This document shows positions 1-39,826 of a stretch of 39,826 bases of DNA, one piece after another. The stretch covers positions 1 through 39,826 of the forward strand of contig NCRB01000022.1 in the NCBI GenBank assembly GCA_002894665.1, written 5' to 3'. Below the pieces are notes generated by a model that worked only from the letters and a program-made list of their open reading frames with translations, was not told the DNA's origin and searched no databases. This stretch comes from Salinivenus iranica. Its GTDB lineage: Bacteria > Bacteroidota > Rhodothermia > Rhodothermales > Salinibacteraceae. The position numbers and the translations under genes are program-made. Every line of letters begins with the position of its first letter. Within the stretch, counting starts at the first letter, position 1.

Positions 1-135
1 AGCGGAGCGACCGAGTGCTCTCCGGGGTGCGCTCGAAGCGACCTGCCTCAGGGATTTTGAGTTCGCTCATACCTGTAAAAACAAAGTTGACGGTGTACTT
101 AGCGGAAGCACAGGGAGGATTCGGCGGGCGGTGGA

Positions 136-168
136 GCCCCCTGCCGGGGGCGCTACGGGGCCTTTTTT
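136..168 (+). terminator. possible intrinsic terminator of a gene upstream of the window
   Basis: A six-base-pair GC stem (GCCCCC, loop TGCC, GGGGGC at 136-151) is followed 11 bases later by a run of six T at 163-168. The gap between stem and T run is longer than usual. It would act on a + strand transcript entering from outside the window. Nothing else recognisable lies in 1-274. Confidence 0.3.
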
Positions 169-274
169 GTAAAGGGACCCGCTCATTGCTTCTTTGCCTA
201 CGCGAGGCCGAGGTCGTCCCTCGCCGTCCGAACCGAAAGGTGGGTCTTTTTTTCTGTTGCCTTCGTCGTCTGTT

Positions 275-3200
275 ATGGATGGCCCGAATGCGCCCCCCGA
301 AGCGAGCCCGGAGTCGCTGCCGAACGAGGCTCCGCTGACGGTCCTCCTGATCGAGGACCATCCGGGGGATGCCCGTCTGTTTTCGGAGTATCTTTCGGAA
401 AGCACGGTGGACGCCACCCTCCGCCACGAGGAGACGCTCCGGGCCGGGCGGGCGGCCCTGCGAGACGAGGCGCCCGACGTGCTGGTGGTGGACCTCGGGC
501 TGCCCGACAGCGAGGGGCCCGCCACGATCGAAGCCGCGGTGGGCGCCGCCCCCACCTGCCCCGTTGTCGTGCTCACCGGACAGGACAGCCTGGACACGGC
601 CCTGAAGGCCCAGCAGGCCGGGGCGGCCGAATACCTTCAGAAGGCGACCCTCTCCCCCGCGCTGCTGGGGCGGACCCTGCGGTGGGCGACGCAGCGAAAT
701 CGGATGCGGGAACAGCTTCGACAGCGCGACGCCTGGATTCGGTCCATCACCGAAAGCGTTTCGACGGGCATCTTTCGCGTGGGCCCGACCGGCCGGATCG
801 AGTACGCCAACGAGGCGCTGGCCGACCTGCTCGGGGCCCCGAGCCCGGAGGCCCTCCGGGGCCAGGACCTGACCACCTTCTACGCCTCGCCGGCCCAGCG
901 CGGCCGCATGCTCGCGGAGGAGGGCTGCAACGCCGTGGAGGTAGAGATCGAACGGGGCGACGGCCCGACGTTTGTCGGGCTGCTGTCCGCCGAGGCGGTC
1001 TACGACGCGGAGGGACAGGCCCTCCACTACGACGGCACGCTCACCGAGATTACCGAGCAGAAGAACAGGGAGCAGCAGCTGCGGGTCCTTTCCGGGGCCA
1101 TCGAGCAGGCCGAGGAGGCCGTCCTCATCACCGAGGCGGACCCGCTGGAGCCCCCGGGCCCTCGCATCCAGTACGTCAACGCGGCCTTCGAAGAGATGAC
1201 GGGCTACCCCGAGGATGAGATTCTCGGGCAGACGCCCCGCCTCCTGCAGGGCGAACAGACGGATCGGGCGGTGCTGGACAGCATCCGATCGGCCCTAACG
1301 GCGGGAGAGGCGTGGACCGGGGAGACGGTCAACTACCGCAAGGACGGCACGCCCTACCGGGTCCAGTGGAACCTCTCGCCCGTGCGGGGGGAGGACGGAT
1401 CCATTGAGCACTGGGTGTCGGTCCAGCGCGACGTGACGGAGCAGCGCCAGCAAGAAGAGCGGCTCCGGCTTCTGGCCCGGGCGCTCGACCAGGTGGGCGA
1501 GAAGGTGTTTATCACCGACCCGGACGGGCACATCCAGTACGTCAACGATGCGTTTGAGGACGTGACGGGGTACGCCGAGGCGGAGGTGCTGGGACACACG
1601 CCCGCCGTGCTTCGCTCCGACGCGCACGAGGACGCCTTTTACGACGAGCTGTGGAGCACCATCCAGTCGGGCGACTCCTTCCGGGCCGAGTTCACCAACG
1701 AGCGCACGGACGGCACCTTGTACGTGGAGGATGAGACCATTTCCCCCATCACGAACGACGAGGGGCACATCACGCACTTTGTCTCCTCCGGCCGGGACAT
1801 TACCGACAAGAAGCGCCGCCAGCAGGACGTCCGTCGCAAGACCCACCTGCTCCGCCTGGCCCAGGACATGACCGACATTGGGGGCTGGTCGGTCGACCTG
1901 CGGGACGGGCGGCCCGACGAGGCGACGTGGACGGACGGGCTGTACGACCTCTTCGGCCTCTCGCGGGACACGGCCCCGCCTGTCGAGGACGTCTTCTCGT
2001 ACTACCACCCGGAGGATCGGGAGCGGCACCGGGCCGCCGTGGACCGGGCCGTGGACACGGGCGAGGGGTGGGACCAGGAGCTTCGCCTGATCGACACGGA
2101 GGGGGCCGTCCGCTGGGTGCGCAACATTGGGCGCCCGGTGGTTGAGGACGGTACGGTCGTCGAGATCCACGGGGCCATTCAGGACATTACGGAATGGCGG
2201 GCGTTTCAGGAAGAGCTCCGGCGGAGCCGCGAACGGCTGCGCATGGCCGTGGAAGCCGGCAACATTGGCACCTGGGACTTGGACCTCGACACCGGCCGGG
2301 TGGTCTTCAACCGGCAGTGGGCGGAGATGCTGGGCTACGACCGGGACGCGCTCGCCTTCCACTTTCGCACCTGGGAGGACCTGGTGCACCCGGAGGACTT
2401 GGAGCGGGCGATGGGGGCTCTACACGAGTACCTCGCAGGAGACTCGGACACCTACGCCCCGGAGATCCGCATGCGGACGAAAGGCGGCGACTGGAAGTGG
2501 GTCCAGTCGATCGGGAAGGTGGTCGATCGGGACGAAGACGGCACCGTAACCCGCGCCGCCGGCGTGCATCTCGACATCGATGAGCGCAAGCGGGCCGAGC
2601 AGGTCCTCCAGGACCGCGAGGCCCGGCTCCGGGGGCTGACCAACAGCATTCCGGGGGTCATCTTCCAGTATGGCCCCCAGCCCGGCGGCGAGTACGCCTT
2701 CGACTTTGTGGGGGAGAAGGCCGAGGACATGCTCGGCCTGGCGCCGGCCCCAGAGACGTTTCTCGAGCGGGGCCTTGCCCACATTCCCGACGACCACCGG
2801 GCGGCGGTCCGTCAGTCCATTTCGGACGCCGTGCAGGCGGAGCAGTCGTGGTCGTGTGAGTTTCCGTTTGTGCGCCCCTCGGGCGAACGCATCTGGCTGT
2901 GGGGCCTGGCGACCCCCGAGAAAAAGGGGGAGGCCCTCGTGTTTAGCGGCGTGCTGCTCGACATTACCGAGCGGAAGAACATGGAGCGGGAGGTCCGCCA
3001 GACGAAGACATTTTACGAGCAGGTCTTCGACCAAATCCCGATCGACCTGGCGGTGTTCGACCCGGAGGCCCGGTTCGAGTACCTCAACGCGGGCAGTGTG
3101 GAGAGCGTGGCCCGCCGCAACGAAATCCTGGGCTGGACCAACGAGGAATACTGCCGGGAGCGGGGCTTCGACCCGGCCGTCGGGCGGCGGCGCGACGACG

Positions 3201-4153
3201 CCATCCGCGAGGTCCTCCGTACGGGCGAGACGATCGCCATTGAGGAGACGCTCGAGACGAGCGACGGCCCGCACCACTACCGCCGGGTCCACGGCCCCAT
3301 CACCAACTCAGACGGTCAGATCACCCACGTCGCCGGGTACGGCATTGAGGTGACCGATCAGAAGCAATACGAGCAGCAGCTCCTGGAGGCAAAAGAGGCC
3401 GCGGAAGAGGCCGCCCGCCTCAAGTCCGCCATGCTCGCCAACATGAGCCACGAGATCCGCACCCCACTCACCTCCATCCTCGGCTTTGCGGAGGCGATCG
3501 GGGAGGAAACGCGGGGCGCCTCGCCGGAGAACCTCGACCTGGAGATGCTGTCGGAGTTCTCGGCCCTCATCGAGAAAAGCGGCCGGCGCCTCATGGACAC
3601 GCTCACGGGCGTGCTCAACCTCTCGAAGCTGGAGGCCGGCGAGATGACCCTGTCCCTGGCCCCGATCGACCTGTCGGGAGAGGCCCACGAGGCCGCCGAT
3701 GAGTTTCGCGCCCAGGCCGCGGAGGCCGGCCTTACGCTCACGACCGACATTGCGGAGGCCACCTGGGCGCAGGCCGACGAGGGCGGCCTACGGATCGTGC
3801 TCCGCAACCTTCTCTCCAACGCGATCAAGTATACCGGCGAGGGCGGACGCGTGACGGTGCGCGTTCGGGACACGACGGACCACGCGGTGCTCGCGGTCGA
3901 GGATACGGGCATCGGGATGAGTCCGCAGAAGGTGTCCGAGTTCTTCGAGGCGTTCCGGCAGGGCTCCGAAGGCACGAGCCGCGCGTACGAGGGCACCGGG
4001 CTGGGGCTGACGATCGTCAACCGGGTGGTCGAGCAAATGAACGGTTCGATCGAGGTGGAGACCGAGGAAGGGGTCGGGACCTGCTTCACGGTGCGCCTTG
4101 TCCGTCCGCCGACCGGCAGCGCCCCCCCGCCCGAGGCCCCGACGGACGCGTAG
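275..4153 (+). CDS. sensor histidine kinase, N-terminal receiver plus seven PAS domains
   Basis: This is a 1292-residue cytoplasmic signalling kinase; no membrane segment is visible. In order it has a receiver domain (about 21-135, acidic cluster IEDHPGD, phospho-acceptor Asp about 73 in DLGLPD, the TG of VVLTGQD), then seven PAS/PAC units (about 152-262, 269-392, 397-512, 525-641, 651-772, 781-904, 910-1032). A HisKA domain follows with SHEIRTPL (His about 1059), then a HATPase with N box LLSNAIKY (about 1182), DTGIGM and GTGLGLTIV. An in-frame TTG at 194 would add 27 low-complexity residues, so the ATG at 275, just before MDGPNAPPE, is preferred. There is no C-terminal receiver. The architecture suggests phospho-input from another kinase at the N-terminus combined with redox or ligand sensing by PAS. 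The ligand and the partner regulator cannot be told from the sequence, and no response regulator is adjacent. Confidence 0.95.
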   Translation: MDGPNAPPEASPESLPNEAPLTVLLIEDHPGDARLFSEYLSESTVDATLRHEETLRAGRAALRDEAPDVLVVDLGLPDSEGPATIEAAVGAAPTCPVVVLTGQDSLDTALKAQQAGAAEYLQKATLSPALLGRTLRWATQRNRMREQLRQRDAWIRSITESVSTGIFRVGPTGRIEYANEALADLLGAPSPEALRGQDLTTFYASPAQRGRMLAEEGCNAVEVEIERGDGPTFVGLLSAEAVYDAEGQALHYDGTLTEITEQKNREQQLRVLSGAIEQAEEAVLITEADPLEPPGPRIQYVNAAFEEMTGYPEDEILGQTPRLLQGEQTDRAVLDSIRSALTAGEAWTGETVNYRKDGTPYRVQWNLSPVRGEDGSIEHWVSVQRDVTEQRQQEERLRLLARALDQVGEKVFITDPDGHIQYVNDAFEDVTGYAEAEVLGHTPAVLRSDAHEDAFYDELWSTIQSGDSFRAEFTNERTDGTLYVEDETISPITNDEGHITHFVSSGRDITDKKRRQQDVRRKTHLLRLAQDMTDIGGWSVDLRDGRPDEATWTDGLYDLFGLSRDTAPPVEDVFSYYHPEDRERHRAAVDRAVDTGEGWDQELRLIDTEGAVRWVRNIGRPVVEDGTVVEIHGAIQDITEWRAFQEELRRSRERLRMAVEAGNIGTWDLDLDTGRVVFNRQWAEMLGYDRDALAFHFRTWEDLVHPEDLERAMGALHEYLAGDSDTYAPEIRMRTKGGDWKWVQSIGKVVDRDEDGTVTRAAGVHLDIDERKRAEQVLQDREARLRGLTNSIPGVIFQYGPQPGGEYAFDFVGEKAEDMLGLAPAPETFLERGLAHIPDDHRAAVRQSISDAVQAEQSWSCEFPFVRPSGERIWLWGLATPEKKGEALVFSGVLLDITERKNMEREVRQTKTFYEQVFDQIPIDLAVFDPEARFEYLNAGSVESVARRNEILGWTNEEYCRERGFDPAVGRRRDDAIREVLRTGETIAIEETLETSDGPHHYRRVHGPITNSDGQITHVAGYGIEVTDQKQYEQQLLEAKEAAEEAARLKSAMLANMSHEIRTPLTSILGFAEAIGEETRGASPENLDLEMLSEFSALIEKSGRRLMDTLTGVLNLSKLEAGEMTLSLAPIDLSGEAHEAADEFRAQAAEAGLTLTTDIAEATWAQADEGGLRIVLRNLLSNAIKYTGEGGRVTVRVRDTTDHAVLAVEDTGIGMSPQKVSEFFEAFRQGSEGTSRAYEGTGLGLTIVNRVVEQMNGSIEVETEEGVGTCFTVRLVRPPTGSAPPPEAPTDA

Positions 4154-4204
4154 CGCCGGGCGCTACGACGTGTGCTCGGAGGACGGTGCCTCCCCCATCT
4201 GATC

Positions 4205-4580
4205 GTGGCCATCTCGAGCGACCAACGGGAGCCGAGAGATCTCTTTGGGCCTGCCGGACGCGGGCGGGGGCGCCGATCCCGTGGAGGTCTCTCCACTTCG
4301 GGCTGCCGCGGGGCCGCCCTCCGGTCGACACGACGCTCGTTCGTGGGAGGGTGCCTCCTTCCTCCGACCGTGGTCATCTCGAGCGACCAACGGGAGCCGA
4401 GAGATCTCCCGGGGCGTGCTGAAAGCGACCGAGACCGCTGTTGCCGTGGAGGTCTCTCCACTCCGGGCCGCTCCCGGCGGCCCGCCGGTCGAGACGACGC
4501 GGGGTCGAAAGGGTTGCCGTTCCCCGCTCGATCTTGCGTCGTGTCGAGCGAAGGAACCAAGTCGGAAGATCTCCCTGGCG
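4205..4580. repeat. 165-bp-period tandem hairpin repeat, about 2.3 copies
   Basis: A block beginning gt(g)gNcatctcgagcgacc starts at 4205 and 4370. A degenerate third copy (gtcgtgtcgagcgaag) aligns from 4538, so the spacing is 165 bp each time. Inside a unit, GTCATCTCGA near the start pairs with TCGAGACGAC near the end with one mismatch. GAGAGATCTCC pairs with GGAGGTCTCTC with one G-U. Each unit can therefore fold as a long interrupted stem-loop. 165 is divisible by three, so the repeats create long open frames on both strands that carry the repeat into protein; these are judged spurious. The same theme recurs as a single copy at 14676-14721. Confidence 0.75.
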
Positions 4581-4768
4581 CTCCGGAAACGGCTTTTCAC
4601 CGCACCCACGTTGACCCGATCTTCCACAGGTGCACCTCATCCGGTGGGACGTGCAAATGACTGCGCCGGCCGCCTCGCCCGTGCAACGCCCCCCTCACGT
4701 CCGGTCGCGTTGTATTATATTGCCCGTTGTCCCGAACAAAGCGGAGCCCCCTTGGCGCTCCACGTTTG

Positions 4769-4815
4769 GTGCCGTTCCAGTAGTGCCGTTCCAGTAGTGC
4801 CGTTCCATGCGTGCC
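4769..4815. repeat. 14-bp tandem repeat
   Basis: GTGCCGTTCCAGTA occurs at 4769-4782 and 4783-4796, then as GTGCCGTTCCATGC at 4797-4810, with a fourth start (GTGCCGT) at 4811. It lies in the non-coding stretch before the outer-membrane protein gene. An AT-rich island (about 4708-4722, TTGTATTATATTG) just upstream is the most promoter-like sequence in this gap, but no clear boxes can be assigned. The rest of 4581-5161 shows nothing recognisable. Confidence 0.7.
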
Positions 4816-5161
4816 GTCGACCCACGCTTGCCCCCGAACGGAGAGCCAGTGGTCGTCGCTGGACGGGCGTCGAACTACGCCTTGCGGGGCGACGATCGGA
4901 CGTGAGCCTCCAGGGACGTGAGTTCCCACTCCGGGAAGGGACGAACATTCGAGGGACCGGCTGGCCCCTTGGCGTCCCGCCCCCACACGGCCCCCGCGGG
5001 GACCACACGACCAGTACACGGGACCAGCACACAGAACCAGCGCCGGAGGACCAACACACGGACCCGAAGGCCTCACCGATACAGGACGTGGGCCCGCCCT
5101 CACCAGGCAGCGCGCCGGCGCCTGACGTTAGGATGTACGGATACGCAGTAGAGAATACCGC

Positions 5162-6451
5162 ATGGATGCGCCGCATGATGTTCGCCGATGGCTCCGCCCC
5201 TTTCTTCCTCTGGCCTACGCCCTCTGTGGCGCCCTTCTTCTCGGCCCCTTGGCCCCGCCCCCGGCCCAGGCGCAAGACTGGAGCCAGGCGCCCCGCGTCT
5301 ACATCGACTGCGACCGGTGCGACTACAACCACATCCGCCGCGAGGTGACGCTCGTCCGCTACGTGCGCGAGCCGCAGCAGGCCGACATCCACGTCTTTGT
5401 TACGGTGGAAGGGACGGGCGGGGGCGGCGAACGGTACGACGTCTCCTTCCTGGGGCGGCGGGACTTTGAGGGGGTCGACTATTCGCTCACCCACACCGTC
5501 GGTCGCGACGTCACGGACGACGAAGTGCGCGAGGAAGTGAACCGCATGCTGGAGGTGGGGCTTACGCCCTACCTCCTGCAAACCCCACTTGGGAAGACCC
5601 TCTCCGTGGACTACCCGGAGCGCGCGCCGGACGAGACGTCCTCAGAGGCAGCAGAAGATCCCTGGAACCACTGGGTGTTTGAGATCTACGGCGGGCGGGT
5701 TCGGATGAGCTACGAGTCCAACCAGAGCGACTTTCGCTCTCGGTGGGGCTTGTACGCCGACCGGGTCACGGACACGTGGAAAACGCGCCTGCGCCCCTAC
5801 TTCAACCTCAGCTTCGTCCGCATCGAGCAGGAAGACGGCGACCCGGTCACCAGCCGCACCCACCGCCACGGGTTCAACAGCTACGCCATTCGGAGCCTGA
5901 ACCAGCACTGGTCGGTGGGGCTCTTCGGGGACTACGTGACCCGGAACGACCGCAACCTCAAGCATCGAGTGCGCCTCAATCCAGGCGTCGAGTACAGCCT
6001 CTTTCCCTACGAGGACGCCACCCGACGCTCGATCACGTTCACGTATCAAGTGGGGGTGTCGCTGGTCGACTACTACGAGGAGACCATCTTCCTTCGCACG
6101 TCCGACCGGCTCGCGAACCACGAACTTCAGGCCTCGGTGAACTTCGAACAGCCGTGGGGGGAGGTGGACGCGGGAATTCTCGGGGCGCACTACTTTCACA
6201 ACGCCTCTCGGTACCGGGCCGAGCTATTTGGAAGTGCCTCCGTCCGGATTGTGGAGGGCCTCTCGCTCAACTTCTCGGGGAGTGTCGAGCGAATTCAGGA
6301 CCAGCTGTCACTTCCTCGCGGGGAGACGTCCGCCGAGGACGTCCTGCTGGATCAGCGCGAACTGGCAACCGACGTGTCGGTCACCGGGTCGATTTCGCTC
6401 TCCTATACCTTCGGCTCCGATTTTGCCGACGTGGTCAACACCCGGTTTTGA
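5162..6451 (+). CDS. predicted outer-membrane beta-barrel protein
   Basis: The gene encodes 429 residues. The N-terminus has a signal peptide (hydrophobic LAYALCGALLLGPLA, cleavage after AQA at about residue 37). Next comes a soluble domain of about 120 residues with a CxxC (DCDRC) near its start. From about residue 160 to the end, alternating short amphipathic strands rich in Tyr, Phe, Trp and Arg are typical of an outer-membrane barrel, and the chain ends in the aromatic residue Phe (VVNTRF), as barrels often do. The ATG at 5162 gives a signal peptide directly, so this start is well supported. I do not recognise a named family. It could be a porin-like or structural barrel with a periplasmic domain. 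It stands alone after 1 kb of non-coding DNA. Confidence 0.85.
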   Translation: MDAPHDVRRWLRPFLPLAYALCGALLLGPLAPPPAQAQDWSQAPRVYIDCDRCDYNHIRREVTLVRYVREPQQADIHVFVTVEGTGGGGERYDVSFLGRRDFEGVDYSLTHTVGRDVTDDEVREEVNRMLEVGLTPYLLQTPLGKTLSVDYPERAPDETSSEAAEDPWNHWVFEIYGGRVRMSYESNQSDFRSRWGLYADRVTDTWKTRLRPYFNLSFVRIEQEDGDPVTSRTHRHGFNSYAIRSLNQHWSVGLFGDYVTRNDRNLKHRVRLNPGVEYSLFPYEDATRRSITFTYQVGVSLVDYYEETIFLRTSDRLANHELQASVNFEQPWGEVDAGILGAHYFHNASRYRAELFGSASVRIVEGLSLNFSGSVERIQDQLSLPRGETSAEDVLLDQRELATDVSVTGSISLSYTFGSDFADVVNTRF

Positions 6452-6539
6452 GCGCGCCCTTTGGCGTGGCGACGTGCACTGGCTCGGGACCGCCCGCCCC
6501 ACAATCGGCCCGACTCGGCGGCCGGCGTGCTGTGCGCTC

Positions 6540-6710
6540 CTACTCCTCTACGACGCTGATTGACTCCACTTCCTCCTTTGGGAAACGCACGCTCTCCCCA
6601 TCGGCCGTGTCGATTTTGTATCCCGTCCGGGTTTTCTGAATGTCATCTTTCGACTCGACCTGATATCTGGTCTTTCGTAGGTCCGTAGTCGTTACTTCCG
6701 CAACGAGCAT
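6540..6710 (-). CDS. small conserved-looking hypothetical protein, 56 aa
   Basis: The ATG at 6710 opens a 56-residue protein starting MLVAEVTTTDLRKTRY and ending VESISVVEE. It is acidic and mixed-charge with an alternating hydrophobic pattern that could form a small beta fold, and it has no signal peptide or membrane segment. The frame stays open upstream to 6923, but that extension is Pro/Arg/Gly-rich and looks non-coding. It is convergent with the barrel gene and lies downstream of the RND pump gene on the same strand, 287 bp beyond the pump stop. The family is not recognised. The amino-acid composition is the only support for coding. Confidence 0.55.
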   Translation of the reverse strand: MLVAEVTTTDLRKTRYQVESKDDIQKTRTGYKIDTADGESVRFPKEEVESISVVEE

Positions 6711-6997
6711 TGCACTGTGCTTCGTGTCTGAAAAGACGACAGATGGGGTCTCCCTCGATCTATAGCATGCCTCCGTCTCCTCCCGGACCGGTTCGGGACG
6801 GCCGGGCGGCGTGCGGATCGAACCGTCCCTGGCGCCCCCACGCGCCCGACGGGCTGGGCCTCCGGCGACGCCGCCCCAAAGCGAAGCGACTGTCGGGGAA
6901 GGAGCCGAAGGCCTGGGACCCAAAAACGTTCGTGTGAACCCCGATTTTCACGCCCGCTTCTCGATTAGCGAACGGGCCCCGGGCCCTCCGCCGGCCC

Positions 6998-9900
6998 TCA
7001 CGACGATGCGTCCGTGGGCCCGTCGTACGCCCCAAGGTGCACGGCGGGCTCGTCGTAGCCGAGGAGCGTGGTCTGCACCCATCCCGTGGCCCGGTCCTGC
7101 AGCATCGACAGGGCCGGCACGATCATCATGAGCACGCCCGTGCCGAAGATGATGCCCACCCCCAGGCTCACAGCCATGGGGATGAGGAACTGGGCCTGCA
7201 CGCTCTGCTCGATGATGATGGGAAACAGCCCCAGAAACGTGGTAAGCGACGTGAGCAGGATGGGCCGGAAGCGCATTTGTCCAGCCCGGACGAGCGCCTC
7301 GGGCCAGCTGCGCCCCTTCGCCCGCTCCTCGTTCGCGAAGTCGAGCATCACGAGCGCATCGTTCACGATGACGCCGCTGAGCCCGACGATGCCGAAGATG
7401 CTGAGCAGCCCCAGGGACACGTCCAGCAGCAGGTGCCCAATGATGGCCCCGATCCACGCGAAGGGAATGGTGCTCATGATGACGAACGGCTGCAGGTAGG
7501 ACCGAAAGGGAATTGCCAGGAGGGCGTAGATGGCGAAGAGCGCCAGGAAGAAGCCGATCGCGAGTGAGCTCTGCGCCTTGCGCTGCTGGCGCTGCTGCCC
7601 GCCAAACTGATAGCTCATGCCGGGAATGGCCCGCTGGATGCTGGGCAGCACGGCGGCGTTCAGGGCCTGCGTCACCTCGTTCCCGGTGGTGACCGACGGG
7701 TCCACGTCCGCCGTCACCGTTACCACCCGGCGCCCGTCCTGGCGGTTGATGCGGGCCGGCGCGTACCCGGTCGTAACGTCGGCGACCGTCTCCAGCGGCA
7801 CGGCCGCCCCCGCCGGGGTGCGAATGCGGTACTCGCCGAGGTCCTCCACCGCGTCGCGCTCGTCGTCGGGAAGGCGGGTGTAGACGCGCACCTCATTTTG
7901 CCCGCGCTGCAGGCGGTACGACTCTACCCCGAAGAAGCCGCCCCGGACCTGCTGGGCCAGATCGTTCAGAGTGATGCCGAGCGGGCGGGCCGACGGCTTC
8001 AGGCTGAGCTCCAGCTCGCGCCGTCCCTGCTCCTGGTCCGACTTGATGTCGAACACCCCGGCGAAGCGCTGCAGCGAATCCTGGACCGCCGCGACGGACC
8101 GGTCGAGCCGCTCCTGCGTGGGGGCCGACACCTCCACCGACACGGGTTCTCCTACTGATACCACGCTCGCCGTAAAGGACAGCGAGCGGACGCCCGGCAC
8201 CGTGCCCGTCATCTCGCGCCACCGGTTCTCGAACTGGGTCGACGTGACCGCCCGCTCCTCCGGGTCGATCATCTCAAAGCTCACCTCCGCAAGGTTGGCG
8301 CTCGTGGCCGTAAAGCCGGCCTGGTTGGGGCCGCTGTTGGCGCGGGGCTGCTGGCCGACGGTCACGTACACGTTCTCCACGAGCGGCTGCCCGGCCTCCT
8401 CTTCCAACTTCTCAATCGCGTCGTAGCCGGTGGCTTGCAGCCGCGAGGTCATGCGGGCCGTCTCCTCGGGCGTGGTGCCGGCCGGCATCTCCACCTGCGC
8501 CGTCACCAGCTTGCCCTGCACGCTCGGGAAGAAGGAGAAGCTGATGTACCCGTTGCCCACGAAGCTAAACGCGACGAGGAGCAGGGCCACAGCCCCGCAA
8601 ATGGTGACGCCGTAGCGCCGCGTGGCAAAGCGGAGAGCCGTCGTGAGCGGCCCCCGAACGAACGTCCACAGCTGCGCCGCCACCCACCGGCGGACCCGGT
8701 TCAGCGTCCGGAAGAAGAGGGACTGGTCGTCCGACGGCGTCTCCTGGTCGGGGCGCACCCCACGAGTACTTCCTCCCTCGGATTCTCGGTCGGGGCGCAC
8801 CCCACGAGTACTTCCTCCCTCGGATTCTCGGTCGGGGCGCTCGGAGAGGTGATACGGGAGAATGAAGAGCACCTCGACCAGCGACAGCAGCAGCACGATG
8901 ATAACGATCGTGGGGATGTCGCCGAGGAATTTCCCAATCGTGCCGCCGACGAACAGGAGCGGGGTAAAGGCGGCCACGGTCGTCAGCACCGCGAAGATGA
9001 CGGGGATGCCCACGCGCTGCGTGCCCCGCACCGCGGCCGCCAGCGGATTGCCCTTTTTCTCCTGCTCGGCGTACACGTTTTCCCCCACCACGATGGCGTC
9101 GTCGACCACGATCCCGATCGACAGAATGAAGCCGAAGAGGGAGAGCAGATTGATCGACACGTCCAAGTACTGCATTACGATGAACGTGCCGCTGAAGGAG
9201 AGAAAGATGCCCACCGAGGTCCAGAACGCGAGACGGGGTGCCAGGAAGAGCGTGAGGGTCAGGACCACGAGGAGGAGCCCCAGGATGCCATTCTCGATCA
9301 GCAGGTTGAGCCGACTCCGCAGGTCCTCGGCGTTGTTTTGCCACACGGTCGCGCTGAGTCCGGCCGGCAGCGAGGGGCGCAGGTCGTCGGCGAGGTACGT
9401 GCTCACGGTTTCCTCTACGGCCAGCACCTGCTCGTCCCCCGTGCGGAAGACGTTGAGGACGGCGGCCGGCTTCCCGTTGAAGCGCGTGATGAGGTCGGCG
9501 TTCTCGTCGAAGGCGTCCTCCACCTCCGCAATCTGCCCCAGGCGCACGTTCGCCCCGTCCTCGCGGGTGAGCACCACGATGTCCTCAAAGTCCGCCTTCG
9601 TATAATTTTGCCCTTCGGTGCGCACCGTAATCTCCTCCCCCTCCGTCTCGATGCTCCCGCCCGGCAGGTCGAGGCTCCCCTCCCGCACGAGCCCCGACAC
9701 CTGGCCCAGCGTCAGCCCATACTTTCGCAAGTCGGTGCGCGAGACCTCCACCGAGATCTCGTAGTCGCGCACGCCGGCGATCTGGATAAACGAGATCTGC
9801 GGGTCCTGCGTGAGGTCGTCTTTCACGCGCTGGGCCAGCTCCTTGAGCGACCGTTCGCTGGCGTCGCCGTAGAGGGCCACCTGGAGGGCCTGCTGCCGGT

Positions 9901-10297
9901 TGGTCACCTCCGTGACGATGGGCTCCTCGGCCTCCTCCGGAAAGGCCGTGATCCGGTCCACCTCCGATTTAATGTCGGTCCGGGCGCGCGACAGGTCGGT
10001 CCCTCGCCGGAGCTCGGCGGTCACCACCCCCGCGTTCTCGGTGGCGGAGCCCAGCACCCGGTCGATGCCCTCCACCCCCTCAATTCGGTCTTCGATGCGC
10101 CGCACGATGGACTGCTCCACCTCTTCGGGCGAGCCGCCGGGGTAGGTGACCTGAATCTGCACCTGGTCGAGGCTAAACTCCGGAAACACCTCCTGCACGG
10201 TGGTAAAGGCCGCCGCCCCCCCGCCCAGCAGCAACAGAAGCATTAACAGGTTGGCCGCCACGCCGTTGCGGGCGAACCATTCAATGGCTCGGTTCAT
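6998..10297 (-). CDS. RND efflux pump, inner-membrane permease (AcrB/HAE type)
   Basis: This 1099-residue proton-driven pump subunit would work with the adaptor and outer-membrane factor encoded upstream. The usual RND double layout is visible. TM1 is ANLLMLLLLLGGG, followed by a large periplasmic loop. TM2-6 starts near residue 335 with the TM4 proton-relay pair in GIVVDDAIVVGEN (Asp about 397-398). TM7 is near RYGVTICGAVALLLVAF, followed by a second periplasmic loop and TM8-12 (last helices GVIVNDALVMLDF and GVGIIFGTGVLMMIVPAL). Residues about 485-516, in the cytoplasmic loop between TM6 and TM7, carry an in-frame duplicated 14-residue segment (see repeat). The ATG at 10297 is abutted directly by an iteron array, so there is no upstream ribosome binding site. 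Substrate cannot be predicted. Confidence 0.95.
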   Translation of the reverse strand: MNRAIEWFARNGVAANLLMLLLLLGGGAAAFTTVQEVFPEFSLDQVQIQVTYPGGSPEEVEQSIVRRIEDRIEGVEGIDRVLGSATENAGVVTAELRRGTDLSRARTDIKSEVDRITAFPEEAEEPIVTEVTNRQQALQVALYGDASERSLKELAQRVKDDLTQDPQISFIQIAGVRDYEISVEVSRTDLRKYGLTLGQVSGLVREGSLDLPGGSIETEGEEITVRTEGQNYTKADFEDIVVLTREDGANVRLGQIAEVEDAFDENADLITRFNGKPAAVLNVFRTGDEQVLAVEETVSTYLADDLRPSLPAGLSATVWQNNAEDLRSRLNLLIENGILGLLLVVLTLTLFLAPRLAFWTSVGIFLSFSGTFIVMQYLDVSINLLSLFGFILSIGIVVDDAIVVGENVYAEQEKKGNPLAAAVRGTQRVGIPVIFAVLTTVAAFTPLLFVGGTIGKFLGDIPTIVIIVLLLSLVEVLFILPYHLSERPDRESEGGSTRGVRPDRESEGGSTRGVRPDQETPSDDQSLFFRTLNRVRRWVAAQLWTFVRGPLTTALRFATRRYGVTICGAVALLLVAFSFVGNGYISFSFFPSVQGKLVTAQVEMPAGTTPEETARMTSRLQATGYDAIEKLEEEAGQPLVENVYVTVGQQPRANSGPNQAGFTATSANLAEVSFEMIDPEERAVTSTQFENRWREMTGTVPGVRSLSFTASVVSVGEPVSVEVSAPTQERLDRSVAAVQDSLQRFAGVFDIKSDQEQGRRELELSLKPSARPLGITLNDLAQQVRGGFFGVESYRLQRGQNEVRVYTRLPDDERDAVEDLGEYRIRTPAGAAVPLETVADVTTGYAPARINRQDGRRVVTVTADVDPSVTTGNEVTQALNAAVLPSIQRAIPGMSYQFGGQQRQQRKAQSSLAIGFFLALFAIYALLAIPFRSYLQPFVIMSTIPFAWIGAIIGHLLLDVSLGLLSIFGIVGLSGVIVNDALVMLDFANEERAKGRSWPEALVRAGQMRFRPILLTSLTTFLGLFPIIIEQSVQAQFLIPMAVSLGVGIIFGTGVLMMIVPALSMLQDRATGWVQTTLLGYDEPAVHLGAYDGPTDASS
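8746..8840. repeat. in-frame 42-bp direct repeat inside the RND pump gene
   Basis: Two identical 42-bp units (8746-8787 and 8788-8829) begin GGTCGGGGCGCACCCC, and an 11-base third start follows at 8830. They encode RPDRESEGGSTRGV twice in the pump. The unit contains the self-complementary GGGGCGCACCCC, a hairpin core typical of dispersed palindromic repeats. 42 is a multiple of three and the site is the tolerant cytoplasmic loop between TM6 and TM7, so the reading frame survives. Confidence 0.9.
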
Positions 10298-10380
10298 CGG
10301 TTGAAGGTTGGCAGGCTGAAGGTTGGCAGGTTGGAGGTTGGCAGGTTGGAGGTTGGCAGGTTGGAGGTTGGCAGGTTGGA
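10298..10380. repeat. 15-bp iteron array, pump-side flank of the four-helix-bundle gene
   Basis: Five 15-bp units AGGTTGGCAGGTTGG (first unit variant AGGTTGGCAGGCTGA) run from 10305 to 10379, preceded by the half-unit CGGTTGA touching the pump start codon. The units resemble, but are not identical to, those on the other side of the gene (10847-10928), sharing the GGTTG-N3-GTTG pattern. Confidence 0.9.
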
Positions 10381-10387
10381 GCGGCGG

Positions 10388-10816
10388 TCACTCTGATCCG
10401 TCAATATTGATTTGGTAGGCGACGCTTTCCTCCTGGACGCGGGACGCGTTTGGGCGAGACTTCAGGTACTCGATCAGGCGGAATAGCTGGCGAGACACCG
10501 TTTCGACGAGTTTGTGGGCCGTCTCGAACTCGGATTCCGAGATGTACCCTTGATCGAGGGCGACATAGAGTTGAGCGCGGACCTCCCCCGCCGACCCTCG
10601 GGCGTGTCCAAGGTAGTCGATGAACACGCTCTGGGTGCGGCTCTCAAAGCCTTCGGCAATGTTGCTCATCACCGACACCGCTGCTCGTTGAATCTGGTCG
10701 CGCAGGCCGAAATCCTTCGAGAATGGCTCCTTTCGGGTGTGGTCGTAGACGTGGTTCGTCAGTTTCCGGGCGTTCTGCCACACGTCTAGATCTTCGAACC
10801 GCTCGACCGTTGCCAT
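10388..10816 (-). CDS. four-helix-bundle protein (23S rRNA IVP / bAvd-like family)
   Basis: The gene encodes 142 residues, the usual length for this family of small cytosolic four-helix bundles. Members are found in 23S rRNA intervening sequences and as the accessory protein of diversity-generating retroelements, but most are orphans of unknown role. Family hallmarks are the start FEDLDVWQNARKLTNHVY, LRDQIQRAAVSVMSNIAEG in helix two, FIDYLGHARGSAGEV in helix three, and the closing helix ETVSRQLFRLIEYLKS. The ATG at 10816 matches the family start. It is surrounded on both sides by related 15-bp iterons and sits inside the RND operon between adaptor and pump, where such a protein is not normally encoded. 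It therefore looks like an inserted cassette. No reverse transcriptase, template repeat or rRNA is nearby. Confidence 0.92.
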   Translation of the reverse strand: MATVERFEDLDVWQNARKLTNHVYDHTRKEPFSKDFGLRDQIQRAAVSVMSNIAEGFESRTQSVFIDYLGHARGSAGEVRAQLYVALDQGYISESEFETAHKLVETVSRQLFRLIEYLKSRPNASRVQEESVAYQINIDGSE

Positions 10817-10846
10817 GGCGATGAGATTGAATCTTGGGAGGTGGAC

Positions 10847-10928
10847 GTTGGAAGGTTGAATGTTGGAAGGTTGAATGTTGGAAGGTTGAATGTTGGAAGG
10901 TTGAATGTTGGAAGGTTGAATGTTGGGA
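10847..10928. repeat. 15-bp iteron array, adaptor-side flank of the four-helix-bundle gene
   Basis: Five identical units GTTGGAAGGTTGAAT start at 10847, 10862, 10877, 10892 and 10907, followed by a partial unit GTTGGGA. Two inverted copies of the core (TTCAACC at 10978-10984 and CTTCAACCTT at 10991-11000) lie just before the adaptor stop codon. Transcripts could therefore fold back on the array. Confidence 0.9.
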
Positions 10929-11007
10929 AATCGGATCGGTACAGGGTGGTGGAACGTCTGAACGCCCCGTCTAAACCTTCAACCGTGCCCCTTCAACCTT
11001 ACACCTT

Positions 11008-12246
11008 CTAACGCGAAACCCGAATCCGCATGCTATCGGTTTGCACCCGAAGGTCGGTGGTAATCACGCGGGCGTCGGGATCGAGCGTCGGGGCCAGGTA
11101 GGTCCGTTCCTCCACCGTCTGAATGGGCTCCACCCGCCGCTCGACCAGCATCGAGTCGCCGTCCACGGTCCACACAACCGGGGGCTGGTCCGGCTCGCGG
11201 GTGTGCACGGCCCGGCGGGGCACGACGTGGTAGGTCCCCTCGCGCCGCCCCACAATATCGACCGTCGCGTAGGTGCCCACGGCCAGGGGCGGCGCCTGTC
11301 CGCTCGGGGACGCCCCCTGCTGCGCCGCGGCGGCCGTCGCCTGCTCGTAGGGGGCGGACACGCGCACCACCACGTCGACGGTACGGGTCTGCTCGTCGAG
11401 GGCCCCTTCCACCCGGTGCACCCGCCCCTCCCACGTAAACGTCCGCCCGCCGTACGTGCTAGAGACCGTCGCCGGGAGCGCGGCCGCGCCCGTCTGCCCC
11501 GTCGTGCGCCACAGGTTCTGGATGAGGGCCGCCTTGCTGGAGGCGAGGGACACCACGACCTCCACGACCTCGGTGCCGTACACGGTGGCCACCGGCGTGC
11601 CGGGGGCGACGTACGCCCCCAGATCGGCCTGTTTGGTGCGGACCATGCCGTCGAACGGCACCGTCAGGCGCGTGCGCTCCAGGTTGGTGCGCGCATTTTC
11701 CAGGGAGGCCTCGGCACTTTCCAGGTTGGCACGAGCCTGGGCCAGTTGCGGCTCGTTGAAGATGAGGCGGCCCAGCTCCGTGCTGTCGGGCTCCGGGGCC
11801 TCCCCGGTCCGCTCGCGGATGCGCTCGTAGTCGCGCTCGGCGGCGGTGGCCTCCTCCCGCGCCTGGATGAGCTGGAACGTGGCCTGCGTCACCTGCGCCT
11901 CCGCCTGCGTGACCGCGGTGCGGTAGTCCGACGGATCGATCTGCGCGAGGGGCTCCCCGGCCTCAAACCGCCCCCCGCTCACCAGGGCGTCGGACACCTC
12001 GGTGAGGCGCCCGCCCACCTGTGCCGTCAGCTGAATTTCGCGGACGGGCCGCACCGTCCCGTGTCCCCGCACCTCCAGGCTCCCCGAGCGCACCTCGACC
12101 GGCGTCGTGGAGACGAGCGGCGACTGCGGGGGCGGCGAACTCGTTTCGGGCTGCGGCGCGAAGGCACGGAGGAGCCCCACCACCACGACGGCGCCGACGA
12201 GAATGCTGCCGCCGAGGAGGTACGGGTTGTAATCACGAAAATCCAT
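11008..12246 (-). CDS. RND efflux periplasmic adaptor (membrane fusion protein)
   Basis: The adaptor has 412 residues. It is anchored by an N-terminal membrane helix (YLLGGSILVGAVVVVGLL, about 9-27). A barrel-sandwich/lipoyl half follows (GHGTVRPVREIQLTAQVGGRL). A long alpha-helical hairpin comes next (about 105-190, Ala/Glu/Gln-rich heptads such as AEAQVTQATFQLIQAREEA and LAQARANLESAEASLENA). The second lipoyl half is TRLTVPFDGMVRTKQADLGAYV. The remainder consists of beta-barrel and membrane-proximal domains. It would bridge the pump and the NodT-type factor. It is the third gene of the operon, 39 bases after the outer-membrane-factor stop. In a standard operon the pump would follow directly, but here about 710 bp with a foreign-looking cassette intervene. 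Confidence 0.93.
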   Translation of the reverse strand: MDFRDYNPYLLGGSILVGAVVVVGLLRAFAPQPETSSPPPQSPLVSTTPVEVRSGSLEVRGHGTVRPVREIQLTAQVGGRLTEVSDALVSGGRFEAGEPLAQIDPSDYRTAVTQAEAQVTQATFQLIQAREEATAAERDYERIRERTGEAPEPDSTELGRLIFNEPQLAQARANLESAEASLENARTNLERTRLTVPFDGMVRTKQADLGAYVAPGTPVATVYGTEVVEVVVSLASSKAALIQNLWRTTGQTGAAALPATVSSTYGGRTFTWEGRVHRVEGALDEQTRTVDVVVRVSAPYEQATAAAAQQGASPSGQAPPLAVGTYATVDIVGRREGTYHVVPRRAVHTREPDQPPVVWTVDGDSMLVERRVEPIQTVEERTYLAPTLDPDARVITTDLRVQTDSMRIRVSR

Positions 12247-12285
12247 CGGAGAAAAGGGTCAATCGAAAGAACAAAGCCAACGGGG

Positions 12286-13776
12286 CTACTGGAAGAGGCG
12301 CGGATCCTCCGCCTCCGCGTCGTCGGTCCAGGTGCCCCCAAGTGCACGGTGGAGGGCCAGCCGGGCGTTCACGACCGCCAACTGGGCGGCGGCCCGGCGG
12401 GTACGGGCCTGCAGCAGGCCCCGCTCGGCGTCCAGCAGGGCCACCACGTCGCCCACTCCCCCCTCGTATCGGTCGCGCTGCGTCCGGTAGGCATCGCGGG
12501 CCGTCGCCACCTGCTGCCTGACGTCCCGGAGGCGCTGCTTCTGTTTCTCGTAGGCAACGAGCGCGGCCTTCACCTCCCGAAACGCTGTGAGCACGGTCTG
12601 CTGGTAGGTCGCCGCCTGCTGCTGGTAGCGGGCCTCCGCCGCGTCGAGGTTGGCGCGCAGCCGCCCCCCTTGAAAGAGCGGGGCCGTGAGCTGAGCGGCG
12701 AAGTTGGCAAACCGCTGGTCGAGGTCGATGAGGCTGCTGAGGGCGCTGCTCTGCGTGCCGCCCGTGCCGGTGAGGGACAGGCTCGGCAGCATCTCGGCCC
12801 GGGCCACGCCAATCTGCTGACGCGCCGCCTCCAGTCGGCGGGCCCCCGCCCGCACATCGGGCCGCCGCATCAACAGATCAGACGGCAGGCCCGCCGGCAC
12901 GGGCGACAGGTCGAGTGCGAACGACAAGGAGTCGGGAAGCAGGGCGCGCTCCTGCCCCGCAAACCGCCCCAGCAGCACGGAGAGCTGGCTCCGGGCCTCG
13001 TACAGCTGATTCTCCAACTGCGGCTGCTCCGCCCGCGCCCCCTCCAGGCTCTGCTGGACCGAGTATACCTGGAACGACGAGGCGATTCCCTGGGCGTACC
13101 GGTCCTCCGTGATGTCGAGCCGCTGTTCCAGCAGACCGACGGTGCGCCGCCCCAGCTGCACCTGCCGCTGGAGAGACACGGCCTGGAAGTAGGTTGAGAT
13201 CGTCTGGCTGATGACGGAGATGCGGGCCGTCTGCAGATCGGCGGCCGTGGCAAAGTACTGGTTCAGGGCCGCCTTGCGCTGACTTCGGACCCGTCCCCAG
13301 AAGTCGAGCTCGTAGGACAGGCCAAGCGTGGCCTGGTAGTCGGTAAACTCGAAGCGGTCCGGGCCCTGCCCCCCGCCGATGGCACCGCCGATTCCGGTGT
13401 TGGCGGGCTGGTTCTGGTAGTTGCCCTGCCCATTGGCCGTGGCGCTCGGAAACAGTGGGGCCCGTGCAATCCGGAACTGTGCCGCCAGCTCCTCGACGCG
13501 CGCCTCCGCGGCCCGGAGATCAAAATTTTCGGCCAGGGCGGTGTCCACCAGTGTGGTGAGTGTCGAATCCCCGAAGGCCGTCCACCACCGCTGCGACTCC
13601 ATGCGGGCCGTATCCGCCGCGGCGCTCGGCAGCGTGGTGTCGCCCGGGGCCGACGCAAAGGTGCCGGGCAGGTCCTGCTCGGCCTCGGGCGCGGGCATGG
13701 AGGGCGTGAGCGAGCAGCCCGCCACCGCCAGCAGGCAGGCCAGGACGCCGTACAGACAAGGGCGCAAACGCGTCAT
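12286..13776 (-). CDS. outer-membrane efflux factor, NodT/OprM-type lipoprotein
   Basis: This 496-residue TolC-like channel would form the exit duct of the tripartite pump. The N-terminus is a lipoprotein signal (LACLLAVAGC, Cys about 21). The mature chain has the two repeated OEP units of this family, for example RWWTAFGDSTLTTLVDTALAEN and the coiled-coil ARVEELAAQF in the first half. The conserved LPSDLLMRRPDVRAG lies in the second half, followed by ARAEMLPSLSLTG. Length and motif order are normal for NodT proteins. The start at 13776 lies 41 bases after the TetR stop, supporting co-transcription. Confidence 0.94.
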   Translation of the reverse strand: MTRLRPCLYGVLACLLAVAGCSLTPSMPAPEAEQDLPGTFASAPGDTTLPSAAADTARMESQRWWTAFGDSTLTTLVDTALAENFDLRAAEARVEELAAQFRIARAPLFPSATANGQGNYQNQPANTGIGGAIGGGQGPDRFEFTDYQATLGLSYELDFWGRVRSQRKAALNQYFATAADLQTARISVISQTISTYFQAVSLQRQVQLGRRTVGLLEQRLDITEDRYAQGIASSFQVYSVQQSLEGARAEQPQLENQLYEARSQLSVLLGRFAGQERALLPDSLSFALDLSPVPAGLPSDLLMRRPDVRAGARRLEAARQQIGVARAEMLPSLSLTGTGGTQSSALSSLIDLDQRFANFAAQLTAPLFQGGRLRANLDAAEARYQQQAATYQQTVLTAFREVKAALVAYEKQKQRLRDVRQQVATARDAYRTQRDRYEGGVGDVVALLDAERGLLQARTRRAAAQLAVVNARLALHRALGGTWTDDAEAEDPRLFQ

Positions 13777-13817
13777 CTGAAAACCGATCGGGCGGGAAGC
13801 AATGAGACGAGCGGCGG

Positions 13818-14468
13818 CTAGTCGCGAGGCGCGAGGCCCCGATAGATCAGATCAAACAGGTGGTCCTTTCGCTCCTCCACGAACGCGTCCCAGTCGCGCT
13901 CGGCGGGCGGGTGCAAAATCTGGACCGTCGGGCGGGCGACGAAGAAATACAGGCACGTCGAGATCACCGTCAGCACCGCGTGGTGCGGGTCCACCGGTCG
14001 AATTTCGCCGGCCTCGACAGCGTCCTCGATCGTGTTTACCAGGATGCTCGGCGGGGTGCGGTCCGTTTTTGTCGCCTCCCGCATGTGCTCGCCGAGCAGG
14101 GTGCCCCCCGCCAGGTTCTCCTGCACCATCAGGCGCATCGCCGCGTCGTGGGTGCGCACAAAGTCGACGTATCCGTCAATGAAGACCCGCAGCGTCTCCG
14201 CAAAGGTCGGGGCCTCCGTCAACGAGATGTCGAACGACGCCATGAACTGCCGCACCGTGTAGGCGAACACGTTCTCGTACAGCGTCCGCTTGTCGCGGAA
14301 GTAGTAGTGCAGCATCGCCTTGTTGATGTCGGCGGCGTCGGCGATCCCCTGCATCCGAGCGCCATTCCGCCCCTCGCGGGCAAACACCTGCAGGGCCGCG
14401 TCGAAAATGGTCCGCTCCGTGTCGGAGTACTCGGAAGGGGCGGACAGATCGGCCATGAGCCGGTGCAT
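13818..14468 (-). CDS. TetR/AcrR-family repressor of the efflux operon
   Basis: The gene encodes about 216 residues. The N-terminal helix-turn-helix domain (about 15-60) shows ERTIFDAALQVFAREG, then IADAADINKAMLHYYFRDKRTLYENVF, the standard TetR recognition region. The C-terminal ligand and dimer domain is divergent, as usual. The frame is open up to an ATG at 14507, but that start would leave only five bases after the palindromic operator at 14513-14536. The ATG at 14468 (or 14456) is therefore preferred. It is the first gene of a four-gene efflux operon with about 40-bp gaps. By family knowledge it most likely represses itself and the pump and is released by a pump substrate. Confidence 0.92.
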   Translation of the reverse strand: MHRLMADLSAPSEYSDTERTIFDAALQVFAREGRNGARMQGIADAADINKAMLHYYFRDKRTLYENVFAYTVRQFMASFDISLTEAPTFAETLRVFIDGYVDFVRTHDAAMRLMVQENLAGGTLLGEHMREATKTDRTPPSILVNTIEDAVEAGEIRPVDPHHAVLTVISTCLYFFVARPTVQILHPPAERDWDAFVEERKDHLFDLIYRGLAPRD

Positions 14469-14512
14469 TGGCGCGAGACGAAAGGATGTAGTGGAATTGA
14501 CTCCCATCCGCC

Positions 14513-14536
14513 TGGTTCAACCATTTGGTTAAACCA
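14513..14536. promoter_or_regulatory. tandem palindromic operator, likely TetR-repressor site
   Basis: Two 11-bp palindromes, TGGTTCAACCA (14513-14523) and TGGTTAAACCA (14526-14536), lie two bases apart. Together they form a longer dyad, and the junction AACCATTTGGTT is itself palindromic. Spacing of 13 bp centre to centre fits two TetR-family dimers. It is immediately upstream of the repressor gene that leads the efflux operon. Promoter boxes were not assignable. Confidence 0.7.
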
Positions 14537-14675
14537 TACGCGAAGATTACAGGATGTCCCGCGCCTCGTCCGATCATCTCCGATCCGGCCCGTGCTCCGG
14601 GGGCTCCAGCGCACAATCGGTTACGACAGAGTAGTGCCGTGTCAACCGTGATTCTCGCATAGAAAAGTCGCCCCC

Positions 14676-14721
14676 TGTCATCCCGGGCGGAGCGAGCGTG
14701 CGAGCGGAGATCCGGGATCTA
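14676..14721. repeat. single hairpin repeat of the GTCATC type
   Basis: The element starts TGTCATCCCGGGCGGAGCG and ends GAGATCCGGGATCT. ATCCCGG (14680-14686) pairs perfectly with CCGGGAT (14712-14718). It shares the GTCATC-N2-CG-GCG start and GAGATC end with the tandem units at 4205-4580, suggesting one dispersed family. It lies between the TetR promoter region and the 3' end of the beta-galactosidase gene. Apart from this, the operator and a weak hairpin, 14508-14903 shows nothing. Confidence 0.6.
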
Positions 14722-14825
14722 TACGGCGGGAGAAGAGAGCACTCCGGGTTCCGCTCTGCCCCCCCTCAGGGCCATTCTTCCTCAGTCGAGCCCCAGTGAG
14801 TTGGCTGGATCGATCCCGGCTCGGC

Positions 14826-14845
14826 GCCCCGAACACCCTCGGGGC
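14826..14845 (-). terminator. weak stem-loop downstream of beta-galactosidase gene
   Basis: GCCCCG (14826-14831) and CGGGGC (14840-14845) form a six-base-pair stem with an 8-base loop, 58 bases beyond the lacZ stop. There is no T run in either direction. It may be an RNA 3' end or only a chance GC palindrome. Confidence 0.25.
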
Positions 14846-14903
14846 TTGGCCGGGAGGACAAACACAACCTTGAGGTTTGACACAACAGTAGACTGCCGGC
14901 CCG

Positions 14904-18170
<3,267 letters not shown>

Positions 18171-18203
18171 CTATCAGAGACGACCCGCCGATCGGCGCAT
18201 GGG

Positions 18204-18716
18204 CTACGGAGCGGTGGAGCGCACGGAAAACCGGTATACGGTCTGCGACGTGTACGTTTCGCCGGGCCGCAGGATGGTGGACGGAAAGGTCGGCTGGTTC
18301 GGCGAGTCGGGAAAGTGTTGCGTCTCCAGCGCAAACCCCGCATGTTGTGGATACGCCGCTCCGCGCGTTCCGACCAACGAGCCGTCCAGGAAATTCCCAG
18401 AATAGAACTGAAGGCCCGGCTCAGTCGTCCGCACAGTCATCTCTCGCCCACTGTCCGGGTCGTGTACACGGGCGGCTAGGCGCAACGAGTCGCGATCCTG
18501 TCGGGCCAGCACGAAGTTGTGGTCGTACCCACCGCCGATCCCGAGTTGGCGGTTGTCCTGATCGATGCGGGCCCCAATGGGGGTTGCCTCGCGGAAGTCG
18601 AAGGGCGTGTCGCCCACCGAGCGGACGTCCCCAGTCGGAATCAGTGTGGAATCGACCGGGGTGAACGCCTCGGCGTCGATCATGAGCTCGTGGTCGAGGA
18701 TGGTCCCCTTCCCCAT
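18204..18716 (-). pseudogene. C-terminal half of a second galM (aldose 1-epimerase remnant)
   Basis: The frame encodes about 170 residues matching the last part of the intact GalM at 20316-21425. Shared stretches are FTPVDSTLIPTG, YDHNFVLA, GLQFYSGN, ALETQHFPDSPN and FPSTILRPGETY. Homology begins almost exactly at GKGTILDHELMI near 18713. The N-terminal half, with the NYGG, HLHGG and QHSYFN motifs needed for catalysis, is missing and is not found in other frames nearby. It retains the base Glu region (ETQHF) but not the histidines. It lies 87 bp upstream of lacZ on the same strand and probably marks an old galM-lacZ operon. The difference from the intact copy argues for an old paralogue rather than a recent duplication. 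Confidence 0.85.
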
Positions 18717-18763
18717 CGAGAATAACAACGAGGACGGGAATAGGATCAGAAGAATCAGGTGTG

Positions 18764-18796
18764 AGCGGTTCCCCCCGATTCCCCGGTGGAACCGCT
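18764..18796. other. 9-bp inverted repeat upstream of the galM fragment
   Basis: AGCGGTTCC (18764-18772) and GGAACCGCT (18788-18796) are perfect complements around a 15-base loop. There is no T run. It lies 48 bases from the galM-fragment breakpoint, so it could be a hairpin in the minus-strand leader, or the end of whatever DNA replaced the galM 5' half. No function is claimed. Confidence 0.45.
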
Positions 18797-18868
18797 TCCT
18801 TCAGTCGGGAGCGCTTCCGCGAGGCTTGGCGCCTGCGGAGGACGGTGAAGCAGGCTCGGCTCAAGCAG

Positions 18869-18903
18869 TTCGAATGTATCGAATCGGTTCGACTGTTTTC
18901 GAA
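18869..18903. promoter_or_regulatory. cluster of LacI-type operators (TCGAA half-sites)
   Basis: The central 14-mer TCGAATCGGTTCGA (18879-18892) is a dyad with a central CG, the classic form of LacI/GalR-family operators. Two further TTCGAA sites lie at 18869-18874 and 18898-18903. The cluster sits between the minus-strand galM-fragment/lacZ genes and the + strand LacI-family gene, so it is a reasonable site for that regulator. A TATTTT at 18912-18917 downstream is -10-like, but its transcript would start inside the next Shine-Dalgarno. Confidence 0.65.
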
Positions 18904-18934
18904 TCGTTTGCTATTTTAAGGAGGTGTTACTAAA

Positions 18935-18991
18935 ATGTCAAGCGACGATAGAAATCGCCCGCTCCGATCGCCGGACGCGATCTTCGAGTAA
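18935..18991 (+). CDS. possible 18-codon minigene with a very strong Shine-Dalgarno
   Basis: AAGGAGGTG at 18918-18926 is a near-perfect anti-SD match placed 8 bases before an ATG. The ATG opens MSSDDRNRPLRSPDAIFE and then TAA. Most genes in this window have little or no such sequence, so this one stands out. It lies directly downstream of the LacI-type operators. It may be a leader peptide, or the preserved 5' end of a gene whose body was deleted in the rearrangements that also truncated galM and galT. The peptide resembles nothing I recognise. Confidence 0.35.
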   Translation: MSSDDRNRPLRSPDAIFE

Positions 18992-19135
18992 CGTCTACAC
19001 GGCCTTCCTCAGCCGACTCGCTACTTTATAGGCCTCCGGATACGGCTTGGACTTGCGAAACGCGAACGGAAACGCTGCCTTAACAGACGGTAGTTTTGCT
19101 CAGCTTCACCTCTAACTGGTAGGACGCCTGATTAC

Positions 19136-20167
19136 ATGAAAGATGTGACAATGGCCGATGTCGCGGACCGGGCAGGGGTCTCGAAATCAACCGTCTCGGC
19201 CGTCATCAACGACAAGGACATTGTGCGCGATGATACCCGAGAGCGGGTCTGGGAGGCGATTAATGAGCTGGACTACCGCCCCAGTGGCTCCGCCCGTCGC
19301 GGTTTTTCAGCCTCCTCCGAAAAGAGCATCGGCTTCGTCATCAAGGAAACCAGGAATCCGTACTACTCCGAGGTGCTGACCGGCATCCGAGAGGTCGCGG
19401 CCGCGAACGGCTACCTGACCTTCGTTTGCAGTTCGGAAGGCCGCTTCGAGGAGGAAAAGGAGATCGTGAAGCAGTTCTCCAATAAGGACCTGAGCGGTCT
19501 GATCATTACTCCTATCTTGAAGGATGACACGGACCTCTCCCACATCTTTGAACTGAAGCGCAAGAACATCCCCTTCGTCCTACTCGAGGGGGTGAAGGGC
19601 CTGCGGGCCAGCATCGTCGACATCGACAACGTCCAGGCGTCGTCCGAGGCCGCGAAGCACCTTATTGAGCTCGGGCACGAGCACATCGTCCACTTTGCGG
19701 GCCCGGCCTACTCCGACCACAGCCAGAAACGTGTTGAGGGAGTACGGCGGGCCTTCAGTGAATCCCACCTGGCCTACACGCCGGACATGAAAGTCGAAGT
19801 GGGCGACTCCTTCGAAGCGGGCTATGAGCGAGGCCTGGAGTACTTTGGGTCCCTGCCGGTGGACGAGCGCCCGACCGGGGTAACCTGCTATAATGATCTC
19901 ACGGCCCTGGGCCTAATGAAAGCCCTCCGGGAATTGGGCATCGCCGTGCCGGACGAGGTATCGGTCGTTGGTTTTGACGACCTCGACATCCTTGAATACT
20001 TTCCGGTCGCGCTCACTACGGTCCAGGTCCCGAAATATGAAATGGGACATCGGGCCACGGAGATCTTACTCCAGCGCATTGAGTCGGGGCGCTCGCAAAT
20101 GTCCGAACAGGTTTCCCTGGAAGCGGAGCTTGTGAACCGCAACTCCACGGCTCCCCCCAGCGGCTAG
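19136..20167 (+). CDS. LacI/GalR-family transcriptional regulator
   Basis: This 343-residue regulator starts at ATG 19136. The N-terminal LacI helix-turn-helix is textbook (MADVADRAGVSKSTVSAVIN, hinge ELDYRPSGSAR). It is followed by a periplasmic-binding-protein-like core (KSIGFVIKETRNPYYSEVLTGI, GLIITP, VVGFDDLDILEYFPVALTTV). It probably senses galactose or a derivative and controls the surrounding genes, through the TCGAATCGGTTCGA-type operators 245 bp upstream. The gene is followed by galM on the same strand and appears to open the galM-galT'-symporter group. Its base composition is a little less GC-rich than that of the symporter gene, which may hint at a different origin. Confidence 0.94.
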   Translation: MKDVTMADVADRAGVSKSTVSAVINDKDIVRDDTRERVWEAINELDYRPSGSARRGFSASSEKSIGFVIKETRNPYYSEVLTGIREVAAANGYLTFVCSSEGRFEEEKEIVKQFSNKDLSGLIITPILKDDTDLSHIFELKRKNIPFVLLEGVKGLRASIVDIDNVQASSEAAKHLIELGHEHIVHFAGPAYSDHSQKRVEGVRRAFSESHLAYTPDMKVEVGDSFEAGYERGLEYFGSLPVDERPTGVTCYNDLTALGLMKALRELGIAVPDEVSVVGFDDLDILEYFPVALTTVQVPKYEMGHRATEILLQRIESGRSQMSEQVSLEAELVNRNSTAPPSG

Positions 20168-20315
20168 CCGCGCCAAATTCGCCGCGCCGCCCGGACATTG
20201 GTTTGCGGGTGGCGACGTCCGGAATGCCTTCTCGTCTTTGCTTTCCTCGCTCTGCCCTTCTGTCTTGCGTCCCTCGTCTCCTCCCCCTGCGCACTCCGAT
20301 GAGGCCCCTTCCCCC

Positions 20316-21425
20316 GTGGACCGCGACGACCGGTCCGTTACCACGGCACCATTCGGAGTCATGGACGACGGGCGGCCCGTGACGGAATATACGATGCAGA
20401 ATGGGGCCGGCCTGTCCGTGCAGGCGATCAACTACGGGGGGACGATCACTTCTCTTCACGTCCCGGACCGCGACGGGACTGTGGAAAATGTTGTGCTCGG
20501 CTTCGACTCCTTTGAGGACTATCGTTCTGCGGCATATCAGCAGCTCAACCCGTACTACGGGGCAATTATCGGCCGCTACGGGAATCGGATTGCGAAGGGG
20601 CGCTTTACGCTGGATGGCGACACCTGCGAGTTGACCACCAATGGCGGCCCGCACCACCTGCACGGTGGCACCAAAGGGTTCGACAAGCAATTCTGGAGGG
20701 GACGCACGTTCACCGACGAGCAGGGCGTCGGCGTTGCTTTTACGTACACCAGCCCGGACGGGGAAGAGGGCTACCCGGGGCGTCTGCAGACAGAGGTGCG
20801 CTATACCATTACCGATGACAACCGGCTCGTCGTTGAGTATAGCGCGTCAACCACAAAGGCAACGCCGATTAATCTCACACAGCACTCCTACTTCAACCTG
20901 AACGGGGATGCGGGCACCAATGTGCTGGACGACCAGCTCATGATCAACGCCGATACATTCACCCCAGTCGACTCCACCCTCATTCCCACGGGGGAGCTCC
21001 GCGCCGTCGAAGGGACCCCTTTCGACTTTACTCGTCTCACCCGGATTGGCGATCGGATTGATCCGGCCAATCGGCAGCTCCGGTACGGGCAGGGATACGA
21101 CCACAACTTCGTCTTGAATCGCGACGTTGCCGACCCCGACGAGCTCGTGCAGGCCGCCACAGTGTGGGACCCGGAAAGCGGACGCCGGATGACGGTCTAC
21201 ACGACCCAACCGGGGCTACAGTTTTACTCAGGAAACGCCCTCCAGGAAAGCCCGGCGGGCGACAACGATCCCCCGCATCGGCACAGATCGGCTCTCGCAT
21301 TGGAAACCCAGCACTTCCCCAACGCGCCGAACGAGCCGGACTTCCCCTCCACCATCCTGCGTCCCGGCGAGACGTACCGATCGACCACCATCTACGCGTT
21401 CGACACCCGCACCGACACCCCGTAA
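20316..21425 (+). CDS. galM: aldose 1-epimerase (galactose mutarotase)
   Basis: The gene encodes about 369 residues and interconverts beta- and alpha-galactose for the Leloir pathway. Conserved elements in order are INYGGTITSLHVPDR, YYGAIIGRYGNRIAKGRF, HHLHGGTKGFDKQFW (catalytic His), LTQHSYFNL (second catalytic His), YDHNFVLN and LALETQHFPNAPN (catalytic Glu). The start is uncertain. GTG 20316 gives the usual family N-terminus (VTTAPFG about 10 residues in). TTG 20238 would add 26 Pro/Ser-rich residues, and ATG 20361 would cut off the conserved first strand. No signal peptide is seen at any of these starts. The gene is complete, unlike the remnant at 18204-18716. Confidence 0.93.
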   Translation: MDRDDRSVTTAPFGVMDDGRPVTEYTMQNGAGLSVQAINYGGTITSLHVPDRDGTVENVVLGFDSFEDYRSAAYQQLNPYYGAIIGRYGNRIAKGRFTLDGDTCELTTNGGPHHLHGGTKGFDKQFWRGRTFTDEQGVGVAFTYTSPDGEEGYPGRLQTEVRYTITDDNRLVVEYSASTTKATPINLTQHSYFNLNGDAGTNVLDDQLMINADTFTPVDSTLIPTGELRAVEGTPFDFTRLTRIGDRIDPANRQLRYGQGYDHNFVLNRDVADPDELVQAATVWDPESGRRMTVYTTQPGLQFYSGNALQESPAGDNDPPHRHRSALALETQHFPNAPNEPDFPSTILRPGETYRSTTIYAFDTRTDTP

Positions 21426-21437
21426 CGACTCCCTTCC

Positions 21438-22013
21438 ATGGCGTCCTTCGCCCCCTCCGAGCACCCCCACGGCCAGATCTGGGCCCAGGAGAGCATTCCC
21501 AATGAGCCGCGCAAGGAGACCGCCCGCCAGACCGAGCACTACGACCGGCACGGGCGCACGCTACTCACCGACTACCTGGACGCGGAGCTGGAGCAGGGCG
21601 TCCGGGTGGTGTGCAAAAACGACGCGTTCGTCGCCCTCGTCCCCTTCTGGGCCGTCTGGCCCTACGAGACCCTCGTCGTGAGCCGCCGGCCCGTGCCGAG
21701 CGTGTCGGCCCTCAACGACGCGGAGCGGGACGATCTCGCCCGCCTCCTCCAGCGCCTCACGACCAAGTACGACAACCTCTTCAACACGTCCTTCCCCTAC
21801 TCCGCCGGCCTCCACCAGGCCCCGACCGACGGACAGGAGCACCCGGAGTGGCACTTTCACATGCATGTTTACCCCCCACTCCTGCGCTCCGCCACCGTGA
21901 AAAAGTTCATGGTCGGCTACGAGATGCTCGGCACGCCGCAGCGCGACTTCCCCCCGGAGACCAGCGCCGAGCGGCTCCGCGCCCTCTCCGACACGCACTA
22001 CCGGGCCGACTGA
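21438..22013 (+). pseudogene. galT: C-terminal half of galactose-1-phosphate uridylyltransferase
   Basis: The frame encodes 191 residues that align closely with the second half of class I GalT. It starts at the active-site HPHGQIWA and continues through [70 protein letters not shown]. The family is normally about 350 residues. The N-terminal 150 or so, with the zinc Cys pair and the RYNP start, is absent, and only 12 bases separate this frame from the galM stop, so it is not nearby in another frame. The junction ([12 protein letters not shown]) replaces the usual GCSNPHPHG. The nucleophile His-Pro-His and the iron-site His residues are kept. It is probably inactive unless an N-terminal half is encoded elsewhere. 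The reading frame shows no other damage. Confidence 0.85.
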
Positions 22014-22047
22014 GCCGTCCGCGGGAGCGGGCCGCGCCCGCGACGGC
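22014..22047 (+). terminator. stem-loop directly after galT remnant
   Basis: GCCGTCCGCGGG and CCCGCGACGGC pair with one bulged base immediately after the TGA at 22011-22013. No T run follows. It may terminate weakly, or protect the upstream message and allow lower or separate expression of the symporter, which begins 84 bases later. Confidence 0.4.
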
Positions 22048-22131
22048 CCCTCCCCGACGCCTGGGAGCGCTTTTCCCGTCGTCCCCCACACGCCCTCCCG
22101 TTTTTCTTTCTGTCACACGTTTGTCCGAGCC

Positions 22132-23754
22132 ATGGAATCCGCTGTAGCGTTCACGCCGCTCGACTACGCGATCTTCGGCGTCTACCTCCTGGTCATCGTC
22201 GGCCTCGGCCTCTGGGTCTCCCGCGAGGAAGAAGGCAAAGAAAAAGACAGCGCCGACTACTTCCTCGCCAGCAAGTCCCTGCCCTTCTGGGCCATCGGCT
22301 CCTCGCTCATCGCGGCCAACATCTCCGCCGAGCAGTTCATCGGCATGAGCGGCTCGGGCTTTCGGGTCGGCCTCGCCATCGCCTCCTACGAGTGGATGGC
22401 CGCGGTCACCCTCCTGGTGATCGCCCACTTCTTCCTCCCAATCTACCTGGAGAAGGACATCTTCACCATGCCCCAGTTTCTCGAGGAGCGCTACGACGGG
22501 CGCGTGCGGATGCTCCTGGCCATCTTCTGGCTCCTGGTGTACGTGTTTGTCAACCTCACAAGCGTGCTCTACATGGGCGGCCTCTCGATGAACGTCATCA
22601 TGGGCACGCCCCTCTGGGCCTCGATTGGCGCCCTCGCCCTCATCGCCACGGCCTATAGCCTCTACGGCGGCCTCAAGGCCGTCGCCTGGACCGACGTCGT
22701 GCAGGTGATCGTCCTCGTCGGCGGGGGCCTGATGACCACCTGGATTGCCCTCGACGCCTACGGCGGCAGCGGGGCCGGCCCCGTCGGCGGCCTCTCCCAG
22801 CTCATGGGCGACGCCTCCGGGCGGTTCAACATGATTCTTTTCGAAGGGGAGCTCATGTACCAGAACGACGAGGGGGTGACCCAGGACGCCTACCAGCTCC
22901 TGCCCGGCCTGAGCGTCCTCTTCGGCGGCCTGTGGGTGGCCAACCTCTTCTACTGGGGCTGCAACCAGTACGTCATCCAGCGCGCCCTCGCCGCCAAAAA
23001 CCTCACGGAGGCCAAACGCGGGCTCGCCTTCGCCGGCTACCTCAAGCTGCTGCTGCCGCTGATCGTCGTGGTGCCCGGCATCGTCGCCTACGCCCTCGAC
23101 CCCGCCGCCGTCACCAAGGGGGACGAGGCCTACCCCTGGCTCCTCGGCGAGTACGTCCCCTCCGGCTTCCGCGGGCTCGCCTTCGCCGCGCTGGTGGCCG
23201 CGATCGTCTCCTCCCTCGCCTCGATGATGAACAGCGCCTCGACCATCTTCACCATGGACCTCTACAAAAGTTACGCCGACGCCGAGGAGGTCTCCGAGCG
23301 GCGCCTCGTTCGCATCGGGCGCGTCGTGGCGCTGGTCTGCATCGTCGTGGCCGCGCTCATTGCTCCCCAGCTCGCCAGCCTCGATCAGGTCTTTCAGTAC
23401 ATCCAGGAGTACACCGGCTTTGTCAGCCCCGGCGTCCTGGCCATCTTCATCATGGGCCTCTTCTGGGGAAAGGCGACCCCCAACGCCGCTCTCGTGTCCG
23501 CGGTCCTGTCCATTCCCCTCTCGGCCGGCTTTAAGGCCCTGACCCCGGACATCCCCTTCCTCAACCGCATGCTCATCGTCTTCTTCCTCTCCGTGGGGCT
23601 GATCGTCGCCATCTCCCTCTACGAAAACGAGGGCGAAGACCACCCCAAGGCCATTAACTTCTCCGAGATCCCCCGCGCAAAGGACCCCGCCTACAACGTC
23701 GCCGCCTTCGGCATCCTCGGCATCACCGCGGCCCTCTACATTCTCTTCTGGTAG
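22132..23754 (+). CDS. sglT: sodium/galactose symporter, SSS family (vSGLT-like)
   Basis: This 540-residue Na+-coupled sugar importer has about 14 membrane helices. Similarity to the Vibrio transporter vSGLT is visible along the whole length, for example NISAEQFIGMSGSG, IASYEWMAAVTLL, FVNLTSVLYMGGL, AVAWTDVVQV, GGLWVANLFYWG, NQYVIQRALAAKN and FQYIQEYTGFVSPG. The sugar-binding residues of vSGLT are kept at nearly the same numbers: Asn about 63, Gln about 68 and Glu about 87. The sodium-site serines lie in AIVSSLASMMNSAS. This supports galactose (or glucose) as substrate. It follows galM and the galT remnant and completes the cleave-import-mutarotate series with the exported beta-galactosidase. 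Strong preference for C-ending codons contrasts slightly with lacI and galM. Confidence 0.95.
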   Translation: MESAVAFTPLDYAIFGVYLLVIVGLGLWVSREEEGKEKDSADYFLASKSLPFWAIGSSLIAANISAEQFIGMSGSGFRVGLAIASYEWMAAVTLLVIAHFFLPIYLEKDIFTMPQFLEERYDGRVRMLLAIFWLLVYVFVNLTSVLYMGGLSMNVIMGTPLWASIGALALIATAYSLYGGLKAVAWTDVVQVIVLVGGGLMTTWIALDAYGGSGAGPVGGLSQLMGDASGRFNMILFEGELMYQNDEGVTQDAYQLLPGLSVLFGGLWVANLFYWGCNQYVIQRALAAKNLTEAKRGLAFAGYLKLLLPLIVVVPGIVAYALDPAAVTKGDEAYPWLLGEYVPSGFRGLAFAALVAAIVSSLASMMNSASTIFTMDLYKSYADAEEVSERRLVRIGRVVALVCIVVAALIAPQLASLDQVFQYIQEYTGFVSPGVLAIFIMGLFWGKATPNAALVSAVLSIPLSAGFKALTPDIPFLNRMLIVFFLSVGLIVAISLYENEGEDHPKAINFSEIPRAKDPAYNVAAFGILGITAALYILFW

Positions 23755-23756
23755 CG

Positions 23757-23773
23757 GCGCCCGCAAGGGGCGC
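23757..23773 (+). terminator. GC stem-loop after the symporter gene
   Basis: GCGCCC and GGGCGC form a perfect stem with a 5-base loop (gcaag), three bases after the TAG. No T run follows, so it is only a candidate 3' end. Confidence 0.35.
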
Positions 23774-23898
23774 GGCCGACCGGTCGGTGAACTGTGCCGA
23801 GCGCGCAACATTTTCCCACGCCCCTGCGGGGCTCCGGACCTTCCCGGGGCCCCGTGAATATGGCGGCTCCGCGTCCCTTTTTGCAGACCGCCCCCGCC

Positions 23899-24642
23899 AT
23901 GTTGCTGCGTCGCCTCGGGCCCGTCTTCGCGCTCCTCATCCTGTTCGCCGCGCCCTCGGTGGGCGCCCAGGACGTCGACACGTCCGACGTCTACCGCCAA
24001 ACTACGCCGAGCCGCGACGGAATCGGAAAGGTGTACATGGGGCGCGAGATCTCGCGGGTGATGGGGCACCGGGGCGCCGCCTGGCTGGAGCGGCCGGAGC
24101 GGGCCCGCAACGAAAAGCCGAGCCTGCTCGTCGACAGCATGGCCCTTTCCCCCGACGCCGTGGTGGCCGACCTCGGGGCGGGCACCGGCTACTTCACCTT
24201 CCGCATCGCCCCGCGGGTGCCCGACGGCCGCGTCTTCGCCGTCGACATTCAGCCCGAGATGCTCGACATCATGCGCGACACGATTGCGGCCCAGGGCATC
24301 GACAACGTGACCCCGGTGAAGGGCACGGTGCGCGACCCCGCCCTGCCCGCCGACTCGGTCGACGCGGCGCTGATGGTCGACGCCTACCACGAATTCTCCC
24401 ACCCCCGAGAGATGATGCGCAACCTGCGGGCGGCCCTCGTGCCCGGCGGGCGCGTCTACCTGGTGGAGTACCGCAAGGAGGACCCGGACATCCCCATCAA
24501 GCCCCTCCACAAAATGACGGAGGCACAGGCCAAGAAGGAGATGCGCGCTGTAGGGCTGGAGTGGGTGGCGACCGAGGAGATGCTCCCCCGCCAGCACTTC
24601 ATGATCTTCCAGAAGCCCTCCGGCCCCGAAGAGGGCAACTGA
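23899..24642 (+). CDS. exported class I SAM-dependent methyltransferase-like protein
   Basis: The gene encodes 247 residues. The ATG at 23899 opens a signal peptide (LLRRLGPVFALLILFAAPSVGAQ, cleavage after GAQ or earlier). The frame extends upstream to 23794, but that part lacks coding character. After about 60 residues comes a Rossmann methyltransferase core: motif I VVADLGAGTGYFTFRIA, acidic loop VFAVDIQPEML, later VDAALMVDAYHEFSHPREM and GGRVYLVEYRKEDP. SAM is a cytosolic cofactor, so an exported enzyme of this fold is puzzling. Either SAM is available outside, the domain binds something else, or the leader is a membrane anchor with the domain inside. The target is unknown. It stands alone between the symporter and clpP. 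Confidence 0.85.
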   Translation: MLLRRLGPVFALLILFAAPSVGAQDVDTSDVYRQTTPSRDGIGKVYMGREISRVMGHRGAAWLERPERARNEKPSLLVDSMALSPDAVVADLGAGTGYFTFRIAPRVPDGRVFAVDIQPEMLDIMRDTIAAQGIDNVTPVKGTVRDPALPADSVDAALMVDAYHEFSHPREMMRNLRAALVPGGRVYLVEYRKEDPDIPIKPLHKMTEAQAKKEMRAVGLEWVATEEMLPRQHFMIFQKPSGPEEGN

Positions 24643-24666
24643 GCGGAACGCTAGAGCGGAACGCTA
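24641..24666. repeat. 13-bp tandem duplication across two gene ends
   Basis: GAGCGGAACGCTA occurs twice back to back (24641-24653 and 24654-24666). The first unit overlaps the methyltransferase stop codon and the last three bases of the second unit are the clpP stop codon. The two genes converge here. Confidence 0.85.
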
Positions 24667-25401
24667 CGCGTCGCCGCCCACCGTCCCGTTCTCGCCGTCG
24701 CCGTACAGGCCCCTCAGGCCGTCGAGCGTGTCGGGGTTGAGGACGTTGTCGACGAGGCCGTACTCCTGCGCTTCCATCGCGCTCATCCAGTAGTTGCGGT
24801 CGGCGTCGTCCTCAATCTGGTCGAAGCTCTGGTCGGTGTGGTGCGCCAGAATCTGGTAGAGGCGCTTCTTGAGCCACCCGATCTCCTCGGCCCGAATCTC
24901 GATGTCGGAGGCCTGGCCCTGCGCCCCCCCCATCGGCTGGTGGATCATCACGCGGGCGTTCGGGAGGCAGGCGCGCTGTCCCTCCTCCCCGGCCGCCAGC
25001 AGCACCGACCCCATCGACGCGGCCAGCCCCACGCAGATGGTGGCAATCGGCGCTTCCGTGTACTGCATCGTGTCGTAGACGCCCAGGCCGCTGTAGATGA
25101 CGCCGCCCGGCGAGTTGACATACATCTGGATGGGCTGGTCCGAGCTCTCACTCTCCAGGTACAGTAGCTGCGCCACCGTCAGGTTCGCGATCTGGTCGTT
25201 GATCGGCGTGCCCACAAACAGGATGCGCTCCTTCAGCAGGCGGCTGAAGATGTCGTAGGCCCGCTCGCCGCGGGTGGTTTGCTCCACGACTTTCGGGACG
25301 ATGCCGGACATCGGCTGGTCGCCCAGTCCGCCCTGACTAATCGAACTCGGAAGCGACCCGAGGCTCTTGCTAAACTGGAGAAAGTCGTCGACGTCGGCCA
25401 T
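24664..25401 (-). CDS. clpP: ATP-dependent Clp protease proteolytic subunit
   Basis: The gene encodes 245 residues from ATG 25401 ([10 protein letters not shown]). An upstream continuation of the open frame lacks coding character. This serine protease forms the tetradecameric chamber used with ClpX or ClpA. The conserved core reads [44 protein letters not shown], catalytic Ser about 129 in [11 protein letters not shown], catalytic His about 154 in [13 protein letters not shown] (25 residues later, as in E. coli), and [21 protein letters not shown] with the Asp. The N-terminus is some 30 residues longer than the E. coli precursor, rich in Ser and Gly. No clpX is adjacent. Confidence 0.96.
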
Positions 25402-25450
25402 GTACAGCGGCGTGCGGCTAGTGCAGAAGACTGTTGTAGAACGATCCAAC

Positions 25451-25469
25451 CTGTCCCTCCGGGGGACAG
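25451..25469. promoter_or_regulatory. 7-bp inverted repeat upstream of clpP
   Basis: CTGTCCC (25451-25457), five bases, then GGGACAG (25463-25469) form a perfect dyad, 50 bases before the clpP ATG. It could be an operator or a 5' leader hairpin. It does not match CIRCE or another heat-shock site I know. The MFS gene upstream ends 86 bp away. Confidence 0.4.
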
Positions 25470-25555
25470 TTTCTTGCATCCGGAGGTTGTTGCGGAAATC
25501 GAACGTCGGCGGCGCGGGGAGGGGTCGGAGGACAGTGGCGCACCACGTGTCCGGG

Positions 25556-26752
25556 TCACGCGTGCGCGTACTTGCGGGACGTCTCCTGATACCGGTAGAG
25601 GGAAAAGAGGAGGACGGCGAGCATCCCAACCAGAATGATGGCGAGCCCCCCAACCGCCACGCCCCACCCGAAGAGGTCGGCCACGACGCCCGTCACGGCA
25701 CTTCCGCCGGCCCCGAGCACCATGTAGACGGTGCGCACCAGCCCAAAGCCGGCGTTGCGCTCGTGATCGTCGAGGTGGTCCATGAACTTTGGCAGGAGGG
25801 CGGCGCCCCACCCCATGGCCAGCCCCGCACAGGCCACCGCAACAACGGCCCCCGTCAGCGAGCCGGTGACGCCCAAGAGCCCGTACCCGAGGATGCCGAC
25901 GGCGATGGCGAGACTGGCAGCTGCGTCCCGCCCAATGCGATCCGAGAGGGCCCCCAGCATCGGCTGCGTGAGGCCCTGCATCAGAAAGTACCCGGAAAAG
26001 AGCAGCCCGGCCGTTGCCTGGGTGTAGCCGTGAAGCTCCACAAACACCGTGGGCAAGAACGACGCGGTGGCCTGCCATACGAACATGCCGGCGGCCGCGA
26101 GGCCCAGGGTGCGGGCAATGGGCGGGCGCGACACGATCTCGAGCAGCGGCCGCACGCGGAGGCGATCCCACACCGACTGCTCCGGGCGGGCCGGCGGGCG
26201 GGCCCGAACGACCCGGGCAACCAGGATGGCGGCCGGCACGGCCACCGCCGCGCCCAGGGCCAGCGCCCACCGCCACCCGTACCACGCCCCCAGCGCCCCG
26301 GCGGCCATCGGGATCAGCACGCCCGCAATCGGCGCTCCGGCCGTGTGAATGCCAATGGCCGTGCCGATTTTGTCGGTCGTGCGCGTCAGGAGCGCGGTCG
26401 CCACGCTGTAGTGCAGCCCCGCCACGCCCCCCAGCAGGGCCGTCGTGATCAAGAACACGGGGTACGACGGGGACAGGGCGAGAATGACGCTAGCCCCGGC
26501 GGTGCCCCCCACGGCCACGAGCAGGATGCGCCGTTCCCCGTACCGGTCGGCCAACAGCCCGCTCGGGAACTGCGCCAGGGCGTAGGCCAGCCACATGCCC
26601 GTAAGGGACAGGCCGATCGCCCCGTTTGGTACGGAAAACGCATCGGTGAGGAAGGGGACCACCGGGCTGATGACGAGCCGCCCGGCCATCGTCGCGAAAA
26701 AAGCCAGGGTGCATACCGCAAGCACGGCACCCTGTCGGGACCAAAGGGTCAT
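25556..26752 (-). CDS. MFS transporter
   Basis: This 398-residue major facilitator has twelve predicted membrane helices in two bundles. The signature loop between TM2 and TM3 is present ([11 protein letters not shown], family GxLaDrxGrR), with a second copy in the C-terminal half ([10 protein letters not shown]). Helix sequences such as [20 protein letters not shown] and [20 protein letters not shown] are typical. The substrate is not predictable; nitrate/cyanate-type and drug-type MFS proteins look alike at this level. It is transcribed divergently from a LysR-family gene with a T-N11-A site between them, the usual arrangement for a LysR-controlled exporter. It could be co-transcribed into clpP, but the 154-bp gap before the clpP start makes that uncertain. 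Confidence 0.92.
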
Positions 26753-26909
26753 GTTGTTCGGTTTTGTCGATCGTTCAAGGAGGGTCCACGCGACAGGCCC
26801 GACCGCCGCCTATTTCGGGTCAGGCCGCCGCCGTTCGTTCCACATGTGTCGTAGAAACTGGTAGGACCGTCCCCTGCCTGCCGTTTCATGGAGTTTTTCG
26901 CTCAACGTG

Positions 26910-26924
26910 ATCGATACAATCGAT
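26910..26924. promoter_or_regulatory. LysR-type T-N11-A box between MFS and LysR genes
   Basis: ATCGAT-ACA-ATCGAT is a perfect 15-bp dyad. Its inner TCGATACAATCGA (26911-26923) has the T-N11-A form bound by LysR-type regulators. It lies about 157 bp from the MFS start and 86 bp from the LysR start, in the divergent promoter region. Nothing else stands out in 26753-27010. Confidence 0.65.
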
Positions 26925-27010
26925 TGCCCGTATGAGTCGGTGCCGGCGAACGCGAAATGCGCCGGCCCTCCCCCCCTCTTTCCTCTATTCCGTTCCTCTT
27001 TTTTGCGGCC

Positions 27011-27907
27011 ATGGAGCTTCGTCACCTACGGTACTTTACAGCCCTCGCCGAGGAATTGCACTTTGGCCGGGCGGCCGACGCCGTGTTCGTTGCCCAGTCC
27101 ACGCTTAGTCAACAGATTCAAACGTTTGAGACCGAACTCGGCGTCCAGTTGTTCGACCGGTCGGCGCAGGGGGTGACGCTGACGGACGCGGGCCGCACCT
27201 TTCTGCCCTACGCCAAACGCGTCCTCCGGGAGGCGCGGCGCGCCCGATCGGTGGCGCGGGCGGCGCGGGACGGGCTGGCCGGGCTGCTCCGCGTCACCTA
27301 CGAGGCGACGGCAATGCGGAGCGGCCTGCCCGCGGTCATCAAGGCGTTTCGGGAGCGGCGGCCCCACGGCGAGCTCGATCTGGCCGAGCAGACGACCCGC
27401 GAGCAGGTTATCGCCCTTCGCGAGGAGGAGTCGGACGTGGGCTTTTTGTTTCTCCCCGTCAACGAGCGGGGGCTGCACGTGCGTCCCCTCTTTACCGCCC
27501 CGATGGTGGTGGTGCTGCCCGAGGGGCACCGGCTCGCCGGCCGGGACGAGGTGCCGGTACGCGAGCTGGAGCACGAGCCGCACGTGACGTGGGCCCGCAG
27601 CAAGGCCCCGCGCCTCTACGACGCCTACGTGCGCGCCTGCCACGACGCCGGGTTTACGCCCGAGATTATTCAGGAGATCGAGCGGGGCGAAAGCTTCCTG
27701 GGCCTCGTGGAGGCGGGCCTGGGGGTCTCCGTCGCCCACGCCTCCAACGTTCACGTGCAGCGTCCGGGCGTGCGCTACGCAACCATTGTCGAGCCCAGCG
27801 TCCCCCTCACCCTCGGCCTCGCCACCCGGCACGAGGACGCGTCGCCCCTGCTGGAGCGGTTTCTGACGACTGTGGAGGAGGAGCAGGCGTTCGGAAACTC
27901 CGTGTAA
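27011..27907 (+). CDS. LysR-family transcriptional regulator
   Basis: The gene encodes 298 residues from ATG 27011, which gives the family start MELRHLRYFTALAEELHF. The open frame runs to 26957 but the added residues are hydrophobic filler. The N-terminal winged helix (about 1-60) shows FGRAADAVFVAQSTLSQQI, then LGVQLFDRSAQGVTLTDAG. The co-inducer domain follows (GLLRVTYEATAMRSGLPAVI onward). It is divergent from the MFS gene and probably controls it through the dyad at 26910-26924. The effector is unknown. It is convergent with the next methyltransferase gene, 10 bp apart. Confidence 0.94.
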   Translation: MELRHLRYFTALAEELHFGRAADAVFVAQSTLSQQIQTFETELGVQLFDRSAQGVTLTDAGRTFLPYAKRVLREARRARSVARAARDGLAGLLRVTYEATAMRSGLPAVIKAFRERRPHGELDLAEQTTREQVIALREEESDVGFLFLPVNERGLHVRPLFTAPMVVVLPEGHRLAGRDEVPVRELEHEPHVTWARSKAPRLYDAYVRACHDAGFTPEIIQEIERGESFLGLVEAGLGVSVAHASNVHVQRPGVRYATIVEPSVPLTLGLATRHEDASPLLERFLTTVEEEQAFGNSV

Positions 27908-27917
27908 GCCCCGCCGC

Positions 27918-28613
27918 CTACTCGTTTTTCTCGTCGACCCTGAAGCTGTCGATTTCTCCGGAGATGTCGGTCAGATCCGCGGGCAGGTCCGCCGGCACGG
28001 TCCAGAGGTAGACTCGCTCCGGGCCCGTGTTGCCCTCCCCCGCATACACCGCCCGCTCCGGCGTCCAGGTGCCCATCCGAAAGTCGTGGGAGACGATTCG
28101 GTCGCCGGGGTCGAGCTCCCGCAGCAGCTTGGGGCGCAGGCGGATGTTGACCTCGGGCCAGAGGTACAGGGTGACCACCGTCGCATCCTCGAGGCTGGCA
28201 TTGAATAGGTCTCCCTGCCGAAACCGCACCTTGTCCGCCACGCCAGCCGCCCGGGCCCGAGCCCGGGCCTTGGCCACGAGCGCCGAGTCGATCTCGATGC
28301 CGACCCCGCGTGCCCCGTACTTTTTGGCGGCGGCAATGGGAATGCGCCCATCCCCGCTCCCAAGGTCGTATACCACGTCGTCCGACGAGACCCCCGCCAC
28401 CTGGAGCATCGTGTCCACGACGGCCGACGTGGTCGGAACGTAGGGCGCGTCCTTGTCGGTAGAGTCCGCATCCGACGCGCCCGACGGCACCGTCCGGGCC
28501 AGCGAGTCGGCGACCGAGGTGTCTGGGGCCTGCGCCGTCGCCTCTCCCGCCCCTGCGATTAGCAGAAGCGTGGAGAGCAGCACGAAAACGATCCTCTGAG
28601 GCAGTGAACCCAT
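27918..28613 (-). CDS. second exported SAM-dependent methyltransferase-like protein
   Basis: The gene encodes 231 residues. The N-terminus is a signal peptide (RIVFVLLSTLLLIAGAG, cleavage near ATAQA). An acidic linker follows, then a compact methyltransferase core: YVPTTSAVVDTMLQVAGV, motif I VVYDLGSGDGRIPIAAAK, GVGIEIDSALVAKARARA, VRFRQGDLF, and VVTLYLWPEVNIRLRPKLL. The gene resembles the family of small Rossmann enzymes with DxGxGxGR followed by VGIE. It is distinct in sequence from the exported methyltransferase at 23899-24642, so the two are not a recent duplication. The substrate is unknown. It ends 10 bp from the LysR gene. Confidence 0.85.
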   Translation of the reverse strand: MGSLPQRIVFVLLSTLLLIAGAGEATAQAPDTSVADSLARTVPSGASDADSTDKDAPYVPTTSAVVDTMLQVAGVSSDDVVYDLGSGDGRIPIAAAKKYGARGVGIEIDSALVAKARARARAAGVADKVRFRQGDLFNASLEDATVVTLYLWPEVNIRLRPKLLRELDPGDRIVSHDFRMGTWTPERAVYAGEGNTGPERVYLWTVPADLPADLTDISGEIDSFRVDEKNE

Positions 28614-29188
28614 GGTAGGGGCAGTGAAAATGGGCAGGGCAGACGATGGACGAGATTACGGGCGGGGTCCCCCAGCCGTCGTGCGAAACGGTGGAGGCGG
28701 CGGTCTTCCCCCCGAATTCGGCCACATCCTGGGGCTGGTAAGCAACGGAACGACGATGCAGGACGGCCACCGGGAAAAGGGCAGGCACTGCGACCAACAA
28801 CAGCGTGTAATGCCCCCCACCCTCGAGACGACCGACGTTTTCTCATCGGAGCTCTTCGACGGGACGGTTCCGTCCGTTGAGCGGCTCTGCACGGACGACC
28901 GGGCGGCCCAACGCGACGGATAGCCCGGCCCATCTCCGTGCCCGAGTACGGGAGTACTCTCGCCTCGCCCCTCCTCCGGCCCCCGGTCCCAACCAAAAAC
29001 GCCCGACCTGGGATGAGGGGGCATCCCGGCCGGGCGAATGCTTGCGAACCTCAGCTATCTAGTGGTCACAAGCACTCCTACGTACTTTATCGCGGGCATT
29101 CTGTTCTCGCGCCCTCCGACACGGCGCGTCAGGGCCCCGACAGCAACGGAGTGCCCGACAGTCCCGACGAGCAAACGGAAAGGCCCCC
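28614..29188. other. 575-bp stretch with no supported gene
   Basis: Open frames here have Pro/Arg/Ser-rich, low-complexity translations and are judged spurious. A small imperfect hairpin (ACGGGACGG / CCGTCCGT, around 28858-28877) is the only structure seen. No tRNA, repeat copy or clear promoter was recognised. Confidence 0.5.
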
Positions 29189-29563
29189 TCAGTGCCGGCG
29201 CTTTACCGTCACGCCCCGCTCCTCAAGCGCCCGCTCCCAGAAAAAGGCGCCCTTCACCCGAAGCGCGAGGGGATTCCCTCGGCCCGCGCTGTGAATCCTG
29301 AGGTTTGGTCCGGCCGTCGAGGACCATTTATCGACGGTCGTAATGTCTGAAAGCGCGATCTGCTCCTCGACGGGTCCCGTCCACCCCCACCCCGAAAGCA
29401 CCAACACCTCGTCGTAGAGCTCCAGTCGGGCAGACCAGCAAGTCGACCCGGAATGCAATTCGACCGGCTTTGACAGAGCGGGAGGCTCAACCGACTGGTT
29501 TGTGAAGATCCGAAAATAGCGTAAGAGAACGGACGGCGCCATTCGTTGCTGCAGAGTCGTCAT
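29189..29563 (-). CDS. hypothetical protein, possible PH-like fold, 124 aa
   Basis: The ATG at 29563 opens MTTLQQRMAPSVLLRYFRIF. A second ATG at 29542 is possible. The middle and end have alternating beta-strand patterns: WSARLELYDEVLVLSGWGW, EEQIALSDITTVDKWS, GPNLRIHSAGRGNPLALRV, then a short helix FFWERALEERG. This order of strands and terminal helix resembles bacterial PH or GRAM-type domains, but that is only an impression. There is no signal peptide or membrane segment. The frame upstream of 29563 is Cys/Pro-rich and not credible. The gene is isolated. Confidence 0.6.
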   Translation of the reverse strand: MTTLQQRMAPSVLLRYFRIFTNQSVEPPALSKPVELHSGSTCWSARLELYDEVLVLSGWGWTGPVEEQIALSDITTVDKWSSTAGPNLRIHSAGRGNPLALRVKGAFFWERALEERGVTVKRRH

Positions 29564-29700
29564 ATCGAAACGGGCATAGGTCAGATGACCGATGCACCGA
29601 ACGGAGCACTGCCCTCCGCACGGTCTATGGTGGGGGTCCGGAAGACTGCATCCGGCACGGTTCATATCCTCAAAGACCAAGCCATACCCTCGGTCGCCGC

Positions 29701-29754
29701 ATGAAGGAGCAGAGAACCCGAATAAACAACCAGATGATTGCGCTTGGCTTGTAG
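29701..29754 (+). other. 17-codon open frame before a strong terminator, possible small transcript
   Basis: ATG at 29701 opens MKEQRTRINNQMIALGL and stops at TAG, 24 bases before the terminator stem at 29779. The RINNQ string recalls the N-terminus of initiation factor IF-3, but no more of infC is here and the likeness may be chance. There is no Shine-Dalgarno. No larger + strand gene leads into the terminator, so a short non-coding RNA or attenuated leader is another reading. Apart from this, the terminator and one palindrome, nothing was recognised in 29564-30040. Confidence 0.25.
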
Positions 29755-29778
29755 ACTTTTCGCGCTCGACCTTCGGGG

Positions 29779-29804
29779 GCCTCCGTTCGGGGAGGCGTTT
29801 TTTT
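29779..29804 (+). terminator. strong intrinsic terminator
   Basis: GCCTCC (29779-29784), loop GTTCGG, GGAGGC (29791-29796), then one G and seven T (29798-29804). This is the best factor-independent terminator in the window. It acts on + strand transcripts, yet the nearest + strand gene upstream is the LysR gene almost 1.9 kb away. Confidence 0.85.
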
Positions 29805-29809
29805 GCGGC

Positions 29810-29824
29810 ACTGTAACGTACAGT
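29810..29824. promoter_or_regulatory. palindrome ACTGTA-N3-TACAGT
   Basis: A perfect 6+6 dyad with a 3-base spacer lies just after the terminator and about 217 bp before the start of the 96-aa gene. The shape fits a repressor site. The half-sites look like the E. coli LexA box, but the spacing is three bases too short. Confidence 0.35.
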
Positions 29825-30040
29825 CCGAATATTCGTCTGTTGTTATGAACCCGTCACATCGGACCCCCACCCCGTAGACCATTCCGGACGCCTCTCCCTC
29901 GGCGCCCCGACCGGCACAGGGCCCCGCCTACGTGCCGGGGACCGTTGTCGAGGAGATCGCCCTGTATCGTCTATTCTCCGGGGTGGGGGCCGTCGGGGGA
30001 TCACGCATCCCGGCAGACTCTCCCAAATGCCCCCACCAAG

Positions 30041-30331
30041 ATGCAGCACGAGAACGCCCCCCAGGAGCACCGGCAGGCCCCCTCTCCCTCATCCGCCTGG
30101 GCCCCGAAATACGAGGCCGTGGCCCAGGCGTGGAGCGATCTGGACGACGGCGAGGCCCTCCTGCTCTCGGATCTCACAAAAGACGATGTGAAGCGTCTCC
30201 GCCGCCTGTTCTACAAGCGGTTCGGAAAAATTAACGTCCTGGTGCGATCCGTAGAGCAAGACGACGGGACGCACAAGGCCGTGATCCGGGCCCGCGAGGG
30301 ACGGGAATACCTGTGGCAAACCCCACGGTAG
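30041..30331 (+). CDS. hypothetical protein, 96 aa
   Basis: From ATG 30041 (MQHENAPQEH) the protein has a polar, Pro/Ser-rich head of about 22 residues. A compact charged domain follows: KYEAVAQAWSDLDDGEALLL, LTKDDVKRLRRLFYKRFGKI, NVLVRSVEQDDGTHKAVIRA, and REYLWQTPR at the end. The helix-then-strands layout with a basic patch (KRLRRLFYKRFGK) could bind nucleic acid, but no family is recognised. There is no signal peptide. It is convergent with the lipoprotein gene that follows, 28 bp away. Confidence 0.7.
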   Translation: MQHENAPQEHRQAPSPSSAWAPKYEAVAQAWSDLDDGEALLLSDLTKDDVKRLRRLFYKRFGKINVLVRSVEQDDGTHKAVIRAREGREYLWQTPR

Positions 30332-30359
30332 CCGCCCCTCTCCGGTCCGCCGGCCGCCG

Positions 30360-31007
30360 TTACGCCTCCCCGCCGTCGGTCGTATCGGTCGCGGTGGTGT
30401 CGCCGTTGGCGACCACGGACTGCGCGTGCACCACGGGCTTGAAGATGTACATGCCCGACTGCCCGGCCTTCACGAACGAGTCCGCAACGCTGAAGTCAAG
30501 CGTGACCTCCGCCTCGTCCGTCGGGCTCTTGAGCGTGACCGGCTCGAAGTTGATCTTGATGCCGGTTTCGGAGGCACTGGGCTGCTTGAGATCGGCTTCC
30601 GCCGTATCGCCGCTGGCCGTTTCGTACAGCACGTTCGCCGTATCGGCCGTCACGAGCCGGATCTGGCTAAAGGTCCCCCGCAGGCTGTCGGTACTCGCAA
30701 GGGCCGTGTCGACCCCCGCCTGGAGCTTCGTTAGGTCGACGGTGAAGGCCGAATCCGAGAGGATCTCGACGCCTCCCTCCTCGGCGTCTCCCTCGCCGCT
30801 ATCGGTCGCGGAGACGACGGCGACTCGTTCAATCGTGACGAGGGCCTGCACCACATCGCCGGGAGCATCGGTGAGCCGCACGTTAAAGGTGCCGGGCGCG
30901 AGGCCCTGCTCCTCTTCGCTGGCCGGACCGGTGGCGTCGCAGGCCATCAGGCCCAGGAGTCCGAATCCAACCGTCAGCGCCAAGAGGGAACTGGTAAAAC
31001 GAGACAT
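30360..31007 (-). CDS. DUF4382-type lipoprotein
   Basis: The gene encodes 215 residues from ATG 31007 (MSRFTSSLLALTVGFGLL). The lipobox LLGLMAC gives a Cys near residue 23, so the mature protein is lipid-anchored in the envelope. The mature part is very acidic and has the DUF4382 pattern: GTFNVRLTDAPGDVVQALVTI followed by ERVAVVSA, a central LTKLQAGVDTAL, and TFSQIRLVTADTANVLYE. The C-terminal beta-rich part ends in a Thr/Asp/Gly tail. DUF4382 proteins are envelope proteins of unknown role, common in Bacteroidota and haloarchaea. The long upstream extension of the frame to 31160 is not credible. Confidence 0.85.
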   Translation of the reverse strand: MSRFTSSLLALTVGFGLLGLMACDATGPASEEEQGLAPGTFNVRLTDAPGDVVQALVTIERVAVVSATDSGEGDAEEGGVEILSDSAFTVDLTKLQAGVDTALASTDSLRGTFSQIRLVTADTANVLYETASGDTAEADLKQPSASETGIKINFEPVTLKSPTDEAEVTLDFSVADSFVKAGQSGMYIFKPVVHAQSVVANGDTTATDTTDGGEA

Positions 31008-31181
31008 CTTCAAAGGGGACCGATTCCAAAGGGGGTGGGGGTGGACCGCCCGGCCATGGCGGACGCTTCGTGCATCGGCCTCGCCGGAGCGGTATGCGGA
31101 CAGGGGACGAGGACAACCGCCCATCGTTACACAACCGGCCGGACCACGGCTGAGGCGCATCGCTCCCCGCTCTCCCGGCCT

Positions 31182-31664
31182 CTACAACAGCCGGTACATC
31201 ACGTGCGCATCGATCCGCCCCCGCTCGGCGTGGTCGAATGCGTGCGGCAGGGTGCCGACAATCTCGAAGCCCATGTCGGTCCACAGCCGAATGGCGGCCT
31301 CGTTGGTCGCCACGACGAGGTTGTACTGCATGGCCGCAAAGCCCATTCGGCGCGCCGCGTCGAGCGGGTGTGCGCACATCGCCCGCCCGATCCCCTGCCG
31401 GCGGGCGTTGGCCCGGACCATGTATCCTGCGTTGCAGACGTGCCCGCCCCGTCCGGGCTGGTTCGCCTTCAGGTAGTACGTGCCGAGCACCTCCCCGTCG
31501 CGCCCGGCCACGTAGCAGGCCCGCGGGGCCTCCACCCAGAGCCGGAGCGCCTCGGCGCGGGGCGTGTCGGATGGATAGGCGTACGTGGTCCCTTCCGACA
31601 CCACGTCGTGAAAGATGTGCCAGACGGCCTCCCGGTCGCGCGCCTGAGCGGGACGAATGTCGAC
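31182..31664 (-). CDS. GNAT-family N-acetyltransferase
   Basis: The gene encodes 160 residues from ATG 31664 (MVDIRPAQARDREAVWHIFH). An ATG at 31676 is also possible. The GNAT fold is clear: beta strands CYVAGRDGEVLGTYYLKANQ, the acetyl-CoA loop ARRQGIGRAMC (R/QxxGxG), then the C-terminal AAMQYNLVVATNEAAIRLW and MGFEIVGTLPHAF. This last pair is the usual signature of amine or amino-acid N-acetyltransferases. The substrate is unknown. It lies 59 bp downstream of the peptidase start-to-stop unit in the same direction, with a 174-bp gap before the lipoprotein gene. Confidence 0.9.
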   Translation of the reverse strand, partial: VDIRPAQARDREAVWHIFHDVVSEGTTYAYPSDTPRAEALRLWVEAPRACYVAGRDGEVLGTYYLKANQPGRGGHVCNAGYMVRANARRQGIGRAMCAHPLDAARRMGFAAMQYNLVVATNEAAIRLWTDMGFEIVGTLPHAFDHAERGRIDAHVMYRLL

Positions 31665-31723
31665 CATGGGAACCATAGGGGAGTGCAAGTCACTGCGCAC
31701 CGGCGGTCGCCTCGTTCCGTCCG

Positions 31724-34312
31724 CTACGGGCGCTCGTCGGACGGAGCGTCTTCCCGCAACGGCTCAATGTCGACCGCCTGCGGCTCGTCGTCGAGGAGGT
31801 GCTCAACGAAGTAGTCGGCCCGGTGCCAGAACCAGTAGTCGCTCATGTCCCCGTAGCCGTGACGCTGCCCGGGAAAGACGAAGAAGTCGAACCGCTTGTT
31901 GGCCTCGATGAGGGCCTTCGCCATCCGGTAGGTGTTGGCGGGGTGGACGTTGTTGTCGATCGTGCCCGTCGTGAGCAGGAGATCGCCCTCTAGGCGCCCG
32001 GCCAGCGCCGAGTTCTTGTCGATGTCGTACTCCCAGGCCACCTCGCCGGAATCGGTTTCGGTCTGCTCCACCCCGTGGTGGGTCTCCGACCACCAGCGAT
32101 TGTACACATCGTTCTCGTGGTTGCCCGAGGAGGCCACCCCCACCTTAAAGACATCCGGGTACTGCGTGAGGGCCGCCGTCGTCAGAAAGCCGCCGCCGGA
32201 GTGCCCGTAGATGCCGACGCGGTCGCCGTCAATGTAGTCGTGGCGGCTGGCGAGCTGTTCGATCGCCGCCTTCTTGTCCGCGAGCGGGTAGTCGCGCAGA
32301 TTCCCGTAGCCGTAGGTGTGGTAGTTTCGCGAGCGGTCGGGGTGGCCGCCCCGGTGGCCCACCGTCACCACGATGAAGCCAAGCTGGGCGAGGCCGACCT
32401 CGTCCCCGCTCAGGGCAAACGACTTGGCCACCGCCTCGGTCTGCGGCCCAGGATAGACGTACGTCACGATCGGGTACTCCTTGTCCGGGTCGAAGTCGAA
32501 AGGCTTGTACATCACGCCGTAGAGGTCGGTCACGCCGTCGGCCGCCTTCACGTGAAAGGGCTCCGGCATCTGCCAGCCTTCCTGCTCTAGCATCGAGAGG
32601 TCCGCCGTCTGCAGCTCGGCGACCTCTTCGCCCTCGCGGTTGCGGAGCACGGACACCGGCGCGGTGTCGACCCGGCTGTAGCGGTCGACGAAGAACCGCC
32701 CGGACTCGCTCATTTCGACGCTGTGGTCGTGGTTGCCGGGGTTGAGAAGTTGGAGGTCAGATCCGTCGAGGGCCACGCGGTAGAGGTGGTCGTAGTACGG
32801 GTCCTGTCCCTCCTCCCGCCCATTCGCCGTAAAGTAGACGACGCCCGCCTCCTCGTCGACGGATGTAATCTCGTCGACGTGCCAGGCACCTTCGGTCAAC
32901 TGATTTTTGAGGGTGCCGTCCGGGCCGTACCGGTAGATGTGCGACCAGCCGTCCCGCTCGGAGATCCAGAGCACGTCGCCATTGGGCAGGAGCTCCGGAC
33001 GCTGGGTGTGGAAGTAGGTGTTGAACCGCTCCTCCACAACCGCCCGCTCGACCTCGCCGGTTTCGGCGTCGGCCACCACGAGGTCGGCCTTCGTGCGGTC
33101 GCGGCTCTGCCGGAGGTACCAAAGATTGTCGGCGCCCTCCGAGAGCCACACGTCGCGCCGCGGGTCCTCAGAGCCCGGGTAATGAAACTGCCGGTCGTCC
33201 ATGATCGAGAGGTCCTGGTCCGTCCACGTCGAGTCCTGCACCCGCACCTTCTCGTCGGCGGCCAGGTCGTACACCCAAATCTCCGACGTGCCCACACTGT
33301 CCTCGCCCGGCATGGCGTACTTGTAGGTCTCCAGTTCCGGCCGGTCGTTGCCGGTGGCGTGCACGACCCACAGCTCCTCGACGGCGCGCTGGTCCTCGCG
33401 TACGAGCGCAAAGCGGCGAGAGTCCTTCGCCCAGGTGATGTCGGCCCGCGTCCGCTCATCCAGCTCCTCCCTCTTTTCGCTGTCGACCGTCCCCTGTCCG
33501 CTGTTGTTGGCCGCGTAGCTGTAGTACTGCTCCCCGTCGGTCGTGAGGCGCGTCTCCTCCACGTCCAGTTCCTCAACCGCCTCCTCGGCGTCCTCTCCGT
33601 CCTTCCCCCGGTGGGCATCCAGCACCCGGTCGTACGCCTCCCCCGACATCTTCCAGAGGTCGTAGTTGCGGGCGAAGACGACCGTTTCCCCGTCCGGCGA
33701 CACGCTCGCCCAGCCGGGGTGGTCATCCGGCTCCTCGTAGTCCGCGAGGGTTCGCAGCGTGCCGGTCTCCAGGTCGTATTCGAAGTGAAACACCTTCTTC
33801 TCTGCCGGCTCGTCGTCGGTCGCGTCTTCTCCGTCCTGCTTCTTCTGCTCCTCCTCGACCTCACGCTCGGCCTCGTCCTCTTCCTGCGAAGACGTCACGT
33901 CGAACTCCAGCGTCGTCTCGTCGACGAAGCGAATGTTCTCGATGGGCAGGTGCTTGACGTCCCACGGGTCCTGGGTGATGCGGGTGAGCTCGGCGGCCAG
34001 GCGCTCCCGATCGAACATCTCCCGCTGCGTCCCCGCCTCCGGGTCGACCACCCAGTAGCGCGCGCCCTCGGCGGTCTCAAAGCGATACCAGAACCGCTCC
34101 CCGCCCTCGATCCACTGCGGATCGATCGTCAAATCGTAGGCCATGTCCTCGATCTCGTACGGGGCAAATTGGGTGGCAAGCTCGTAGTTGGCACTGCCGG
34201 GGCCGCCCACCCGCTCGGGCTCTCCCGTTGGATCGGCCTCCTGCCCGATCGCCGACGGGGCGGGGAGGAGGGCGAGAAGCGCCCCGAGGAGGAGCCCCCA
34301 CCCGGCGGGCAT
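31724..34312 (-). CDS. exported S9 family peptidase (dipeptidyl-peptidase IV type)
   Basis: The gene encodes 862 residues from ATG 34312, which opens a signal peptide (PAGWGLLLGALLALLPAPSA, cleavage near IGQ). Longer starts at 34414 or 34486 place about 34-58 polar residues ahead of it. The N-terminal half is a DPP-IV beta-propeller (PGWASVSPDGETVVFARNYDLW, DITWAKDSRRFALVREDQR, WISERDGWSHIY). The C-terminal alpha/beta hydrolase has the triad Ser about 704 in GHSGGGF, Asp in GTIDNNVHP and His in GQRHGYG. It should remove Xaa-Pro or similar dipeptides from peptides outside the cytoplasm. A Glu/Asp/Lys-rich insert (QEEDEAEREVEEEQKKQ and neighbours) near residues 135-170 is an acidic, salt-adapted addition. 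Confidence 0.94.
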   Translation of the reverse strand: MPAGWGLLLGALLALLPAPSAIGQEADPTGEPERVGGPGSANYELATQFAPYEIEDMAYDLTIDPQWIEGGERFWYRFETAEGARYWVVDPEAGTQREMFDRERLAAELTRITQDPWDVKHLPIENIRFVDETTLEFDVTSSQEEDEAEREVEEEQKKQDGEDATDDEPAEKKVFHFEYDLETGTLRTLADYEEPDDHPGWASVSPDGETVVFARNYDLWKMSGEAYDRVLDAHRGKDGEDAEEAVEELDVEETRLTTDGEQYYSYAANNSGQGTVDSEKREELDERTRADITWAKDSRRFALVREDQRAVEELWVVHATGNDRPELETYKYAMPGEDSVGTSEIWVYDLAADEKVRVQDSTWTDQDLSIMDDRQFHYPGSEDPRRDVWLSEGADNLWYLRQSRDRTKADLVVADAETGEVERAVVEERFNTYFHTQRPELLPNGDVLWISERDGWSHIYRYGPDGTLKNQLTEGAWHVDEITSVDEEAGVVYFTANGREEGQDPYYDHLYRVALDGSDLQLLNPGNHDHSVEMSESGRFFVDRYSRVDTAPVSVLRNREGEEVAELQTADLSMLEQEGWQMPEPFHVKAADGVTDLYGVMYKPFDFDPDKEYPIVTYVYPGPQTEAVAKSFALSGDEVGLAQLGFIVVTVGHRGGHPDRSRNYHTYGYGNLRDYPLADKKAAIEQLASRHDYIDGDRVGIYGHSGGGFLTTAALTQYPDVFKVGVASSGNHENDVYNRWWSETHHGVEQTETDSGEVAWEYDIDKNSALAGRLEGDLLLTTGTIDNNVHPANTYRMAKALIEANKRFDFFVFPGQRHGYGDMSDYWFWHRADYFVEHLLDDEPQAVDIEPLREDAPSDERP

Positions 34313-34556
34313 GGCCCCCGACGCCGAAAATCGCAACGGGCTCAGAACAGAACGAGAGGGACGGAAACTCTTGGTCTCCGGCGATTCTGTTTCCAACGAG
34401 GACGCGACGCGCATACGTGTGGTGGGGGACGCGAAAAAGTGACTGTGGATGCGCTCTTTCAAGGCGCGGGCGCCCACCTGGTTCACTGCTCCTCTGCGTG
34501 CGGCCTATCCGTTCTCCTGTCCGGCCGCGGCGCCGCACGACCTGGATTTGCGAGGG

Positions 34557-34769
34557 CTACGAGGCACCGTCGCGTCTCCACTGCCACGGCGGCGTCGGAG
34601 TCGGTTGGGACCACAGCCGCACGTCCGTCAGGCGGCCCTCCTCCCGCAGCACGCGATCGGTGTCGCCGTCGTGCACGGCCATCCCCTTCGCCCGGAAGAG
34701 GCTCTGGGCCTCCGCCGCAGCGGGACGGACAAGCATGATGACAAGCAAAACCACCCGCGAGGACTGCAT
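34557..34769 (-). CDS. small exported hypothetical protein, 70 aa
   Basis: ATG 34769 opens MQSSRVVLLVIMLVRPAAAEAQ, a convincing signal peptide, followed by about 48 mature residues with SLFRAKGMAVHDGDTDRVLR and LTDVRLWSQPTP. A slightly longer start at 34793 exists. It lies 245 bp upstream of the peptidase ATG on the same strand. The family is not recognised. Support is the clean signal peptide and a sensible mature sequence. Confidence 0.5.
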   Translation of the reverse strand: MQSSRVVLLVIMLVRPAAAEAQSLFRAKGMAVHDGDTDRVLREEGRLTDVRLWSQPTPTPPWQWRRDGAS

Positions 34770-35081
34770 GACGCCTCCACACCGCATCGACAATCACTAC
34801 GGGGACGAGTTACAAAAAAAATTCCAAACTTACTTCACCTCTTGTCCTGATTTGTGCCTGTTTTCTTACTTTTATCTTCGGTACTCTGACGTTATACATC
34901 CACGGTGAATTCGTCTACCAAACAACGACGATCCGCACAATACGAACGCACCGGGCGTCCGCCCCTCTCGCTCGGGCCCCTTTCCCTGCGTCCGGGCCGC
35001 ACGCGACGGCACGGCCCCTCACGACCGGCGGGCCCGCTCCTCCCCTGGTGGCGCCCCCTCCACTCCCTGTCTCCAGTGCCC
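34770..35081. other. AT-rich divergent promoter region
   Basis: About 34800-34900 is clearly more AT-rich than anything nearby (ATTACAAAAAAAATTCC-like and TTTTCTTACTTTTATC runs). It lies between the small exported protein gene (minus) and the large surface protein gene (plus). It contains TTTG (34851) and TACTTTTA (34867), which recall Bacteroidota promoter boxes, but their spacing is too short to assign them. Confidence 0.4.
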
Positions 35082-38000
35082 ATGGATTGTCCCGCCCATC
35101 CCCCCCTCTTTTCATACCCAGAACGGCCCCTGGCCGCCCTGCTGCTCCTCTGCATCGCCCTGCTCGTCGTCCCCGACGGAGCGGTTGCCCAGATCAGCCT
35201 GCCGACGGAGGGGACCACAGTATCCCGCGACTTCGACTCGTTTGACGGAAGCGGCTTTGCTCCCGATCCCAGCAATGGGCAGCTCGACTCCGACGAGTTC
35301 ATCGCCACGGGGCTAAGCGACGGCGACCTGTCCTTCGGCGAGACGGCCGACTCCGGCGACTTCGCCCGCGGGACAAGTGGAGGAGGAGAGACGACGGGCG
35401 GAATCTACGCGTTCGAGGATCCACAACTTCCTGAAATCCCCACAGCCTCCGGGGATTTCATCCTCGGGGTGCAACCGAGCGGCTCCGACTTCACCCCGGG
35501 GACGTTTGTCGCCCAGTACCAGAACGAGACGGGCGGGCCGGTCACCGCCATCGACCTCGCCTACAACGTTGAGATACTGAACAATGCGTCCCGTGCCAGC
35601 TCGGTTGCTGCCGCCTACGCGACCGGCGCCTGCGGAAGCCTCCCTCCCGGCGATGACTTTTCGGCCCTGTCGGGCCTTGACGTTACCACCCCGGAAGCCC
35701 CCCTTCCGACCCCGCAATGGACTACCGAGAAGCGCTCGACCACAACCTCGGTGGACCTGCCGGCAGACGACTGCCTGTTCCTCCGCTTCCGGTCCGACGA
35801 CGTGAGCGGGGACGGCTCCCGCGACGAGATTGGCCTCGACAACCTGAGCGTCACCCCGAAGCAGGTGCCGACGGTCCAGTTTACGGCCGCCAGCGGGACG
35901 GTGAGCGAGGCCGAAGGTTCGACGACGCTGACCGCCGAAATTACCAACCCGGAGGGCCACGAGGTCAACGTCGACGTGGGATTCGACGAAAGCGGCAGCA
36001 CGGCCTCGCAGAATGACTTCACGAGCACGTTCCCCGAATCGGAAACGACCACGACGCTCACCTTTCCGGCGGGGGCGAGCACCGGCGATACGGAAACGGT
36101 GACGCTCAACCTCAACGAGGATGATGGGACGGAGGGCGACGAGGTGGCCGCGTTTACCCTGGAAAACCTCTCGTCGAGCGGGGACGCGACGACCGGCCCG
36201 CCCTCTTCGTACGACCTCACAATTCAGGACGCAGTGAGCGAGCACGAGGGGGATGTGCTCATTACGGAGCTGATGCCGGCCCCGTCGGTCAACGACACCG
36301 ATGGCGAGTACATTGAGCTGTACAACGCCACCACAAGCGACCTCCCCGCCGGCAGCCTGACCCTCCAGGTCGGCAGCAGCGAAACGACTATTGACGTTCC
36401 GGTTCCCGCCCGCGGGTTCCTGCTCCTCTGCCGGAACACGTCTCCCTCTCAGAATGGCGGCATTCCCGCCTGCGACCTGGAATACGACGGCGGCCTCACC
36501 AACGGCGGAGAGACCGTGCGCGTGCTCGACGCGAACGACTCGGTGGTGGACGAGGTCACCTACGACGACGCTGCGCCCTGGCCCGACTTTGACGACGCGG
36601 CGATCGTGTTTACGGGCACGAGTGAGAACAACGACGGCACCAACTGGGCCCGGGCCACACGCCGGGAGCGCGGCTTTACGCAGGACGGAAGTGGGAGCGA
36701 CGACGCCGGATCGCCCGGTCGCAACGGCACGGAGCAGACGCTACAACCCACCGCAGAGATCACCGGCGGGGCCGGATGGCGCATGCTGGCAGCCCCCATG
36801 GGCGGCGTCAACGCCGACACCCTGGCACAAGTGACCCTTGTGCAGGGCGTCGACGGTCACTTCCCCGATGCCGCCCCGAATCTCTACCAGTGGCCCGGCG
36901 GCCCCAGCTCCGGGACCGACTGGACCGCGCCGTTGTCGGCCACGACCGACCTCACAAGCGATGGGCAGGGCTTCATCTGGTACGTCTTCGACACGGCCGA
37001 GACCGGCCTCACTGATCCGCCCCCGTTCACGCTCGGCCTGCCGGGCCCCCCGCGCACGTCCGACGTGACGACCGATGCCCTCGACGAGGGATTCCACCTG
37101 CTCGGCAACCCGTACGCGCAATCGTTCGACCTGTCGGCCCTGAACCTGGGCGCGCAGAACTTCCAGACCACGGCGCAGGTCTGGGACCCCAGCGAGGAGA
37201 CGTACGAGGCGGTCACACAGTCGAGTTCAAGCGACGACCTCCTCGGGCCGTACCAGGGCTTTTTCGTGGAGTGCGCCTCCGACAACAACTGCGCGGACAA
37301 CACCCTCACCTTTTCCGAAAGCGGTCGGCGCGCCGATCCGGTCGAGATTCAAAACCAAGAGACGGAGGCGCCGCCGCGCATCGACTTTCGGCTCGTGGGT
37401 CGGGACGCGGCGGGCTCCGTGCTTACCCGCGACGAGGCCCTCACGCTGCACGCGCCGGAGGGGGCGACCGCCGGCTGGGACGTGCACGATGCCTCCAAGC
37501 TCACGCCCCTCTCGTCCCGCTACGCCACGGTAGCGTTCCAGGACAGCGTGGATGGGGACGTCCGCCTGCAGTCGGTCGTCTCGATCCCGCAGCCGCTGCC
37601 CGAAGGGGGAATCGAGCAGCCAGTGGCGCTCCAGCGGATGAACGCGGACGGCATCGACACCTTCGAGCTCCACTGGCCCACGTGGGAGCACGTGCCCGAT
37701 AGCTGGGGCGTGACGCTGCATGATACAGTCGCCGACTCCACCGTGAATCTCCGGAGAGACACGTCGTACGTCTTCTCCCCATCGGCCCCGGCGGCTCAGT
37801 CCCCAGCAACTCGCCCGTCCTCCGCTCCACGCTCGGCGCTCCCCCGCGCCCCTCGCGCCACGGCCTCATCGGCCCCGGCCCGATTCCTCCTCACGGTGCA
37901 GCCGACCCCGATCCCGGTGGAGCTGGCCCACTTCAGTGTCAGCACGACCGACCAGTCGGCCCGGCTCTCGTGGACCACGGCCAGCGAGACCAACAATGCG

Positions 38001-38474
38001 GGCTTTCACGTCGAGCACCGCGCCCCGGGCGTTGAGCAGTTTGAGTCCGTAGGCTTCGTTGACGGGCACGGCACGACCGACGCCCCCCGGCGCTACCGTT
38101 TCCCTGCGGGGCCCCTCGACCCGGGGCGGCACGTCTTCCGCCTGCAGCAGGTCGACCTGGACGGCTCCTCCACCCGGAGCGACACCGTGGCCGTGCAGGT
38201 CCGTCTCGACGGGGACGCCCGCGTCACCGTCGCCCCTCATCCGATAAGCGACGCGGCCACCGTGACAGTTCAGGTGCCGACCGGTCAGCAGGTCGAGGTC
38301 GCCCTATACGATATGCTCGGGCGACGCATACGTACGCTCTACGACGGACGCCTCTCGGGACAGCAGTCTCACGCTCTTCCCCTGCGCACCGAGGGGCTGT
38401 CCAGCGGGTCGTACCTCCTCCGCACCGAGGGCAAGGAGTTCCACACAACTCAGCGCGTCACGGTGGTCCGCTGA
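35082..38474 (+). CDS. large secreted protein: Calx-beta-like and lamin-tail domains, T9SS sorting tail
   Basis: The gene encodes 1130 residues from ATG 35082, just ahead of a signal peptide (LAALLLLCIALLVVPDGAVAQ). An in-frame GTG at 34905 adds 59 Arg/Pro-rich residues and is rejected. A beta-rich N-terminal region comes first. Next is a Calx-beta-like unit at about 262-383 (VQFTAASGTVSEAEG, LNEDDGTEGDEVAAFTLEN). A lamin-tail domain follows at about 390-520 (DVLITELMPAPSVNDTDGEY, IELYN). A central region begins GGAGWRMLAAPMGG. A fibronectin-like segment lies at about 947-1040 (ARLSWTTASETNNAGFHVEH). The last 85 residues are a type A T9SS sorting domain (VEVALYDMLGRRIRTLYDG, GLSSGSYLLRTEG). 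It should be exported and attached to or released from the surface. A low-complexity Ala/Pro/Ser hinge (about 905-935) precedes the tail. The role is unknown, perhaps adhesion or nuclease-like lamin-tail function without an enzyme domain. Confidence 0.92.
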   Translation: MDCPAHPPLFSYPERPLAALLLLCIALLVVPDGAVAQISLPTEGTTVSRDFDSFDGSGFAPDPSNGQLDSDEFIATGLSDGDLSFGETADSGDFARGTSGGGETTGGIYAFEDPQLPEIPTASGDFILGVQPSGSDFTPGTFVAQYQNETGGPVTAIDLAYNVEILNNASRASSVAAAYATGACGSLPPGDDFSALSGLDVTTPEAPLPTPQWTTEKRSTTTSVDLPADDCLFLRFRSDDVSGDGSRDEIGLDNLSVTPKQVPTVQFTAASGTVSEAEGSTTLTAEITNPEGHEVNVDVGFDESGSTASQNDFTSTFPESETTTTLTFPAGASTGDTETVTLNLNEDDGTEGDEVAAFTLENLSSSGDATTGPPSSYDLTIQDAVSEHEGDVLITELMPAPSVNDTDGEYIELYNATTSDLPAGSLTLQVGSSETTIDVPVPARGFLLLCRNTSPSQNGGIPACDLEYDGGLTNGGETVRVLDANDSVVDEVTYDDAAPWPDFDDAAIVFTGTSENNDGTNWARATRRERGFTQDGSGSDDAGSPGRNGTEQTLQPTAEITGGAGWRMLAAPMGGVNADTLAQVTLVQGVDGHFPDAAPNLYQWPGGPSSGTDWTAPLSATTDLTSDGQGFIWYVFDTAETGLTDPPPFTLGLPGPPRTSDVTTDALDEGFHLLGNPYAQSFDLSALNLGAQNFQTTAQVWDPSEETYEAVTQSSSSDDLLGPYQGFFVECASDNNCADNTLTFSESGRRADPVEIQNQETEAPPRIDFRLVGRDAAGSVLTRDEALTLHAPEGATAGWDVHDASKLTPLSSRYATVAFQDSVDGDVRLQSVVSIPQPLPEGGIEQPVALQRMNADGIDTFELHWPTWEHVPDSWGVTLHDTVADSTVNLRRDTSYVFSPSAPAAQSPATRPSSAPRSALPRAPRATASSAPARFLLTVQPTPIPVELAHFSVSTTDQSARLSWTTASETNNAGFHVEHRAPGVEQFESVGFVDGHGTTDAPRRYRFPAGPLDPGRHVFRLQQVDLDGSSTRSDTVAVQVRLDGDARVTVAPHPISDAATVTVQVPTGQQVEVALYDMLGRRIRTLYDGRLSGQQSHALPLRTEGLSSGSYLLRTEGKEFHTTQRVTVVR

Positions 38475-38523
38475 TCCGTCGCGGTCCACCGTCTTTTCTC
38501 CTCTCTCAGCCCCATTACCTCCC

Positions 38524-38865
38524 ATGTACTCTCTACTTTTCCCCGTCCGACTTCGCGTCGTTGTTCTGGGACTGACGGCCGCCCTTCTCCTCGCGGCTCC
38601 CGCACCCGCACAGCCCTCGGAGCGGCAGCGGGCCGCCCCCTCTCCCGACGTCCCCGGTGCCACCGTTCCGGAGTGGGCCGAGCCAAGCGCCCCGCCATCG
38701 TTTTCTCCCCCTCCTTCACCGGCTCGCACAAAAAATGGGGCTCCTGCCCTACCGAACGACCCCCCGCAAGTGCCCGTGGATGGCGGCCTGGGATGGCTGG
38801 CGGCCGCCGGGGCTGCCTATGCGATCGGCCGCCTTCGGAGGCGCTCCGGCAATGGAGACGTATGA
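38524..38865 (+). CDS. small exported protein with PVDGGL (PID-CTERM-like) C-terminal tail
   Basis: The gene encodes 113 residues. The N-terminal signal peptide is VVLGLTAALLLAAPAPAQ, followed by a Pro/Ser/Ala-rich middle of about 55 residues. The C-terminal tripartite tail is VPVDGGLGWLAAAGAAYAI then GRLRRRSG, that is a short motif, one membrane helix and an Arg cluster. This layout is that of protein-sorting tails cut by a sortase-like membrane enzyme; the PIDGGL form is known from Bacteroidota proteins. No such enzyme is recognised here. It follows the large T9SS protein by 49 bp and probably shares its transcript. The stop overlaps an ATG (ATGA at 38862), but the frame it opens stops after 37 codons. 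Confidence 0.8.
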   Translation: MYSLLFPVRLRVVVLGLTAALLLAAPAPAQPSERQRAAPSPDVPGATVPEWAEPSAPPSFSPPPSPARTKNGAPALPNDPPQVPVDGGLGWLAAAGAAYAIGRLRRRSGNGDV

Positions 38866-38914
38866 GTCATCCGGTCCTCTGGCTGTTTCTTTTGCCCTTT
38901 CCCCCGTTAAGCTC

Positions 38915-39649
38915 ATGTTGCCTTCCCCGTACGGCCCCGACCGCAGCCTCCTGCTCGCCTCCGTCCTACTGGTGAGCGGGGGCCTCTGGGCAAGCGGCGT
39001 GATCTACCTGCTGAGCACAATCGGTTCCATCATCCCCCGGCCCGCGGACTCAACGCAGGCACAGGGACTCCGTTTGCCCCTCAGCCCCCCCTCCACGCTC
39101 CACTGCATACGAGACCGCTTCCGGACGCGTCCCTCGCACACGCGGTGGTCCCCCTCATCAAAGAGGCCCCTCCAGCGATCCGGCACACGGCCGGCGCACG
39201 CCCTCAATCGCCGGTCTCCGCCTCCGCTCTCGACTCCGTCCTTCTCCGCCCCTCAATCGCCCCTCGCCGTCGGGGCCGCAACGCCCCCCGACCGTCCTCG
39301 CCGACGAAATGCCCGGTCCCTTGTCAGCTCTGCCCCCGGGCGTGGCGCCCCGTCGCAAGATCGCGTGGGATGGACGGCTCCCCTCCGGCCCCTTAACCGG
39401 CGACCTCGCTCCCTGCGCCGGGCGTTGGTCACCGCCCCTCCTCGCTCGTCGAAGGAGCGCTCGCCGGCCGCCCCCAAAGCCTCTTCCGCGCCGGACTCCA
39501 CTCCCGCACGTCCCGACCTGCGTCGTCGGCCGCCCCAGATGCCGATCGACGGCGGGCTCAGATGGCTTACGGCTGCGGACACAGCGGACCCGGACCTTCG
39601 CCCGCAGACGCCATCGGACTCGGGTACGGGACCGAACGGCGGCCCATAA
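38915..39649 (+). CDS. hypothetical membrane-anchored protein with a degenerate PIDGGL tail
   Basis: From ATG 38915 the first 50 residues look coding, with a strong third-position GC bias and a signal anchor (SLLLASVLLVSGGLWASGVI). After about residue 55 the translation becomes Arg/Pro/Ser-rich with poorer codon bias. Near the end PQMPIDGGLRWLTAA matches the tail of the preceding protein, but the following residues (DTADPDLRPQ) have lost the membrane helix. It may be a decayed or frameshifted second PIDGGL protein. A start at 38852 is also possible. Alternatively only the first part is real. Confidence 0.4.
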   Translation: MLPSPYGPDRSLLLASVLLVSGGLWASGVIYLLSTIGSIIPRPADSTQAQGLRLPLSPPSTLHCIRDRFRTRPSHTRWSPSSKRPLQRSGTRPAHALNRRSPPPLSTPSFSAPQSPLAVGAATPPDRPRRRNARSLVSSAPGRGAPSQDRVGWTAPLRPLNRRPRSLRRALVTAPPRSSKERSPAAPKASSAPDSTPARPDLRRRPPQMPIDGGLRWLTAADTADPDLRPQTPSDSGTGPNGGP

Positions 39650-39657
39650 CGACAAAA

Positions 39658-39681
39658 GGGCCCAGCCCAACCGGGCTCGGC
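39658..39681 (-). terminator. terminator-like hairpin for the minus-strand gene at the window end
   Basis: AGCCC-AACC-GGGCT (39664-39677) forms a stem. Read on the minus strand it is followed by GGGCCCTTTT. It lies about 48 bases beyond the stop codon at 39729 of the partial T9SS-tail gene, so it probably ends that transcript. Confidence 0.45.
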
Positions 39682-39728
39682 CGCCTTATCAGACGCTCCC
39701 CTCCGTACATTCGATGGGTGTGCCGTCG

Positions 39729-39826
39729 CTATTTCACCACGGTCAGCTGGCGCGAGACCGTCTTTCCGTCCGCCCGCATCCGCAGGAAGTACGTGCCGCT
39801 GGAGAGGCCGCCGGCGTCGAACGTCA
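39729..39826 (-). CDS. 3' end of a T9SS substrate gene, cut by the window edge
   Basis: Read from the right-hand edge on the minus strand, the last 31 or so codons give TFDAGGLSSGTYFLRMRADG, then KTVSRQLTVVK and a TAG at 39729-39731. This is the final part of a type A T9SS C-terminal sorting domain and resembles the tail GLSSGSYLLRTEG of the large protein at 35082-38474. The gene's main body lies outside the window, so its function cannot be told. Confidence 0.85.
   Translation of the reverse strand, partial: TFDAGGLSSGTYFLRMRADGKTVSRQLTVVK

Follow-up and report, generated by a model that had tools for sequence, protein, structure and literature searches.

The window, which is the whole 39,826-nt stretch of DNA analyzed, lies in contig C48 of a draft genome labelled G000, with relatives labelled G001 and so on. 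Its minus strand encodes an RND efflux operon in the gene order TetR, outer-membrane factor, adaptor, and pump. The gaps between the first three genes are 39-41 bp, in line with the roughly 40 bp of the original prediction made from the sequence. The gap between adaptor and pump is 710 bp (10298-11007) and contains one 142-aa IVP/S23 gene among arrays of short repeats, which together are referred to here as the cassette. TetR, outer-membrane factor, and adaptor match their family profiles, with the adaptor scoring over the TIGR01730 cut-off, and the pump scores against the NCBIfam RND permease models are under the curated cut-offs. The features, in the operon direction, are:

13818-14507, minus strand: TetR regulator gene (family profile match)
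12286-13776, minus strand: outer-membrane factor gene (family profile match)
11008-12246, minus strand: gene for the RND periplasmic adaptor, preceding the cassette (TIGR01730), the last approximately 7 codons exchanged with the cassette
10971-11007, minus strand: left arm, G-rich AAGGTGTAAGGTTGAAGGGGCACGGTTGAAGGTT, reverse complement in type to both other arrays (sequence, TRF; predicted fold)
10827-10926, minus strand: C/A-rich array of heptads preceding the IVP start codon, AACCTTC/CAACATT in alternation, 7 + 8 bases (TRF score 165)
10388-10816, minus strand: IVP/S23 four-helix-bundle gene, 142 aa (PF05635, E = 8e-35; TIGR02436, E = 1.5e-31)
10298-10381, minus strand: right arm, C/A-rich array of heptads located after the IVP stop and before the pump ATG (TRF score 145)
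6998-10297, minus strand: gene for the RND pump, following the cassette (scores under the cut-offs of the NCBIfam RND permease models)

In the operon direction, the G-rich arm directly follows the adaptor stop. Next come a C/A-rich array extending to the IVP ATG, then the IVP gene itself, and finally another C/A-rich array, the last base of which adjoins the pump ATG (array end 10298, ATG 10297). TRF reports the pump-proximal array at 10299-10381 with 5.5 copies of a 15-bp unit (95% match), and the one at 10827-10926 with 6.7 copies of 15 bp (90%). Beyond the latter, immediately 3′ of the adaptor stop, inverted cores CTTCAACCTT and CTTCAACCGT are located at about 10971-11007. Hence, the 15-bp arrays on both sides of a four-helix-bundle gene between adaptor and pump, the array reaching the base before the pump start codon, and the inverted cores are all where they had been predicted. 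What was called two 15-bp iteron arrays does have the period of 15 bp, but there are 3 arrays, facing each other, and each 15-mer is one 7-base and one 8-base unit in alternation; iteron is also the wrong word. Iterons are the Rep-binding sites of plasmid origins, and the context of the cassette is a chromosomal-type operon. The cassette has no PADLOC match as a defense system and no Rfam match as a known structured RNA.

Other repeats occur in the window. A near-perfect palindrome or tandem, TGGTTAAACCATT, at 14513-14537 just 5′ of the TetR start codon is a likely operator. A 42-bp unit is present in 2.3 copies with no mismatch at 8746-8840 within the pump gene, adding RPDRESEGGSTRGV repeats, and a 165-bp unit in 1.9 copies (80% match) is located at 4181-4500 in the region upstream of the next gene.

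The IVP gene scores 119.7 bits against PF05635 (cut-off 33.8) and 108.9 bits against TIGR02436 (cut-off 24), so it is a member of both families, and the protein has no Pfam match other than PF05635. Avd of diversity-generating retroelements has the same fold family, but against the DivGenRetAVD profile the window protein scores 21.7 bits, under the cut-off of 80. Differences between the G000 and G001 versions of the gene are distributed over codon positions as 20/14/74, which indicates purifying selection. The protein is small and widespread in bacteria and is best known from inserts in ribosomal RNA; we know of no function that has been assigned to orphan S23/four-helix-bundle genes. The relatives with a solved structure, 2gsc and 2rld, have 5 chains each, and 2GSC has been described as a homopentameric toroid (PMC4990558). 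The IVPs of a diverse, multi-phylum set are basic, with a median pI of 9.0. The window IVP is acidic, with a pI of 5.4, which counts against the DNA-binding ring proposed below; its genome, which carries 7 IVP genes, appears to be that of a halophile.

Close relatives of the adaptor are found in about 20 genomes besides G000. Eleven genomes including G000 carry an IVP gene between adaptor and pump, which in G016 is degenerate, and the adaptor relatives without the gene have a gap of 51-73 bp. Every site with the gene also has arrays or array remnants, although in varying sequence, with the heptads being CAACCTTC in G000, AACGTTC in G001, G002, G003, and G012, AACCCTC in G006 and G010, and GATTGGG in G022. 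Within each genome the left and right arms at this site are complementary (11 loci; 26/20000 permutations). G000 and G001 are sisters at this site, with 97.1% identity in the adaptor and 98.4% in the pump versus 74.6% in the IVP, and with arrays that differ. One breakpoint, at ...GCATG, precedes the adaptor stop by about 20 nt; the other falls exactly at the pump ATG. The IVP tree clusters G001 with G002, G003, and G012 and not with G000. Taking the conserved flanks, the divergent IVP and arrays, and the tree grouping together, the simplest reading of the G000/G001 difference is that the IVP gene and its arms were replaced jointly. In another pair, G003 and G011, the flanks are 94.6% and 97.9% identical, and G003 has the cassette where G011 has only a 72-bp hairpin. 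That hairpin is identical in G011 and G007 despite flanks of 84-89% identity, indicating that the gene-less form is exchanged too. At some sites IVP genes have stayed across genera, so that the movement of the element is slow. The original prediction, that repeats and gene form one unit, is upheld by the cassette swap and by the presence of repeats wherever the gene is found. Relatives lacking the gene do exist, and the outcome it had set against itself, with all relatives carrying the gene and no repeats, is not what is seen, as only some of the relatives have the gene here.

The arrangement is not particular to efflux operons. To score arms at IVP loci generally, the 300 nt before the gene were aligned by Smith-Waterman to the reverse-complemented 300 nt after it, with permuted pairs as the null; RNAduplex energies over the full flanks were swamped by coding sequence (z of −11.6 even so), which is why Smith-Waterman scores were used instead. 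For 95 IVP loci from the genus, family, and order, own pairs have a mean score of 28.7 versus 20.4 for permuted pairs (SD 0.74, z = 11.3, 0/100000), and 5 orthologous sites tested separately each exhibit complementarity of their own arms. For 75 IVP loci from many phyla, the scores are 36.4 versus 19.1 (z = 28.1); the pattern [SA][VI]x[SA]NIAE[GA][FWC], by which further loci were found in bacterial genomes, covers the main family branch only. Chance complementarity of gene flanks is ruled out by 228 control genes of comparable size, taken from the genomes of these loci, scoring 20.3 versus 19.7 with one of the 228 at 34 or more. Some IVP loci have weak, decayed, or undetectable arms that score at chance level. 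The arms have a period of 7, with lag-7 identity of 0.61 versus 0.29 when shuffled, repeat peaks at 14 and 21, and a minor peak at 8. The inward-pointing strand is G/T-rich with a weak consensus GTTNARA, and 76 of 91 left arms have more G than C. The association of the IVP gene with heptad arrays is solid, and across many bacterial groups the gene is encoded between inverted 7-base arrays. The prediction had treated the cassette as a feature of an RND efflux operon, where it is indeed present, but this was too narrow for an arrangement that is bacteria-wide. Heptad arrays beside IVP genes might pass for CRISPR-like repeats.

Arm sequences vary from locus to locus and yet stay matched within each locus. 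Over 4466 locus pairs without a common flanking gene, how similar the arms are can be predicted from IVP relatedness (r = 0.25, 0/5000 permutations), with similar arms in 0 of 2739 pairs at low protein relatedness and in 15.5% of the closest class. Arms of the type GGGTTACG are common to a proteobacterium and an ignavibacterium, and GTTCAAGG to an acidobacterium and a verrucomicrobium. This correlation fits recognition of the arms by the protein or an element in which gene and arms are inherited jointly, 2 possibilities that the test does not separate.

Arrays also occur without a gene, and their frequency tracks the presence of IVP genes in the genome. After a strict threshold gave too few arrays, a relaxed lag-7 scan with control lags found 45 arrays in 1400 kb from 7 IVP-bearing genomes versus 2 in 1000 kb from 6 IVP-less genomes (control lags 9.6 and 6.0, respectively; binomial p = 7e-9 for the lag-7 contrast), a comparison of 13 genomes only, 7 versus 6 at the genome level, in which the IVP-less genomes cluster in a few families. 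G011 and G004 have IVP genes and few arrays. When gene-less inverted array pairs are sought at a strict threshold, 400 kb of G003 contains only 2 clear ones, with heptad arrays as such being more frequent. In G000, the heptad GCGTATT of IVP locus L014 has 60 matches versus 0 for the reversed pattern, and this family consists of that one IVP locus and many dispersed, gene-less, convergent hairpins, the loops of which are unrelated, as are the neighboring genes. A MITE reading is rejected, because the loops are unrelated and the copies do not share an interior. Between G000 and G001, one hairpin of this gene-less kind differs by an inverted loop and 2 additional heptads; at a second one, a hairpin of a different heptad family has taken its place within flanks that are 98% identical. 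Copy-number change is thus seen at a gene-less hairpin between species, rather than at the efflux cassette within one strain. At a gene-less hairpin, L384 (G000:C85) versus L403 (G001:C3), G001 has approximately 1.1 kb extra beside the array, apparently an oxidoreductase-like gene. The original prediction was to fail if the 15-mers were widespread without the gene, but the array copies at other places have their heptads in common with an IVP locus present in the genome, and are found almost only in IVP-bearing genomes.

Whether the arms are matched as DNA or as RNA can be asked from their transcription context and their mismatches. Flanking genes are tandem at 84 of 94 IVP loci (background 63%, p = 1e-8), and among the tandem-flanked loci the IVP gene is sense in 59 and antisense in 25, with orientations assigned by a codon-composition heuristic. 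Both arms are therefore usually in one transcript, irrespective of the IVP orientation. Mismatches between arms on the operon strand at 68 loci comprise 113 G-U versus 136 A-C, compared to 6 versus 0 in tRNA acceptor stems from the same DNA. Since there is no G-U excess, arm pairing seems to be maintained in DNA rather than RNA, which is the alternative that we favor, and selection on an RNA hairpin is not supported. A promoter-like motif, CGTTA-N14-17-GTGTCT, is found at 19 loci, where it precedes the IVP start by a nearly fixed distance of about 64-93 nt (for example, L111, L091, L099, L096, and L082), 14 of which have the IVP gene antisense to the host operon; a stricter form has 3 matches in 400 kb of G003.

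These results bear on several explanations. The cassette could be an RNA element like the intervening sequence (IVS) of 23S rRNA, in which case the arms would form an mRNA hairpin excised by RNase III, with the IVP gene as a passenger in the loop that is tolerated because it is removed. The Coxiella 23S IVS does have the same parts, namely an S23p open reading frame (ORF), a 28-bp terminal inverted repeat, GACAGAT heptamers, and excision by RNase III (PMC4990558); the arms here are usually cotranscribed as well, and the predicted fold of the window segment pairs the outer arms, the left one with the pump-proximal array. However, the z-score of that fold is only −1.6, the G-U excess is absent, and loop inversion and cassette swaps are left unexplained, making this account unlikely. 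Alternatively, the IVP ring might be a sequence-specific RNA regulator that wraps heptads in a leader to control its own gene and the downstream one, in the manner of TRAP. TRAP wraps RNA triplets. Arrays ending at the IVP and pump start codons, pentameric relatives, and arms that track IVP relatedness would all suit such a regulator. It is difficult to reconcile with antisense IVP loci, where a left arm upstream of the promoter-like motif would be outside the IVP mRNA, or with G-rich and C/A-rich strands that cannot both be the RNA ligand, or with gene-less hairpins at unrelated genes, and we consider it the least credible of the explanations. Nearly as improbable is that replication slippage and strand switching alone make the arrays and that IVP genes merely settle there. 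In many genomes no class of long repeats is more common than heptamers (PMC4692102, PMC4679880), and the observed loop inversion and copy change would suit recombination and slippage. A proposal that replication alone can make heptads (cited in PMC4679880) counts against the DNA-element reading given below, as does the fact that no target-site duplication was noticed. On that account, though, arrays should not nearly vanish in IVP-less genomes, nor should IVP phylogeny predict the heptads at unrelated sites.

On balance, we think that 10298-11007 is probably one copy of a bacteria-wide, 2-part DNA element, an IVP gene with convergent arrays of a locus-specific heptad, working in a way that resembles REPIN-RAYT. 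Computation shows the reverse-complement arms of the unit, their period of 7, their matched divergence, their tracking of IVP phylogeny, and their exchange with the gene; as to mechanism, we infer the following. A pentameric, usually basic IVP ring would bind the heptad array in DNA with roughly one heptad per subunit, and binding combined with replication slippage, strand switching, and recombination between arms would keep the arrays matched and spread them. Recombination or strand switching between arms would invert loops, and gene-less hairpins may spread as a consequence. A ring reading successive heptads could account for the same heptads facing each other and for heptads that track IVP phylogeny. 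The place of a transposase would be taken by a four-helix-bundle protein that is kin to the 23S rRNA IVS ORF and has no known catalytic domain, and the 23S IVS would be an rRNA-inserted form of this element. In the RND operon, the cassette would be either passive or tuning pump expression.

The working analogy is REPIN-RAYT, which consists of REP sequences with a TnpA-REP. The likeness is in a gene with inverted repeats on both sides, of which pairs without a gene are scattered over the genome, here the GCGTATT family, and in a repeat family that follows the protein. Unlike REPIN-RAYT, there is no Y1/HUH (TnpA-REP) transposase, PF05635 being the only gene of the cassette; the heptad arrays are of variable length instead of fixed palindromes, and the loops of gene-less copies are unrelated. 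The 23S rRNA IVS of Coxiella and Leptospira has the same protein family, with its ORF in the loop of a terminal inverted repeat and heptamers beside it (PMC4990558), and the cassette likewise has terminal inverted repeats around its ORF. The cassette differs in being positioned between protein-coding genes, the RND adaptor and pump, and not in a 23S rRNA gene, and in occurring in either orientation, with locus-specific arms and no sign of selection for RNA pairing. G-rich heptameric repeats of Xanthomonas (GGGAATC) and Nostoc (GGGGATT) are similarly intergenic 7-base arrays, of which X. campestris has about 70 pairs in convergent orientation, but no protein partner is named for them (PMC4692102); TAACTGA and other heptamers are also known (PMC4679880, PMC2700814). 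A link between S23/IVP genes and heptad arrays was not found in searches of an open-access library, although it could exist elsewhere, subscription papers and preprints being outside that scope. The 23S IVS with S23p, heptameric repeats, and REPIN-RAYT are known separately.

With the association, orphan S23/four-helix-bundle genes and heptameric intergenic repeats that had no cause become components of a single unit, which provides a testable partner for the orphan protein as well as for the 7-base repeats that had lacked an explanation. More tentatively, and with considerable doubt, IVP/S23 proteins may be sequence-specific ring proteins that make and maintain heptameric DNA repeats while having no transposase, recombinase, or reverse transcriptase of their own, with the 23S IVS and the known heptamers as special cases. 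If true, the protein driving this repeat system would be no known recombinase, and the presence of the same protein in 23S rRNA hairpins would be explained.
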